From the NCBI GenBank assembly GCA_002010665.1, contig MTON01000028.1:1-61827 (forward strand): DNA of 61,827 nucleotides, read 5' to 3'. Source of the DNA: Candidatus Aminicenantes bacterium JdFR-78. GTDB lineage: Bacteria; Acidobacteriota; Aminicenantia; JdFR-78. This document shows positions 1-61,827 of this stretch, in pieces. The notes below the pieces were generated by a model. The model was given only the letters and a program-made list of their open reading frames with translations. It was not told the origin of the DNA and did no database searches. A program made the translations under genes and the position numbers. The number at the start of each line of letters is the position of its first letter. The stretch's first letter is position 1.

Positions 1-120
1 TATCCTGTGGTGTTGATGGAAGATGTAATGAGAAAAGTCGGTATTATTACAGAGATTCTTAGAGTTAATCAAGGTGGTAAATATGTCTTTACCAAGTGCC
101 TCTCTAGTTCTGAAATATGA
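1..120 (+). CDS. 3' end of an unknown protein, cut by the left edge
   Basis: An open frame enters at the first base and ends at a TGA at 118-120, giving 39 residues that include MEDVMRKVGIITEILRV and end SSSEI. The start lies outside the window. I do not recognise the family from this tail and no neighbour on this strand helps. The next gene is convergent, so this is the end of a separate transcription unit. It could also be a chance open frame, since 39 codons is short for an AT-rich genome. Confidence 0.35.
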   Translation, partial: YPVVLMEDVMRKVGIITEILRVNQGGKYVFTKCLSSSEI

Positions 121-177
121 AATAGGAAAATATAGAAATCTTAAGTAGAAGGAACTTTTTAAAATTCGTATATTTAT

Positions 178-1728
178 TTAAAGCGGTATGTTCCCATGTT
201 TCTTTGGTGGATTTTCATCTCTTTTATTCTCTAGCATTTGTAAAGCTGCTATTAGTTTTGGTCGAGTATATTTTGGCTCTATCACCTCATCAATATAACC
301 TTTCTGGGCTGCAATATAAGGATTAGCAAATTTTTCTCTGAATTCCCTTAATTTCTCTTTTCTGAATTCATCCGGGTTTGAAACCTGAGAGAGTTCCTTT
401 TTATAGATAATATTTACTGCACCTTCAGGGCCCATAACAGCAATTTCAGCTGTGGGATATGCATAATTTATATCTGTTCTTATATGTTTTGACGCCATAA
501 CACAATAAGCTCCTCCATACGATTTCCTAGTTATAATAGTTATTTTTGGAACCGTTGCTTCTGCATATGCATAAAGAAGTTTAGCACCATGTTTTATTAT
601 TCCTCCATATTCCTGATTTACCCCTGGAAGAAATCCTGGAACATCTTCAAATGTTATAAGTGGTATATTAAAAGCATCACAAAAACGGACGAATCTTGCA
701 GCTTTATTAGAGGCATTTATATCAAGAGCACCAGCAAGGTGACTTGGTTGATTAGCTATAATTCCAACAGATTTTCCTCCCAATCTTCCAAATCCAATTA
801 TTATATTCTTTGCAAAATGTTCCTGAACCTCAAAGAAATAATTGTCATCAAGAACAGCAGTTATTAATTCCTTCATGTCATAAGGCTGATTTGGATCATC
901 AGGAATAATATAGTTAAGTTTATCATCAATTCTGTCAGGAGGGTCTGATGTTTCCTTAAATGGAGGGTCCTCCATATTATTACTTGGAATAAAGGAAAGG
1001 AGTTCCTTAATTATAGCCATTACATGTTCTTCGCCCTCTGCTGCGAAATGTGCAACTCCACTTATAGTATTATGAGTTTCTGCTCCTCCAAGTTCTTCCA
1101 TTGTTACTTCTTCATGAGTGACTGCTTTAATAACATCCGGTCCAGTTATAAACATATAACTCTTTTCTTTTGTCATAATTATAAAATCAGTAAGAGCAGG
1201 TGAATAAACCGCTCCCCCAGCACACGGACCCATAATAGCTGAAATTTGAGGTATTACTCCTGAGGCCAAGGTGTTTCTTAGAAAAATATCTGCATATCCA
1301 CCCAAGCTTCCCACTCCTTCCTGAATTCTTGCTCCACCTGAATCATTTAATCCTATTACTGGAGCGCCTACCTTCATTGCTAAATCCATAATTTTACATA
1401 TTTTAGATGCATTGGATTCACTTAAAGTTCCACCGAATACAGTGAAATCCTGTGCAAATACAAAAACCAGTCGTCCATCGATCCTTCCATATCCTGTTAC
1501 AACACCGTCTCCATAAATTCTCTTTTTATCCATTTCAAAATCATAACAGCGATGAACAACGAGTTTATCGAGCTCGTGAAACGTTCCAGGATCAAGAAGT
1601 AATTCAATTCTCTCCCGTGCTGTTTTCTTCCCCTTTTTATGTTGAAATTCTATCCTCTCTTTACCTCCGCCTAGTTCAGCTAACTCTAATTTTTCCCTTA
1701 AATTTTTTATTTTTTCTTCTATTCCCAT
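178..1728 (-). CDS. Acyl-CoA carboxylase carboxyltransferase subunit (propionyl/methylmalonyl-CoA type)
   Basis: This 516-aa protein has the size and motifs of the biotin-dependent carboxyltransferase beta subunit (PccB/MmdA family), which moves CO2 between carboxybiotin and propionyl-CoA. Two crotonase-like halves are visible. The first has the oxyanion stretch GGARIQEG (residues 131-138) and [12 protein letters not shown] (167-178); the second has [12 protein letters not shown] near residue 400. The start fits the usual [20 protein letters not shown] opening. No biotin carboxylase, biotin carrier or decarboxylase membrane subunit is visible in this window, so carboxylase and sodium-pump decarboxylase roles cannot be separated. 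It is 85 bases downstream of the transaldolase gene, across an inverted-repeat spacer. Confidence 0.9.
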
Positions 1729-1743
1729 TTTCTACCTCACAAA

Positions 1744-1808
1744 TTAGTTATTAGTTATTTGATTTAAATTTGTCTTCTCTTTCACCAATAACCATTGACC
1801 AATAACCA
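1744..1808. repeat. Imperfect inverted repeat built from TTAGTTATT units
   Basis: The left arm (1744-1759) is two copies of a TTAGTTATT-like unit. The right arm (about 1783-1808) holds ACCAATAACC, then CATTG, then ACCAATAACC. Reverse-complemented, the right arm matches the left at about 13 of 18 positions. The element fills most of the gap between the transaldolase and carboxyltransferase genes. Its build, short 7-9 base units tandemly repeated within each arm, is like that of the repeat around the four-helix-bundle gene at 37.6 kb, though the unit sequence differs. Confidence 0.5.
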
Positions 1809-1813
1809 AAATA

Positions 1814-2458
1814 TTATTTCTTGACTTTTTCCCAGTCTTTTAAAAATCTTTCAAGTCCTATATTTGTCAATGGATGATTTACCAATTTTTCAAGGACTTG
1901 AAAGGGCATTGTTGCTATATGTGCGCCTAAAAGTGCAGCTTCAACTACATGGAGAGGGTGTCTTATGCTAGCAACAATTATTTCTGTGTCAAACATATAA
2001 TTATTGAAAATTGTAATTATATCCTCAATAAGATTCATGCCAGGGGTAGAGATGTCATCCAAACGACCTATAAAAGGAGAGATAAAACTTGCACCAGCCT
2101 TTGCTGCCAGCAGAGCCTGTGATGGAGAAAAGATAAGGGTCATGTTTACTTTGATATTTTTTCTTGAAAGCTCTCTGGTAGCTTTAAGTCCATCGACTGT
2201 CATAGGTATTTTAATAACTACATTCTCTGCTAATTCTGCAAATTTTTTAGCCTCCTCCACCATCCCTTTCCATTCTTGGGAGATTACTTCTACGCTGACA
2301 GGCCCGGGAACAATTTCGCATATTTTTTTAATTAATTCTTCAAACTCCATATTCTCCTTTGAAATTAAAGTTGGATTGGTAGTAACTCCTTCTATTACTC
2401 CCCAGCTAACAGCTTCTTTTATTTGTTCTAAATTTGCAGTGTCAAGAAAAAATTTCAT
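1814..2458 (-). CDS. tal: Transaldolase (small TalC-type)
   Basis: This 214-aa protein of the small transaldolase/fructose-6-phosphate aldolase family acts in the non-oxidative pentose phosphate pathway. [10 protein letters not shown] at the N-terminus and [12 protein letters not shown] follow the family closely, and VVIKIPMT carries the Schiff-base lysine. The residue that separates the two activities appears to be Glu (in VSVEVIS), as in transaldolases, rather than the Gln of fructose-6-phosphate aldolase; this is my alignment by eye. I chose the ATG at 2458 because AGGAGG lies about 7 bases upstream; a TTG six codons earlier overlaps the preceding gene and has no comparable site. It is probably translated from the same mRNA as the fumarylacetoacetase-family gene. 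Confidence 0.9.
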
Positions 2459-2472
2459 TTTCAAATCCTCCT

Positions 2473-3237
2473 TCAATGAATTTTCATTACAGTATTTGAG
2501 AGAGTCCCAATTCCCTCTATTTGGATATCAATTCTATCACCAGGAGACATGGGACCAACTCCTGATGGAGTTCCTGTAGAGATAATATCTCCTGGTAAGA
2601 GAGTCATAATGTGAGAAATAAATTTTACAAGATATGGTATAGAAAAAACAAGATTTTTTGTATTTCCAGATTGTCTTAATTTTCCATTTAAAAAAGTTTT
2701 GATTTTTAAATTGAGTGGATCCAAATCGGTGGCAATACATGGCCCTATAGGAGCAAAAGTATCAAAGGATTTTGCTCTCGTATTATGACCTTCTCTTTGC
2801 TGAATATCTCTTGCAGTCACATCATTAAAGCATGTATATCCAAGAATATAGGAAAAAGCTTCTTTTTCGTCTTTTATCTGATATGCTTTTTTCTTTATAA
2901 CCACAGCGACTTCTCCTTCATAATCTATTCTTTTGCTCATTTTAGGATAGACAATAATCTCATTTGGTCCAATAATTGAAGTAGGAGGCTTAAGAAATAA
3001 TAAAGGTTCTTCCGGAACTCTTTTTTTACTTTCTAAGGTATGAGTTCTATAATTCAGGCCCACGCAGATTATTTTCGAGGGTTTAACAGGAGGTAAAAGT
3101 TTCACTTCACTAATAGGAATATAATCATTTCTAATCTTAAAACTTCTGAATATTGAACCTTCAATTGGATAAAGATTCTCTTCCTTTAATATTCCATAAT
3201 ATTTTTTTCCTTTGAATTGATAATGATAAATTTTCAT
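2473..3237 (-). CDS. Fumarylacetoacetate hydrolase family protein
   Basis: This 254-aa protein has the FAH/FAHD1 layout: a short N-terminal beta domain, then a catalytic core with [10 protein letters not shown] (near 57-66), the metal ligands in YEGEVAVVI, then [10 protein letters not shown] and a glycine-rich end with STGTPSGVG. Family members hydrolyse or decarboxylate beta-diketo acids such as acylpyruvates and oxaloacetate, or isomerise 2-hydroxyhepta-2,4-diene-1,7-dioate. The length fits the single-domain bacterial type. Its stop lies just upstream of the transaldolase ribosome site, and it starts 9 bases after the lipoprotein gene, so it belongs to the hslVU-lipoprotein run. The substrate cannot be told from sequence. 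Confidence 0.85.
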
Positions 3238-3246
3238 TTTCCTCCT

Positions 3247-4332
3247 CTATTTTTCGAATTTAATTTCTATTATTTTTGATTTCTCACTTTCATTTTTTCT
3301 TCTATCAATAGCTGTAACAAAGTAATAGTAAGTTGTGTCCTTTTTAACCTTGTCATCCTTAAAGCTATTGCTCGAAATCGGTATAGGTGTCAATAGAGAA
3401 AATTTTTCTTCATTTTCACCTTTTCTCCATACTTTATATCCTTCAAGATCTTTTTCACTATTTGGATCCCACATTAAAGTAATTGCACTCTCCTCAGTTA
3501 TTCCAACAAGACCCTTTGGAGGATCTGGTGGAAATGTATCCATAGGTATTACTTCCACTACATTAGAATTTTCGCTTTCAATTTCTGAGACACTCTTTTT
3601 TTCCTTTTGCGTGGAGAAGAATAGAAAGGGATAGGGCAATGGGATATATTTTAGAAAAGTATAGGCTATACTCCTAACAGTGTAAAAATATTTTTTATTA
3701 AAAACGAAATTTTTATCCTCGAATATTGTTTGTTCCAATAAATTTGAATTGAGGGCCATAGGTTTTTTGCTCTCTTCATCCCATCTGTATACTCTATAAC
3801 CCTCCACTCTAAAATTAGCATTTTCCGGTTTTTCCCATTTTAACAAAATTTTGTCTTCATATACTGTGAAAGATAGATTTCTTGGAGGAAGAGGGGGGAT
3901 TCCTGGTTTTATTGAAACAGTCTTTGATAGCTCTGAAGCTTTATTTCTGTTATCCTTTACAATAATTCCAAATACTAACTCTTTATCATTCATTTTTTTA
4001 TTTTCAAGAGGATATATAAAACTTTCTGTTTCATTAATTTCAATTAATTTGGATTTTTTGAAGAATTCTTTTTTATTTATTTTGAAATATTTATAATTTT
4101 TTTCTTTTTCATAAATATAAATTTGAATTTTTCCAATTTTTGAAAGAGGACTTCCATCAGTGTAACTAATGGGATTTTTCCAGGAAAGAAATATGTTATT
4201 GCCAATCTGTTTAACTTTAAGATCTGTCACAGTTTTTGGAATTTTAATGATCGGAGGTAATGGCGGAGCTTTTCTACCGCAATTAATTAAAAAAATAAAC
4301 AAAATCACTAATAAAAAAGGTGATTTCTTCAT
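3247..4332 (-). CDS. Lipoprotein with fibronectin type III repeats
   Basis: The 361-aa product begins with a lipoprotein signal: charged MKK, a hydrophobic stretch, then the lipobox LINC with Cys18. The proline-rich RKAPPLPP follows. Three fibronectin-III-like units can be made out, starting near residues 34 (VTDLKVKQIGNNIFLSWKNP), 146 (PRNLSFTVYEDKILLKWEKP) and 273 (PKGLVGITEESAITLMWDP). Each has the typical tryptophan, and the later two end in tyrosine-rich strands. The protein is predicted to be membrane-anchored and extracytoplasmic, with a binding or structural role; no catalytic motif is visible. It starts 6 bases beyond the end of hslU and is likely cotranscribed with it. A GxAPPLP start after a lipid Cys is common in this kind of lipoprotein. 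Confidence 0.8.
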   Translation of the reverse strand: MKKSPFLLVILFIFLINCGRKAPPLPPIIKIPKTVTDLKVKQIGNNIFLSWKNPISYTDGSPLSKIGKIQIYIYEKEKNYKYFKINKKEFFKKSKLIEINETESFIYPLENKKMNDKELVFGIIVKDNRNKASELSKTVSIKPGIPPLPPRNLSFTVYEDKILLKWEKPENANFRVEGYRVYRWDEESKKPMALNSNLLEQTIFEDKNFVFNKKYFYTVRSIAYTFLKYIPLPYPFLFFSTQKEKKSVSEIESENSNVVEVIPMDTFPPDPPKGLVGITEESAITLMWDPNSEKDLEGYKVWRKGENEEKFSLLTPIPISSNSFKDDKVKKDTTYYYFVTAIDRRKNESEKSKIIEIKFEK

Positions 4333-4338
4333 AAAAGA

Positions 4339-5745
4339 TTACAATATGAATTTCTGTAAATCTTGATCTTTTAATATATCCTGTAATTTTTCCCTTACAT
4401 ACTTTCTATCAATTACTATTTTCTTTTCAGGCAAATCAGGAGCTTCAAAAGATATATCTTCCATAACTTTTTCCATTATTGTATGTAATCTTCTTGCCCC
4501 AATATTCTCCATTTCTTCATTAACTTTTTCAGCAATTTCTGCTATTTCTTCAATAGCATCAGGAGTAAAATCAACTTCTATTCCTTCGGTTTGTAATAGT
4601 GCCTTGTATTGCTTGATTAAAGCATTCTCAGGTTCAACTAATATTCTTATAAAATCTTCCTTTCCTAGGGGTTTTAATTCAACCCTGATTGGAAATCTTC
4701 CCTGAAGTTCTGGTATCAAGTCAGAAGGTTTTGATACATGAAATGCTCCTGCGCCAATAAAAAGTATATGGTCAGTTCGAACTATTCCATATTTTGTATT
4801 TACAGTTGTTCCCTCTATTATGGGAAGTAGATCTCTTTGAACACCTTCTCTGCTTACATCGGGTCCATGACCACTTTCTCTACCAGCGATTTTATCTATC
4901 TCATCCAAGAATATTATTCCTGATTGTTCTACTCTCTGGCGGGCAAGTCGAACAACCTCTTCCATATCAATTAATTTTTTCTGTTCATCTTCAAGAAGAT
5001 AATCCCATGCTTCCTTAATTTTTACTCTTCTTCTTTTAGTTCTTTTTCCAAAAAACCCGGGTATTATTTCCTGAATTTGGATACCTATTTCCTCCATACC
5101 AGAACCTGAATAGATTTCAAGAGGAGGGATAGCAGACTCTTTAACTTCAATTTCTATTTTTCTATCATCTAAGAGGCCCTCTCTTAATTGTTTTCTCAAT
5201 TTTTCCCGAGTTTGCTGAAATCTTTCATATTCTTCCTTGGAAAGGACATCATTAAGTCTTCTTCTTGGTGGGGGTAGAAGAATATCAAGAATTTTTTCCT
5301 CAACGTTTCTTTCCGCTTTCTCTCTAACTTCTTCGAGTTTTTCTGATTTAACCATTTCCACTGCCAAATTCATTAAATCTCTAATCATTGATTCTACATC
5401 CCGACCAACATACCCAACTTCTGTGAATTTGCTTGCTTCCACTTTAAGAAACGGTGAAGATGTCAATTTCGCTAATCTTCTTGAAATTTCAGTTTTACCA
5501 ACACCTGTCGGGCCTATCATAAGGATGTTTTTGGGTGCGATTTCATCTGCAAGTTCAGGTGGAAGTTTTCTTCTCCTAAAACGATTTCGGAGAGCAATCG
5601 CTACTGCCTTTTTTGCTTCCTTTTGTCCTACTATATATTTATCTAACTCTGCAACAATTTGCTTTGGAGTAAGTTCAGCTTCCCTGTCTATTTCTTTTTT
5701 TTCTTCTGAAAATTTTTCAAGTGAATCAGGTAAAGAGATTGGCAT
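4339..5745 (-). CDS. hslU: HslU, ATPase subunit of the HslVU (ClpYQ) protease
   Basis: This 468-aa AAA+ unfoldase feeds substrates to the HslV peptidase in the cytoplasm. Visible motifs are [15 protein letters not shown] near the N-terminus, Walker A GPTGVGKT (78-85), the pore loop GYVG (111-114), Walker [10 protein letters not shown], and a C-terminal sensor region with [12 protein letters not shown]. The C-terminus ends in a hydrophobic tail (LQKFIL), as needed to dock into HslV. I set the start at the ATG at 5745, with GAGGAG just upstream, two bases after the hslV stop. A longer reading begins inside hslV and adds 15 residues with no family match. The gene is somewhat longer than the 443-aa E. 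coli protein because of a larger intermediate domain. Confidence 0.95.
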
Positions 5746-5747
5746 TT

Positions 5748-6275
5748 TTACAACTCCTCTATTGCAATATTGTGGTTGGTATATATGCAAATATCTGCTG
5801 CAATTTTCATTGCAGTCAAAGCAATTTCTTTAGCAGAAAGATTTGTATGTTGAATTAATGCACGAGCAGCTGCTAATGCATATGGACCACCTGAACCAAT
5901 TGCTAAAATTCCGTCATCAGGTTCTATCACATCCCCTGTTCCTGAAATTAGGAATGACCTATCTTTATCTGCTACAATCATTAGTGCCTCAAGCCTTCGC
6001 AAAGCTTTATCCAAACGCCATTCCTTTGCAAGTTCAATTGAAGCACGAGCTAAGTTTCCTCTATATTCTTCTAATTTACTTTCAAATCGAGAAAATAATG
6101 CAAAAGCATCTGACGTTGTTCCTGCAAATCCTGCTAAGATTTTATTATGATACAGTCTTCGAATCTTATTTGCACTTTTCTTTAGTATTGTGTTTTCAAA
6201 AGTTACCTGTCCATCACCTGCCATAACCACTTTACCCTGGTGGCGGATACATAGGACAGTTGTTGATTTTACCAT
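5748..6275 (-). CDS. hslV: HslV, peptidase subunit of the HslVU protease
   Basis: This 175-aa N-terminal-nucleophile threonine peptidase forms the proteolytic core of HslVU. Alignment by eye to known HslV puts the catalytic threonine at residue 5 (the first T of [12 protein letters not shown]), so a short MVKS propeptide would have to be removed. Other family landmarks are [43 protein letters not shown] and ICIYTNH near the end. It is the first gene of the minus-strand run and has its own candidate promoter (6293-6321). The stop and the hslU start are 2 bases apart, so equimolar translation is likely. Confidence 0.95.
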
Positions 6276-6292
6276 TTTATCTCTCTATAACT

Positions 6293-6321
6293 ACTTTAAT
6301 TGAAAATCCTTTATATGTCAA
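6293..6321 (-). promoter_or_regulatory. Candidate sigma-70 promoter for hslV
   Basis: Read on the minus strand, a perfect -35 TTGACA (6321-6316) is followed after 17 bases by TAAAGT (6298-6293), which matches 4 of 6 consensus -10 positions. It lies 18 bases upstream of the hslV ATG. A second TTGACA faces the other way 12 bases off, so the two form a divergent pair. Confidence 0.5.
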
Positions 6322-6333
6322 CTTGAAATGGTA

Positions 6334-6362
6334 TTGACAAATAGGCCTAATGTGTGTTTACT
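6334..6362 (+). promoter_or_regulatory. Candidate sigma-70 promoter for the EIIA/PII-like/antiporter operon
   Basis: TTGACA (6334-6339), a 17-base spacer and TTTACT (6357-6362) give a perfect -35 and a 4 of 6 -10. It is 28 bases upstream of the ATG at 6391, leaving room for the AGGAG ribosome site at 6379-6383. It is divergent to the hslV promoter. Confidence 0.5.
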
Positions 6363-6390
6363 AAAAAGGATTAATATTAGGAGACAAGAA

Positions 6391-6852
6391 ATGAAATTAT
6401 CTAAATATTTATTAAGTGATTATATTTTAATTGGTTTAGAAGAACAAGAAAAAGAAAAGGCATTATTGAGAATAGCTGGATTTTTAAAAAATAAGGGTTT
6501 AATAAAAAACGTTGAGGGTATATATTCAAAATTAATAGAGAGAGAAAAAATTCAATCAACAGCTATTGGAAATGGAGTTGCAATACCTCATTGTTTTTCT
6601 GAGGAAATAGAAAATTTGATAATTGTTATCGTGATTTCAAGAAGGGGTATTGATTTTAATTCTCCTGACAAAAAGCCGATAAAACTAATTTTTTTAATTC
6701 TAGGAAATAAAAAAAATCCAGGACTTCATCTCAAGGCTCTTGCTAGGATAGCGCGTTTAATAAAAGAAACTGAAATTATAAAAAAGTTAATTGACTGTTC
6801 AAATGTTCAGGAAGTATTGAGAATTTTTGAAGAAGAGGAAGGTAAAATATGA
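6391..6852 (+). CDS. PTS EIIA-like (PtsN-type) regulatory protein
   Basis: This 153-aa protein has the fold signature of nitrogen-PTS/fructose EIIA domains. The phosphorylatable histidine lies in GNGVAIPHCFSE, followed by the strand IVIVISRRGIDF and a C-terminal helical part (KALARIARLIKE). It is a stand-alone domain with no transporter subunit next to it, so a regulatory role is likely, as for PtsN, which controls potassium transport in enterobacteria. The ATG at 6391 has AGGAG 7 bases upstream; an earlier ATG at 6328 lies over the promoter and adds 21 unmatched residues. Its stop overlaps the next start (ATGA), tying it to the PII-like protein and two antiporters. Confidence 0.85.
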   Translation: MKLSKYLLSDYILIGLEEQEKEKALLRIAGFLKNKGLIKNVEGIYSKLIEREKIQSTAIGNGVAIPHCFSEEIENLIIVIVISRRGIDFNSPDKKPIKLIFLILGNKKNPGLHLKALARIARLIKETEIIKKLIDCSNVQEVLRIFEEEEGKI

Positions 6853-7187
6853 TGAAATTACTCATAATTGTTTTAAACAAACCTGAAAAATTGGAAGAAA
6901 TCCTAGAAGGATTTATTGAAATTGGAATTACGGGTGCAACTATAATTGATAGTGTTGGTATGGGACATATACTCTCGGAAGAAGTGCCAATATTTGCTGG
7001 ATTAAGGTTTATGTTTGCTGGGGCAAAGTCTTATAATAAAACAATTTTTTCAGTTATTAAGGAAGAAAAAGTGGAGCCTGCGATAAAACTTCTTGAAAAA
7101 ATTCTCGGGGATTTAAAGGAAAGGGGGAAGGGAATAGTTTTTGTTTTACCAATTGAAAGAGTTGAGGGTTTTCTTCCTGAGGTGTAA
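6849..7187 (+). CDS. PII-like signalling protein
   Basis: This 112-aa protein has the ferredoxin-like beta-alpha-beta x2 pattern of the PII/DarA superfamily: MKLLIIVLNKPEKLEEILEG (strand-helix), GITGATIIDSVGMGH leading into a flexible T-loop-like part (about 39-62), then a second strand-helix with VEPAIKLLEKILGD and a final strand GIVFVLPIERVEGF. The end resembles the C-terminus of the c-di-AMP receptor DarA by eye, while the middle loop is closer to PII-like proteins. The effector (ATP/ADP, c-di-AMP, AMP or other) cannot be told from sequence. It overlaps the EIIA-like gene by four bases and precedes two antiporters, so control of ion flux is the natural guess. Confidence 0.7.
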   Translation: MMKLLIIVLNKPEKLEEILEGFIEIGITGATIIDSVGMGHILSEEVPIFAGLRFMFAGAKSYNKTIFSVIKEEKVEPAIKLLEKILGDLKERGKGIVFVLPIERVEGFLPEV

Positions 7188-7199
7188 TCATAACATAAG

Positions 7200-8414
7200 A
7201 TGAAAGCGATTTTAGCTCTTGGTTTACTTATATTAATTTCATATCTTGGTTCAATTGGATTATTTTTCCGGAGAAATGTTTTTTCTCCGTTTTTTTATTT
7301 TTTTTCATCCGGATCAGTATACATTCTTTTCGGTTTAATCTCAGGAAAGGATGGATTGAATATTCTCAGCTCTCAGGTTTTAAATCAATTGAGTCCTTTA
7401 ATTAACTTAGGATTAGGATGGATTGGTTTTTTGTATGGATTTCAGCTTGAAAATAAGTTTCTTCGTCAATTTCCTAAAAAGTATTTAGGGTTTAGTTTTT
7501 TGTATTCTATGTTTTTATTTTTAACAGTAACTTTAATATCATTGCTATTTCTTAAAGTGATTTATTCATCATACTCGTCCTTCATACTTGCTGGGATGGC
7601 TATTTCTTTTGGAATCCTGGCTTCAATTTCATCATCCTCCTTTTTACCTTTCTTTTCCAATCTGATACCTCATAAGGGTGAATATTATAGATTGGCAGTT
7701 TTTTCAAATAATATAGATGATTTCTGGGGAATATGGGGGTTTGCTCTCATCACCTCTTTCTGGCATTTTCCTTTCTTTAGAGAAAAAATTTTTATAAAAG
7801 GGCTTTTATTGTTTTTGGGTTCTATTATTTTTTGTGGCCTTTTAAGTATAATATTTCATTTACTTACAAAAGTAATTAATGATCAAAGGGAAATTTTAAC
7901 CTTATTATTCGGAATGGTCTTTTTTGCATCAGGGGCTGCTTCATTTTTTAATCTTTCACCGATTTTTATCTGCATGCTCTTTGGTTTTATTCTCACAAGG
8001 TTAACAAAATTACATGACAGGATTTATCCCGTATTTCTATCAGTTGAAAAACCCCTTTATATAATTTTTTTGATATTAATTGGGGCTTTGTGGAATATAT
8101 CAATAGACATATCAGTGATTTTATTAATTTTTATTTTCGTAGGAAGCAGAATCGGAGGGAGCGTATTGTATCTTCCATTATTAAAGAAAATCTTGAAATT
8201 TCCTATAAATCTACCCCCATTATATGGATTGACTTTTCTTTCTCAAGGGGGGATGGCAATAGCTTTAGCCATAAATATTAAATTGATTTATTCATTACCC
8301 TTGACAGATATTTTTTTAACAGTAGCCCTATTGGGAATTTTAATTAATGAATTTCTTGCACCAATTGGCCTGAAGGTATCTTTGATTAAATTGGAATCCC
8401 AGAGAGCCGGATGA
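7200..8414 (+). CDS. CPA2-type cation:proton antiporter (first of two)
   Basis: The 404-aa product is almost entirely hydrophobic, with about 11-12 membrane segments. It has the pattern of the Na+/H+ exchanger domain family (Kef/NapA-like): small-residue-rich segments, an aspartate pair in a mid-protein helix (SNNIDDFWGIWGF, about residues 167-179), and a late glycine-rich helix (YGLTFLSQGGMAIALAI). There is no C-terminal RCK/TrkA-N or TrkA-C domain, so nucleotide gating would have to come from a partner such as the PII-like protein. It starts 12 bases after that gene and its stop overlaps the second antiporter by 4 bases. The family is clear, but whether it moves K+ or Na+ is not. Confidence 0.8.
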   Translation: MKAILALGLLILISYLGSIGLFFRRNVFSPFFYFFSSGSVYILFGLISGKDGLNILSSQVLNQLSPLINLGLGWIGFLYGFQLENKFLRQFPKKYLGFSFLYSMFLFLTVTLISLLFLKVIYSSYSSFILAGMAISFGILASISSSSFLPFFSNLIPHKGEYYRLAVFSNNIDDFWGIWGFALITSFWHFPFFREKIFIKGLLLFLGSIIFCGLLSIIFHLLTKVINDQREILTLLFGMVFFASGAASFFNLSPIFICMLFGFILTRLTKLHDRIYPVFLSVEKPLYIIFLILIGALWNISIDISVILLIFIFVGSRIGGSVLYLPLLKKILKFPINLPPLYGLTFLSQGGMAIALAINIKLIYSLPLTDIFLTVALLGILINEFLAPIGLKVSLIKLESQRAG

Positions 8415-9697
8415 GTATTCTAATAATTATTGTTTTTTTTGTTTTAATTTATGTATTGAAATCCATTTCCACAGGAACAGGAAATTTAAATCAAAGTGCT
8501 ACCTTTGCATTAGGATTTCTTCTAATTACGGCTTTTCTTTTTGGAAAAATTACAAAGAAGCTAAAGCTTCCTATGATAACTGGATTTATGGTTATGGGTA
8601 TTATATGTGGTCCTTATTTTTTGAAATTAATTAACCTCAATGAGGTTAAAAGTCTCCAGCTTCTTGATGGGCTTGCATTAAGCTTGATAGCACTTACTGC
8701 TGGAGGAGAATTAAGGCTTGCAATACTGAAAGAGAAAAGGAAAACAATTATTTTAATCATTCTTTTTCAGGCTTTATTTCTTCTTTGTGGGTTTCTAATT
8801 TTTTGTTTCTTTGCCAGAGATTTTCTTACGTTTTTACCTATTGATAAATTAAGCTATGTTTTTGCCTTTGGTCTATTGTTTGGTGTATTATCAATTGCAA
8901 CATCACCCTCTACCACAATTGCGATTATAACTGAAACCAGAGCAAAAGGTCCTCTTACTGACCTGGTTTTGAGTATTACGGTTTTTAAAGATGTGATAGT
9001 TATAGTTCTCTTTGCGTTTTCTTTTTCTTTTTCGAAATTTCTAATAGTAGCAAAATCAAATTTTAGTTTTTCAATTCTTCTAAATTTATTAAAAGAAATG
9101 TCAGGTTCAATCATAACAGGAGTTTTAATGGGGTTAATTATAATTTTTTACCTTAAATTTATAAAAAAAGAAATTACAATTTTTATTCTTAGTATCGCCT
9201 TTTTTACTTATGAGTTATCCTCTCATTTTGAATTTCATCCTCTTTTAATATGTATGATAGCTGGATTTTTAACTGAGAACTTTTCCTCAGAAGGAGAGAA
9301 ATTAATTCATATCATAGAGAAAAGTTCTCTTCCAATTTATGTCATATTTTTCGCAATTTCAGGAGCATCATTAAATTTAGAAATTTTGAAATCAACTTGG
9401 ATAATTGCATTGAGCATGGTAACTATGCGAGCAATTTTAAAATTTTTGGGAACATATTTGGGTGCTAAATTGTCAAAAGAGGAGGTTAATATTAAGAGGC
9501 TATCTTGGATGGGATTTATTTCACAGGCTGGTGTTGCTCTTGGGTTAGCAATCATTATTGAAAAGAGTTTTCCAGTATGGGGACCTCAATTTAAAACCCT
9601 GGCAATAGCTGTAATAGCCATAAATCAGATAATTGGACCTATAATGTTTCAAAGAATTATTTTTAAAGCAGAAGAAGCAGGAAAAAAGGAAATTTAA
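8411..9697 (+). CDS. CPA2-type cation:proton antiporter (second of two)
   Basis: This 428-aa integral membrane protein belongs to the same exchanger family as its upstream neighbour and fits CPA2 consensus better: LKLPMITGFMVMGIICGP in the second segment, the conserved aspartate in the fifth (TVFKDVIVIVLFAF), and SWMGFISQAGVALGLAI near the end. It also lacks RCK domains. Translational coupling with the first antiporter (ATGA overlap) suggests either a heteromeric exchanger or two exchangers under one control. It ends 14 bases before the convergent thiD gene, with no clear terminator between. Confidence 0.85.
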   Translation: MSILIIIVFFVLIYVLKSISTGTGNLNQSATFALGFLLITAFLFGKITKKLKLPMITGFMVMGIICGPYFLKLINLNEVKSLQLLDGLALSLIALTAGGELRLAILKEKRKTIILIILFQALFLLCGFLIFCFFARDFLTFLPIDKLSYVFAFGLLFGVLSIATSPSTTIAIITETRAKGPLTDLVLSITVFKDVIVIVLFAFSFSFSKFLIVAKSNFSFSILLNLLKEMSGSIITGVLMGLIIIFYLKFIKKEITIFILSIAFFTYELSSHFEFHPLLICMIAGFLTENFSSEGEKLIHIIEKSSLPIYVIFFAISGASLNLEILKSTWIIALSMVTMRAILKFLGTYLGAKLSKEEVNIKRLSWMGFISQAGVALGLAIIIEKSFPVWGPQFKTLAIAVIAINQIIGPIMFQRIIFKAEEAGKKEI

Positions 9698-9711
9698 TTT
9701 TAATCTAATAT

Positions 9712-10503
9712 CTAAGAATAATTGGATAAAGATTTAAAAATAATTATTTTCTGTCCTTTTCCAATTTTTATAGATTTTTTAATTGCACGAGAAGTGAGCT
9801 CTTTCGCTGAGTTGCATGCTTCAAAAAATGAATTATTCAAACATAAATATCCAAGTAAAGCAGATGAAAAGAAACATCCGGTTCCGTGAATTTTGTTTTT
9901 GATTTTTTTCTCTTCTAAAATTAAGAAGTTCTTTCCATCAAAGGCAAGATCTATTGCCTTATCTGATTTTAAATGCCCTCCTTTAATAATGCTTTTTACT
10001 TTCCACTTATTATATATTCTTTCAGCAGCCTTTTTCATATCGTCTATTGAGTTAATTTCCATATCTATTAAGAGAGAAGCTTCAAATATGTTCGGTGTGA
10101 TAATTTCAGCTAAGGGAATTAATTCTTCATAAAGATTATTTATCTCGCTTTTATTAATTAACCATTTTCCTGAACCAGCTTTTAAAATTGGGTCGATTAT
10201 TCTATGAATATTTTTAGAGGAATTAAGTATATGTTTAATTCCTGAATAACTCTGTTTGTCACCAATCATTCCTACCTTTACTCCTTCAATTTTTATGTCT
10301 TCTTGCAAAGTATTAAATTGTTCAATTATCAATTGTGAGGAAGTTGAGAAAAATTTCTTAACTTTTTGAGTATTCTGCACTGTATTTGCTGTAATAATTC
10401 CTAATCCCTGAAAGCCTAGCAGTTCGAACACTTTGCAGTCCAGAAGCACTCCTGCTCCTCCAGTAGGGTCAAATCCTGCTAAGGAAAGAAGAGCTTTTTT
10501 CAT
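9712..10503 (-). CDS. thiD: ThiD, hydroxymethylpyrimidine/phosphomethylpyrimidine kinase
   Basis: This 263-aa ribokinase-fold enzyme phosphorylates HMP and HMP-P in thiamine synthesis. It shows GFDPTGGAGVLLDCKVFE at the N-terminus (family GSDxSGGAGIQADLK), NTVQNT, DPILKAGSG, TPNIFEA and the catalytic anion hole HGTGCFFSSAL. It stands alone: no thiE, thiC or TPP riboswitch is visible around it. The Gln/Asp seen in the usual GIQAD motif is replaced by VLLDC, so substrate preference may differ slightly. It is flanked by convergent and divergent genes, so it is monocistronic. Confidence 0.88.
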   Translation of the reverse strand: MKKALLSLAGFDPTGGAGVLLDCKVFELLGFQGLGIITANTVQNTQKVKKFFSTSSQLIIEQFNTLQEDIKIEGVKVGMIGDKQSYSGIKHILNSSKNIHRIIDPILKAGSGKWLINKSEINNLYEELIPLAEIITPNIFEASLLIDMEINSIDDMKKAAERIYNKWKVKSIIKGGHLKSDKAIDLAFDGKNFLILEEKKIKNKIHGTGCFFSSALLGYLCLNNSFFEACNSAKELTSRAIKKSIKIGKGQKIIIFKSLSNYS

Positions 10504-10532
10504 AATCTATTCAATTATATCATAAATTAAGT

Positions 10533-10538
10533 TATAAT
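10533..10538 (+). promoter_or_regulatory. Candidate -10 element upstream of the DUF4139 gene
   Basis: A perfect TATAAT lies 42 bases upstream of the ATG at 10581, in the 77-base divergent gap with thiD. The best -35 at 17-base spacing is TTCAAT (10510-10515), only 3 of 6 matches, so the promoter call is weak. Confidence 0.3.
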
Positions 10539-10580
10539 ATTGAGTTACAATAATTAAGAATTCTATAAATGAGGTAGTGG

Positions 10581-12002
10581 ATGAATTATAAAATTAAGGT
10601 GAGTATTTTGATTTTAACTATTATTTTTTTAATTAATTTGGCTAAAGGGAATGAAAATAATATTTATCCAATAAAAGCTGATTCAAGAGAAAAGTTGTTT
10701 TTAACAATTTATAATTTTAATCTTGGTTTGATAAAGGAAATAAGAAATGTAAAGATTCCCCTGGGAGATGTAATTCTCAGATTTGAAGATGTTCCATCCA
10801 AAATTGATCCCACCACAATTTCGGTGAGATCATTGAGTTCACCAGAAGCTTTTAAAATTAAAGAACAAAAATACGAGTTTAATTTACTTAACCGAGAAAA
10901 TCTGCTTAAAAGTTATCTCGGGAAGGAGGTTATTCTAATTTCAGTTGACCCTGAAACAAAGAAAGAGATAAGGCAGAAAGCAATTTTACTGAGTATTTCA
11001 GGAGGCGAAATACTTAAAATTGATAATAGAGTAGTAATGGATTTTCCAGGAAGGATAGAGTTTCCTGAATTGCCAAAAAATTTACTTCTTGCTCCTGCTT
11101 TAAAATGGAAAGTTAAAAACAATTATTCAGGTAAACAGAAGCTGGAAATATCTTATTTAACCGAGGGCCTTACATGGAAATCTTTTTATAATGCTGTCAT
11201 AAAGGAAAATAAAATAACTGACTTAACAGCTTTAATAAATATTGAAAATAAAAGCGGAACAGATTTTGAAAAAGCGCGTATCAAATTAATTGCAGGAGAA
11301 ATACAGAAGCTGAGGCCAGAAAGAGTTTTGCTGGAAGCACGGCCTGCATATGTTTCAAAGGCATTTACTCAAGAGATAAAAGAGGAGGAATTTTTTGAGT
11401 ATTATATTTATTCATTGCCTTATTTAATTGATCTTCATAATAATGAGACCAAACAATTTCTATTTTTTAAAGCCAATAAAATTCCGATTAGAAAAAAATA
11501 TGTAGTGGAAGGGCAAAGGTATTATTATACAAGGAGATTTAATGTAGAGAGAAAAGAAAAGATTAATGTATATTTGCACATTGAAAATAATAAGGAAAAT
11601 AATCTTGGCTTAGCATTACCTTCAGGAATTTTTCGGGTATATAATGAAGATAAGGATGGACATCTTCATTTTATCGGAGAGGACAGAATAAAGCATACTC
11701 CTGAAGGTGAAATTATAAAGTTAAGAATCGGAAAGGCTTTTGATATTTCAGCGATTCGGAAACAGACTGATTATAGAAAAATTTCAAAAGAAATTCATGA
11801 ATCAACTTTTGAGATTAAGATAAATAATTTAAAAAATAAAGATATAGAAGTTGAGATTAGAGAACCTGTTTCCGGAGAATGGGAAGTGATAAAATCAAAC
11901 TATCCTTATGAAAAAATAGATATTTATAATCTGAAATTTATTATTCCAGTAAAGAAGAAATCTTATTCAATTTTAAAATATACAATCAGGGTTAAATATT
12001 GA
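10581..12002 (+). CDS. Secreted DUF4139-type protein
   Basis: The 473-aa product starts with an N-terminal signal segment (about residues 5-23, hydrophobic, cleaved near LAKG). It then has the conserved opening of DUF4139 proteins: TIYNFNLGLIKEIRNVKIPLGD, followed by RFEDVPSKIDPTTISVRS. The middle carries SYLTEGLTWKSFYNAVI and a strand-rich C-terminal half (about 280-473) with VYNEDKDGHLHFIGEDRI and EIREPVSGEWEV, where the DUF4139 domain proper lies. The function of this family is not known. The protein should be periplasmic or outer-membrane associated. The tsaC start is 4 bases after the stop, so the two are cotranscribed. Confidence 0.75.
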   Translation: MNYKIKVSILILTIIFLINLAKGNENNIYPIKADSREKLFLTIYNFNLGLIKEIRNVKIPLGDVILRFEDVPSKIDPTTISVRSLSSPEAFKIKEQKYEFNLLNRENLLKSYLGKEVILISVDPETKKEIRQKAILLSISGGEILKIDNRVVMDFPGRIEFPELPKNLLLAPALKWKVKNNYSGKQKLEISYLTEGLTWKSFYNAVIKENKITDLTALINIENKSGTDFEKARIKLIAGEIQKLRPERVLLEARPAYVSKAFTQEIKEEEFFEYYIYSLPYLIDLHNNETKQFLFFKANKIPIRKKYVVEGQRYYYTRRFNVERKEKINVYLHIENNKENNLGLALPSGIFRVYNEDKDGHLHFIGEDRIKHTPEGEIIKLRIGKAFDISAIRKQTDYRKISKEIHESTFEIKINNLKNKDIEVEIREPVSGEWEVIKSNYPYEKIDIYNLKFIIPVKKKSYSILKYTIRVKY

Positions 12003-12006
12003 TTTC

Positions 12007-12663
12007 ATGTCAAATCCAACAAAAATAATTAAAGTAAATCCAGAAATAATAGAGGAGGAAAAATTAGAAATCATTGCAAGGAATTTTAGGGAAGGAAAAA
12101 TAATTGTATATCCAACAGAGACTTTCTATGGGCTTGGAGCGAATCCTTTCAATCGTGAAGCTGTAATAAGAATCTATCATTTAAAAAGAAGAGAGTTCGG
12201 TAAACCTTTACCTATTGTCATACATGAAAAAAGTCAGGTTGAAGAGTTGGCGTACGATATTCCCGAAATATTTTATAGAATTACAGAGAGATTTTGGCCG
12301 GGTCCACTTACAATTGTGCTTAAATCAAAAGAAATTTTTCCAGAGGAAATGATTGGAGAGGGAGGAACAATAGGTATGAGACTTCCAGATTTTGAGTGGT
12401 TAAGAAGATTGATAGAAAAAACGGGATTCCCAATAATAGCAACCAGCGCCAACATTTCAGGAGGAAGAGAAATCTCGTCGCCAATTGAGCTTACGAAAAT
12501 ATTTTATGGAGAGGTTGATTTGATAGTAGATGGTGGAAATACACCAGGAAAAAGGCCATCAACTGTTATTGATTTAACTGGGAGTAGACTAAAAATTATA
12601 AGAGAGGGAATTATCTCAAAAAAGCAGTTAAATGAATTCTTAAAAGAAATAAATTACGATTAA
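12007..12663 (+). CDS. tsaC: L-threonylcarbamoyladenylate synthase (TsaC/Sua5/YwlC family)
   Basis: This 218-aa YrdC-fold enzyme makes threonylcarbamoyl-AMP from threonine, bicarbonate and ATP for the t6A37 modification of ANN-decoding tRNAs. Motifs include the N-terminal IIVYPTETFYGLGANPFN, KRREFGKPLPIVIHEK, the central FWPGPLTIVLK, RLPDFEWLRRLI, and IIATSANISGG with the nucleotide-binding SAN. The length matches the short TsaC type without the C-terminal Sua5 domain. The upstream gap is 4 bases to the DUF4139 gene and the downstream gap 12 bases to the glycosyltransferase. Other t6A genes are not in the window. Confidence 0.92.
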   Translation: MSNPTKIIKVNPEIIEEEKLEIIARNFREGKIIVYPTETFYGLGANPFNREAVIRIYHLKRREFGKPLPIVIHEKSQVEELAYDIPEIFYRITERFWPGPLTIVLKSKEIFPEEMIGEGGTIGMRLPDFEWLRRLIEKTGFPIIATSANISGGREISSPIELTKIFYGEVDLIVDGGNTPGKRPSTVIDLTGSRLKIIREGIISKKQLNEFLKEINYD

Positions 12664-12675
12664 GAGGAGTGAAAA

Positions 12676-13944
12676 ATGGGCATTTATAAAGTGAAGAAAT
12701 GCGAAACCGCATTAAGGGAACAGCTTTGTAGGTGGATTGAGAGAATAGGCAATTTAGATATTTTAGTAGGAATTCCAGCTTTTAATAATGAAGATACAAT
12801 AGGGCATGTGGTATCCGTGGCTGGCGAAGGATTAGCAAAATATTTTCCAGATTTAAAAAGTGGCATCTTGATTTCTGATGGAGGTTCCCTTGATGATACA
12901 AGAGAAAAGGCGTATGAAGCGAAAATACCGGATGGAATAGAAAGAAGGGTCTCCATTTATAGGGGTGTTCCGGGGAAAGGGACTTCTTTTCGTGCTATAT
13001 TTGAAACAGCTAAGATTTTAGATGCTAAGGTATGTGTCGTTGTTGATGCTGATTTGAGGAGTATAAATTCTGATTGGATAAAGAGGCTTGTTCAACCAAT
13101 TCTTGATGATAAAGTTGATTTTCTTGCTCCATATTACTTAAGAAATAGATATGATGGCACAATTACAAATAATATTGTTTATCCTATGACTAGGGCTCTC
13201 TATGGGATTAAGATTCGCCAGCCAATTGGAGGAGATTTTGGGTTTAGTACAAAATTAGCTAAATTTTACGCTGAACAGGATGTTTGGGAAACAGATGTCG
13301 CTCGATTTGGAATTGATATATGGATGACAACGCTTGCATTGAATGAAGGATTTAGAGTGGGCCAGGTTTATCTTGGAGCGAAGATTCATGATTATAAAGA
13401 TCCCGCTACTGATTTGGGAGCGATGTTCCAGCATGTTATAAGTACTTTATTTTATTTAATGGGCAAATATGAAAATAAATGGAAAAAGATATGTGGTTCA
13501 ATTGATCCTCCAATATTCTATTATAAAAAGGAAAAGTTAAATATAGAGACTTCATCAGTCAATTTAAAAAAGTTGCATGATGAATTTTTCGAGGGTTTTA
13601 AGCATTTTGAACCAATGTATAGGGAAATTTTGGACTGGGAAAATTTCAGACAGTTGAAAAGGATAGTCAGAAGATCAAAAGAAAAGAATCATGTAGATTT
13701 TCCACCCTCTTTATGGGCTAAGATCCTTTATGACTTTGCTTTCATTTATCAAACATGGTCTCGAAATCGCAGGAGACTTGTAGATATTATAACCCCACTA
13801 TATTTTGGTCGCACAGCTTCTTACTGTGAAGAGATTAAAAATGCAGATTTTGAAGAAGTCGAAAAAGTTGTTGAAAATCAAGCAGAAGTCTTTGAAGAAT
13901 TAAAGCCTTATCTGATTAAAAAATTTGAGTTATGGGAAGAATAA
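12676..13944 (+). CDS. GT81-like glycosyltransferase, probable glucosylglycerate synthase
   Basis: The 422-aa product is a GT-A fold glycosyltransferase. Residues about 27-110 contain LDILVGIPAFNNEDTIGHVV and ILISDGGSLDDT, the metal-binding DxD is in VVVDADLRS, and the acceptor side has QPIGGDFGFS and a later ETDVARFGIDIWM. This pattern resembles glucosyl-3-phosphoglycerate and glucosylglycerate synthases (GT81/GT78-like), which make compatible solutes or methylglucose-polymer precursors. A C-terminal helical extension (about 290-422) has no motif I recognise. GAGGAG precedes the ATG by about 6 bases. The substrate is inferred; no glucosylglycerate phosphatase or hydrolase is adjacent. Confidence 0.7.
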   Translation: MGIYKVKKCETALREQLCRWIERIGNLDILVGIPAFNNEDTIGHVVSVAGEGLAKYFPDLKSGILISDGGSLDDTREKAYEAKIPDGIERRVSIYRGVPGKGTSFRAIFETAKILDAKVCVVVDADLRSINSDWIKRLVQPILDDKVDFLAPYYLRNRYDGTITNNIVYPMTRALYGIKIRQPIGGDFGFSTKLAKFYAEQDVWETDVARFGIDIWMTTLALNEGFRVGQVYLGAKIHDYKDPATDLGAMFQHVISTLFYLMGKYENKWKKICGSIDPPIFYYKKEKLNIETSSVNLKKLHDEFFEGFKHFEPMYREILDWENFRQLKRIVRRSKEKNHVDFPPSLWAKILYDFAFIYQTWSRNRRRLVDIITPLYFGRTASYCEEIKNADFEEVEKVVENQAEVFEELKPYLIKKFELWEE

Positions 13945-13949
13945 AAAGA

Positions 13950-15020
13950 TTAATTAATTTCAATTAGTTCATATTTTAAATTTCCGAGACCGATTTTAGC
14001 TCCATATTCAAGTTGAACTTTCCAATTTATTGATGGGTAAATTTTTTTAAATAAATCATCGTCGGCTTTCTTATTTATTAGATCAACTGATGCAATATCA
14101 ATAGCTATTGGATCATTAGATGCTAATATCCCAATATCTTCCACAAGAGCAGGCTGATCTTTTGCTAAGCAATCACAATCTTTGGTTGTTTTAAGAATAA
14201 AATTGATAAATCCAAATTTTTGCTTTGGCTCCAAAACTCCAATAGCATATTCTGCCATTTTTTCCTGGACACGGTGAGAGCTTTCATCCCAGTTGATTTT
14301 TACTGCTCCCTGACGGCATACAGCTAAACACTCACCACATCCTATGCATTTTTCCATAGCAATATAAGCTTTGCCCCCCCTTATTGAAATTGCCTCTTCA
14401 GGGCAGACAGAAATACATAGTTTACAGGCATTACATTTATGTAAAATTATTTCGGGCTTAACATCACAATGTTGTTCCAGTTTTCCTGTTCTTGAAGAAC
14501 ATCCCATTGCAATATTTTTAATTGTTCCCCCAAAACCTGTCAGTATATGACCTGTAATATGAGTTAGTCCAAGAAGAAAGTCAGCGTCATAAATAGCTCG
14601 GGCTATTTTTACTTTTGAGAAATGCTTTTGATTGATTTCCACTTCCTGATAATCTCTTCCAAATAGCCCGTCTGCAATAATAACCGGGATACCTGTTTTT
14701 TCTAAGGAAAAACCGTGTTCTTCTGCAATTTTCAAATGACTAATTGCATCTGCTCTGTTTCCTCTATAGAGTGTATTCGTATCAGTAAAAAATGCATTGT
14801 TTGTTTTTTGTTTGATCAAAGAGATTATATCTTTGAGCCATTCAGGTTTTATATGGCCTTTATTTCCTTTTTCCCCAAAATGTATTTTAAGAGCAACAAA
14901 GCTATCCTTTTCAATCAAATTAAAAATTCCGCTTTTAAGGAAAATTTTTTTGACCTTTCCAGAAATACTTTCAGGGTTTTCCTTTGTATTTGCTTGAATA
15001 AAGTAAACTTTAGACTTCAT
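13950..15020 (-). CDS. DUF362 family protein with two 4Fe-4S clusters
   Basis: This 356-aa protein combines a DUF362 domain (IHFGEKGNKGHIKPEW near 46-61; DGLFGRDYQEVEI; GLTHITGHILTGFGG) with a ferredoxin insert around residues 190-245. That insert carries two CxxCxxCxxxCP-type motifs (CNACKLCISVCPE and CIGCGECLAVCRQ), so two 4Fe-4S clusters. DUF362 proteins are redox proteins of unknown reaction. No signal peptide is visible, so it is cytoplasmic. Its ATG lies inside the last codons of the alanine racemase gene (11-base overlap), so the two are translationally coupled. Confidence 0.85.
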   Translation of the reverse strand: MKSKVYFIQANTKENPESISGKVKKIFLKSGIFNLIEKDSFVALKIHFGEKGNKGHIKPEWLKDIISLIKQKTNNAFFTDTNTLYRGNRADAISHLKIAEEHGFSLEKTGIPVIIADGLFGRDYQEVEINQKHFSKVKIARAIYDADFLLGLTHITGHILTGFGGTIKNIAMGCSSRTGKLEQHCDVKPEIILHKCNACKLCISVCPEEAISIRGGKAYIAMEKCIGCGECLAVCRQGAVKINWDESSHRVQEKMAEYAIGVLEPKQKFGFINFILKTTKDCDCLAKDQPALVEDIGILASNDPIAIDIASVDLINKKADDDLFKKIYPSINWKVQLEYGAKIGLGNLKYELIEIN

Positions 15021-16239
15021 TTTTATAAATATATTTTCTTGGTAGCAATGGGTTTAGTGAAATAAGCAGCTTATAAACTGAGATATTGCACCATTTTCCA
15101 ACTTCATAAGCTGTGCAACCGCTTTTCTTTTTATCGTTTATAAGAATTACCTCATCTCCAATTTTTATATTTTTGTTATGTTTCAAATTAACCATCATGT
15201 GATTTGCTGTGACAGAGGCAATTACCGGATATTTTTCCCCTTTAATAATTACAAAACCTCTATTTGCAGAAGCTGGAGGGTAGCCATCTGAGTATCCTGT
15301 GCCAATTGTTGCTATTAATTCTTTTTTCTTTGCAATGAATTTTCTGTGATATGACAGTGACTCTCCAGGCATTAGTTCTTTCACATAGATAACTTTTGCC
15401 TTTAATTTCAGAGCCGGTTTAAGATTTAATTTATCTTCAATCTGAGTTTTATCCGAAGGATAATATCCATAAATTGTAATACCTGGCCTTACCATATCAT
15501 AATAGGATTTAGGATGTAAAAGAATTGCATCACTACTTGCTGCATGTCTAAGTCCCAAATGAATTCCATTCTTATACGCCAATGAACATACTTCATCAAA
15601 TCTTTTTAACTGTTCCCTGTCAAATTCATACTCTTCGGTTAAAGCAGTTGAAATACCTTCAATTTCAATGTTTGGAAGAACTGAAATTTTCTTGATGAAA
15701 TCCAAAGCTTTATAATAAGGGACTCCTACCCTTCCAAGGCCCGTGTCAATATGCACGTGCACTTTTGCTTTTTTGCTCAATTTTCTTGCGATTTCATTTA
15801 AGCTTTTTACTTCGTCGGTAAATACACATTGACTAATATTCCACTTAATGATTTCCTTACAATCCATTTTCGAAAATGCCCCGAAATTTAAAATTTTACA
15901 TTTTATTCCGTTTTTCCTAAGAGAAATTGCCTCCTGTAATTTGCCAACCATTAACCAATTTATACCTTTACTCTCGAGGAATTTTCCAATTTCAATCAAT
16001 CCATGTCCATATGCATTTGCTTTTATTACAGCCATTAAGGGAACTTTGACAAGTTTTTTAAGTTTCTCTATATTCGATTCGATATTATTAAGATTTACCT
16101 CAATCCAGGGGTCAAGACTTCCAATTATAATTTTCTTGTCACTCGTTGTTCTTTCTTTTATTAAACTTTGCGAAGTAGACTTTAAAAGTGTAAAACCAGT
16201 CCCTAAACCTATAAGTTCGAAAAATTCTCTTCGTTTCAT
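15010..16239 (-). CDS. alr: Alanine racemase with a twin-arginine-like leader
   Basis: The 409-aa product is a fold-III PLP amino-acid racemase. The PLP lysine is Lys73 in MAVIKANAYGHG, the helix after DTGLGRVG and the phosphate site GTGYSDGY are present, and a probable second catalytic Tyr lies in SLSYHRKF. Unusually, the enzyme domain begins near residue 43 after a leader MKRREFFELIGLGTGF, which looks like a twin-arginine signal with a short hydrophobic core. That suggests export of the folded holoenzyme. The usual VxMDQ-like motif before the end reads ASVTANHMMVNL, so substrate range may be broader than Ala. It may supply D-Ala or other D-amino acids in the periplasm. Confidence 0.8.
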   Translation of the reverse strand: MKRREFFELIGLGTGFTLLKSTSQSLIKERTTSDKKIIIGSLDPWIEVNLNNIESNIEKLKKLVKVPLMAVIKANAYGHGLIEIGKFLESKGINWLMVGKLQEAISLRKNGIKCKILNFGAFSKMDCKEIIKWNISQCVFTDEVKSLNEIARKLSKKAKVHVHIDTGLGRVGVPYYKALDFIKKISVLPNIEIEGISTALTEEYEFDREQLKRFDEVCSLAYKNGIHLGLRHAASSDAILLHPKSYYDMVRPGITIYGYYPSDKTQIEDKLNLKPALKLKAKVIYVKELMPGESLSYHRKFIAKKKELIATIGTGYSDGYPPASANRGFVIIKGEKYPVIASVTANHMMVNLKHNKNIKIGDEVILINDKKKSGCTAYEVGKWCNISVYKLLISLNPLLPRKYIYKNEV

Positions 16240-16336
16240 TTCTTTTTTAGAATAAAATTTTTTTTATTAAAAAATCAAGTAAAAAGAAGGAGGTTGAATT
16301 ATTTTTTAAATGAGTTTAAACTTATAAAGAAGAGAT

Positions 16337-18412
16337 ATGGGAAAATTTCAGAAATCAATATTAGTTTTACTTGTGGTAATCTCTTTCCTTTTTCAATTAG
16401 AGGCAAAGAAAAAGTCGGTAAAAGATTTACCACCGAAATATAGAAAATGGCTTGAGGAAGAGGTTGTCTATATAATTACCCCAAAAGAGAGAGAAGTATT
16501 TCTTCAGCTGGAAACAGATAAAGAGAGAGACCTGTTTATAGAAGCTTTCTGGAAACATCGAGATCCAACCCCAGGTACACCCGAAAATGAATTTAAAAAG
16601 GAACATTATAGAAGAATAGCTTATGCGAATCACATGTTTGGTAGGGGAACGCCGAAGCCTGGTTGGAAAACAGATAGGGGCAGATATTATATAATTTTAG
16701 GTCCTCCTCAAGATGTTCAGAGATTTGATGCAAAACAAAACCTTTATCCAGCTGAAATATGGTTTTATCAAGGCATGACAAAAAAGGGCTTGATTCCTGC
16801 TTTTTATCTTGTATTCATTCAGAGAGGTGGCACAGGAGAGTATGTTCTTTATAGTCCAGCAAGGGATGGGCCTCAAGCATTTATGCCGGATTACTGGGGA
16901 GATCCAGCTGATTATTTAAAAGCTTATGAAACATTGAAGGAAATAGAACCTGATCTTGCAAGAGTTTCACTTTCTTTAATCCCTGGAGAGGAATCCATAT
17001 ATGGAAGACCTTCATTAGCATCAGAAATTTTAATACAAAATATTAATTTACTTCCACAAAGACTGGTGGATGATAAATATGCTGAAAAACTTTTAAAGTT
17101 CAAAGATATAGTTGAAGTGGAATATACTGCTAATTACATTGATAATCGGTCATTAATAAAATATTACAGAGATCCCAATGGGTTATTCTTTATTTATTAT
17201 ATAATTCAGCCAGAAAGACTCTCAGTAGGTAGTTATGAATCTAAATATTATTCAAATTTAAAACTTAACGGAAAAATTACTGATTTAAAAGGAAAGGTTG
17301 TATTTCAGTATGAAAAAAACATTTCTTTCCAGTTTTCTGAAGACCAGCTTACTAAAATAAAAAATATTCCATTTAATATTTATGATATGATTCCCCTTGT
17401 TCCCGGGAATTATAAACTCTCAATTCTGCTAAAAAATACAGTTTCTAAGGAATTTACTTCAGTGGAGGAGGAAATTTCAATTCCCTCTGATTTATCAATG
17501 CTTCAGATGACACCTTTGGTATTGGGATATAAGATTGAACCTTTAAATAAATCCGTTAATAAACCATTCAATTTCAGTAATAAAGTTTTCTACTGTGTCC
17601 CTGACAATACATTTTCCACTTCAGACACCCTTTATATTTTCTTCCAAATATTTGGATTAACTCCTGAATTGAAAAAACAAGGTATATTAAAGTACACATT
17701 TTATAGAGGGAATGAAGAATATCAGACTTATACAGATGAATTAAAAAACTATTCGGAAAGTATGAATTTTATTCGTGAATTTGATCTAAAAGATTTTGCT
17801 CCCGCCCATTACAGAATAAAAGTTTCTCTTTTGAATGCCTCACAACAGGAAATATTATCAGAATTTGAGGAATTTGATCTATCTCCTATGGCAAGTTTAC
17901 CCCGCCCCTGGATATATACAAAGGTAATGCCTTCTTCAAATAGCTCTGTTTATCTTTATATTTTGGGAAGTCAATGGTTCAATATGGGAAAATTTGAGAT
18001 AGCTAAGAAATATTTTGAAGAGGCTTTCAAAAAAGACCCAAAATCAATAGATTATGCATTAAGTTTAGCAAAGGTCTATTCTATTTTAAAAGAATTTAAA
18101 AAAGTTAGACAAATATTATTGCCTTTAAAAAACAATGAAAAAGCTAATTTTGAATTATATTATCTTCTTGGAAAAGCTCATCAGATGCTGGGAGAATATA
18201 ACAAGGCGATTTCAGTCTATGAAGAAGCAATATCACACTTTGGTTTAAATATTCATCTGTTAAATTCAATTGGTGAATGCTACTACAGTATTGGGAATAT
18301 TGAAGAAACAATAAAAGCATGGAAGAAATCTCTTGAATTAAATCCAAATCAAAAGGAAATAAGAGATAAAATTAATTCTATAGAAAGGGAAAAGAATGAA
18401 TTTAAAAAATAG
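16337..18412 (+). CDS. GWxTD-domain secreted protein with C-terminal TPRs (large form)
   Basis: The 691-aa product starts with a signal peptide (hydrophobic residues about 7-21, ending near LEA). A GWxTD domain follows (about 30-200): VVYIITPKEREVF, FWKHRDPTPGTPENEF and the hallmark GWKTDRGRYYIILGPP near residue 115. A beta-rich middle (about 240-520) may be an Ig-like pair, and a C-terminal TPR block (about 535-690) has SQWFNMGKFEIAKKYFEEA and SIGNIEETIKAWKKSLELN. GWxTD proteins are extracytoplasmic and of unknown function. It is the first gene of a cluster and overlaps the next start by 17 bases. The broken gene at 22469 is a full-length paralogue. Confidence 0.85.
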   Translation: MGKFQKSILVLLVVISFLFQLEAKKKSVKDLPPKYRKWLEEEVVYIITPKEREVFLQLETDKERDLFIEAFWKHRDPTPGTPENEFKKEHYRRIAYANHMFGRGTPKPGWKTDRGRYYIILGPPQDVQRFDAKQNLYPAEIWFYQGMTKKGLIPAFYLVFIQRGGTGEYVLYSPARDGPQAFMPDYWGDPADYLKAYETLKEIEPDLARVSLSLIPGEESIYGRPSLASEILIQNINLLPQRLVDDKYAEKLLKFKDIVEVEYTANYIDNRSLIKYYRDPNGLFFIYYIIQPERLSVGSYESKYYSNLKLNGKITDLKGKVVFQYEKNISFQFSEDQLTKIKNIPFNIYDMIPLVPGNYKLSILLKNTVSKEFTSVEEEISIPSDLSMLQMTPLVLGYKIEPLNKSVNKPFNFSNKVFYCVPDNTFSTSDTLYIFFQIFGLTPELKKQGILKYTFYRGNEEYQTYTDELKNYSESMNFIREFDLKDFAPAHYRIKVSLLNASQQEILSEFEEFDLSPMASLPRPWIYTKVMPSSNSSVYLYILGSQWFNMGKFEIAKKYFEEAFKKDPKSIDYALSLAKVYSILKEFKKVRQILLPLKNNEKANFELYYLLGKAHQMLGEYNKAISVYEEAISHFGLNIHLLNSIGECYYSIGNIEETIKAWKKSLELNPNQKEIRDKINSIEREKNEFKK

Positions 18413-19334
18413 TTTAAAAATTTTATTTTTTTTCTTATTTCTTCTTATCATATCATGTAGGCTGTACAAATTAGAAAGAAAATTGAATCCAGAAGAAAAA
18501 AAGTTTCTATCCGAGGTAAGATATATAATTACAGGAGAAGAGAGAAAAATATTCCTTGAATTACCTCCTGAAGAAAGAAAAAAATTCATAGAAGAATTCT
18601 GGAAAAGAAGAGATCCGGATCCTACAACAGAGGTTAATGAGTTTAAAGAAGAATATTATAAAAGAATAGAAGAGGCAAATAAACTTTTTAGAGGAGAAGG
18701 AAGAGAGGGGTGGTTGACAGATAGAGGAAGGATATATGTAATTTTCGGTCCCCCCACGAGCAGATTTACTTATCCAATGGGTCATCCTGAGATTGGAAGA
18801 CCAGCTGAAATATGGTATTATGGATGGTTTCCCGTTGTTTTTGTAGATTGGTTTTGGAACGGTACTTATACCCTGGAAACTCATAATGTAGTTTATCTCC
18901 ATGAGTTGAATAAGGCGCAGGCAATTCAACAGGCAAGATTCCGTCCTGAAAAACCGTTTTTTGATTTAAACTGGCGTTTAAAAAAATTAAAGAGAAAAGA
19001 TGGAGAGGTAAGTGGATTACTCATTCTTGAAATACCATATAAAACAATTTGGTTTAAGTCTAAGGATAAAAATTTAGAAACTACTTTAGAGCTGTTCTTT
19101 GAGATAGTAGATGAAAATAAAAACAAACTTACTGAATATAAAAATGATTATTATTTGGCAATGACCGAAGACGAGTTAAAACTTTTAATAAATGATAAAT
19201 ACTCAATTAAAGTTGATTTTACATTTGAGGATGTAATTCAGACAGGCGAAAAGAAGAAGTATATACTTCATCTAAAACTTATTAATTTAACTGGAGAAGA
19301 AGAAATAAAGAAAGATATAAAATTTACGATTTAG
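18396..19334 (+). CDS. GWxTD-domain lipoprotein (short form)
   Basis: This 312-aa protein has a lipoprotein signal with hydrophobic residues 7-20 and a lipobox-like LIISC (Cys21). A GWxTD domain follows directly: VRYIITGEERKIFLELP, FWKRRDPDPTTEVNEF, then GWLTDRGRIYVIFGPP near residue 107. The remaining 150 residues form a beta-rich tail with no TPR. Compared with the first gene it lacks both the long middle and the TPR block. It overlaps the upstream gene by 17 bases and is 10 bases from the next, so all are one transcript. It is probably anchored to the inner or outer membrane. Confidence 0.85.
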   Translation: MNLKNSLKILFFFLFLLIISCRLYKLERKLNPEEKKFLSEVRYIITGEERKIFLELPPEERKKFIEEFWKRRDPDPTTEVNEFKEEYYKRIEEANKLFRGEGREGWLTDRGRIYVIFGPPTSRFTYPMGHPEIGRPAEIWYYGWFPVVFVDWFWNGTYTLETHNVVYLHELNKAQAIQQARFRPEKPFFDLNWRLKKLKRKDGEVSGLLILEIPYKTIWFKSKDKNLETTLELFFEIVDENKNKLTEYKNDYYLAMTEDELKLLINDKYSIKVDFTFEDVIQTGEKKKYILHLKLINLTGEEEIKKDIKFTI

Positions 19335-19344
19335 GAGGAAAATA

Positions 19345-20391
19345 ATGAGATATAAAATTTTAATATTTTTCACAATTTTTATTGTTCTTTTTATTTTGAA
19401 TAGATGCGCAACTTTCAAGACATATGAGGAGTTAGATCCAAAAAGCAAAGAATTTTTATCAACTGTCAGATATATTATAACTTCAGAGGAAGAGAAAATT
19501 TTCAAGGAATTACCTCCATCGGAAAGGCCAAAATTCATAGAAGATTTCTGGGCAAGAAGAGACCCGACTCCAGGAACACTGAAGAATGAATTTAAGGAGA
19601 CTTATTTTAGGCGGATTGAAGAAGCAAATCAACTTTTCAGAGGTGCCCGTCCAGGCTGGCTTCAGGATAGAGGGAGAATTTATATTCTATTTGGTCCTCC
19701 AGATGAGAGAATAACAAATCCAATGGGCGGAAGACCTATTGATGCCTATGTAGATCCTCAGCAAATGGTAGAAAGTGAAAGGTATGCAAGAGGTGAAAAA
19801 CCTACAGAAATATGGGTTTATTATAATTTGTTTTCTTCCTTTCAGAGGCCCCATATTGTTAGACTTGTTTTTGTGGATGAATATGGGACAGGAGATTATA
19901 AATTAGCCACTAATATTGAAGAAGTAATAGCAGGAAAAATACCTACTTTTATTGGTCCGAATCTCTGGTTTCTTCATGAATATAATAAAGAAGAAGCAAT
20001 TAGAATTCAGCAACAGATGCGGAAGGCCCTTTTTGATTTCAACTGGCAATTTATTCCTCAGAAAAATAAAGAACTTAATTCTAATCTTTTGATCCGTATT
20101 GAAATGCCTTACGAGAAAATAATTTATATGGTAGAGGACAATTATTATAAAGCAAAGCTAAATCTTCTTATTGAAGTGAAGGATGAAAAAAATAATAAAA
20201 TTTGGAGTTTTCTTAAAGATTATGAGTTAATTCTTACCAAGAGAGAATTTGACAAGAGAAAACAAGAAAGTTGGGTTTTGGAAATACCAATAAAATACTG
20301 GTTTGGAAAGGGAATCTATTCTTTTTATATAAGTTTAAGAAATATTTCAGGAGATCAGGAGGTAAAGAAATTACTTTATCATAAAATTTAA
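19345..20391 (+). CDS. GWxTD-family lipoprotein with a GWLQD variant
   Basis: The 348-aa lipoprotein has signal residues 1-19 and Cys20 in LNRCATF. It parallels the preceding gene: VRYIITSEEEKIFKELP, FWARRDPTPGTLKNEF and GWLQDRGRIYILFGPP near residue 110. The family threonine is replaced by Gln. A 40-residue insertion follows (NPMGGRPIDAYVDP to ARGEKP) before the conserved PTEIWVYY. GGAGG precedes its ATG closely. The stop is 21 bases before the next start. Tandem duplication from the upstream gene followed by divergence is likely. Confidence 0.85.
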   Translation: MRYKILIFFTIFIVLFILNRCATFKTYEELDPKSKEFLSTVRYIITSEEEKIFKELPPSERPKFIEDFWARRDPTPGTLKNEFKETYFRRIEEANQLFRGARPGWLQDRGRIYILFGPPDERITNPMGGRPIDAYVDPQQMVESERYARGEKPTEIWVYYNLFSSFQRPHIVRLVFVDEYGTGDYKLATNIEEVIAGKIPTFIGPNLWFLHEYNKEEAIRIQQQMRKALFDFNWQFIPQKNKELNSNLLIRIEMPYEKIIYMVEDNYYKAKLNLLIEVKDEKNNKIWSFLKDYELILTKREFDKRKQESWVLEIPIKYWFGKGIYSFYISLRNISGDQEVKKLLYHKI

Positions 20392-20412
20392 AAAATGAAG
20401 GGAGGAGCAATA

Positions 20413-21408
20413 ATGATATTTGAATTCAAGAAATTAAGTTTTATTATTCTCCTTTCTATATTATTATTGATTTTCTCTCCTTATACATATTCACAGGCTG
20501 GTCTGGGGAAAGGAAGAATCAGTGGAGAAGTAAAAGATGAGAAAGGAAATCCAATCGAAGGTGTTTTAATTGTAGCTGAAAGCTTAAGGTATAAAGGCAC
20601 AAAATTACAGACTTACTCAGATAAAAAGGGGCATTTTGCAATTGGTGGTTTAGGAACAGGTTATTGGAGAATAACTGCTTCTAAAAAAGGTTATACCAGT
20701 TCCTATATTGAAATGTATGTGAGACAGTTAAGAAAAAATCCCCCTATAACTTTTACTCTTAAAAAATTGACTGGATATGCTGCTTTAATGGCTGATAAGG
20801 AATCATTTGAGAAGATAGATCGTGGAAATAAACTTATAGAAGAGGGAAAATATGATGAAGCGCTTCAAGTTTTTCAAGATTTTCTTTCAAAAAACCCTGA
20901 AATTTATCAGATTCATTTAAATATTGGATCCTGTTATTTGAAGAAAGGCGACCTTGATAAAGCGGAAGAAGAATTTCAATTTGTTCTTAATAAAATAAAA
21001 GAAAGCTTTCAAGATTACAGTTCAGATCCTCAGACTTCTCTTAGAGCTTTTACTGGGCTTGGTGAGATTGCTATAAAAAAAGGTGATTTTGAGTCTGCTC
21101 GGAATTATTTTACCAAGGCTTTAGAAATATCTCCTGAGGATGAAGCATTAGCATATAATGTTGGAGAAATGTATTTTGCTCATCAAAATATTGATGAAGC
21201 AATAAAATATTATGAATTAGCTATTAAGATTAAATCTGATTGGCCTCAGCCTTATTATAAATTAGGTTTAGCCTATATAAATAAAGGGAATTTTGAAAAA
21301 GCAATAGAAGTCCTCAAAAAATTTGTTGAACTTTCTCCTCCAGACTCTTCTCAAAGTCAACAAGCAAAAAATATAATTGCAACTCTTGAAAAAATGATTA
21401 AAAAATAA
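20413..21408 (+). CDS. Secreted carboxypeptidase-regulatory-like/TPR protein
   Basis: The 331-aa product has a signal peptide (residues about 8-27, cleaved near SQA). A carboxypeptidase-regulatory-like beta-sandwich follows (about 34-115; GRISGEVKDEKGNPIEGV, ITASKKGYTSSYIEMYV), then four or five TPRs (about 130-325) such as IEEGKYDEALQVFQDFL and KAIEVLKKFVEL. I chose the ATG at 20413 because GGGAGGAG lies about 6-8 bases upstream; a start six codons earlier would place the ribosome site inside the gene. No enzyme motif is seen. It likely serves as a protein-interaction scaffold in the envelope with the GWxTD products. Confidence 0.8.
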   Translation: MIFEFKKLSFIILLSILLLIFSPYTYSQAGLGKGRISGEVKDEKGNPIEGVLIVAESLRYKGTKLQTYSDKKGHFAIGGLGTGYWRITASKKGYTSSYIEMYVRQLRKNPPITFTLKKLTGYAALMADKESFEKIDRGNKLIEEGKYDEALQVFQDFLSKNPEIYQIHLNIGSCYLKKGDLDKAEEEFQFVLNKIKESFQDYSSDPQTSLRAFTGLGEIAIKKGDFESARNYFTKALEISPEDEALAYNVGEMYFAHQNIDEAIKYYELAIKIKSDWPQPYYKLGLAYINKGNFEKAIEVLKKFVELSPPDSSQSQQAKNIIATLEKMIKK

Positions 21409-21428
21409 GTTCTTTTCAGGAGGGGAAA

Positions 21429-22379
21429 ATGAAAAAGATTTTTATATTTTTCAGTGTTCTTTTCATCTTTTTATCCACTACTTATGCTCAAATGGATGAT
21501 CCGATTTTAAAATCCGCGTGTCGTTTTATAAATGAAGGAAAGATTGATGATGCTATTAAAATTTTAGAGAGAGATTTGAAAATAAGACCGTGGAATCATG
21601 ATCTACGGCTATATCTTGGTATATCTTATTATTTAAAAAATGAGAAAGATTTAGCTCTCAAAGAATTAGAAAAAATTGAGAAAGAATTGAAAAAAATGAC
21701 AGGTTCTGCTCGAAGTTTTGGAGACCAAAGGATTTTCCTCAGTATGGGTATGGAGAGAAAAGATAGAGGAGTATTTTCTCCTGAAAACAAAGGATTATTT
21801 AATTTCTGTTACGGGATTGTTCTTAAGGAAAAAGGTGAATTTAAAGAAGCTGAGAAGAAATTAAAGGAAGCAATGAAAGAAGGATACAATGAAACTGAGG
21901 TAAAATTGCAATTAATTGATTTAGCAATTAAAGAAAAAAAATTTGATAAGGCAAAAAAAGAATTGGATTCTATTTTAAAATCAGTGGAGGAAGATGAGGA
22001 TATCTTGTTTATAAAAGGATATATCTATTCAAAAACAGGTAAATTAGATGAGGCAGTTGGTTGTTATGAAAAGATTTTATCCTTAAATCCAGATTACATT
22101 TCAGCTAAGAAGAATCTTGGAATTATTTCGTATAATAAAGGAAATTATCAGGAAGCAATTAATATTTTTTCAGAAATACTTGATAAATATTCAGAAGAGA
22201 AAGATGTTTTGATAAATATGGGAAGAGCCTATTTTCACTTGGGAGATAAAGAAAAAGCTCAAGAGTTTTTTGAACAGGTGGGGGTAAAAATTCCAGTTGA
22301 AAGATATTCTCCTAAAAAATTACCTCTCCTTCCACCTCAGCTTGACAAAAAAATTGAGTTGGAATTGACCTGCAAGTAA
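21429..22379 (+). CDS. Secreted TPR protein
   Basis: This 316-aa protein has a signal peptide (MKKIFIFFSVLFIFLSTTYA, cleavage near residue 20). About seven tetratricopeptide units cover the rest: INEGKIDDAIKILERDL, FKEAEKKLKEAMKEG, GKLDEAVGCYEKILSLNP, GNYQEAINIFSEIL and GDKEKAQEFFEQVG. There is no other domain. AGGAGG precedes the ATG by 5 bases. It is the last gene before an 89-base gap holding the phased operator described separately, so it may end the first transcript of the cluster. A scaffold role outside the inner membrane is inferred from its signal and company. Confidence 0.8.
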   Translation: MKKIFIFFSVLFIFLSTTYAQMDDPILKSACRFINEGKIDDAIKILERDLKIRPWNHDLRLYLGISYYLKNEKDLALKELEKIEKELKKMTGSARSFGDQRIFLSMGMERKDRGVFSPENKGLFNFCYGIVLKEKGEFKEAEKKLKEAMKEGYNETEVKLQLIDLAIKEKKFDKAKKELDSILKSVEEDEDILFIKGYIYSKTGKLDEAVGCYEKILSLNPDYISAKKNLGIISYNKGNYQEAINIFSEILDKYSEEKDVLINMGRAYFHLGDKEKAQEFFEQVGVKIPVERYSPKKLPLLPPQLDKKIELELTCK

Positions 22380-22382
22380 CAC

Positions 22383-22448
22383 TTTTACAAAATTTTTACA
22401 ATTTTTTTACATTTTTGTGACAATTTTCTGAATTTATCCTCTTATATT
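22383..22448 (+). promoter_or_regulatory. Pho-box-like operator: four 11-bp-spaced repeats, then a -10
   Basis: TTTTACA occurs at 22383-22389, 22394-22400 and 22405-22411, and a fourth degenerate copy, TGTGACA, at 22416-22422. The period is exactly 11 bases, with 4-base AT-rich spacers. A -10-like TATATT lies at 22443-22448 and the ATG of the next gene at 22469. Seven-base direct repeats on an 11-base pitch just upstream of the -10 are the binding pattern of PhoB/OmpR-family activators, and TTTACA fits the TT(A/T/C)ACA consensus of Bacillus PhoP boxes. Which regulator binds here is inference; none is in the window. Confidence 0.5.
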
Positions 22449-22468
22449 TGTTTTAAGGGCGGGTTGAA

Positions 22469-23764
22469 ATGAGGAAAAAATTTTTCTCAATTTCAGGCAT
22501 ATTGTTAATTCCCTTATTGCTATCTCCATTTTTGCTTTATTCAAAGAAAAAGACGGAGCTACCTCCCAAATATAAAAAATGGATTGAAGAAGAAGTAGTT
22601 TATATTATAACACCAAAGGAGAGGGAAGTTTTTTATCAATTAGAAACAGATGCCCAGAGAGATAGATTTATAAAGGAGTTCTGGCGTCAGAGAGACCCCA
22701 CGCCAGGAACGCCCAGGAATGAATTTAAGATGGAGCATTACAGAAGAATTGAATATGCGAATAAATGGTTTGGGAGAGGGACATCGATACCAGGCTGGAA
22801 GACAGACAGAGGAAGGGTTTATATTATTCTTGGCGAACCAATATTTAGACAAACCTTCTCAGATCCCCGAATATACCCAGTAGAACTTTGGTTCTATCAA
22901 GGAGGAAAAGATCTTGCACCCTTTTTCTATGTCATATTTTATAAAAGGTTTTGGACAGGAAATTATGTACTTTACAGTCCATTAAGAGATGGACCAAAAA
23001 GTTTATTACCGGAAACGTCTCATGAAGCTTCACTTGGGGATCCATGGTACAGAACAAGATGGGCTTTAACGCTTTTATCAATGGTCTCCTATGAATTGAC
23101 GGAAGCTGCACAATCGCTAATTCCAGGTGATTCTGGGAGACATCCTCTTGAATCTGATAAATTGTTAAGTCAAATTGAAATTTATCCACAGGAAAAAGTA
23201 GATGATGGTTATGCTTATGAATTTCTGAAACATAAGGGCTTAGTAGAAGTTAGTTATTCAGTTCACTATATTGGAAATAAAAATCTTATAAAAACTTATT
23301 GTGATGAGAACGGAGTGTTCTTCATTCACTATGCAATTCAACCAGATAGCCTTTCAGTTGATGCTTATAAGAATAAATACTATTCAAACATTAAAATTTC
23401 AGTAAGAGTAACGGATTTAAGAGGAAGAACTGTATTTCAGTATAACAAATTCTATCCAATTGAATTGACAAAGAAGGAGATAAAATATGCAAAACTGAGA
23501 CCAATGAACATAGAAGATAGTTTTCCATTAATTCCAGGAAATTATAAATTCAATCTCCTTTTTGAAAACTTAGTTTCAAAGGAATTCACTTCCTTTGAGA
23601 GAGAAATCACAGTTCCTGAACCTTTGGACACTCCACAGATGAGTTCATTACTTTTAGCCTATAAAATAAGTGAAGACCAGGAACCATTGAGAAGAGCCTT
23701 TAAAATAGAGAATATAAGAATTTACCTGAGCATAGATAATAAATTTCATCGAAAAGAAACTTAA
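22469..23764 (+). CDS. GWxTD-domain secreted protein, N-terminal part before a premature stop
   Basis: These 431 codons encode a signal peptide (about 1-25), a GWxTD domain (VVYIITPKEREVF; GWKTDRGRVYIILGEP near 110) and the start of the beta-rich middle. The sequence follows the 691-aa protein at 16337 nearly to the end. Translation stops at a TAA at 23762-23764, but the same frame stays open afterwards and continues the homology through a TPR block to 24529. The TAA stands exactly where the paralogue has Leu (context DTLYIFFQ against ET-stop-YVYFQ), so TTA to TAA is the simplest change. The truncated product would lose its TPRs. It lies directly behind the phased operator. Confidence 0.75.
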   Translation: MRKKFFSISGILLIPLLLSPFLLYSKKKTELPPKYKKWIEEEVVYIITPKEREVFYQLETDAQRDRFIKEFWRQRDPTPGTPRNEFKMEHYRRIEYANKWFGRGTSIPGWKTDRGRVYIILGEPIFRQTFSDPRIYPVELWFYQGGKDLAPFFYVIFYKRFWTGNYVLYSPLRDGPKSLLPETSHEASLGDPWYRTRWALTLLSMVSYELTEAAQSLIPGDSGRHPLESDKLLSQIEIYPQEKVDDGYAYEFLKHKGLVEVSYSVHYIGNKNLIKTYCDENGVFFIHYAIQPDSLSVDAYKNKYYSNIKISVRVTDLRGRTVFQYNKFYPIELTKKEIKYAKLRPMNIEDSFPLIPGNYKFNLLFENLVSKEFTSFEREITVPEPLDTPQMSSLLLAYKISEDQEPLRRAFKIENIRIYLSIDNKFHRKET

Positions 23765-24529
23765 TATGTTTATTTTCAGGTATATAATATTAAAAATTTA
23801 ACAGAACAAGGAAAGATTAAATACACAATTTACAAAGGAAAGGAGAAAGTATATGCACGAGCAAAAGGAATAAAGGATTACAAGAATCCAGAGAATTTCA
23901 TAGAGGAATTTTCTCTTTCTGGATTTAAATCAGGAAAATATACATTAAAAGTTTCCATTTTAGATGAGAATAAAAAAGAGATACTTTCAGAGAAAGAAGA
24001 TTTCATAATTACAGAGAAGCCTTTTCCAAGAGCATGGATATATTCAAAGAAAGGCCCTCCTTCAGGAGATGCGGTTTATTCATACATTTTAGGAACACAA
24101 TTATTTAATAAGGGAGAGATTGAGAAAGCTTATCAGAAATTAAAAGAAGCATATGAGAAAAATCCCGAGTCTCTTGATTTTGCTTTGGCTTACTCACAGG
24201 TTCTTTTTATAAAAAAAGAATACAGAAAAATAAAAGAGATACTTACACCTTTTCTTGAAGGAGAAGTAAAAAATTATAGAATTTATACAATTTTAGGAAG
24301 AGCTTTACAGGAATTAGGAGGATATGAGCAAGCAATATTCTATTATCAGAAATTCATATCACATGAGGGAGTAAATTATCGGATTTTAAATTCAATTGGA
24401 GAATGTTATTATGCTTTAGGAAATATTGAAGAAGCACTCAGGGCATGGGAGAAATCCTTAGAGATAAATCCTTCCCAGGAAGAAATTCAAGAAAAAGTCC
24501 AGAGATTAAAAAAGAATAAGGGAAATTGA
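23765..24529 (+). pseudogene. C-terminal TPR part of the interrupted GWxTD gene
   Basis: This stretch is in the same reading frame as the gene ending at 23764 and has no stop until 24527-24529. It begins YVYFQVYNIKNLTEQGKIKY and continues with PRAWIYSKKGPPSG, then TPRs (GEIEKAYQKLKEAYEKNPE; LGNIEEALRAWEKSLEINP), matching residues about 440-690 of the intact paralogue at 16337. The first in-frame ATG or GTG with any ribosome-site potential is far inside (about 24185, 114 codons), so independent translation of a useful product is unlikely. Either the gene is a one-base pseudogene, or the assembly has an error, or there is read-through at the TAA. Confidence 0.7.
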
Positions 24530-24533
24530 AAGA

Positions 24534-26432
24534 ATGAGAAAATTAATATCTATGATAATTTTAATTTTTTTATTTTGTTCTTTTTCTCTCACTGAAAACA
24601 AGGACCTCCTCAAGAAAGCAGATTTGTTACTTGATATGATGGAATATGAGTCAGCAATTATTAATTATCTCAAGGCCTTATCAGGAAATCCCTTACAAAA
24701 AGATATTAGGAAAAAAATAGCTTATGCATATTATCAATTGGGGAAAATAGAGCAAAGCTTTAAATTTTTAAAGGAAGAACTGGAATTATTTCCAGAGAAT
24801 GAAGATGCATATGATTTTTTAATTTATCTATTATATAAACTTAATAAATTGGATGAAGTTAGTGTTTTTTTTCAAAAAACTGGAAATAATTTAAATATAG
24901 GCGGTTTAGGGTGTTTTATTCTCGGTATGCATTATAAAAGAAATAAAGACTATATGAAAGCAGAAATTTATTTCAGGAGAGCCTTAAAGAAAGGGTTTGA
25001 CAGAATACAATGTTATGTTCAATTACTGGATATGTATATTAATCAGTTAAAATTTTTCAATGATGGAGTTGAAATAGAATCTGGGTTGATTAAAATTCAC
25101 CCAGCATTATTTGAAAATCAAAAAGTGAGTTCATTATTAGCTAAGGCAACAGATTCATTTAAATACTGGGGACCTGAATATCTTTATGTAATTGGATTAA
25201 GATATTTTGAAAAGTCAAAAGGTGAGGTCAATAGCATATTTATGCGAAGGGCCATTGACTTTTTTAAATTAACTTTGGATCTATCTCCAAAATTTAAAGA
25301 TTCACTTTTTAGTTTAGGGGCTATTAATTACAATATTAGTAATTTTAGAGAAGCAGAAGAATACTTCCGAAGAATTCTTTATTTCGAACCAGAAAATAAA
25401 GAAGTCAAATATTATTTAGAGTGTGCTTTAAAAAAACTTAATAATTCAAAGAAAGAGGAATCGTCAAGTTCTTGTCCCGATATAATAAATCTGAGTAGAG
25501 AATTCATAGATAATCCAGACATAGAATACAAATATAAATTCCATAATGATATTACTTATGTAAGGGAAAATATAAATAATTTGGCTCTTGAATTTATTGA
25601 AAAAGGAAAATTTAAAGAAGCAATGAAAAGATTTAAGAATGCATTGAAGATTTATCCCCAGTGTCCGATTGTAAATTATAATATAGGATGGGTTTATTTC
25701 TGGCTTAATGATTATAAAAATGCTGAAAAACATGCTCTTATTGCACTAAGGAGAAAAAATTTTTATACAAGGTTGCCTGATAATTTGAGTAAAAAAGAAA
25801 GGAATGAACTTTTAAAAATGAGTATAAATATTCATGTTGAGTCAAATATACCTATCTCCCAATGGAATTTCGAAGTAGCATTAAAAGAAGGAAATTATTT
25901 TCCCGAGGATTATAATCTTTTAGGAAACATATATTTTAAAATTAAAGACTATTCAAGAGCACTTTTAGCATTTAAAAAAATTTTAGAGATTGACCCAAAA
26001 GACCCAATAGGTCATTACAATTTAGGATGTGTATATTCAGCATTAAATGACTGGAGAAAAGCAGAAGAAGAGTGGAAAAAAGCAATTAAGTATGAGAAAG
26101 GGGTGAAAAGAACAGAAAAGAGAGAGGAGATTTCAAGAAGCTATCTTCGAGTATCTTTACTTGTATTTAAATATCCAGTTGCATTTCGGGCACATAAATC
26201 TTTGGGATGGTTGTATCTTGACAGAAATTTACCAGATAAAGCATTGAAGGAATTTGAGGAGGCAATTAAATTAGAGCCAGGAGACCCAGAACCTTATTAT
26301 GAACTTGGAAAGATATACTTCTCTAAGAATAATCATAAGAAAGCGATTTATTATTTTGAGAAATATTTATATCTCGGGGGAGAGAAAGAAAAAGTAAAGA
26401 GAATATTAAATTCAATAAAAAGAAGAAAGTAA
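24534..26432 (+). CDS. Large secreted TPR protein
   Basis: The 632-aa product has a signal peptide (residues about 4-20, LIFLFCSFSL). Roughly a dozen TPR-like units follow in two blocks: about 25-300 (MMEYESAIINYLKAL, KAEIYFRRALKKG, NFREAEEYFRRILYFEP) and about 345-630 (GKFKEAMKRFKNALKIYP, RALLAFKKILEIDPKDP, KALKEFEEAIKLEPGDPEP). A low-complexity linker with SKKEESSSSCP separates them near residue 310. It starts 4 bases after the interrupted GWxTD gene and is the last plus-strand gene of the cluster. It should act outside the cytoplasm as a scaffold; no enzymatic motif is visible. Confidence 0.8.
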   Translation: MRKLISMIILIFLFCSFSLTENKDLLKKADLLLDMMEYESAIINYLKALSGNPLQKDIRKKIAYAYYQLGKIEQSFKFLKEELELFPENEDAYDFLIYLLYKLNKLDEVSVFFQKTGNNLNIGGLGCFILGMHYKRNKDYMKAEIYFRRALKKGFDRIQCYVQLLDMYINQLKFFNDGVEIESGLIKIHPALFENQKVSSLLAKATDSFKYWGPEYLYVIGLRYFEKSKGEVNSIFMRRAIDFFKLTLDLSPKFKDSLFSLGAINYNISNFREAEEYFRRILYFEPENKEVKYYLECALKKLNNSKKEESSSSCPDIINLSREFIDNPDIEYKYKFHNDITYVRENINNLALEFIEKGKFKEAMKRFKNALKIYPQCPIVNYNIGWVYFWLNDYKNAEKHALIALRRKNFYTRLPDNLSKKERNELLKMSINIHVESNIPISQWNFEVALKEGNYFPEDYNLLGNIYFKIKDYSRALLAFKKILEIDPKDPIGHYNLGCVYSALNDWRKAEEEWKKAIKYEKGVKRTEKREEISRSYLRVSLLVFKYPVAFRAHKSLGWLYLDRNLPDKALKEFEEAIKLEPGDPEPYYELGKIYFSKNNHKKAIYYFEKYLYLGGEKEKVKRILNSIKRRK

Positions 26433-26455
26433 AATATTTCCTTACTAATGGAAAG

Positions 26456-27289
26456 TTAAATTTCAACTTTTAAGAATCTTTTCAACGAAAATCCAAAAAG
26501 AATCGAAAGAATGAAGAAAGCTATTAACCAGTGAATTTTTAAACCCAAAAAATTTAACCGCGCAGGAGGATATCTAATTTCTATGGATTCTATCAATGAA
26601 TTTGAGGGCAAAGGGGCTTCACCCGGAAATCTCAATTCTTTCCAGAAATTACCGGTTACTTTTTTATAAGAAATCCGAGCAAATTTTTCTGAATCAACTA
26701 TTATTTCTTTCTCCACCGTTGAGTCATTAGAAGCCTGAAATTTTAAGATGAATTTACCTTTTTTTAAAGGTCTTATTCTCCAGTTTATTTGTCTTTCATC
26801 AATAATTCGGAGTGGAGGGGTTTCTACTTTAATTTCAGGAGGAGTGATTAGATTTATGGATGTCTCGAGAGGAGAAATTTCAGGCTTTAGAAAGAGTTTA
26901 ACAATAGCCGGTTTTCTAGGGGGAAGTGGATTATGACTGAACCAGAGGTCAAGCTGGAGAATAATCAAGATTAATGGAATTATCATAAACAACATTGGTT
27001 TAAGGGAGTATTTCATATATGTTAAATTGTATCGCAAAATATTTCCCTGAGCTTTAAGCATCAAGTTCAAGTTATCTTTAAACAATCTTATTTCCAGAAG
27101 GTAGGCTTTTATCTTGTTTTTAACTTTTTTTATACCCTCTTGATTCGAAGCATATTTAAAAACAATAAGCATAAAAATTCCTGTAAGGAGTGATATTAAT
27201 ATCATATTGTACCAAGGAGAAAGAGATTTAAAGGGATAGAATATGAATTCAAATATTTTTCCAAAAAATTTGTTGAATATCCACATCAT
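26456..27289 (-). CDS. EMC3/Oxa1-like membrane protein with a periplasmic Ig-like domain
   Basis: The 277-aa product has an N-terminal amphipathic part, TM1 about 26-46 (YNMILISLLTGIFMLIVFKYA) and a basic helical hairpin about 48-95 (KKVKNKIKAYLLEIRLFKDN). TM2 is about 97-117. An extracytoplasmic beta-rich domain spans about 120-250 and TM3 about 253-271. The TM1, charged coiled hairpin, TM2 arrangement recalls the Oxa1/YidC/EMC3 superfamily (DUF106-like), with an Ig-like domain inserted after TM2. I know no function for this form. It is the last gene of the minus-strand phosphodiesterase run, 21 bases after the small RHH-like gene. The family link is by eye only. Confidence 0.55.
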   Translation of the reverse strand: MMWIFNKFFGKIFEFIFYPFKSLSPWYNMILISLLTGIFMLIVFKYASNQEGIKKVKNKIKAYLLEIRLFKDNLNLMLKAQGNILRYNLTYMKYSLKPMLFMIIPLILIILQLDLWFSHNPLPPRKPAIVKLFLKPEISPLETSINLITPPEIKVETPPLRIIDERQINWRIRPLKKGKFILKFQASNDSTVEKEIIVDSEKFARISYKKVTGNFWKELRFPGEAPLPSNSLIESIEIRYPPARLNFLGLKIHWLIAFFILSILFGFSLKRFLKVEI

Positions 27290-27310
27290 TATTCCCTTTC
27301 TATAATTTCT

Positions 27311-27496
27311 TTATGAGATATAACCAAGTCCCTTTAGTTTTTTCTTAATTTCTTCCTCAGATTCTGATTCTTCAAGTTTAGAAATTTCCTTTTCCAGTGC
27401 ATGATTTACAAATTCTTCAACTGAAGAGTAGCCTGCAATTTCTGCATATTTTTTAATTTTTTTGTATAATTCCTTATCAATTTTTATCTTAGGCAT
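27311..27496 (-). CDS. Small ribbon-helix-helix-like protein
   Basis: The 61-aa product MPKIKIDKELYKKIKKYAEI begins with a strand then two helices, the spacing of CopG/MetJ-type ribbon-helix-helix DNA-binding proteins (GYSSVEEFVNHALEKEI as the second helix). The acidic tail ends in IKKKLKGLGYIS, a kind of C-terminal stretch also seen at the ends of alkaline-phosphatase-superfamily proteins, so it might instead interact with the phosphodiesterase encoded 23 bases upstream. No toxin partner is adjacent. A local regulator is the first guess, an accessory subunit the second. Confidence 0.6.
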   Translation of the reverse strand: MPKIKIDKELYKKIKKYAEIAGYSSVEEFVNHALEKEISKLEESESEEEIKKKLKGLGYIS

Positions 27497-27519
27497 TTAA
27501 AACCTCCATTTTTCATTTT

Positions 27520-29505
27520 CTAAAATATAGGATTTCCTGACATTTCATTGGGTTTCTTAATCCCAAATATTTTTAATATAGTTGGCGCTAAATCATAGAG
27601 ACTTACATTTTTTTTCTGAATTTTTTTATTTGTGAACAAGATTCCTGGTATCAACTCAGATGCCATACAGTGATCTCCACTCCATTTTCCTTTATTTATG
27701 TCAAAGAGTTTTCTTGGAATTTTCCCAAGAGCTGTTTGCCAAGAAGAACGATAACCCTTATTATAACCAACAATTATGTCAGGAGCTTCATTGATATATG
27801 GACCCTTATACCACTTTTTTGTAATATATGCTTCATAAATTACTCTCTCTCCTGTTTCAGGGTCTTTTACTTCCTTAAGTTTCCGAGCAATTTCTTCCGC
27901 CAAATTATCTGCTTCAGCTCCTGGAGATACTATACCTTCTTTTTCTCTCCCCCTTAAATTAATGAATAAGCTATTCAAACCAAGAGCATATGCCTTTGTT
28001 CTTGACCAGTCTGTATTTAAATGAAATTCATACTCTCCCTGCCTCCATGGATTTATTAATTTTAAATATCCATTTTCCTTCAACCAGGTATTTAAATTAA
28101 AGGAGCGCCTAAATGAGCTAAATCCATGGTCTGACATTACAAAGAGGATAGTATCCTTATCCAGTTTCTTAAATGTTTCTGCAAGGATTTTATCCATTTC
28201 AATATAGATATTTTCAATTGTTTTTCCATATTTGAGAGCTAATTTTTCATCATATGATGGATGATTCTTATCAATTAAGCGCCAAAACATGTGTTGCCGC
28301 TGGTCAGTGCTTGAGATATAGAAAAAAAGGACTCCAGATTCAAAGCGATTTAATTCATAGTCATATACTCTGAGTCTTTCTTGAAGGATTCCATCATCCT
28401 GTTCTAAAAATTCTCCCTCATCCAGCACCCCGTGGTCCAGTGCTTTAGTGTCCGCTGGTAAACCTTTTGTCCAGTAATAACCAAATTTTTCATAAAGCTC
28501 CTTACAATAATTTTCAGGAGTCGAAATTGGTAATGCAGGGTCAGATGGATCAATATTTATTGGAGTAACATAGAGTTTAAAATAAGGTCGAACTTCTTTC
28601 AAATAGAATTTACAAATTCCACTCACACTCTGGGTTGGAATCATGTCGAATTTTACCTTTATCCAGTCACTCCATTCTCCCTCATTGAGTATTATTTCTT
28701 TGCCCTGTATCACGATTTTTGCAACAGGGAATTCCGGGTCAAGATAAATGGTAAAATCTATTTTTGATTTTGGTTTATCTTTTTTAAAAGTGTTTGTTGG
28801 ACCAATTAATTGAGCATGAACCTTATTATTTACTACTTCGACAGGATAGATTTCACCACCTCCAATATCTTCCTGAAGTTTTATTGGCCGATCTGTATAA
28901 TATGAAAAGATTCCATATGTTCCCAATATATCAGGTGTTCCCATTCCAGAAAGAGTTCTCTGTTTTGTTTCTGCTGGAGGGAAGTTCGAAGGTATTTTGT
29001 AAATTGTAGCAGGAATATCGTATTCTTCGAGAATCTGCCAGAAAGCTTTTCCTTTTCTCAGAAGACGGACTTCTCCCCCGGATAAAGGTAATACATAATT
29101 TCCAATGGTTATGTTATGTTTTGGAGGCTCGGTGACTGAAGTAGATAAGTAAGGAAGATAGTTTTTAGGGTCGCGATGAATAAAATCAAATATTGCATGT
29201 CCACCTGGATCCGTTCCGGTTATAAAATTTGACCATGCCACAGGACTCTGCGGAGGGATACTAGTCCTTAAAGGTCGAAAATCTCCTATTTCCATTAATT
29301 TCTTAAAATAAGGAAGTTTACCCTCATCTATTAATCTCTTAGTTATTTTCGGATCCATACCGTCGAAACCAAGAACAATAATCTTTTTTGTAGTCGCCTG
29401 TTTTCCGAAAATTTTTCTCACAAAATCTCCAGAGGTATTAACTGCGAGAAATGCACTGCCTATCAGTCCTATTTTAAGAAAGTCTCTTCTACTTAATTCA
29501 TCCAT
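27520..29505 (-). CDS. TAT-exported alkaline-phosphatase-superfamily phosphodiesterase
   Basis: The 661-aa product has a canonical twin-arginine signal (SRRDFLKIG, residues 5-13, then a hydrophobic core to about 22). The type I phosphodiesterase/nucleotide-pyrophosphatase fold follows. Metal ligands are Asp48 in LGFDGMDP, the probable nucleophile Ser87 in QSPVAWSNFITG, SSTDQRQHMFWR, MSDHGFSSF and WSGDHC near the C-terminus. A beta-rich insertion (about 250-340) precedes YVTPINIDPSDPALPIS. Folded export fits a metalloenzyme. The substrate is unknown: nucleotide, phospholipid-head or glycan phosphodiesters are all possible. It follows a paralogue, with a 41-base gap. Confidence 0.8.
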   Translation of the reverse strand: MDELSRRDFLKIGLIGSAFLAVNTSGDFVRKIFGKQATTKKIIVLGFDGMDPKITKRLIDEGKLPYFKKLMEIGDFRPLRTSIPPQSPVAWSNFITGTDPGGHAIFDFIHRDPKNYLPYLSTSVTEPPKHNITIGNYVLPLSGGEVRLLRKGKAFWQILEEYDIPATIYKIPSNFPPAETKQRTLSGMGTPDILGTYGIFSYYTDRPIKLQEDIGGGEIYPVEVVNNKVHAQLIGPTNTFKKDKPKSKIDFTIYLDPEFPVAKIVIQGKEIILNEGEWSDWIKVKFDMIPTQSVSGICKFYLKEVRPYFKLYVTPINIDPSDPALPISTPENYCKELYEKFGYYWTKGLPADTKALDHGVLDEGEFLEQDDGILQERLRVYDYELNRFESGVLFFYISSTDQRQHMFWRLIDKNHPSYDEKLALKYGKTIENIYIEMDKILAETFKKLDKDTILFVMSDHGFSSFRRSFNLNTWLKENGYLKLINPWRQGEYEFHLNTDWSRTKAYALGLNSLFINLRGREKEGIVSPGAEADNLAEEIARKLKEVKDPETGERVIYEAYITKKWYKGPYINEAPDIIVGYNKGYRSSWQTALGKIPRKLFDINKGKWSGDHCMASELIPGILFTNKKIQKKNVSLYDLAPTILKIFGIKKPNEMSGNPIF

Positions 29506-29546
29506 TTCCTATCTCCAAATCTATTATAATACTATCATAGTATTTA

Positions 29547-31640
29547 TCATTCAATCAGAGCTTTACCATCAATAAATGAAGGAATATCTACTCCAAATAG
29601 TTTTAAAACAGTGGGAGCAATATCAATTAACTCAGGCTCTTTATTTTTTATTTTTTCTGTGCAAAAGAAAACACCAGGAACGTGACTCGGGTCTATGCAA
29701 TGGTCTCCGCTCCAATTTTTCGTATTATCTTCAAAAATGGTTTTAGTCACTTTTCCTGTAACTGAATCCCATGAGGCTCTATATCCTTGATTATAACCAA
29801 TGATTAAATCAGGAGCATTTTCAATATAGGGCCCTTTATAAATTTTTTCCGCATCGTAAACCTTTGTAATCCCTATTTTTCCTTTTTCCTCATCTTTCAG
29901 TCCAGTAAGTTTTTGAATGAGTTCTTTCTTTAATTTTTCTTTTTCTTCTCCTGGATTGACTGTGCCTTTAGACTCTCTTCCTTTTAGATTTATATAAATA
30001 CCTCCCAGACCCAGAGCGTATGCTTTCGTTTTTGACCAGTCAACATCCTGAAACCACTCCCCACTTTCTTCCTTTCCCGGTTTTAGAGTTAAATAACCGT
30101 TTAAATAGAGCCAAGAATTAAGATTTATACCTCTTGAAAAGCTTTTAAAGCCGTGATCTGAAATTACAAATAATATACTTTTCTTCCCGAGTTTTTTTCT
30201 TATTTTACCAATTAATTCATCCATTCTGATATATAGATTTTCAATTTCTTTTCGATATTTCTCATTAATTTTTTTATTTCCTAATGCAGGATGGTCTTTT
30301 TCCATATATCGCCAGAACATATGCTGAATACTGTCAGTTGTTTCAAAAACACAGACACAGAGTCCCTTTTTCATTTTATCAAGAGAATTAAATAATATTT
30401 TTTCCCAATCTTCATGATTCAAATAACATTGTTTGAGAAAAGTCTCATCATCTAGTATTCCTTCATTCAATGCCCATGTATCATTTGCAAGACCAAGGGT
30501 CACAAAATTACCAAAAAGTTTTGCAAGATAAATTGAATAAATAAATGGATGGGAAATAGGGAGGGCTGGTTTTTCAGGGTCTATATTTATTGGAGTTACA
30601 TACATTTCAAAATGAGGAGAAATCTGTGTTACCAGAAAACGGCAGATTCCATAAACCTTTATTCCGAGCCCAGGACGAAAAATTACTTTTATCCAATCCG
30701 AATACTCACCCTTTTTAAGTTTTATTTTTTCATTTGAAATTTCTAACTCTACTTCATTGGAATTTCCATTTAAACGAATCGTAAAAGGGAGGCGAAGTTC
30801 TTCCTCTTCTCTTAGGAGTGTGTTAAGAGGACCTGAGAGATATCCATAGATTGTATTACCTTTTCTTTCAAGTTCATAGCTAATTCCACCGGTAAATTTT
30901 TTTACCTTTTCCTTGTCTGTTGTATAAAAAGAAAAAGTGCCTTGACTTCCCTTTAAATCTGGGACGCACATTCCAGAAAGGCATACGCCATTAAATTTTT
31001 CAGGGGGGAAGGTTATGGGGACTCTTAATACCGTGCTAAAAATTCCTTTCTCCCCGAGAATATTCCAGAAAGATTTGCTTTTCCTTAATAATTTAATTTC
31101 TGGTTTACCGACTGGAATTGAATATTTCCCGATTGAAATCGTTTTTTTTGCTTTCCCGATTCTGGCTGAGGACAGGTCTGGTAAATAGGTTTTCGGATCA
31201 CGGCTGAGAAAATCAAAAATATTATGCTTTCCAGGATTTACTCCTGTAATGAAAGAAGACCATGCAACTGGAGAAATAGCAGGGGTGGTGGTTTTTAAAC
31301 GAGTAAAAGTCCCTTCCTTTTTGATTTTTAATAAATTAGGAAGTTTGCCCTCTTTCATAAGTTTTTCTGTTAGCTCAGGATCCAGTCCATCAAGTCCAAT
31401 AATCACAACCTGATCAATTTTCCCTTTTTTATAGGCTTTTTTCCCTTTTATAGTTCTTAAAATGAAACGAAAAGGCCAAGAAAAGATTGAAAATAATGCA
31501 AGAAAGAAGGTTAAGAAAAGTATGAGAAATGAAGTGAGAAATGCAAAACCAGCTCCGGGTCCTATATACCCATATAAGCCATTTATAAGTATTATTAAAA
31601 GAGAAGAAACAACGATTATTTTTTTAATTAAACTTTTCAT
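29547..31640 (-). CDS. Membrane-anchored alkaline-phosphatase-superfamily phosphodiesterase
   Basis: This 697-aa protein begins with two membrane segments (about 7-23 and 31-55) separated by GYIGPGAGF. The same phosphodiesterase fold as its neighbour follows: IGLDGLDP (Asp84), AISPVAWSSFITG, ETTDSIQHMFWR, ISDHGFKSF and WSGDHC. It shares the beta insertion and YVTPINIDPEKPALPIS with the 661-aa protein, so the two are paralogues. The catalytic domain's side cannot be fixed with certainty, though the paralogue's TAT signal suggests the outer face. Its start overlaps the third phosphodiesterase gene by 4 bases. Confidence 0.8.
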   Translation of the reverse strand: MKSLIKKIIVVSSLLIILINGLYGYIGPGAGFAFLTSFLILFLTFFLALFSIFSWPFRFILRTIKGKKAYKKGKIDQVVIIGLDGLDPELTEKLMKEGKLPNLLKIKKEGTFTRLKTTTPAISPVAWSSFITGVNPGKHNIFDFLSRDPKTYLPDLSSARIGKAKKTISIGKYSIPVGKPEIKLLRKSKSFWNILGEKGIFSTVLRVPITFPPEKFNGVCLSGMCVPDLKGSQGTFSFYTTDKEKVKKFTGGISYELERKGNTIYGYLSGPLNTLLREEEELRLPFTIRLNGNSNEVELEISNEKIKLKKGEYSDWIKVIFRPGLGIKVYGICRFLVTQISPHFEMYVTPINIDPEKPALPISHPFIYSIYLAKLFGNFVTLGLANDTWALNEGILDDETFLKQCYLNHEDWEKILFNSLDKMKKGLCVCVFETTDSIQHMFWRYMEKDHPALGNKKINEKYRKEIENLYIRMDELIGKIRKKLGKKSILFVISDHGFKSFSRGINLNSWLYLNGYLTLKPGKEESGEWFQDVDWSKTKAYALGLGGIYINLKGRESKGTVNPGEEKEKLKKELIQKLTGLKDEEKGKIGITKVYDAEKIYKGPYIENAPDLIIGYNQGYRASWDSVTGKVTKTIFEDNTKNWSGDHCIDPSHVPGVFFCTEKIKNKEPELIDIAPTVLKLFGVDIPSFIDGKALIE

Positions 31641-32992
31641 TTTTCATTGACCTTATTTAGAATTATTTTAGCTAAATCACTTATATTTAATTTTTTTTCA
31701 ATTTTTTCAGTTGAGAAAAAGAATGCATCATGCCAGGTGTGCATCCCTTCAAGATCAGTTCTTCCAAAAATTTCTTTCTTTTTAACCGATCCCTTCATAT
31801 CAAAGCCAGGAGTGGAAAGAACAATTAGATCAGGCCCTAAATGTGTATATGGACCCGAATAAATTTCTTCGCTTTCAAAGACATTTTTGACTACCTTTTT
31901 ACCATTGTTTTCCATTTTACTGAGCTTTTCTTTCAGTTCCCTTCTGATTTTCTCTTTTTCGGATTCTTTTATCCAGCCTTCAGGAAATTTTCCTTCAATA
32001 TTTAAATAAATTCTGTTCGGGTCAAGGGCAAAAGCAACAGTTTCTTCTGATATATCAGCTACTGATTCAGGGGATGAGGTTTTATATTTTAAATAGCCAT
32101 TTTTCTCAAGCCATGCATTCAAATAGACCTCTTGCTCAATTTGAGTAAATCCATGGTCAGAGAGAATAAAAAATCCTTCCCCTTCTTTTTCCCATCCGGA
32201 GATTTTGTTAAAAGCATTATATAATCTACCAATGAATTTATCTATTTTATGATAATAATCTAGGAATTGTTTATGATAAGGATGGTCTTCGTTTTCATAG
32301 GCTGGCCATAAATAATGATGTAAACGATCAGTCCCTGTTATTACAACCTGAAAATAATCCCAGTCCTCCTTTTCCCAGAAATGAAACACTGCTTTTTCCC
32401 TGGTTTCTAAAGTTTCATTTAGTTCTTTCCAGAGAAATTCATGATCCTTCCTCGATTTCATTGTATCAATATCGATTTTATATTTGATTTTTTCGAGAAA
32501 TGGTTTAATAGATTGAGGATAAATAGATTTTTCCAAATAAATTGCAACAAATCCTGAAATTAGTATTCCATTTATTTTACGAGCAGGGTAGGTAAAGGGC
32601 TGATTTATAACTATACTTTTCTTGTTATTTTTTTCAAGCCTGTCCCATATTGTGGGAGATTTAATATCTGAAAAGAACGGAAAATAGATTTCATAGGATG
32701 AAGGTTTTACATCCACAAAGCCAAAGATTCCATGGGTGCCTGAATTTGTTCCAGTCATGAAATTTGTCCAGCTTACTGCAGATATTTCAGGAAGGGAAAC
32801 CGTCATCTGATGTAAATATCCCTTTTCCAAAATATGGGATAGATTAGGCATAACTCCTTTTGAGGTGAGATCCTTTATAAGAGATATTGGAACTCCGTCA
32901 AGACCAATAACGCATATTTTTTTCTTTCTCTTCCTCTTGAAAAACATAGCAAAATGACACACTATTATAGCAATAATTAAATTTTTTTTCAT
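31637..32992 (-). CDS. Short alkaline-phosphatase-superfamily phosphodiesterase
   Basis: The 451-aa product has a short N-terminal hydrophobic stretch (about 4-18) followed by a very basic run (KRKRKKK). The compact phosphodiesterase fold comes next: VIGLDGVPISL, EISAVSWTNFMTG, the metal region GTDRLHHYLWP, LSDHGFTQIE and GMHTWHD near the end. It lacks the beta-rich insertion of its two neighbours and has HTWHD in place of WSGDHC, so it is a different subfamily. It is the first gene of the run; its promoter should lie in the 134-base gap shared with purB, where I see no clear minus-strand match. Confidence 0.78.
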   Translation of the reverse strand: MKKNLIIAIIVCHFAMFFKRKRKKKICVIGLDGVPISLIKDLTSKGVMPNLSHILEKGYLHQMTVSLPEISAVSWTNFMTGTNSGTHGIFGFVDVKPSSYEIYFPFFSDIKSPTIWDRLEKNNKKSIVINQPFTYPARKINGILISGFVAIYLEKSIYPQSIKPFLEKIKYKIDIDTMKSRKDHEFLWKELNETLETREKAVFHFWEKEDWDYFQVVITGTDRLHHYLWPAYENEDHPYHKQFLDYYHKIDKFIGRLYNAFNKISGWEKEGEGFFILSDHGFTQIEQEVYLNAWLEKNGYLKYKTSSPESVADISEETVAFALDPNRIYLNIEGKFPEGWIKESEKEKIRRELKEKLSKMENNGKKVVKNVFESEEIYSGPYTHLGPDLIVLSTPGFDMKGSVKKKEIFGRTDLEGMHTWHDAFFFSTEKIEKKLNISDLAKIILNKVNEK

Positions 32993-33065
32993 TTATTTTT
33001 ATTAAAATTTTTAATTTCTTTTTCATATTTTTGATTATTTTTTCTTGAATCACTTCCAATTTAAA

Positions 33066-33094
33066 TTGACATGGTTTCTTCTTACTGATATATT
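33066..33094 (+). promoter_or_regulatory. Strong candidate sigma-70 promoter of the purine operon
   Basis: Perfect -35 TTGACA (33066-33071), a 17-base spacer and TATATT (33089-33094), matching 5 of 6 -10 positions. The predicted transcript starts near 33101, leaving a leader of about 26 bases before the purB ATG at 33127. That is too short for a purine riboswitch. Confidence 0.7.
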
Positions 33095-33126
33095 TTAACC
33101 TTGATTTTAGTGGAGAAATTATAAAA

Positions 33127-34422
33127 ATGATTAAAAGATATACACGACCTGAAATGGGGGGGATATGGGAAGAAGAAAACAAATATCAGAAATGGCTTGA
33201 TGTTGAGATTGCTGTGTGTGAAGCATGGTGTGAATTGGGTAAAATTCCTTCTGAATCTTTAAAGAAGATCAAAGAAAAAGCGAGCTTTTCAGTAGAGAGA
33301 ATTCATGAAATAGAAAAAGTGGTTAAACATGATGTAATTGCTTTTCTAACTTCTGTAGCTGAGCGGGTGGGAGAAGATGCAAGATATATTCATCTTGGAT
33401 TAACCTCATACGATGTTGTGGACACTGCTTTTTCTCTTCTTATAAAAGAATCTCTCGAGAAAATAATAAAAGAAACGAATGAACTTAAAGAAATCATAAA
33501 AGAGAAAGCTCTTGAATACAAAAATACAGTTATGGTTGGTCGGACTCATGGAGTGCATGCTGAACCAATAACTTTTGGAGTAAAGCTCCTTGTATGGTAT
33601 GAAGAGATGAAAAGGCATATTGAACGTCTGGAAAGAGCTTTAAAAATTATAAGCGTTGGAAGAATATCAGGCTCTGTTGGGACCTATATTCATTTAGACC
33701 CCAGACTGGAGGAAATAGCCCTAAAAAAATTGGGACTCGAACCTGCTAAGATTTCCACTCAGGTTCTCCAGCGTGATAGACATGCTGAAGTGCTTTCAAC
33801 CTTAGCTCTGCTTTGCTCTTCCCTTGATAAATTTGCGGTTGAAATAAGACATCTTCAAAAGACAGAAGTTCTTGAAGTTGAAGAACCTTTTACACGGGGA
33901 CAGAAAGGCTCTTCCTCTATGCCTCATAAAAGAAATCCAGTAAGAGCAGAAAGAATATCAGGACTTGCTCGGATTGTTCGCTCAAATGTCCAATCTGCTC
34001 TTGAAAATATCGCTTTATGGCATGAAAGGGATATTTCCCATTCTTCTGTTGAAAGAGTAATTTTCCCTGATTCCTTTATTTTAACTGACTTCCTTCTCGC
34101 TGAAATGAAAGACATTCTTAAAAATCTCATTGTATATCCAGAAAGAATGAAACAAAATATTTTTCTTACAAAAGGACTCATTTTTTCTCAGAGACTCCTT
34201 CTTGCTCTTACTGAAAAAGGTCTAAGCAGAGAAAAAGCCTATGAATTGGTTCAGAGAAATAGTTTAAAATCTTGGGAAGAAAAAAAAGAATTTAAGGAAT
34301 TAGTTAAACAGGATAAGGAAATAATTCAGTATTTATCTGAAAAGGAAATTGAAGATTGTTTTAGTTTAGAGCCTTATCTTGAAAAAATAGATTATATTTT
34401 TAAAAGGGTATTATCAGAATGA
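33127..34422 (+). CDS. purB: Adenylosuccinate lyase
   Basis: The 431-aa fumarase/aspartase-superfamily enzyme catalyses two eliminations in purine synthesis: SAICAR to AICAR and adenylosuccinate to AMP. Seen motifs are YTRPEMGGIWEEENKYQKWL at the N-terminus, HLGLTSYDVVDT, the catalytic-His region GRTHGVHAEPITFG, and the signature loop GSSSMPHKRNPVRAE. The length and motif spacing match the bacterial PurB group closest to Bacillus and Thermotoga. It leads the operon, directly behind a near-consensus promoter, and overlaps purS by 4 bases. Confidence 0.96.
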   Translation: MIKRYTRPEMGGIWEEENKYQKWLDVEIAVCEAWCELGKIPSESLKKIKEKASFSVERIHEIEKVVKHDVIAFLTSVAERVGEDARYIHLGLTSYDVVDTAFSLLIKESLEKIIKETNELKEIIKEKALEYKNTVMVGRTHGVHAEPITFGVKLLVWYEEMKRHIERLERALKIISVGRISGSVGTYIHLDPRLEEIALKKLGLEPAKISTQVLQRDRHAEVLSTLALLCSSLDKFAVEIRHLQKTEVLEVEEPFTRGQKGSSSMPHKRNPVRAERISGLARIVRSNVQSALENIALWHERDISHSSVERVIFPDSFILTDFLLAEMKDILKNLIVYPERMKQNIFLTKGLIFSQRLLLALTEKGLSREKAYELVQRNSLKSWEEKKEFKELVKQDKEIIQYLSEKEIEDCFSLEPYLEKIDYIFKRVLSE

Positions 34423-34664
34423 AAGCAAGAGTAATTGTTTCTTTCAAGGATGAAGTTTTAGACCCGCAGGGATTAACAATTAAAAATGCCCTCCATAGTC
34501 TCGGTTACAAATTTATAAAGGATGTAAGACAGGGAAAGGTTTTTGATATCGAGATAGATGGTATTAGTGTGGAGGATGCAAGGAAATATTTACAAGAAAT
34601 TGCAGATAAAGTTTTAGCAAATCCAGTAATTGAAAAATTTCACTGGGAAATCATTGAAAAATAA
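34419..34664 (+). CDS. purS: Phosphoribosylformylglycinamidine synthase subunit PurS
   Basis: The 81-aa small subunit bridges PurQ and the short PurL to form the three-part FGAM synthase and channels ammonia. [20 protein letters not shown] followed by ALHSLGY and [13 protein letters not shown] are typical. The ATG overlaps the purB stop (ATGA). Its presence agrees with the 736-aa short type of PurL encoded downstream. Confidence 0.93.
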
Positions 34665-34671
34665 GAAAAAT

Positions 34672-35364
34672 ATGAAATTCGGTGTTGTAATATTCCCAGG
34701 TTCAAATTGTGATTATGACACTTATTATGTACTCAAGGAAGTGCTCAATCAGGATACGATTTTTTTATGGCATAAAGACCACGATTTAAAAGGAGTTGAT
34801 GCAATTATCCTGCCAGGAGGATTTTCCTATGGTGATTATCTCAGAACAGGTGCAATAGCAAAATTCTCACCCCTTATGCGGGAAGTTAAGGAATTTGCAC
34901 TGAAGGGTGGACTTGTCCTCGGCATTTGCAATGGTTTTCAGATTCTTCTTGAGATGGGTCTTTTACCTGGTGCTATGTTGAGAAATAAGAATCTTAAATT
35001 TTTATGTCAGTTTGTTTATCTCAGAGTAGAAAATCCAGACACTCCTTTCACTAAATTGTGCAAAAAACATCAGGTGTTAAAAATCCCTATAGCCCATTTT
35101 GATGGAAATTATTATGCTCCACCAGAAATAATGGAGAAATTAAAGAGAAATAATCAGATAGTTTTGCGCTATTCTACCTCGAAGGGTGAAATTACCGAAG
35201 AAGCGAATGTTAATGGTTCAATGGAGAATATTGCGGGAATAATAAATGAAAAGGGAAATGTAATGGGGCTTATGCCACATCCAGAAAGAGCATCAGAAAA
35301 GATTTTAGGAAGCGAAGATGGGCAGTATATTTTCAAATCAATGATTAATTCATGGATAAAATAA
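34672..35364 (+). CDS. purQ: Phosphoribosylformylglycinamidine synthase subunit PurQ
   Basis: This 230-aa class I glutamine amidotransferase supplies ammonia to PurL. The start is the ATG at 34672 ([16 protein letters not shown]), 7 bases after the purS stop; a longer reading runs 14 codons back into purS and is unlikely. The nucleophile Cys lies in [10 protein letters not shown] and the His-Glu pair in MPHPERASE near the C-terminus. [10 protein letters not shown] marks the oxyanion region. purL begins one base after its stop. Confidence 0.95.
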
Positions 35365-35365
35365 A

Positions 35366-37576
35366 ATGGACAAGAGAATTCTCGAACAACATAATTTAAC
35401 AGAAGAGGAATACAGGGGAATTGTGGATATCCTTGGCAGAGAGCCGAATCTAACCGAACTTGGAATATTTTCTGTTATGTGGTCAGAACATTGCAGTTAT
35501 AAGAGCTCAAAAATATATTTAAAGAATCTTCCCACAACTGGAAAGCATGTCATTCAAGGTCCTGGAGAAAATGCTGGTGTGATTGATATAGGTGATGGTT
35601 TAGCTGTTGTGTTTAAAATAGAATCGCATAATCACCCATCTTATATAGAACCGTATCAGGGAGCAGCAACTGGAGTGGGTGGAATTTTAAGAGATATTTT
35701 TACTATGGGAGCCCGCCCAATTGCTGTTCTTGATTCTCTGAGATTCGGGCCTTTGGATAATCCAAAAAATAGAGTCATCATGGAAGGTGTAATTTCTGGA
35801 ATAGCTGGCTATGGAAACTCCATTGGAGTGCCTACTGTTGGAGGAGAAACTTATTTTAATCAGTGTTATTCCCAAAATCCTTTGGTTAATGTGTGTTGTA
35901 TAGGGATTGCTCCAAAAAATAGAATATTTTATGCAAGAGCAAAAGGAAAGGGAAATCCTGTCCTTTATGTAGGAGCTAAGACAGGAAGGGATGGAATTCA
36001 TGGAGCAACCATGGCTTCAGCAGAGTTTGATGAGGATCTAGAGGAAAAAAGGCCAAATGTTCAGGTAGGGGACCCTTTTAAGGAAAAATTGCTTCTTGAA
36101 GCATGCCTTGAAGTAATGAAAAAAGATTTAATAGTTGGGATACAGGATATGGGAGCTGCTGGACTTACCTGTTCCACATCTGAAATGGCGGACAAAGCAA
36201 ATTCAGGAATTGAAATTGACCTTGATTTAGTTCCTAAAAGGGAAGAGGGAATGAATTCCTATGAAATAATGCTCTCAGAGTCTCAGGAAAGAATGCTTTT
36301 AGTTGCTAAGGCTGATAAGGAAGAAGAAGTAAAAAAGATTTTCAAGAAATGGGACCTTGATGCAATAACAATTGGTAGGGTGACTGATACGGGAAGATTA
36401 ATAGTAAAAGAAAAGGGAAGGGTAGTTGTTGACATCCCTGTAAGGGGGATTGTAAGAGATTGTCCTGTTTACAGGAGACCAGTGAAACAGCCCTCTTATC
36501 TAAGAGAAGTAAATTATCTAGAAATTCCTGAGGTACCAAATGATTTAAATACAACATTTTTAAAGCTACTTTCATCTCCCACAATTGCTGATAAAGAATG
36601 GATTTTCAGACAATATGACCATATGGTTCAGATCAATACAGTTCTTTTACCAGGAGCAGATGCCACTGTTTTGAGGATAAAAGGGACAAAAAAGGCATTA
36701 GCAGGAACAGTTGATGGAAATTCTCTTTATACATATTTAAATCCTAAGGTAGGAGCTAAAATTGCAGTTGCTGAAGCTTGTCGCAATTTAGCATGTGTAG
36801 GTGCAAAACCACTCGGAGTAACCAATTGCTTGAACTTTGGGAATCCGGAAAAGCCGGAAATTATGTGGCAGTTTAAAGAGGTAGTGGAGGGAATGGGAGA
36901 AGCATGTCGATTCTTTGGAATTCCTGTTACTGGAGGAAATGTGAGTTTTTACAATGAAACAATGGGTTCTGCTGTTTATCCTACTCCTGTTTTGGGAATA
37001 GTGGGTTTAATTGAAGATATTTCAAAAATTATGTCTCCTGGTTTCAAGGAAAAAGGAGACTATATTCTTCTTCTTGGAAAAAATAATGAGGAAATTGGAG
37101 GCACAGAGTATTTAAAAACCATATTCAGTCAGGAAAGAGGAATACCTCCTGAGATTAATCTTGAATTTGAAAAGCAAATTCAGGATTTTTGTTTTGAATT
37201 AATAGATAAAAGACTCATTAATTCTGCTCATGATGTTTCGGAGGGTGGACTTGCTGTTTGCCTGGCTGAATGTTGTTTCATGAGTGAGAAGAAATTAGGG
37301 ATTGAAGTAAGTCTTGAAGATGACATTCGTCCTGTTGCTCTTCTTTTTGGAGAAACTCAGTCAAGAATTATAATAAGTGCTTCTCCATCTGATATTGATA
37401 AGATTGAGAAACTGGCAAGTAAACGAGGTATTCCCTGTCAGGTTATAGGCAGGGTGAGAGAAGATAAATTTATAATAAAGCAAAAAGGAGAAGAACTTAT
37501 CAATCTCTCCATTGAAAAAATTTATTCTTCCTGGAAACAGGCAATACCAAATTACTTTAAATTAAGTGAGGAGTAA
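35366..37576 (+). CDS. purL: Phosphoribosylformylglycinamidine synthase subunit PurL (short type)
   Basis: The 736-aa ATP-dependent enzyme converts FGAR to FGAM with ammonia from PurQ. Motifs include [48 protein letters not shown] and, in the second half, the repeat-domain equivalents [14 protein letters not shown] and GGNVSFYNE. The C-terminal residues KLSEE and the stop are encoded inside the left arm of the inverted repeat that brackets the next gene, so the insertion may have reset the last codons. The rest of the length is normal for small PurL. Confidence 0.95.
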
Positions 37577-37596
37577 AGAGTGAGGAGTGAGGAGTA
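37564..37596 (+). repeat. Left arm of a 33-bp inverted repeat around the four-helix-bundle gene
   Basis: Tandem AGTGAGG/AGTAAAG-like heptamers run from 37564 to 37596. The arm matches the reverse complement of 37964-37996 at about 26 of 33 positions without gaps. It contains the purL stop codon. Confidence 0.7.
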
Positions 37597-37604
37597 GAGA
37601 TGAG

Positions 37605-37964
37605 ATGATAGATAAGCCTCATAAAAAATTAGATGTGTGGCGAAAATCTATAGACTTAGTTCAGATTATTTATGACTTAACGAGGTCTTTTCCAAAAAAT
37701 GAGGCATATGGTTTGGCTAAGCAAATGAGAAGAGCTGCTATATCAATACCTTCGAATATAGGAGAAGGAGCAGCTCGACAAACTAAGAGAGAATTTGTAC
37801 AATTTCTTCATATGGCTCAGGGCTCACTAAGTGAACTTGATACTCACCTAGAAATATCTAAAAGATTAAATTATTTAAAAGAGGACAATCTTCAAGCATT
37901 ATCATCACTAATGAATGAGATTGATAAAATGATCACTGGCTTAATTAAATCATTAAAAAAATAA
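37605..37964 (+). CDS. Four-helix-bundle protein (S23/23S rRNA intervening-sequence family)
   Basis: The 119-aa product begins MIDKPHKKLDVWRKSIDLVQ, the conserved opening of S23/IVP-family proteins, followed by YDLTRSFPKNEAYGLAKQMR, RAAISIPSNIGEGAAR and a final helix with LNEIDKMI-like heptads. Relatives are found in intervening sequences within 23S rRNA of Leptospira and Coxiella, and as Avd in diversity-generating retroelements; the cellular role of stand-alone copies is unknown. I placed the start at the ATG at 37605 (GGAG 10-14 bases upstream) rather than the GTG six codons earlier. It sits inside the pur operon between inverted repeats, so it looks like an inserted unit. Confidence 0.85.
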   Translation: MIDKPHKKLDVWRKSIDLVQIIYDLTRSFPKNEAYGLAKQMRRAAISIPSNIGEGAARQTKREFVQFLHMAQGSLSELDTHLEISKRLNYLKEDNLQALSSLMNEIDKMITGLIKSLKK

Positions 37965-37996
37965 CTCCTTACACCTTACTCCTTACTCTTTACTTT
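37964..37996 (-). repeat. Right arm of the 33-bp inverted repeat
   Basis: ACTCCTTAC-like heptamers run from 37964 to 37996, starting at the last base of the four-helix-bundle stop codon. The arm pairs with 37564-37596 and ends 14 bases before the purM ATG. Confidence 0.7.
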
Positions 37997-38010
37997 TTGA
38001 GAGGTTGGAG

Positions 38011-39078
38011 ATGGTTAAAAAGAAAATTACGTATAAAGATGCAGGAGTTGATATTGATAAAGGGAATGAAGCAGTAAAAAGGATAAAGAAGATAATTAGA
38101 GAAATCGGGCTTTCCTCTATTGAGGAAATTGGTCATTTTGGCGGGTTTTTCCCAATTTCAATAGAAAAATTTAAAAATCCTGTTCTAATTTCAAGTGTAG
38201 ATGGGGTTGGAACAAAGCTTAAAGTTGCCTTTATGGTGAATAAACATGACACGGTAGGACAGGATTTAGTTAACCATTGTGTAAATGACATTCTTGTTCA
38301 TGGTGCAAAGCCTCTATTTTTTATGGACTATTTGGCAATGGGAAAATTAATCCCAGAGACCGTTGAGGAAATTGTAAAAGGAATAGCAATCGCGTGTAAA
38401 GAAAACAATTGCCTTTTACTCGGTGGGGAAACAGCAGAGATGCCTGATTTCTATAAGGTGGGAGAGTATGATCTTGCTGGCTTTATTGTTGGAATTGCAG
38501 AAAAGAATAAACTTATTGACGGCTCTGATATAAAAGCTGGAGATTTAATAATAGGATTAGCCTCAACAGGTCTTCACACAAATGGTTACTCACTCGCAAG
38601 AAAAATTCTTTTTGAAAAATTAAAATTAAAACCCGAAAGTTATATTTCAGAATTAGGTAGAACAGTTGCAGAAGAATTACTCACTGTTCATAAAAGTTAT
38701 CTCCATGCTGTCTCATATTTAATAGAAAATGGATTACTAACAGGAATTGCTCATATCACAGGAGGAGGGATTACTGATAATTTGATTCGTATATTACCAG
38801 AGAATTTAATGGCTGAAATTCTTTTAGATTCATGGGATGCCCCTCCTATTTTCAAATTTCTGGTAAAGGAAGCTCGCCTTAGACAGGAAGAGAGTTTCAG
38901 AACTTTCAATATGGGAATTGGAATGGTTTTGATCTGCCATTACATAAATAAAGAGAAAATTATTTCTCATTTAAAAGACAAAAAGGAGAAATACTGGATA
39001 ATTGGCGAAATAAAATCGGGAGAGAGAAAAGTTATTTACATAAAAAGAGAGCAAAGGCACAGAGGCGCAAAGGAATAA
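38011..39078 (+). CDS. purM: Phosphoribosylformylglycinamidine cyclo-ligase (AIR synthetase)
   Basis: This 355-aa enzyme closes the imidazole ring, making AIR from FGAM and ATP. ITYKDAGVDIDKGN, the substrate loop LISSVDGVGTKLK, DILVHGAKPLFFMDY, LLGGETAEMPD and HITGGGITDNL are all present. The ATG at 38011 is preceded by GAGGTTGGAG; a TTG two codons earlier is less likely. The last codons (QRHRGAKE) lie inside the large palindrome that follows and have no family counterpart, so that repeat has probably extended or replaced the native C-terminus. Confidence 0.94.
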   Translation: MVKKKITYKDAGVDIDKGNEAVKRIKKIIREIGLSSIEEIGHFGGFFPISIEKFKNPVLISSVDGVGTKLKVAFMVNKHDTVGQDLVNHCVNDILVHGAKPLFFMDYLAMGKLIPETVEEIVKGIAIACKENNCLLLGGETAEMPDFYKVGEYDLAGFIVGIAEKNKLIDGSDIKAGDLIIGLASTGLHTNGYSLARKILFEKLKLKPESYISELGRTVAEELLTVHKSYLHAVSYLIENGLLTGIAHITGGGITDNLIRILPENLMAEILLDSWDAPPIFKFLVKEARLRQEESFRTFNMGIGMVLICHYINKEKIISHLKDKKEKYWIIGEIKSGERKVIYIKREQRHRGAKE

Positions 39079-39130
39079 GTTTAGTTTAAAGACTAAATAG
39101 AAACTTTGTGCTTTTATTGCTCTGTGCCTT
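39053..39130 (+). repeat. Large nested palindrome (REP-like) at the 3' end of purM
   Basis: AAGGCACAGAG (39054-39064) pairs exactly with CTCTGTGCCTT (39120-39130). GCGCAAAG (39065-39072) pairs 7 of 8 with CTTTGTGC (39104-39111). TTTAGT (39080-39085) pairs exactly with ACTAAA (39092-39097). The three nested stems give one long hairpin containing the last purM codons and its stop and reaching to 28 bases before purN. The wording matches a widespread class of environmental intergenic repeats with CTCTGTGCCTTTG text. It could attenuate or stabilise the transcript. Confidence 0.75.
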
Positions 39131-39157
39131 AATACTTAGAATTTAGGAGAAAGAGAA

Positions 39158-39796
39158 ATGGAAAATAAGGTTTTTACCAGCCCCAAGAAAAAAGGGAGAA
39201 TAGCAGTTCTTTTATCTGGTAGGGGTTCAAATTTCATGGCAATTCATGATGCTATACTGGCTGGAAAGATAAATGCTGAAATTGTATTGGTTTTCAGCAA
39301 TAAAAAGGATGCAAGAGGTTTGCAAATTGCAAAGGAAAGAGGGCTTGAAACCTTATTTCTTGACCCAAAGGATTTCCCGTCGAGAGAAGAATATGACAAA
39401 AGAATTGTGGAAGAATTGAAAAAGAGAGATGTGGATTTGGTGTGTCTTGCAGGTTATATGCGAATATTAACACCTTATTTTGTAAACCAATATAGAAATA
39501 GAATCATGAATATTCACCCAGCACTACTCCCATCCTTTCCAGGTCTTCATGCTCAAAAACAGGCTCTGGATTACGGGGTGAAGTTTTCAGGTGCAACAGT
39601 TCATTTTGTAACAGAGGAGGTTGATGCAGGACCTATTATAATTCAGGCGGTTGTTCCTGTTTTTCAATATGATACAGAAGAAACTCTTTCAGCCAGGATT
39701 CTGGAACAGGAACATAAAATATATCCAGAAGCAATCAAATTGTTTTTTGAGGGTAAACTTGAAGTTAGAGGTAGAAAGGTTTATATTAGAGAGTAA
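39158..39796 (+). CDS. purN: Phosphoribosylglycinamide formyltransferase
   Basis: The 212-aa enzyme transfers a formyl group from 10-formyl-THF to GAR. GRIAVLLSGRGSNFMAIHDAI opens the protein. The catalytic Asn-His-Asp set appears in MNIHPALLPSFPGLHAQKQAL, GVKFSGATVHFVTEEVDAGPII and the last Asp (VDAGP). About 14 extra N-terminal residues precede the usual start. The gene lies behind the palindrome, 79 bases after purM, so its share of the transcript may be lowered. It is the last purine gene here. Confidence 0.94.
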   Translation: MENKVFTSPKKKGRIAVLLSGRGSNFMAIHDAILAGKINAEIVLVFSNKKDARGLQIAKERGLETLFLDPKDFPSREEYDKRIVEELKKRDVDLVCLAGYMRILTPYFVNQYRNRIMNIHPALLPSFPGLHAQKQALDYGVKFSGATVHFVTEEVDAGPIIIQAVVPVFQYDTEETLSARILEQEHKIYPEAIKLFFEGKLEVRGRKVYIRE

Positions 39797-39821
39797 TACG
39801 GTTATCTGAGGAGCAGTGAAA

Positions 39822-41042
39822 ATGGAAAGGAAATTTCCCCCTCCAGAAGAACAACTTGAATATATAAAAAAAGGAACAGTAGAGATAATTCAAGAAGATG
39901 AACTTTTAAAGAAATTCGAAAGATCTATAAAAGAAAATAGACCTTTAAGAGTAAAAGTGGGATTTGATCCAACAGCTCCGGATATTCATCTCGGACACAC
40001 AGTTGTTATAAGAAAAATGAAGCATTTTCAAGATTTAGGTCACGAAGTAATTTTCCTGATAGGTGATTTCACTGGTCTTATTGGAGATCCATCTGGCAGG
40101 TCTTCTACACGGCCTCCAATGACTCGGGAAGAAATTCTGAAAAATGCAGAAACATATAAACAGCAGGTTTTTAAGATATTAGATCCCAAGAAAACAATTA
40201 TTGATTTTAATTCCCGCTGGCTTGGCAAACTTACAAGTTTTGATATTATACGTCTTGCCTCTAAATATACGGTTGCTCGTATACTTGAAAGAGATGATTT
40301 TTCAAATAGAATGAAAAAAAATTTACCTATATCAATTCATGAAATTCTTTATCCACTGATGCAGGCGTATGATTCAGTAGCATTGAAAGCAGATGTTGAG
40401 ATGGGAGGAACTGATCAAAAATTTAATCTTCTTGTAGGAAGGGAAATCCAGAGAGAATATGGACAAGAGCCTCAGGTGATTATTACAATGCCCCTTTTAG
40501 AAGGACTTGATGGTGTGGAAAAGATGAGCAAGAGTCTCGGAAATTATATAGGAATTACAGAACCCCCCTCTGAAATTTACGGGAAGATAATGTCTATATC
40601 AGATGAGCTGATGTTTCGTTATTACGAGTTACTTACAGATTTATCCCAATTAGAAATTCAGAAGTTAAAAGAAGATATTAGAACAGGTAAAAAGCATCCC
40701 AAAGAAGCTAAATCTGAGCTTGCGAAATTAATTATCACTGATTTCTGGAGTAAGGAGGATGCTGAAAAGGCTGCAGAAGAATTTGACCGAGTTTTTAAAT
40801 ATAGAGAGCTTCCTGAAAAAATGGAGGAGATAAAAGTATCTGAAAAAGAAATAAATGTGATTGATTTATTAGTAAATAATAATATTCTTCCTTCCAAAAA
40901 AGAAGCTAAAAGACTTATCCAGCAAGGGGGGATATATATAAATGGAGAGAGAGTTACAGATATAACATTGAAGGTAAAAGTGGAAAATGAGCTGATACTG
41001 AGAGTTGGGAAAAGAAGATTTTATAAGGTAAAACAAGAGTAA
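39822..41042 (+). CDS. tyrS: Tyrosyl-tRNA synthetase
   Basis: This 406-aa class I synthetase carries the HIGH-like HLGHT (in [13 protein letters not shown]), [16 protein letters not shown], the tyrosine-site part [19 protein letters not shown] and the KMSKS-equivalent EKMSKSLGN. The C-terminal S4 RNA-binding domain (about 340-406) contains [21 protein letters not shown]. It is of the TyrRS group with a long GGTDQ/KMSKS spacing found in E. coli-unlike bacteria. The ATG at 39822 is 8 bases after GAGGAG; a GTG two codons earlier is less likely. No T-box or leader is visible in the 25-base gap after purN. Confidence 0.94.
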
Positions 41043-41045
41043 GTA

Positions 41046-41363
41046 ATGAAAATTCAATTATTATATGTTAGGGGATGTCCACACTTTAAACCAGCTTTAA
41101 ATCTTTTGAGTGAAATATTAAAGGAAAAAGGATTAAAAGAAAAAATTGAATTGATAGAAATCGGGTCTGAAGAAGAGGCAAAGAAATATGAATTTCTTGG
41201 TTCTCCATCAATTAAAATTAATGGAAAAGATATAGAAAAGGAAAAGAGGGGATATCCTCCTTCATTTGGGTGCAGGATTTATAAGAATGGCGAAAACTAT
41301 ACTGGAGTTCCTCCTAAACGTTTGATTTTGAAGGCAATAGAGGAGGAGATTAAGCCAAAATGA
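41046..41363 (+). CDS. Thioredoxin-like protein (DUF2703/MerB-associated type)
   Basis: The 105-aa protein starts MKIQLLYVRGCPHFKPALNL, a beta-strand then CPHF with a single cysteine (Cys11) at the head of a helix, as in thioredoxin-fold proteins of the DUF2703 group. LGSPSIKINGKDIE matches the cis-Pro strand region and GCRIYKNGENYTGVPP the end. Another Cys lies in FGCRIY. Members often sit near metal or mercury resistance genes, but none is seen here. It is 3 bases after tyrS and overlaps the next gene by 4 bases. Confidence 0.65.
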   Translation: MKIQLLYVRGCPHFKPALNLLSEILKEKGLKEKIELIEIGSEEEAKKYEFLGSPSIKINGKDIEKEKRGYPPSFGCRIYKNGENYTGVPPKRLILKAIEEEIKPK

Positions 41364-42013
41364 GTCGAGAGTCCAGTTATATAGAAGAAATAAAGAATCT
41401 TTACCCAAGAATAAAAAATAAAATTAATAAGAGATTGGAAGAATTCAAAAAAGTTAGGAAGGGATCGGATGAGGCAATATTTGCTGAATTAGTTTTCTGT
41501 ATTCTTACTCCTCAGTCCAAAGCAAAATCATGCTGGAAAGCTGTTGAAATTTTGAGGAAGAAAAATCTCCTTTTGAACGGTGAGAGAAATGAGATTGCTG
41601 AGGAATTAAACATGGTTCGATTTAGAAATAAAAAGGCATTTTATATTATTTCTGCAAGAAGTCAATTTTTAAATAATGGGAAATTATCAATTAAGTCTAA
41701 AATCGAAAAATTCCGAAATCCAATAGATGCAAGAGAATGGCTGGTTAAGAATGTAAAGGGAATTGGATATAAAGAAGCCAGCCATTTTCTTAGAAATATT
41801 GGATTAGGTAGCAACATGGCAATACTAGATAGACACATCCTAAAAAATTTAAAGTTATTTAAAATAATAGATTCTATCCCCCAGAATTTATCGAGAAAAA
41901 AATATCTTGAAATTGAAGAAAAGATGAGAAGACTAAGCGGAAAAATGGGAATTTCCATGGATTGTTTCGATTTGTTATTATGGTACAAGGAAACAGGAGA
42001 AATTTTTAAATGA
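41360..42013 (+). CDS. 8-oxoguanine DNA glycosylase/AP lyase, Ogg2-type
   Basis: The 217-aa helix-hairpin-helix glycosylase removes 8-oxoguanine and nicks the strand. The lysine nucleophile lies in NVKGIGYKEASHFLRNIG and the catalytic aspartate in AILDRHILKNL. TPQSKAKSCWKAVE is the other family signature. The length (about 210) and absence of an iron-sulfur cluster fit Ogg2 rather than MutM, Nth or AGOG. It overlaps the thioredoxin-like gene by 4 bases and is followed 16 bases later by a small winged-helix gene. Confidence 0.9.
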   Translation: MSRESSYIEEIKNLYPRIKNKINKRLEEFKKVRKGSDEAIFAELVFCILTPQSKAKSCWKAVEILRKKNLLLNGERNEIAEELNMVRFRNKKAFYIISARSQFLNNGKLSIKSKIEKFRNPIDAREWLVKNVKGIGYKEASHFLRNIGLGSNMAILDRHILKNLKLFKIIDSIPQNLSRKKYLEIEEKMRRLSGKMGISMDCFDLLLWYKETGEIFK

Positions 42014-42029
42014 ATTAAAGGGGGTAAAA

Positions 42030-42215
42030 ATGTCAGACAAACAAAAAATTATACTTGAAACAATGAAAAAAGCAGGAAAACCTCTTAGACCAGGAGATAT
42101 TGCTAAGCTTACGGGAATGGATAGCAAGGAGATTTCTCAAATAATTAAGGAATTAAAAAAAGAAGGGAAGATAATCTCTCCTAAAAGATGTTTTTATGCT
42201 CCTGCTGAGAAATAA
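42030..42215 (+). CDS. Small winged-helix DNA-binding protein
   Basis: The 61-aa product is one winged helix-turn-helix domain: MSDKQKIILETMKKAGKPLR (helix 1), PGDIAKLTGMDSKEISQIIK (HTH) and a wing KEGKIISPKRCFYAP. GGGG-rich sequence precedes the start. It is followed 2 bases later by the FMN-binding gene, so it may be its local regulator. No effector domain is present. Confidence 0.7.
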   Translation: MSDKQKIILETMKKAGKPLRPGDIAKLTGMDSKEISQIIKELKKEGKIISPKRCFYAPAEK

Positions 42216-42217
42216 AT

Positions 42218-42670
42218 TTGAGAAGACGAATTTTTCAAATAAAGGAAGCTAAAGAAATTATAAAAAAAGCGTTAGTCTGCAGATTAGCTGTATGTGAAGA
42301 TAGTAATCCCTATATTATTCCAGTATGCTTTGGATATAAAAATGGATTTTTATATATTCATTCCGCTCCTGAAGGTAAAAAAATTGAAATTTTAAAAAAG
42401 AATAAAAAGGTTTGCTTCGAGATAGATATAATTGAAGACATAGTATCGTCGGATTTAGCCTGTGAGTGGGATATTAAATATGAGAGTGTGATTGGTTTTG
42501 GAGAAGCTTTTTTTATTGAGAATTTAGAGGAGAAAAAAGAGGCTTTAAAATGCATTTTTAAACATTATTCCAAAAGTTCACCAGTAATTTCTGAAGATGA
42601 AATACGAAAAGTAACCATTATTGGAATAAAAATAAAAAATATGACTTGCAAAAAATCTTATGGAGAGTAA
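42218..42670 (+). CDS. Pyridoxamine-5'-phosphate-oxidase-like FMN-binding protein (NimA-like)
   Basis: The 150-aa split-barrel protein shows EAKEIIKKALVCRLAVCEDSN, PYIIPVCFGYKNGFLYIHSAPEG (FMN strand) and CFEIDI, then WDIKYESVIGFGEAFFI. This matches PNPOx-like/nitroimidazole-reductase-like proteins. The only in-frame start at the proper place is a TTG at 42218 (LRRRIFQIKE); the next ATG is far downstream, so TTG initiation is required. The start codon being near the preceding stop suggests coupled translation. The true substrate is unknown. Confidence 0.8.
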   Translation: MRRRIFQIKEAKEIIKKALVCRLAVCEDSNPYIIPVCFGYKNGFLYIHSAPEGKKIEILKKNKKVCFEIDIIEDIVSSDLACEWDIKYESVIGFGEAFFIENLEEKKEALKCIFKHYSKSSPVISEDEIRKVTIIGIKIKNMTCKKSYGE

Positions 42671-42678
42671 ATTGAAAA

Positions 42679-44511
42679 ATGCATGAAATGAGAGATTTAA
42701 TCCAAAAAATTGAATTGCTAGAAAAAGAGAGAAAATATCTTAAGAAATTGTTAAAAATGGAAGAAAAAATTTGTAAAGTTGCAGGATCTGCATGCATTGA
42801 ATCAGCTGATATATCATATATATGCAGGAAAATTATTTCTGAATTTTTAAAAATTTTTAACCTTGATTACATTTCTTTTTACTATAAGGAAAAAGGAGAG
42901 ACGTTTAAATTTATTTCTTTAGCAAGACAAAAAAAATCTTCTTTAATGGTAGATAAATTGGTGGAAAAAATATCTATTTTTGTAATGAAAAAGAAGAAGT
43001 CGATTTTCGTATTCAATATAATGAGACATAAAAATTCAATTAATGGAATAGATATTTCAGAGGCAAAGAAAATTAATATTGGTTCACTCATTTCACTTCC
43101 AGTTGTTGGTTCTAATAAAATTCTCTATGGAATTTTAACTTTTATTTCTTATAAACCACTTGATTATAAAAAAGAAGAGAAAAATTTACTTAAAATGGCG
43201 GCTAATATGTTTTCTATTGTATTAGACGATAAAAATACTGAAGAAAAGTTAATTGAAACAGGTAAAAGATATCAGGCTCTTCTTGAGCATTTACCTGTGG
43301 GAGTTTACCGTTCGACTCCTCAAGGCAAAATAATTGAAGCAAATAAAACTCTTGCTCATATATTAGGATATGAAAATGTGTCCGAGCTAAAAAAAATTAA
43401 TGTTAATGATCTTTATATGAAGAAGGAAGCCAGGATGAAACATTTAGAAAAGTTAGAACGTGCCTCAGTCTTTTTCGAAGAATTTGAGTTGAGATGCAAG
43501 GATGATACCACTATATGGGTTCGTGATTATCCTCATGCAGTTCGGGAGAAGGATGGTAGAATTTTGTATTATGATGGGATTCTTGTTGATATTACTGAAA
43601 GGAAAAAGATGGAGGAGACGCTTAGACAATCCGAGAGAGATTATAAAGAATTATTCGAAAATGCTCATGACGCAATAATTATCTTTTCAATTGATGACGA
43701 GATAGTTCTGGATGTTAATCAGAGGGCATGTGAGCTGTACGGTTTTAAAAAAGAAGAATTTATAGGTTTGTCTCTTGAATCCATATCTAAGGATGTAACG
43801 CTCGGAAAATTACACATTAAGAAAACTTTGGAAAGAGGCGTATATCATAATTTTGAAACAGTCCATTATCGTAAGGATGGAAGTGAAATGATTCTGGAAA
43901 TAAATGGAGCTGTTGTAAGTTATAAAGGGAAAAAAGCAATATTGAGTATAAATCGGGACATAACAGAACGAAAACAAATGGAAAAAGCAATTAGAGACTT
44001 AGCTTATCAAGATTATTTAACGGGTTTACCTAATAGGCTTCTTCTAAATGATAGACTTAATATGACTCTTGCACATGCTAAACGTAAAGGATTGAAATTT
44101 GTATTAATGTTTTTAGATATAGACCAATTTAAGGACATAAATGATTTGTTCGGCCATAGAATAGGAGATTTACTGTTAAAAGAAATTGCTAATCGTTTAA
44201 AAAAAACTTTACGAAAAAGTGATACTATAGCACGTATGGGAGGAGATGAATTTGTAATCTTACTTCCAGAAATCACTTATAAGAAGGATGTCGAAAAAAT
44301 TTCAGAGAAAATTTTAAAAATAATTCAAGAACCTTATATAATCGAAAATTATAGGCTTTATATTACCACCAGTATAGGAATTGCTTTTTATCCAAAGGAC
44401 GGAAAGGATATTGATACCCTAATGAAAAATGCAGATTTTGCTATGTATCAAGCTAAAATCAAGGGGAAAAATAATTACCAATTTTATTCAAGACCAAACA
44501 GTGATGAATAG
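42679..44511 (+). CDS. GAF-PAS-PAS-GGDEF protein (probable diguanylate cyclase)
   Basis: The 610-aa soluble sensor has an N-terminal coiled helix (1-30) and a GAF domain (about 35-190). PAS1 with a PAC end spans about 203-310 (LLEHLPVGVYRSTPQGKIIE; ITERKKMEET), PAS2 about 322-440 (ELFENAHDAIIIFSID; NRDITERKQMEK) and the GGDEF domain about 440-605. The active-site motif is intact, in RMGGDEFVIL, and an RxxD inhibitory site (RKSD) lies five residues upstream, so product inhibition by c-di-GMP is likely. No HD-GYP or EAL domain is present. No receiver or membrane segment is seen. The signal sensed is unknown. Its stop overlaps the next start by 8 bases. Confidence 0.9.
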   Translation: MHEMRDLIQKIELLEKERKYLKKLLKMEEKICKVAGSACIESADISYICRKIISEFLKIFNLDYISFYYKEKGETFKFISLARQKKSSLMVDKLVEKISIFVMKKKKSIFVFNIMRHKNSINGIDISEAKKINIGSLISLPVVGSNKILYGILTFISYKPLDYKKEEKNLLKMAANMFSIVLDDKNTEEKLIETGKRYQALLEHLPVGVYRSTPQGKIIEANKTLAHILGYENVSELKKINVNDLYMKKEARMKHLEKLERASVFFEEFELRCKDDTTIWVRDYPHAVREKDGRILYYDGILVDITERKKMEETLRQSERDYKELFENAHDAIIIFSIDDEIVLDVNQRACELYGFKKEEFIGLSLESISKDVTLGKLHIKKTLERGVYHNFETVHYRKDGSEMILEINGAVVSYKGKKAILSINRDITERKQMEKAIRDLAYQDYLTGLPNRLLLNDRLNMTLAHAKRKGLKFVLMFLDIDQFKDINDLFGHRIGDLLLKEIANRLKKTLRKSDTIARMGGDEFVILLPEITYKKDVEKISEKILKIIQEPYIIENYRLYITTSIGIAFYPKDGKDIDTLMKNADFAMYQAKIKGKNNYQFYSRPNSDE

Positions 44512-45670
44512 GTTTCCAATTGATGAAAAGAAATTACTGAAAATTCTTAAAGATATGATTAGTATTAACTCTGTGAATTCATCGCTTTCTGAAAATAGTA
44601 ATGGTGAAATGGAAATTGCCAATTATATTGCTGAACACCTTGAAGAAATTGGTTTAGAAACCAGATATCAAAAGATTGGTGAAAGAAGTGCAAATATTAT
44701 TGGTATTCTTAAAGGTTATGGAAATAAAAAAACTCTTATGTTGAATGGTCATATAGACACCGTTGGAATAAAAGGAATGAAAATTGATCCTTTTTGCCCA
44801 AAGTATGAGAATGGGAGAGTTTATGGAAGAGGGAGTCTTGATATGAAAGCAGGACTTACAGCTATGCTTATTGCAGTAGATACAATTGTGAATTCTGGCA
44901 TTGAATTGAAGGGTAATGTGATATTTGCATTTGTTGGTGATGAGGAATATAAGAGTAAAGGAACAGAATTCTTGATAAAAGAATTTAGCGCTGATGGAGC
45001 TATTGTGTGTGAGCCTACTAATTTAGATATTGGAATTGCACATAAAGGATTTGCATGGATTAAAGTAGAAGTTTTTGGAAAGTTAGCGCATGGGAGTCGC
45101 CCTTTAGAGGGAGTGGATGCAATAGTGAAAGCAGGTAAATTTTTGACTGAACTGGAGGATTTCGAAAGAGAAATTTTGTCCAAAAAAAATCATAAATTCC
45201 TTGGTGCTCCATCCATTCATGCTTCTAGAATTCATGGAGGTAAAGAATTAAGCACCTATCCTGATTATTGTATAATTGATTTAGAGAGGAGGACACTTCC
45301 TGGAGAAGATGAAAATATAATTTATAGAGAGCTGATTAATTTGATTGAAAGAATATCTGAAAAAGATAAAGATTTCAAAGCAAAATTAGAGATATTTTTT
45401 ACACGTTCTGCTTTAGAAATAGATGAAAAAGAGTTAATTGTAGTTTCTCTAAGAAATGCATATGAAAAAATTTTAAAGAAAGAGCCTAAATTTACTGGAT
45501 TGAGTTTCTGGACAGATGGTGCAATTTTAATGGAAGCAGGTATTCCAACTGTTATTTTTGGTCCTTCTGGGAAAGGATTACATTCTGCAATAGAATTTGT
45601 TGATTTTAAATCAGTTGTATACACAGCCATGATTTTAATAGAAACTATTATCGATTTCTGCAATAGATAA
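44504..45670 (+). CDS. M20-family metallo-hydrolase (ArgE/DapE/carboxypeptidase type)
   Basis: The 388-aa enzyme has the di-zinc M20 core: NGHIDTVGIKG, GRGSLDMKAGLTA (bridging Asp), GDEEYKSKG (catalytic Glu-Glu), a lid domain with HKGFAWIKVEVFGKLAHGSRP, and the C-terminal His in GKGLHSAIEFVDF. It is close to ArgE/DapE-like deacetylases; the substrate cannot be told, since neither the arginine nor the lysine pathway is nearby. The start is the ATG at 44504, inside the last codons of the GGDEF gene; a longer upstream reading would lie wholly in that gene. No clear ribosome site precedes it, consistent with coupling. Confidence 0.85.
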   Translation: MNRFPIDEKKLLKILKDMISINSVNSSLSENSNGEMEIANYIAEHLEEIGLETRYQKIGERSANIIGILKGYGNKKTLMLNGHIDTVGIKGMKIDPFCPKYENGRVYGRGSLDMKAGLTAMLIAVDTIVNSGIELKGNVIFAFVGDEEYKSKGTEFLIKEFSADGAIVCEPTNLDIGIAHKGFAWIKVEVFGKLAHGSRPLEGVDAIVKAGKFLTELEDFEREILSKKNHKFLGAPSIHASRIHGGKELSTYPDYCIIDLERRTLPGEDENIIYRELINLIERISEKDKDFKAKLEIFFTRSALEIDEKELIVVSLRNAYEKILKKEPKFTGLSFWTDGAILMEAGIPTVIFGPSGKGLHSAIEFVDFKSVVYTAMILIETIIDFCNR

Positions 45671-45699
45671 TTGATTTTCTCAATTAAAAATTTTACAAT
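45671..45699 (+). promoter_or_regulatory. Candidate sigma-70 promoter for the isocitrate-dehydrogenase-family gene
   Basis: TTGATT (45671-45676, 4 of 6), a 17-base spacer and TACAAT (45694-45699, 5 of 6). It ends 36 bases before the ATG at 45736, where GAGGAGG follows at a good distance. Confidence 0.5.
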
Positions 45700-45735
45700 T
45701 CAATCATGGTAATATTTTTGGTGAGGAGGTATAAA

Positions 45736-46944
45736 ATGAATAATTATAATGATGTTATTGAAAAAGCTAAAGCTCATTTTGAAAATTTGCTTAAAGAACA
45801 ATTAGAACGAGTTGAAAGAATGAAAAAAGAAGAAGACTGGATTGATTATAAGGCTCTTAAACCAATAATCATAGGAGTTGTAGGAGGAGATGGTATAGGG
45901 CCTTATATTGCAGAAGAAGCAAGAAGAGTTTTAGAGTCTTTATTGAAAAAAGAGAAAGAGGAAGGTAAAGTTGACTTCAGGAATATTGAAGGATTAACAA
46001 TTGAAAACAGAGCTAAACATATGAAGGCAATTCCGGACGATGTTCTTGAAGAAATTAAAAAGTGTCATGTTATTTTGAAAGGTCCAACTACAACCCCTCG
46101 TAAAGGAGATCCTTGGCCAAATATAGAAAGTGCTAATGTTGCTATGAGGAGGGAATTGGATTTATTTGCAAATGTAAGGCCAGTGAGAGTTCCAAAAGAA
46201 GGAATTGATTGGGTGTTTTTCCGAGAAAATACCGAAGGCGCATATATTCTTGGTAGTAAGGGAATAAATGTCACTGAAGATTTAGCTATAGATTTTAAAG
46301 TAATTACAACCCAAGGAGCAGAAAGAATTATAAGGCTTGCATTTGAATATGCAAGAAAAAATAAAATAAATAGAGTTACAATTGTGACAAAGGCAAATGT
46401 AGTAAAAACCACTGATGGGAAATTTCTTGAAATAGGATATAAAATTGCTCAGGAATATCCAGAAATCGAGTGCGATGATTGGTATATTGATATTATGACA
46501 GCCAAGTTAATAGATCCAAAAAGGAGAACTCAATTTCGTGTTTTTGTATTGCCCAACCTTTATGGAGATATTCTTACTGATGAAGCTGCTGAATTTCAAG
46601 GGGGTGTAGGAACTGCAGGAAGCGCAAATATAGGAAAAAGATATGCAATGTTTGAAGCAATTCATGGTTCTGCTCCTCGTATGGTGAAAGAGGGAAGAGC
46701 ACAGTATGCAGATCCATCAAGCATGATTAGAGCAGGTGCAATGTTGCTTAATCATATAGGATTTGAAGATAAAGGGAAAAAACTGGAGATGGCTCTTGAT
46801 ATATGCGGACAGTTTGAGAGAAAACTTATTATTACAGGAAGACCAAACGGTGCAACTGGGAAGGAATTTACGGATTATTTACTTGAAACAGTAGAGCTCC
46901 CAGACTTAGAGGAAAAGTGGAAGAAATATCAGAAGCAGGTGTAA
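45736..46944 (+). CDS. Isocitrate/isopropylmalate dehydrogenase family protein, probably isocitrate dehydrogenase
   Basis: The 402-aa enzyme is a metal-dependent decarboxylating beta-hydroxyacid dehydrogenase. GVVGGDGIGPYIAEEA (nucleotide region), the substrate arginines in ANVAMRRELDLFANVRPVR, FFRENTEGAY, the Asp ligands in NLYGDILTDEAAE, and AIHGSAP near the cofactor loop are visible. The arrangement after FANVRPVR looks more like isocitrate dehydrogenases than isopropylmalate dehydrogenases, but no clear citrate-cycle neighbour supports this. An N-terminal extension (about 1-40) rich in Lys and Glu is unusual. The ATG at 45736 is preceded by GAGGAGG; an earlier start is within the promoter. 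Confidence 0.75.
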   Translation: MNNYNDVIEKAKAHFENLLKEQLERVERMKKEEDWIDYKALKPIIIGVVGGDGIGPYIAEEARRVLESLLKKEKEEGKVDFRNIEGLTIENRAKHMKAIPDDVLEEIKKCHVILKGPTTTPRKGDPWPNIESANVAMRRELDLFANVRPVRVPKEGIDWVFFRENTEGAYILGSKGINVTEDLAIDFKVITTQGAERIIRLAFEYARKNKINRVTIVTKANVVKTTDGKFLEIGYKIAQEYPEIECDDWYIDIMTAKLIDPKRRTQFRVFVLPNLYGDILTDEAAEFQGGVGTAGSANIGKRYAMFEAIHGSAPRMVKEGRAQYADPSSMIRAGAMLLNHIGFEDKGKKLEMALDICGQFERKLIITGRPNGATGKEFTDYLLETVELPDLEEKWKKYQKQV

Positions 46945-46962
46945 TAAAAATTTAAAATTTAA

Positions 46963-46991
46963 TTCACAAAAATTGTAAAAAGTGATAAAAT
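46963..46991 (+). promoter_or_regulatory. Candidate sigma-70 promoter for ftsH
   Basis: TTCACA (46963-46968, 5 of 6) and TAAAAT (46986-46991, 5 of 6) are 17 bases apart. The predicted leader is only about 12 bases, reaching just before the GAGG ribosome site at 46999-47002, so the call is tentative. Confidence 0.4.
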
Positions 46992-47009
46992 AAAAAAAGA
47001 GGTATATTA

Positions 47010-48899
47010 ATGCCAAAGAGAAGCAGACCCTTTAAAAATTTATTTTTCTGGATAATAGCTGGTATAGCGATTATTATTTTATGGAGTTTGCTTCAATCTC
47101 CTAGTGCTTCAAGAAAAGAATTAAAATTTAGTGAATTTCTTGATGAGGTCGAAAACAATAAAATAGCTGAAGTTACCATTGCGGGCAATGAAATTAAAGG
47201 TAAATATAAAGATGGAACTTCATTTAAGACATATTCACCTCCCCAGTTTAATGATCTGGTTAATATTTTAAGAAAGCATAATGTATTAATCTCGGCAAGG
47301 AATACTTCAAGAAGTCCTTGGCTATCGAATTTATTTATATGGTTACCTATGGTGATTCTTATAGTTTTTTGGATACTCTTCATGAAGCAGATGCAGGCAG
47401 GAGGAAATAAAGCTTTATCCTTTGGGAAAAGTAGGGCTAAACTTTTTACTGATACACAGAAAAGAATAACTTTTAAAGATGTTGCTGGAGTTGAAGAAGC
47501 AAAGGAGGAATTACAGGAAATAATTGATTTTTTAAAAAATCCTCAGAAGTTTCAGAGATTAGGGGGAAAAATACCCAAAGGGGTTCTTTTGGTAGGACCA
47601 CCAGGAACAGGAAAGACATTACTTGCAAAAGCAGTTGCAGGAGAGGCAAATGTCCCATTTTTCTCAATTAGTGGATCAGATTTTGTGGAGATGTTTGTTG
47701 GAGTTGGAGCGTCAAGAGTAAGGGACCTTTTTGAGCAGGGCAAAAAACATGCGCCTTGTTTAATATTTATTGATGAAATTGATGCTGTTGGTAGACAAAG
47801 AGGAGCAGGATTAGGTGGTGGCCATGATGAAAGAGAACAGACTTTAAATCAGCTTTTAGTTGAAATGGATGGTTTTGATTCTAATGAAGGAATAATTGTT
47901 ATTGCAGCAACGAATCGTCCTGATATTCTTGATAGAGCACTTCTTAGACCTGGAAGATTTGATAGGAGAATTGTTGTGAATATGCCTGATGCTAAGGGCA
48001 GGGAAGAGATTTTAAAAGTTCATACTCGAAAAATTCCTCTTGCTAAAGATGTGGATCTAAAAACTTTAGCCCGTTCAACACCTGGATTTTCCGGAGCTGA
48101 TCTTGCGAATATGGTAAATGAAGCTGCTTTAATTGCAGCACGCAGAGGGCATGATAAAGTTTATATGAAAGATTTTGAATATGCAAAGGATAAGGTTTTA
48201 ATGGGTGCTGAGAGGAAGAGTCTGATTATTAGCGAGGAAGAGAAAAAGGCAACCGCATATCATGAGGGAGGTCATGCTTTGGTTGCAGCATTACTTCCTG
48301 AAGCAGATCCAATACATAAAGTTACCATAATACCCCGTGGTTTTGCTTTAGGAATGACTCAGCAACTCCCACTTGATGATAGATATACATATTCTAAAGA
48401 TTACCTTGATGCTCAGCTGACAGTTTTATTAGCAGGAAGAGTTGCAGAAGAACTGATTTTGAAAAAATTGACAACTGGAGCTGCAAATGACTTTGAAAAA
48501 GCAACAGAAATAGCTAGAAAAATGGTCTGCCAATGGGGAATGTCAGACTTAGGTCCCTTAACCTTTGGAGAAACTGATGACTTAGTTTTCTTAGGAAGAG
48601 ACTTAGTAATGCATAAAAATTTCAGTGAAGAAACTGCAAAAAAGATTGATGAGGAAGTAAAGAAAATTATAAATAAGAATTATCAAAGAGCTCGGAAGTT
48701 GATAGAAGAAAATAAAGATAAATTAATAAAAATTGCAGAAGAGTTACTTGAAAAAGAAGTACTCACTTCAGAAGAAATAAATAAAATTATCTCTGATGGT
48801 AAAACAACCGGAAATAAAGTTAAAAAGAAAAAGGTTAAGTCAACTAAAAAACCGAAAAAGATTAAGACTATACAAAAACCTGAGATAGTTCAGGCATGA
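47010..48899 (+). CDS. ftsH: ATP-dependent zinc metalloprotease FtsH
   Basis: The 629-aa membrane protease has TM1 (about 11-27), a periplasmic loop (28-105) and TM2 (about 107-125). An AAA domain follows with Walker A GPPGTGKT (196-203), the pore [13 protein letters not shown] (around 229-241), Walker [10 protein letters not shown] (251-259) and arginine fingers RPGRFDRR, then the M41 zinc site HEGGH (418-422). It degrades unneeded membrane and cytosolic regulators. The C-terminal tail (about 595-629) is unusually Lys-rich ([18 protein letters not shown]). The folP start overlaps its stop (ATGA). Confidence 0.96.
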
Positions 48900-49753
48900 G
48901 GAGGAAATTTAAAATCAAAATAAGAGGAAGAGATTATATTCTTGGAGATAGGACATGGATAATGGGAATTGTGAATGTTACACCGGACTCATTCTCTGAT
49001 GGAGGACTTTTTTTCGAAAAGGAGAAAGCTATTGAGCAGGCTCTAAGGTTGGCAGCAGAAGGTGCTGATATAATTGATATTGGAGGAGAAAGTACCCGCC
49101 CAGGCTCTGAACCTGTTTCAGTAGAAGAAGAATTAAGGAGAGTAATTCCTGTTATAAAAGAACTTAGAAAAAGAAGTGATATTTTAATTTCCATAGATTC
49201 TTATAAATCAGAGGTAGTGAGACAAGCTCTCGAAGAAGGAGCAGATATCGTGAATGACATCAGTGCATTCAGATTCGATCCCAAATTAATATCAATAGTC
49301 GCTAAAAAAAATGTTCCATACGTGTTGATGCATATGAAAGGAACTCCTAAGACAATGCAGATAAATCCCTTTTATAAAGATTTATTTGGAGAGATAAAAT
49401 CCTTTTTAAAAAATAAAATAGAAGAAGCAGTTAAAATGGGTGTTAGGAGGGATAAAATTATTATTGACCCTGGAATTGGTTTTGGAAAAACGTGGGAGGA
49501 TAATTTAAAATTAATTGAAGGTTTATCTTTTTTAAATGAATTGGATAGACCAATTCTTATTGGAACTTCAAGAAAATCTTTCATTGGACAGGTTCTTGAA
49601 GTCCCTCCAGAAGAAAGACTTGAAGGAACAATAGCCTCTTCAATTCTTGCAATTGAAAGGGGTGCTCATATTTTAAGAGTTCATGATGTTGCACCACTCA
49701 AAAAAGCTATTACTATGACCGAGGCTATTCTTTCTTCAACTGTTAGATTTTAA
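48896..49753 (+). CDS. folP: Dihydropteroate synthase
   Basis: This 285-aa TIM-barrel enzyme joins pABA to dihydropterin pyrophosphate in folate synthesis. [15 protein letters not shown], the pterin site [64 protein letters not shown] and HILRVHDV are all clear. It is translationally coupled to ftsH (4-base overlap). The 25-base gap after it leads to cdaA. The ftsH-folP-cdaA-cdaR-glmM order is a recurrent bacterial arrangement. Confidence 0.96.
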
Positions 49754-49777
49754 TTTTTATTAAGTAAGTTAAAATAA

Positions 49778-50554
49778 ATGCCCTTTTCAGAATTTTGGGA
49801 TGCAATAACACAATTTAATTTTGTTGATTTTATAGATATTCTATTGGTTTCTTTTATTCTCTACCACTTATTTCTTCTAATAAAAGACACTAAAGCATAT
49901 CAGATGGCTATAGGTCTTGGAGTTATTGGGCTTTTATATATTATTACTAAATGGACTAATTTAATTACATCTAATTGGCTAATTAGAAATTTTTTCACTT
50001 ATTTGATAATTGCTATAATAGTGCTTTTTCAAAATGAGATAAGAAGATTCCTTGCCGAGCTTGGTTCAAGGACCTTAAGATTGCCCTCTGCTCCTCAAAC
50101 AACAAGGGAGAGTTTAGAAGAGATAGTTTTAGCAGCTGATTTTCTTTCAAAGAAAAAAATAGGAGCTCTGATAGCAATAGAGAAAGAGATTACATTACAG
50201 AGCTATGCAGAGAGGGGAACAAAAATAGGAGCTGAAATTTCAAGAGATTTACTAATAAGTCTTTTTTTCCCAAGATCTCCCCTGCATGACGGTGCTGTAA
50301 TAATAAGAAATAATAAAATAACCGCTGCAGGGTGTTTACTTCCTCTTCCACCTGTACATTCCTTAGGCAAAGAATTTAGTCCAAGAACGAGACATCTTGC
50401 TGCAGTTGGATTATCTCAAGAAACAGATGCAGCAACAATAGTTGTATCTGAGGAAACAGGTAAAATTTCTCTCGCTATTAGAGGAACACTGGAAATAAAT
50501 TTTGACAAAGAGAAATTATTAAAAAGATTAACAGAGTATCTTGGAGTCAAATGA
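49778..50554 (+). CDS. cdaA: Diadenylate cyclase CdaA
   Basis: The 258-aa membrane diadenylate cyclase makes c-di-AMP from two ATP. Three N-terminal membrane segments (about 16-35, 41-58, 68-85) are followed by the DAC domain (about 105-245). The catalytic DGA (171-173, in PLHDGAVII) is intact. The second motif, usually RHR, reads RHL (205-207, in TRHLAAVG), and VVSEETGKISLAI follows. The lost Arg normally helps hold ATP, so activity may be lowered or the site adapted. cdaR overlaps it by 4 bases and glmM follows, as in the classic operon. Confidence 0.92.
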   Translation: MPFSEFWDAITQFNFVDFIDILLVSFILYHLFLLIKDTKAYQMAIGLGVIGLLYIITKWTNLITSNWLIRNFFTYLIIAIIVLFQNEIRRFLAELGSRTLRLPSAPQTTRESLEEIVLAADFLSKKKIGALIAIEKEITLQSYAERGTKIGAEISRDLLISLFFPRSPLHDGAVIIRNNKITAAGCLLPLPPVHSLGKEFSPRTRHLAAVGLSQETDAATIVVSEETGKISLAIRGTLEINFDKEKLLKRLTEYLGVK

Positions 50555-51243
50555 AAGAAGGAATTAAAAGTCTATTTTTAAGAAATTGGGAACTGAAATT
50601 ATTTTCTATTATTCTTTCATTTATAATCTGGCTAGCTTTAGTCCCAAAAATAAAAACTTATGCAGAAAAGAACCTTACAATTCCGCTCGAAATTTATAAT
50701 ATACCTCCTGGTCTGGAGATAGTTGAGAGACCTCCCCAATCTGTTGATATTATTGTTCGGGCACCTAAAAGCATTTTAGAAGAAATAACTCCCCTTACAG
50801 TTACAGCGAAGTTGAATCTTGAGAATGCATCACCTCTTCAAGAGGAGTATCCAATTACAAAAGAAATGATTTTTCTTCCAGAAGGAGCTGAAGTATTAAA
50901 TATCATACCGAATTTAATTCGTTTAAAACTGGAAAAAACAAAAGAAACTTATTTAAAGATAGAGCCATATATAGTTGGAGACCTTCCCCCAGATTTTAGA
51001 ATAGAAAAGATTGAAGTTATACCTCCAGTTGTTAAAGTACAAGGGCCTGAGAGTAAAGTTATTCCAGGAGAGAAAATAAGAACTTCTCCAATTGATATCT
51101 CGAATCTTGAAACAAGCATGGAGATCAAGCCAACTCTCATTTTGCCCAATCCATTTCTGAGATTAGCTTCTGAAGAGGAGGTCAAAATTAGAATAAAAAT
51201 TGTTAAGACCAAAGAGAAAGTTGCTGAAGAAAACAAGAAGTAA
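50551..51243 (+). CDS. cdaR: CdaR, YbbR-domain regulator of CdaA
   Basis: The 230-aa product has one N-terminal membrane segment (about 15-32, LKLFSIILSFIIWLALVP) and two YbbR-like beta repeats outside (about 40-120, NIPPGLEIVERPPQSVDIIV; about 128-212, GDLPPDFRIEKIEVIPPVVK with VQGPESKV). CdaR proteins bind CdaA and regulate c-di-AMP synthesis. The C-terminus ends in a charged TKEKVAEENKK. It overlaps cdaA and is followed by a candidate glmM promoter. Confidence 0.9.
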   Translation: MKEGIKSLFLRNWELKLFSIILSFIIWLALVPKIKTYAEKNLTIPLEIYNIPPGLEIVERPPQSVDIIVRAPKSILEEITPLTVTAKLNLENASPLQEEYPITKEMIFLPEGAEVLNIIPNLIRLKLEKTKETYLKIEPYIVGDLPPDFRIEKIEVIPPVVKVQGPESKVIPGEKIRTSPIDISNLETSMEIKPTLILPNPFLRLASEEEVKIRIKIVKTKEKVAEENKK

Positions 51244-51272
51244 TTGACATTTTTTCTTAAATCCAATAAAAA
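51244..51272 (+). promoter_or_regulatory. Candidate internal promoter for glmM
   Basis: TTGACA (51244-51249) follows the cdaR stop directly. After 17 bases lies TAAAAA (51267-51272), 4 of 6. It would add glmM/ugd expression independent of cdaAR. The ATG is at 51285. Confidence 0.4.
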
Positions 51273-51284
51273 ATTATAAAAGTA

Positions 51285-52634
51285 ATGAATAGATTTTTTG
51301 GAACAGATGGAATAAGAGCAAGAGCTGGAGATTTTCCGCTTGATAAATCAACTGTTTTTTTAGTTGGAAAAGCACTGGCTTTCATACTATTTAAAAAAAC
51401 AGGTAAAAAACCATCCATTCTTATTGGAAGAGATACAAGGGAATCAGGGGAATGGATTGAGCAAGCTTTAATTGCGGGCATCTTAAGTGAAAAAGGAGAA
51501 ATTCATTCAGCAGGGATTATTCCCACATCAGCTATAGCTTATCTTACGGCAAGGTTTAATTATAATGCAGGTATTGTTATATCAGCTTCGCATAATCCCT
51601 ATTATGATAATGGAATAAAAATATTTTCTTCAAATGGAACAAAAATTTCCTCCCATATGGAAGAAGAAATTGAAAATTATATAATTAAAAAGAACAAATC
51701 AATTAATAAATTCTCAGAATTCAAAAAACAAGTAAAAATTGAGAAAGAACTATGTGATACTTATATAAAATTTTTAAAATCTCAATTTCCAAGAATTTCT
51801 CCAAATAAAAATATAAAATTGGTTGTTGATTGTGGAAATGGAGCATCCTCATTTATTGCCCCGCAAATTTTTTCTGAATTAGGTTTTGATGTTATTCCAA
51901 TAAATAATAAACCAGATGGTAAAAATATTAACCTGAATTGTGGCTCATTATACCCAGAGTTGTTAGCACAAGAAGTTGTTAAAAATAGTGCTAATCTTGG
52001 AATAGCATATGATGGTGATACAGATAGGGCAATATGGGTAGATGAAAAAGGTAGAATTTTAAATGGTGATTATACATTATATGTTATGGCGAATTTTCTA
52101 AATAAAAGAGGGAAACTTACCTCTCCAGAAATTATAGCGACAGTTATGAGTAATCTTGGATTGGAGATTGCATTAAAAAGAGAAGGTCTTAATTTAATAA
52201 GAACTCGAGTTGGCGACAAGTATGTTCTAGAGGAAATGATTAAAAGGGGATCTAATTTAGGAGGAGAACAATCAGGACATACCATTTTCCTTGATGTTTT
52301 TCCAACAGGAGATGGAATTTTGACAACTTTAAAAATGCTCGAGGTTTTAATTACCGAGGAAAAAGATTTATCTGAATTAGTTAAAGATATGGAAGAATTT
52401 CCACAAATCCTCCTTAATGTAAAAATAAAAGAAAAAAAGGATTTGAATCAATTTCCAGAAATAATAAAAACAATAAACGAGGTGAAAAAGAAGCTCGGGA
52501 ATGAGGGAAGAGTAATCGTAAGATTTTCTGGAACTGAGCCAAAAGTCAGAATAATGGTGGAAGGAAAAGACCCAATTGTTATAAAAGAATATGCTAATCA
52601 AATAGGAGAAAAAATTGAAAAATATCTCGGATAG
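51285..52634 (+). CDS. glmM: Phosphoglucosamine mutase
   Basis: The 449-aa alpha-phosphohexomutase turns glucosamine-6-P into glucosamine-1-P for peptidoglycan and LPS precursors. FGTDGIRARAG opens the protein. The phosphoserine is in GIVISASHNPYYDNGIKIF, the Mg site AYDGDTDRAIWV, the sugar-specificity loop GGEQSGHTIF and the phosphate-binding VRFSGTEPKVRIMVE. Its place behind cdaA/cdaR is the standard arrangement; GlmM is known to bind CdaA in Firmicutes. Confidence 0.94.
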   Translation: MNRFFGTDGIRARAGDFPLDKSTVFLVGKALAFILFKKTGKKPSILIGRDTRESGEWIEQALIAGILSEKGEIHSAGIIPTSAIAYLTARFNYNAGIVISASHNPYYDNGIKIFSSNGTKISSHMEEEIENYIIKKNKSINKFSEFKKQVKIEKELCDTYIKFLKSQFPRISPNKNIKLVVDCGNGASSFIAPQIFSELGFDVIPINNKPDGKNINLNCGSLYPELLAQEVVKNSANLGIAYDGDTDRAIWVDEKGRILNGDYTLYVMANFLNKRGKLTSPEIIATVMSNLGLEIALKREGLNLIRTRVGDKYVLEEMIKRGSNLGGEQSGHTIFLDVFPTGDGILTTLKMLEVLITEEKDLSELVKDMEEFPQILLNVKIKEKKDLNQFPEIIKTINEVKKKLGNEGRVIVRFSGTEPKVRIMVEGKDPIVIKEYANQIGEKIEKYLG

Positions 52635-52643
52635 GAGAGGTCA

Positions 52644-53975
52644 ATGAAAATATCTATTTTTGGCATAGGATATGTCGGTTTAGTGACAGGAGCTTGTTTT
52701 GCAGAGATGGGAAATGATGTTTGGTGTGTTGATATAGATAAAAAAAAGATAGATGATTTGAATAAAGGTATCCTTCCGATTTATGAGCCAGGACTGGAAC
52801 CTTTAGTTAAGCGGAATTTTAGTGAAGGTAGGTTAAAATTCACAACTAATTCAAAAGAGGCTATACAAAATACTGATATAATCTTCATTGCAGTGGGTAC
52901 GCCTGCTAATTCTGATGGATCCGTTGAAATGAAATATGTGCTAAAGGTTGCAGAGGAAATTGCGAAACATCTGAATGGCTATAAAATAATTGCAATAAAG
53001 TCAACCGTCCCTGTTGGAACAGCGGAAAAAATAAAAGATTTGATTCAGAGAGAATTAAATAAAAGAAACTCTTCTTTTGATTTTGATGTGGTGTCAAATC
53101 CTGAATTTTTAAAAGAAGGAGATGCTGTAAATGATTGTTTAAAACCGGATAGAATTATACTGGGTTGCTCCAGTGAGAAAGCATATAGAATAATGACAGA
53201 ATTATACCATCCATTTAGTCGTTCAAGGGAAAAAATAATTTTGATGGATAATCGTTCAGCAGAAATGACTAAATATGCTGCAAATACAATGTTAGCTACA
53301 AGGATTTCTTTTATGAATGAAATAGCGAACCTTTGTGAGAAGTTGAATGCTGATGTAGAAAAAGTGAGAATTGGTATAGGTGCTGACCCTAGAATAGGAA
53401 ATAAATTTATTTATCCTGGTGTTGGTTTTGGCGGAAGCTGTTTTCCGAAGGATATTAGAGCTCTAATAAAAATGGGATCTGATAATAACTACACAATGAG
53501 AATTTTAGAAGCTGTGGAGGAAGTTAATGAGGAACAGAAAAAAATATTAATAAAAAAGATGGAGAAATTCTATTCCTCTAAGTTTGAAAATCTCATAATA
53601 GCTATGTGGGGCTTATCCTTTAAACCTGAAACTGATGACATAAGGGAAGCTCCTTCCATTGTTACAATTAAAGAACTTCTCAAGAGACAAGTTAAAGAAA
53701 TAAAAGTTTATGATCCAGCTGCTATGAATAACATAAGAAGATTTTTTGGAAAGGAAGAAAAAATAATTTATGCTAAAGACCATTACAGTGCTCTCAAAAA
53801 TGCAAATTGTCTTTTAATTTTAACCGAGTGGAAGGTTTTTCGTAGACCAGATTTCGAATTGATGAAAAAACTAATGAAAGAAAGTGTTATTTTTGATGGA
53901 AGAAATCTTTACGACCCTCAGGAAATGAGAGAATTTGGATTTACATATATTAGTATTGGTCGGTCTCAGACTTAA
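52644..53975 (+). CDS. ugd: UDP-glucose 6-dehydrogenase
   Basis: The 443-aa NAD-dependent enzyme oxidises UDP-glucose to UDP-glucuronate for surface polysaccharides. MKISIFGIGYVGLVTGACFA is the nucleotide-binding start. GTPANSDGSVEMKYV, STVPVGTAEKI, NPEFLKEGDAVND, the catalytic Cys in GVGFGGSCFPKDIRAL, and GLSFKPETDDIREAPS are present. It follows glmM by 9 bases. Its last 26 bases overlap the end of the convergent hypothetical gene, so the two transcripts collide. Confidence 0.94.
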   Translation: MKISIFGIGYVGLVTGACFAEMGNDVWCVDIDKKKIDDLNKGILPIYEPGLEPLVKRNFSEGRLKFTTNSKEAIQNTDIIFIAVGTPANSDGSVEMKYVLKVAEEIAKHLNGYKIIAIKSTVPVGTAEKIKDLIQRELNKRNSSFDFDVVSNPEFLKEGDAVNDCLKPDRIILGCSSEKAYRIMTELYHPFSRSREKIILMDNRSAEMTKYAANTMLATRISFMNEIANLCEKLNADVEKVRIGIGADPRIGNKFIYPGVGFGGSCFPKDIRALIKMGSDNNYTMRILEAVEEVNEEQKKILIKKMEKFYSSKFENLIIAMWGLSFKPETDDIREAPSIVTIKELLKRQVKEIKVYDPAAMNNIRRFFGKEEKIIYAKDHYSALKNANCLLILTEWKVFRRPDFELMKKLMKESVIFDGRNLYDPQEMREFGFTYISIGRSQT

Positions 53976-54822
53976 ATTTTTTTTCAAAACAGTCCCAGTC
54001 AGCATAGAATCGGAGTCTTTTCTTTACTCTGTTTACGATTCTGTTATAATTTTTTGATTCAAAATATTTTTTTAATTCTTTTTTCAAAGGAAAAATTTGT
54101 TCTTCTGCAAACCATTCATAATTTTTTTTGCTTTTTTCATATTTCAGGCAGCCTAAATAGACCATCCAAGCAAGTTTATGTAAATCCATATCAGGGAAAT
54201 TTCTTTTAATTGCCAATACTTCGCCCTGTTTATACGGATTAAAGAAATAGAGATAGTCAGAATAAATTAAAGCATTATGAAAATACCATGGATAAACTAA
54301 TACCCCATCTTTTTTCATCAATCTTGCTAAGTAAATAAAAATATCGAAAGCCTTTTTTAATAGCCCAAGTCCAGGAAAAATCTGCCCCGGCAATCTTGGT
54401 TTTTCTGGAGTAAATTTGGCTAATGGATTTTGTAAGGTAAGCCATTCAATTATAAGAAAATCATATTCTTTTCTGAAGGGGAAGAAAGAGAAGCTTTTTT
54501 TAATTTGCACTTTTCCTTCTCTAATTTTGAGGTCTACTAGGAGAAAATCTGGCTCCTTTTTTCTGAAGAAAATCCTGAATCTTTGAGTAGGATAGTCCTT
54601 TGAATCCAGGTCATAGATTAATGGCACAAGACCTCTTTCCTCAGCATAGCGAATAAGATTTCTTTTTTTAAGGACAGCAATCGCTTCTTCCAAAGTGTAT
54701 CTGCCAAGGAATAGGATTGATCCCTTTTTCTCAGTTAATTGAGAAAAAATTTCCTCTTCAGAAATTAAAGGAGGCTTCTCATATACAAAATGAGAATGTG
54801 ATATTTTTTTATTCTTATTCAT
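53950..54822 (-). CDS. Conserved protein of unknown function (290 aa)
   Basis: I do not recognise the family. The protein has no signal or membrane segment. An N-terminal SHFVYEKPPLISEEEIF is followed by KGSILFLGRYTLEEAIAVLK. A central FLIIEWLTLQNPLAKFTPEK and RLPGQIFPGLGLLKKAFDI lead to a hydrophobic-aromatic region with VYPWYFHNALIYSDYLYFFN and GEVLAIKRNF, and a basic C-terminal tail (RIVNRVKKRLRFYADW). RLPGQxxPGLGL and FHNALIYS could mark a ligand pocket. Its 3' end overlaps ugd by 26 bases, and it lies downstream of nagZ with a 48-base gap. Confidence 0.6.
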   Translation of the reverse strand: MNKNKKISHSHFVYEKPPLISEEEIFSQLTEKKGSILFLGRYTLEEAIAVLKKRNLIRYAEERGLVPLIYDLDSKDYPTQRFRIFFRKKEPDFLLVDLKIREGKVQIKKSFSFFPFRKEYDFLIIEWLTLQNPLAKFTPEKPRLPGQIFPGLGLLKKAFDIFIYLARLMKKDGVLVYPWYFHNALIYSDYLYFFNPYKQGEVLAIKRNFPDMDLHKLAWMVYLGCLKYEKSKKNYEWFAEEQIFPLKKELKKYFESKNYNRIVNRVKKRLRFYADWDCFEKKFKSETDQY

Positions 54823-54870
54823 CCTTAAAAATCGAGATTATTGTAAATTATATGAAATTTAAAAGCAAAT

Positions 54871-55917
54871 TTAGACTGAATATTTTTTAACCTGATTGTA
54901 ATGATTTTCAAACTCTCTACTCAGAGAATTTATGATTTGAGAATCAAAAAAATCAGGAGGAAAATCAACAAAAGATTTAATCCTGTTTATTCTTTGAAAG
55001 GATTGTTTTAATCTATTTTCTGAAATTTTTTGTCTGTAATATTCATTTTTAAATTTTTGAAAATTTTTTTCAATTTCTGAAGGTTGATCACATAATAAAA
55101 TCATATCAGCCCCTGCCGTAAAAGCTCTTAGAGGAGCATTTTCATATTTTTCAATTGCTTTCATCGCCAAGTCATCTGTGATAATAACTCCCTCGTAATT
55201 TAATTTATGCTTTAATAAATTTTGAATAACATTAGTTGACAGAGAAGAGGGCAAAATTTCAGTTTCAAAACATGTATAGTGAGCATGGTTAATCATTATA
55301 AAAGAAGCCATGTTTTTTAATTTTTTAAAAGGTAGTAAATCCTCTTTTTCTAATTCAGAAAAAGAAATGTCAATCGTGGGTAAACGAAAATGAGTATCAA
55401 GCTCTGCTCTTCCCAATCCTGGAAAATGTTTTAGAGTAGTTAGAATTTTAAAATATTTAAATGTTTGAAGATATATTTCTGCCAATGAGGTAACAAGTTC
55501 TGGTTTTCTTCCAAAGGTTCTTGTCTCTAAACCATTTCGATTACCAAAATCCAAATCCACAACAGGAGAAAAATTTACATTAAAACCAAAAATTTTCATA
55601 GCTTTTGCGCTCAATTCTGCATGTTTCTGGACTATTTTATGATTTTTTATTTTTCCTAAATCTGAAAAAGAGGGTAGAAGAGGAAATATATTTTTAAATC
55701 GATTAACTTTCCCCCCTTCTAAGTCAATTCCAAGGAAAGGGCAGTAGTCTAATTCTTTGACTATTTTTTTAATAAGCTCATAAATTTGACCAGGAGTTAT
55801 TATATTTCGTGTAAAAAATATGATGCCTCCAGGTTTAATTTTATTTAAAAAAGAAAGTAAAGTCTTGTTGGCTTCAGTGCCTTCAAAACTAATGAAGAAA
55901 AATTGACCTATTTTCAT
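54871..55917 (-). CDS. nagZ: Glycoside hydrolase family 3 protein, NagZ-like beta-N-acetylhexosaminidase
   Basis: The 348-aa single-domain GH3 enzyme releases GlcNAc from muropeptides in peptidoglycan recycling. LSFLNKIKPGGIIFFTRNI, DLEGGKVNRF, the loop KHFPGLGRAELDTHFRLPT (with the catalytic Asp-His pair) and the nucleophile in GVIITDDLAMKAI are visible. There is no signal peptide, as in cytoplasmic NagZ. I chose the ATG at 55917 (MKIGQFFFISFEG); a longer reading adds 14 unrelated residues. It has no adjacent AmpG or AmpD in this window. Confidence 0.85.
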   Translation of the reverse strand: MKIGQFFFISFEGTEANKTLLSFLNKIKPGGIIFFTRNIITPGQIYELIKKIVKELDYCPFLGIDLEGGKVNRFKNIFPLLPSFSDLGKIKNHKIVQKHAELSAKAMKIFGFNVNFSPVVDLDFGNRNGLETRTFGRKPELVTSLAEIYLQTFKYFKILTTLKHFPGLGRAELDTHFRLPTIDISFSELEKEDLLPFKKLKNMASFIMINHAHYTCFETEILPSSLSTNVIQNLLKHKLNYEGVIITDDLAMKAIEKYENAPLRAFTAGADMILLCDQPSEIEKNFQKFKNEYYRQKISENRLKQSFQRINRIKSFVDFPPDFFDSQIINSLSREFENHYNQVKKYSV

Positions 55918-56038
55918 TTTAAATATAAAGTATGAAAATACAGCTTTTTGGTCAAGCAAAATATTAATTTTTTAGGAATTAATGGTAAAATAAAATGCGA
56001 AAGATATTAAAAATTTGTCAAATAGATTAAAAAGAAAA

Positions 56039-57421
56039 ATGAGAACCAAAATATTTTTATTAGCAATTATCTTTTTCTTTTCTTATTACTTTTTATGTTC
56101 TGGAGAGCAAGGGAAACTTGGAATTTATTATTTCTATACACCAGAAATGGGAGATGTGAGTGAATTTGAAATAACCTATACCCGCCTTGTAATCCCCTGG
56201 GGAGCAATTGAACCTAAAAGAGGAGTATTTAATTGGAATTCAACTTCTGCTCAACGTATTGAACGTTCTCTTGAGAAGGGAATAATCCCAATACCAGTTA
56301 TAAGGACTGTTGGTGCTTCTTGGGCGACAGGTGGAAATGATCCTTCGGTTTCATTTCCTCCTCTTGATTTAGAAAATGAATTTAGTCAAGAATATGGATT
56401 CTCCAAATCCTATTATCTTTTTATAAAGGCAATTGCAGAACACTGGCAAGGTAAGTTCCCAATAATTGTTATTGAAAACGAGGTAACTGCAAATAACTTC
56501 TGGCAAGGCACAATGAATGATTATTTAAAATTATTGAAAACAGCAAAAAAAGCATTTATGGACACAGGACAGAATATTAGAATTGCAGATAGTGGATTAG
56601 CTTCTCCAATATGGGGGCTTCTTATTACCCAGCAAATGCTTAAAAATGGAGAGAAGAAAGAGGCTCTGGAATTTTTTAATGCATATATAAGTGAACATCC
56701 CGGATTTAAGCAGTTGTCTTCAATACACGAACTTGAAGAATTTTTTGCAGAGACAAAAGTAATTGAAGTACTTGAAGAGGCGAAATTCTTATTGGATAAA
56801 CTTCCAAAATATGTTGATATTATTAATTTCCATTATTATGAAAATCCTTTGCTTTTACCTACAGTAATTAATTATTTAAGACAAAGAACAAACAATATGC
56901 CATTGATGAGTAATGAAATGGGGATAAGATATTGGCCTTATACACCTGAACTCAATAGAAAAGCAAGCGGGGACTTGGTAAAAAAAATGACTTTTTCACT
57001 CTTTTATGGACTTGAAGCTTGTATTTGGTTTCCTTTTGAAAATCCAGAACATAATATTATTGGATTAATTAAGAAATATAGTTTCCAGAAAAGACCAATT
57101 TATTTTACATGTAAAGTCACGGTCTCGAAGCTTAATGAAAGTGTAGAAGGGACAAAGTTAAATTTTGGGGAAGATCTTTATGCGTTTAAATTCTTGAATA
57201 ATGGAAAGCCAATCTGGGTTATATGGTCAGAGAGGAATGACAAAACAATTAAGTTGAATATAAATTCATCATATGCAATTATTACACATATTATTACCAA
57301 TGAAGATTCCACCGAGCCTGAAATAGAAATCCTTCCAGTTTCGGGAAAGCTTCTTAATTTAACTGCAACACAGACTCCAGTTTTTATTGAAATACCTAAG
57401 CAAATTAGAAGAAGGAGATAA
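56039..57421 (+). CDS. Secreted TIM-barrel glycoside-hydrolase-like protein (first paralogue)
   Basis: The 460-aa product has a signal peptide (about 4-20, IFLLAIIFFFSYYFLC). A clan-A-type (beta/alpha)8 domain then begins TRLVIPWGAIEPKRGVFNWN. A probable acid/base Glu lies in VIENEVTANNFWQG and a probable nucleophile Glu in LMSNEMGIRYWPY. A C-terminal beta domain follows. This recalls GH39/GH10/GH42-like enzymes but no family is certain. The ATG at 56039 has only a weak A-rich site; a TTG eight codons earlier is possible. It is paralogous to the next gene, 2 bases away. Confidence 0.65.
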   Translation: MRTKIFLLAIIFFFSYYFLCSGEQGKLGIYYFYTPEMGDVSEFEITYTRLVIPWGAIEPKRGVFNWNSTSAQRIERSLEKGIIPIPVIRTVGASWATGGNDPSVSFPPLDLENEFSQEYGFSKSYYLFIKAIAEHWQGKFPIIVIENEVTANNFWQGTMNDYLKLLKTAKKAFMDTGQNIRIADSGLASPIWGLLITQQMLKNGEKKEALEFFNAYISEHPGFKQLSSIHELEEFFAETKVIEVLEEAKFLLDKLPKYVDIINFHYYENPLLLPTVINYLRQRTNNMPLMSNEMGIRYWPYTPELNRKASGDLVKKMTFSLFYGLEACIWFPFENPEHNIIGLIKKYSFQKRPIYFTCKVTVSKLNESVEGTKLNFGEDLYAFKFLNNGKPIWVIWSERNDKTIKLNINSSYAIITHIITNEDSTEPEIEILPVSGKLLNLTATQTPVFIEIPKQIRRRR

Positions 57422-57423
57422 TA

Positions 57424-58839
57424 ATGAAAAGGAATATTTTTGTAGTTATTGTTTTGGTTTTATTGGTAGCTTTTTATTCGGAAAAATTCTTTGTTTTATA
57501 TTCACAAGAATATTCAAGATTTGGAGTTGTTGTCTGGCCCAATGAAATTACTTGCGATTATATTGAAGAATTGAATGCAAAAACTACCTTTTACACTATA
57601 ATGTGGGGAGATGTAGAACCTGCCCAAAATAAATGGAGATGGGAATCTGTTGACAGAGCTCTTGCAAATGCAGAGGCGTGTGGTCTTCAATTATATATTA
57701 AATTATGCACTGGATACCTGCCTTGGGCAACTAAATCTCCAATTAAAAAATTAAAAGGACAGAATCCTTCTTGTCCTCCTAGAAATATGGAAGATTATTA
57801 TGACTTTGTTTACACCACTGTAAAATATCTTAAAGGGAAAGTATGGTATTTTGCTATTGAAAATGAAGTTAATTTAGCCGGTGCGTGGCAAGGAACTGTT
57901 AAGGAATATAAAGAATTGCTGAAAACAGCTTATAAAGCTGTTCATGATGCTAATCCAGAAGCTAAAGTTCTTGATAGCGGGATGAGTAGCCTGAGTTACG
58001 GCCCAGTAATTGCAAGAGAAAAATATGAGAAAGGAAAAGTGCACGAGGCTATTGATTTTTATAATCATTATTTCTCTCATAGAGGATATTCTCGCGAAGA
58101 CCCATCAGGAGTTTTTGTTAAGAATGAAAACGAGCTTGTTCAAATTATTTATAATGAAAATAATATTAGAAATTATGAATATATTAAAGAAAATTTAAAG
58201 TTTCCTTTTTATGACATTTACCAACTTCATTTTTATGAAGAATGGGATTTACTCCCTGAATTACTCAAATGGATAAAAAGTAAGATGCAATCAAATGGCT
58301 ATTTGAAGCCTATTCAGGCTTGGGAAATTGGTTATGCTTGGACAAGAAATAATTATGATATAATTGACCATGCACTTGACACAGTCAAGGTTATTGCAAC
58401 TGCATTTGGTGAGGGAGTAGAGCAAATAATATATTTACCCTTGCTATCCCTTCGAGCTTATTTCGGCTATCCTGAAGTATGGCGTGGGCTTTATACTCCA
58501 AATTTAGAACCTCGGCCTTCTGCTTTCAATTATAAAATAATTTCTTCAAAAATAAATAATTTTTCTAAAGTTGAAAACCTTAGCTTTGATAATAATACTT
58601 TCATTTATAAATTCACAAATAGAAATAGACCCATTTATATTTGCTGGAGTAAAAATCCATCAACAATAAATTTAGAAGTCAATTCAAAAAAAGTTATTAT
58701 AACTTATAGTACTACTAATTCTGAACAAACAGAGCCAATTATTGAGATCAAAGATACTGTAAAAGGAAAAATTATTCTTAATCTAAATAAAATTCCAATC
58801 TTTATTGAAGTACAAAAAATGGCTAAAAAAAGAAAATAA
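57424..58839 (+). CDS. Secreted TIM-barrel glycoside-hydrolase-like protein (second paralogue)
   Basis: This 471-aa protein mirrors its neighbour: signal peptide (about 5-19), TTFYTIMWGDVEPAQNKWRW, acid/base candidate in AIENEVNLAGAWQGT, nucleophile candidate in IQAWEIGYAWTRN, and a C-terminal beta part with FIYKFTNRNRPIYICWSKNP. The last part of each protein, including the ITNEDSTEPEIEI-like segment, aligns closely, so the pair arose by duplication. The first has NEMG and this one WEIG at the nucleophile strand. Substrate unknown; export and pairing suggest polysaccharide turnover. Confidence 0.65.
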   Translation: MKRNIFVVIVLVLLVAFYSEKFFVLYSQEYSRFGVVVWPNEITCDYIEELNAKTTFYTIMWGDVEPAQNKWRWESVDRALANAEACGLQLYIKLCTGYLPWATKSPIKKLKGQNPSCPPRNMEDYYDFVYTTVKYLKGKVWYFAIENEVNLAGAWQGTVKEYKELLKTAYKAVHDANPEAKVLDSGMSSLSYGPVIAREKYEKGKVHEAIDFYNHYFSHRGYSREDPSGVFVKNENELVQIIYNENNIRNYEYIKENLKFPFYDIYQLHFYEEWDLLPELLKWIKSKMQSNGYLKPIQAWEIGYAWTRNNYDIIDHALDTVKVIATAFGEGVEQIIYLPLLSLRAYFGYPEVWRGLYTPNLEPRPSAFNYKIISSKINNFSKVENLSFDNNTFIYKFTNRNRPIYICWSKNPSTINLEVNSKKVIITYSTTNSEQTEPIIEIKDTVKGKIILNLNKIPIFIEVQKMAKKRK

Positions 58840-58853
58840 ACTAATGAAAACTA

Positions 58854-59804
58854 TTAGGAATAGGTTTTTAAAGCACTTGCTAAAAGAGGTATCATTATTT
58901 CATGATGTCCTATAAAATAATAGCCCTTTCCTTTCTCTGAAACCGGTCTTTTCATTACATTTTGTAATGGACGATATTGATAATTAAAATCGAATACAGC
59001 TGTATAAAAATTTTCTACCTTAAAGCCGAGATTACGTATCATTGTTAGTGCTTTTAAGAAAATTTCTGGTAAAATCACTGCAGAGCCTATATTAAGGAAA
59101 AATCCCCCACCTTCTAATTTTTTTAAAAGCGAAGCAAAAAGAAAGAAGTCTTTAAGGGATGCTTTTCCAAGAGCTTCTCCACATACTTGTGGATGAAAGT
59201 GAATTATATCAGTTCCTATAGCAACATGAACTGTTACTGGAATATTTAATTTATAAGCAGTAGCTAATAAGCTTTTATTAATATGAGGATATTCTGAGGA
59301 ACATAAGAATTTTCCTACTGCTTCACCTATTCCTATTTCATCTTTTATTCCTTGATTAATTGCTTTATTAAGAAATTCTCCTGTTTCTCGAGCCATGCCA
59401 AATGACCCATTTTTTAATTGAGATTCCACATCCTCAGAAGTTTTTCCAACAAAGGCAATTTCAAAATCATGTATAATACCAGCTCCATTTAAAGCTAAAG
59501 CTGTCACAAACCCTTTTTCCATTAAATCAATTAATACAGGCGAAAGTCCAACTTTTATAACATGAGCTCCAATTCCCCATATAAGAGCTTTCTGATTTTT
59601 TCGGGCAATAATAATTTTTTGAATCAAGTCCTTGAAATCTTTACCTGCGAGAATATCAGGAAGGGAATCAATGAAGGTCTTAAAATTACAATTCTTTTCG
59701 ACTAAAGTTGCAAAACTTTTAATATTAACTTTACTTTTTCTTTGGTGGATTGATTGAGTTTTAATTTCTTTCGGAGAAATTGGTTTTTCTTTATATTTAG
59801 TCAT
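58854..59804 (-). CDS. Conserved protein, possibly deoxyhypusine-synthase-like
   Basis: The 316-aa soluble protein has no clear family motif. ALIWGIGAHVIKVGLSPVLI, LNGAGIIHDFEIAFVGKTSED, NGSFGMARETGEFL and HVAIGTDIIHFHPQ form a Rossmann-like alternation of strands and helices. The order of a glycine-rich strand, an AGIIHD turn and a His-rich strand recalls deoxyhypusine synthase. Bacteria lack hypusine, so the reaction would be different. It ends the minus-strand operon with the Ig/TM protein (3-base gap). The fold resemblance is by eye only. Confidence 0.45.
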   Translation of the reverse strand: MTKYKEKPISPKEIKTQSIHQRKSKVNIKSFATLVEKNCNFKTFIDSLPDILAGKDFKDLIQKIIIARKNQKALIWGIGAHVIKVGLSPVLIDLMEKGFVTALALNGAGIIHDFEIAFVGKTSEDVESQLKNGSFGMARETGEFLNKAINQGIKDEIGIGEAVGKFLCSSEYPHINKSLLATAYKLNIPVTVHVAIGTDIIHFHPQVCGEALGKASLKDFFLFASLLKKLEGGGFFLNIGSAVILPEIFLKALTMIRNLGFKVENFYTAVFDFNYQYRPLQNVMKRPVSEKGKGYYFIGHHEIMIPLLASALKTYS

Positions 59805-59807
59805 GAA

Positions 59808-60635
59808 TTAAATACTATGTGGAATTAAAAATAATGCAAGAGTAAATATTGTGCCGAAAATAATCAGTTTAGCCATTGTGGAAGGAGAAATTTTCTTTAA
59901 CCTGTAAGGAATCAAAATAGCAAGCCAATAAATTAATATTAGAAGAGTCTTGTTATCTGTAATATCCCAACCAAAGGGAATTCCACTCCACCATACACCA
60001 TATACTTGGTATGCAATGGTACATCCAAGAGGGAAGCCAGTTATGAAAAACGTAATTGTTCCCCATAAAATTAGGCTATACAGTTTGGAAGGTACTTCTT
60101 CATCTTTTTCTTTTAAAAATGAAAAGGAATAATAAAGAGCATGAATAAGTATAATTAAGGTGGTTAACATTAGCATTATATGTAAAAGTTTTAAAATAAA
60201 AGAAGCTTTACCTTCTGATATTAAAGGATATAATTTTAGCTTCTCTGTTTTTTTCTGTTTAGGAAGGGTGATTTGATTTCCTTCATTATCCTCTACAGTA
60301 ATATAATAGTAATTTTTTTTACCCCTTTTGTCTCCTGGAACTAATGCAGTGAAATAATGAGTATTGTCAATACGAGTAAATGGAATTATTTTGAAACTTC
60401 CATCAGCCAATTTGTAATGTAGCGCAATATTTTTTATCCCAGACTTAGATCGAGCTTCTAAAAAAATCAGTTTTTCCTTTTTTTCAGGATGATCCTTATC
60501 GTGTTTATATCTTACTTCTAAGGAATCCTTCTTCACTACATCTGTTGTATCAGCTATCATCATGGCTATTAAAATAGAGAAGCCTAAGAAAACAATTACA
60601 GTTATCAAAATTAAAGGTAATTTACTTTCTTTCAT
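59808..60635 (-). CDS. Membrane protein with an Ig-like domain and four C-terminal TMs
   Basis: The 275-aa product has TM1 (about 7-28), an extracytoplasmic beta domain about 35-135 (SKSGIKNIALHYKLADGSFK; ALVPGDKRGKKNYYYITVED), and then four membrane segments about 145-275, with GVWWSGIPFGWDITDNKTLL between the second and third. I do not know the family. The ATG overlaps nothing but comes directly after the AAA gene stop (TAAATG), so coupling is very likely. Confidence 0.65.
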   Translation of the reverse strand: MKESKLPLILITVIVFLGFSILIAMMIADTTDVVKKDSLEVRYKHDKDHPEKKEKLIFLEARSKSGIKNIALHYKLADGSFKIIPFTRIDNTHYFTALVPGDKRGKKNYYYITVEDNEGNQITLPKQKKTEKLKLYPLISEGKASFILKLLHIMLMLTTLIILIHALYYSFSFLKEKDEEVPSKLYSLILWGTITFFITGFPLGCTIAYQVYGVWWSGIPFGWDITDNKTLLILIYWLAILIPYRLKKISPSTMAKLIIFGTIFTLALFLIPHSI

Positions 60636-61827
60636 TTAATTTTCTCCCTTTGATGATGCTCTCACGGCTCTTCCATGAGCCCATGTTTTTATCTTTTTGA
60701 TTTGCTCAGCCATTGTGGTGGAAAGTGGGACAGTTTGAGAAAACACTTTAAATAAATCATCTTCGTTTAGAGGTCTTCCTTGGTTAAAGGCTTCGTACAT
60801 CGCAGAAATTATTGCCTGTTCAATTTCTGCCCCACTCCATCCCTTTGCTATTTTAGCCAGTTGATTTAAATCAAATTTTGAAACATCATTATTCCTTTTT
60901 GCTAAATGAATTCTAAAGATTTCTTCCCTTTCTTCTTCACTGGGGAGATCAATAAAAAATATCTGATCAAACCTGCCTCTTCTCAAAAGCTCAGCTGGTA
61001 AAAGGTCAATCCGATTCGCTGTTGCCCCTACAAAAACCTGAGAGTCATGTTCCTGCATCCAGGTTAAAAAATATCCAAAAATTCGTGAAGCCGAACCCTC
61101 TGCACTTTTATAATTTATTCCACTTTCAATTTCGTCTATCCATAAAATTGCAGGAGCTACAGAATCTATTGTATTTAATGCTCGAATAAAGGCTTCCTCT
61201 GGAACACCTGCAATTCCAGAGTAAACCAAATTCATATCAAGACGAAAAAGAGGTAAGTTCCAAAGGGATGAAATTGCTTTTATTGATATACTTTTTCCAC
61301 ATCCACTAACTCCCATTACAAGTAAGCCACGCGGGGGAGTAAGGCCAAATTTCTGAGCTTCTGGGGTGAAAGCTTTTTCTCTCTTTTTAAGCCAATCCTT
61401 TAATACATCAAGACCTCCAATATCATTTATGCTTATTTTTTGTGGAACAAATTCTAAAACACCCTCTTTTAAGATTAATTGCTTTTTCTCTTCATGAAGT
61501 ATTCCGAGGAGTGATTTATCTATAACCTTCTTGTCATGAAAGGCTTTTAAATAAGCTCTTCGAGCTTCATCATATGTTAAGCCTTGAACAGCTATTATTA
61601 GATCCTTCTTGTCTTTTTCTGTTAAATCAATGTATATTCCTTTTTGAACCATTTCCGTAAGTATTTCGTCAAGTAATTTTTCAAGTTCATTTAAGTCCGG
61701 TAAACCAAAATTAATGACCTCTACTTCTTTTTTCAATTCCTGAGGAAGATAAAGAAAGGGTGATATAAGAAAAAGAAACTTATTTTTGTCTCTTAGACTA
61801 TAATATAAATCCCTTAATTTCCTGACC
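60636..61827 (-). CDS. Ycf46-like AAA ATPase, 5' end beyond the right edge
   Basis: The open frame runs from the window end (61826) to a TAA at 60636 without a stop, so at least 396 residues are visible and the true start lies outside; a TTG at 61736 is internal. The visible N-terminal part SPFLYLPQELKKEV and GLPDLNELEKLLDEIL fits the Ycf46 N-terminal domain. The AAA core has Walker A GVSGCGKS, LDMNLVYSGIAGVPEE, Walker B ILWIDEIES, RRGRFDQIFF and a C-terminal lid with GWSGAEIEQAI. The following genes suggest work on a membrane-linked target. Confidence 0.8.
   Translation of the reverse strand, partial: VRKLRDLYYSLRDKNKFLFLISPFLYLPQELKKEVEVINFGLPDLNELEKLLDEILTEMVQKGIYIDLTEKDKKDLIIAVQGLTYDEARRAYLKAFHDKKVIDKSLLGILHEEKKQLILKEGVLEFVPQKISINDIGGLDVLKDWLKKREKAFTPEAQKFGLTPPRGLLVMGVSGCGKSISIKAISSLWNLPLFRLDMNLVYSGIAGVPEEAFIRALNTIDSVAPAILWIDEIESGINYKSAEGSASRIFGYFLTWMQEHDSQVFVGATANRIDLLPAELLRRGRFDQIFFIDLPSEEEREEIFRIHLAKRNNDVSKFDLNQLAKIAKGWSGAEIEQAIISAMYEAFNQGRPLNEDDLFKVFSQTVPLSTTMAEQIKKIKTWAHGRAVRASSKGEN

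Follow-up and report, generated by a model that had tools for sequence, protein, structure and literature searches.

The window, that is, the whole stretch of 61,827 nucleotides that was analysed, carries a longer GWxTD/TPR cluster, within which a short promoter-like element was found to precede two closely spaced genes encoding a GWxTD-domain/TPR protein and a TPR-repeat protein (Table 1). The element starts 3 bases past the stop (22379) of the upstream TPR gene and comprises four direct repeats of a 7-bp word, a spacer and a TATATT hexamer. The repeats, their pitch and the TATATT had been described in the earlier note and were all confirmed at their positions, whereby the pitch of the four words (22383-22422) is exactly 11 bases and so falls within the 10-11 bp taken to define direct repeats of this kind. 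A TTGACA-like -35 element was looked for at the usual 17-bp distance before the window TATATT, and none was found. Transcription is predicted to start near 22455-22457, from where AAGGGCGGG leads to the ATG at 22469. The first gene of the pair is interrupted by a single in-frame TAA at 23762-23764, after which the frame is intact to 24529; the paralogue at 16337 possesses a leucine instead. This TAA may be a real nonsense change or an assembly error and, if real, might leave the output of the element partly broken. Three phosphodiesterase genes, to which the earlier note had drawn attention as neighbours, are real (PF01663), but they are convergent, lie on the other strand and are located outside the transcription unit of the window promoter.

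Table 1. Candidate operator-promoter element and the gene pair behind it (positions in the window).
Feature	Position	Strand	Basis or remark
Operator repeat 1, TTTTACA	22383..22389	+	Seen in sequence; window pattern test
Operator repeat 2, TTTTACA	22394..22400	+	Seen in sequence; window pattern test
Operator repeat 3, TTTTACA	22405..22411	+	Seen in sequence; window pattern test
Operator repeat 4, TGTGACA	22416..22422	+	Roughly -39 to -33, counted from the predicted transcription start
20-bp spacer, repeat 4 to -10	22423..22442	+	Equal length at C1; 20 bp preferred class-wide
-10 element TATATT	22443..22448	+	Class-wide -10 spacing and full-pattern counts
GWxTD-domain/TPR gene, first of pair	22469..24529	+	PF20094; reading frame
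TPR-repeat protein gene, second of pair, 4 bases after the first	24534..26432	+	Sequence

The rarity of the element was assessed by pattern searches with controls, and not with a weight matrix, in the window and in the genome (2.53 Mb scanned, 96.8% complete). Within the window, dinucleotide shuffling predicts 0.04 occurrences of the three-copy pattern when up to 3 mismatches are allowed, and the pattern was found with 0. Genome-wide, the exact pattern of four TKACA words, one every 11 bp, has just two occurrences, in the window and at C1:57567, and places with 3 mismatches are no more frequent than in the backward-read control. A third 0-mismatch pair in the genome, at C7:36331, resides inside a coding gene and was set aside as chance. 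The site at C1, beginning at C1:57565, is the sole other genome copy and a twin of the window site, sharing its words, its 11-bp pitch and its 20-bp gap to TATATT: it reads TTTTACA three times, followed twice by AAAT and then by TTTT, and continues with CGTGACA, 20 bp and TATATT, the fourth repeat thus being YGTGACA at both sites. The twin is located between a histidine kinase-response regulator pair of the OmpR/PhoB family and a secreted-protein operon, whereby it begins 2-3 bases past the stop of the OmpR-type response regulator gene, itself 3' of the histidine kinase gene. The operon behind it encodes a 170-aa secreted protein (ORF170) and a FecR/DUF6600 protein. The C1 response regulator (C1:56882-57559) possesses a receiver domain (PF00072) and a Trans_reg_C domain (PF00486), so that a candidate cognate regulator is encoded in the genome. 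It is one of only three Trans_reg_C proteins found there, and the other two, at C19 and C22, group apart from it, with relatives having other neighbours and kinases. No clear operator was identified upstream of the C1 kinase gene, leaving autoregulation at that position unsupported. Two further observations were made at C1, where the extracytoplasmic region of the kinase (L061:7886-9886) looks TPR-like, as is common to the kinases of the class, TPRs also being present in the GWxTD/TPR targets, and where the first ATG is located 5-6 bases past the TATATT -10 (L061:10620-10650), so that the mRNA would have little or no leader.

Relatives were compared within the class Aminicenantia, membership of which was inferred from named matches. 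Downstream of 35 response regulators from the C1 branch and nearby branches, self-similarity at lag 11 reached a Stouffer z of 8.3 and the other lags from 7 to 17 stayed at a z size of at most 1.7; such values are not calibrated probabilities, because an excess at lag 8 upstream of the relatives' GWxTD genes (L032-L060, L131-L136) reached a Stouffer z of 4.1 without explanation. The -10 position is likewise fixed, at 20 bp not only at the window and C1 sites but class-wide: in 14 of 24 pattern-found sites, exactly 20 bp separate the last word from a -10-like hexamer (0.9 expected, shuffle maximum 6), and the maximum of a word-independent test of the -10 spacing likewise falls at 19-20 bp (z 6.3). 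Searching for the full architecture (TKACA four times, 20 bp and TANNNT, with up to 2 mismatches) yielded 54 matches, spread over 39 of the 142 class genomes, against 0 in the backward-read control, with 35 of the 54 falling in genomes which had not been used to derive the pattern. Sites directly 3' of a response regulator gene of the C1 family were identified at L137 and L163 as well as in the further genomes L197, L208 and L209. Computation shows the architecture, how rare it is in the genome, that it is linked to the family of the C1 regulator and that the -10 stands at a fixed distance, and the proposal of the earlier note that the repeats are an operator for a PhoB/PhoP-type response regulator, joined to a -10, gained strong support from the twin site, the rarity, the class-wide repeats and the 20-bp gap.

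The words themselves vary among the relatives, comprising TTTACA/TTGACA and also CTTGACC, CTGGATA, TCAGAnn and TTCATGG types, and when compared by eye they appear to follow the regulator branch and its recognition helix. Among the other targets in the relatives, secreted and membrane proteins prevail (TPR/propeller, barrel-like, 5'-nucleotidase-like, UbiA-type and ARPP-1), besides radical-SAM proteins. In two regions, L111-L114 (G051:C36) and L115-L116 (G015:C20), modules of kinase, regulator and TPR/PD40-propeller genes are tandemly expanded, many of them with 11-bp-phased repeats of their own, and here the word varies from module to module along with the recognition helix. One match to the operator pattern, at L151 1501-1549 (G029:C104:14571), consists of near-perfect TTACACCTTTA tandem repeats beside a REP-associated-transposase-like gene and is probably an unrelated tandem repeat.

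Computational tests support the window element as a functional operator, almost certainly one for a two-component regulator whose gene lies elsewhere in the genome. We consider it quite probable that it is the operator-promoter of a two-component system of the OmpR/PhoB family, with the C1 response regulator as the likely binder activating the GWxTD/TPR pair. The C1 regulator, paired with the histidine kinase whose extracytoplasmic region looks TPR-like, is most likely the one involved, because the sole other full copy of the site directly follows its gene. In the OmpR/PhoB family, direct repeats are bound by regulators arranged as head-to-tail tandem dimers. M. tuberculosis PhoP requires words of 7 bp and a spacer of strictly 4 bp, which it binds as a tandem dimer, whereby three or four repeats are bound more tightly (PMC4832192). 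The four 7-bp words of the window, 4 bp apart, would accordingly accommodate four response regulator subunits, lined up head to tail along the same face of the helix. When bound and phosphorylated, the regulator would most likely recruit RNA polymerase at the 22383-22448 promoter, i.e., by class II activation. Activation is the likelier mode because repeat 4 reaches the -35 position and TATATT is not preceded by a good -35. The other site of the C1 regulator would drive the small secreted protein and the FecR/DUF6600 protein directly behind the regulator gene, and the window site would be a separate switch for the second GWxTD/TPR pair (22469-26432) in the larger cluster, the second half of which would have its own promoter. 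Which regulator binds, that it activates and the signal to which it responds are inferences; for the signal, some condition of the envelope is more probable than phosphate.

Response regulators of the OmpR/PhoB family can also repress, and the last repeat does overlap the -35 position, so that a regulator bound over about -72 to -33 might block polymerase. Such a repressor site is nevertheless unlikely, since the window promoter offers no consensus -35 to be blocked and since the 20-bp gap to the -10 is constant across many genomes, which is what activation needs, whereas repression tolerates variable spacing. That one of the other two Trans_reg_C regulators of the genome (C19 or C22), or a protein other than a response regulator, uses the window site was judged quite unlikely: the existence of these two proteins speaks for it, but both group away from the C1 regulator, with relatives having other neighbours, the second, almost identical site lies next to the C1 regulator, and the class-wide link concerns the branch of the latter. 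The stretch is T-rich, its tracts recur every 11 bp and the genome region around it has about 32% GC, so that it could further be taken as phased, curved A/T-tract DNA or as an UP element, aiding a constitutive promoter without any specific protein. This explanation is hardly credible, as GC-richer relatives keep TKACA at the same pitch with GC-containing spacers, as the class search gave 54 matches against 0 in the controls, and as sites are located behind response regulator genes.

The earlier note had further regarded phosphate-linked control of the envelope cluster as plausible, which would make the element a true Pho box and the C1 regulator a PhoB by which phosphate limitation turns on the GWxTD/TPR pair. 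The window element does consist of the 11-nt direct repeat units by which a Pho box is defined (PMC4415409), and both the pitch and the words fit. In addition, TIGR02154 (PhoB) is the best NCBIfam model for the C1 regulator, although its 221.8 bits are below the cut-off of 296.2, the PnpS, WalK and PhoR models lead for the C1 kinase, every one below cut-off, and some sites of relatives precede a 5'-nucleotidase-like gene. Against this stands that PhoU is missing from the genome, 96.8% complete as it is, though present in 57 of 60 relatives; its absence does not by itself decide the matter, since a Pho regulon without PhoU exists in B. subtilis (PMC4415409). Furthermore, PhoU-adjacent response regulators form a clade of their own (support 98/94) with the C1 regulator outside, and the recognition helix is DRTVDVHIRNLREKLG in that clade as against TRTIDNFIVKLRKKIE, the wing of the C1 regulator being different as well. 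No response regulator of the genome passes the PhoB models or falls into the PhoU-linked PhoB clade. No match to PstB above cut-off was found in the genome, and the sole PstS-like match is what we take to be a tungstate-type binding protein, encoded in an ABC operon beside a gene which we likewise take to be MoeA, so that the operon reads as tungstate uptake. Phosphate is probably taken up by PiT with a presumed DUF47-like partner at C9, a locus at which the genome pattern search revealed no operator. Nor do 11-bp-phased copies precede phosphate genes, the only two sites in the genome lying before the GWxTD/TPR pair and before ORF170-FecR/DUF6600. The lack of such copies and of a regulator that fits PhoB are, for this genome, two of the outcomes which the earlier note had itself named as refuting. 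With neither PhoU nor a bona fide Pst and with a regulator outside the PhoB clade, phosphate control was left unsupported; the Pho-box explanation as a whole is very unlikely, and a phosphate role for the window operator is unlikely.

Returning to an OmpR/PhoB-family operator served by the C1 regulator, its connection to GWxTD genes was followed among relatives. The closest relatives of the window GWxTD protein are 43-53% identical and come from Aminicenantes, an Acidobacteriota bacterium and Zixiibacteriota; because they are no closer than this, a same-genus footprint is not possible. The same operator was looked for at the GWxTD genes of relatives and was absent. As GWxTD genes elsewhere occur without the operator, its link to these genes would be a local, lineage-specific acquisition that leaves no phylogenetic footprint. 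The kind of operator is known, while the regulator branch, the promoter architecture seen across the class and the regulon itself are, as far as the literature searched shows, undescribed. The wider idea, that Aminicenantia possess an expanded, undescribed OmpR/PhoB-type branch organized in modules of kinase, regulator, an operator of four 11-bp units and a secreted TPR or TPR/propeller target, whereby the words change with the recognition helix, is to our judgement evenly poised between right and wrong. If it holds true, dozens of natural regulator-operator pairs would be at hand from which the DNA-recognition code of OmpR/PhoB-type regulators may become readable, and a regulon for envelope TPR proteins would be defined. 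The class would lend itself to testing how a DNA word is chosen by the recognition helix of OmpR/PhoB-type regulators, because regulators of this branch often adjoin their own operator. For function-unknown genes (GWxTD, DUF6600/FecR) of a largely uncultured class, the analysis assigns a probable regulator, a promoter and a two-operon regulon, and the same promoter type is recognisable in roughly one in four of the class genomes that were searched.

Among known systems, the Pho box of B. subtilis PhoP shares the 11-nt units, and TTTACA/TGACA resembles the PhoP word given in the earlier note. In contrast to the Pho regulon, neither site of this genome, devoid of PhoU and a bona fide Pst, precedes a phosphate gene, and the C1 regulator differs from PhoU-linked PhoB by clade, recognition helix and wing. 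When solved structures were compared by sequence, the best matches to the full-length C1 regulator were M. tuberculosis MtrA and RegX3 and cyanobacterial RpaA (E about 1e-49); towards the MtrA, YycF and RpaB models it stays below the cut-offs, so that none passes as an orthologue. The operators of M. tuberculosis PhoP, of E. coli KdpE, of PmrA and of PhoB, all belonging to the OmpR/PhoB family, resemble the window element in their 7-bp words, 4-bp spacer and direct repeat, in that more than two copies are possible and adjoin the -35/-10, and in being served by a regulator with receiver and winged-helix domains. Compared to these, the window element is distinguished by another regulator branch and another word, by envelope or secreted targets, and by an arrangement of four repeats, the last of which stands a constant 20 bp before the -10.
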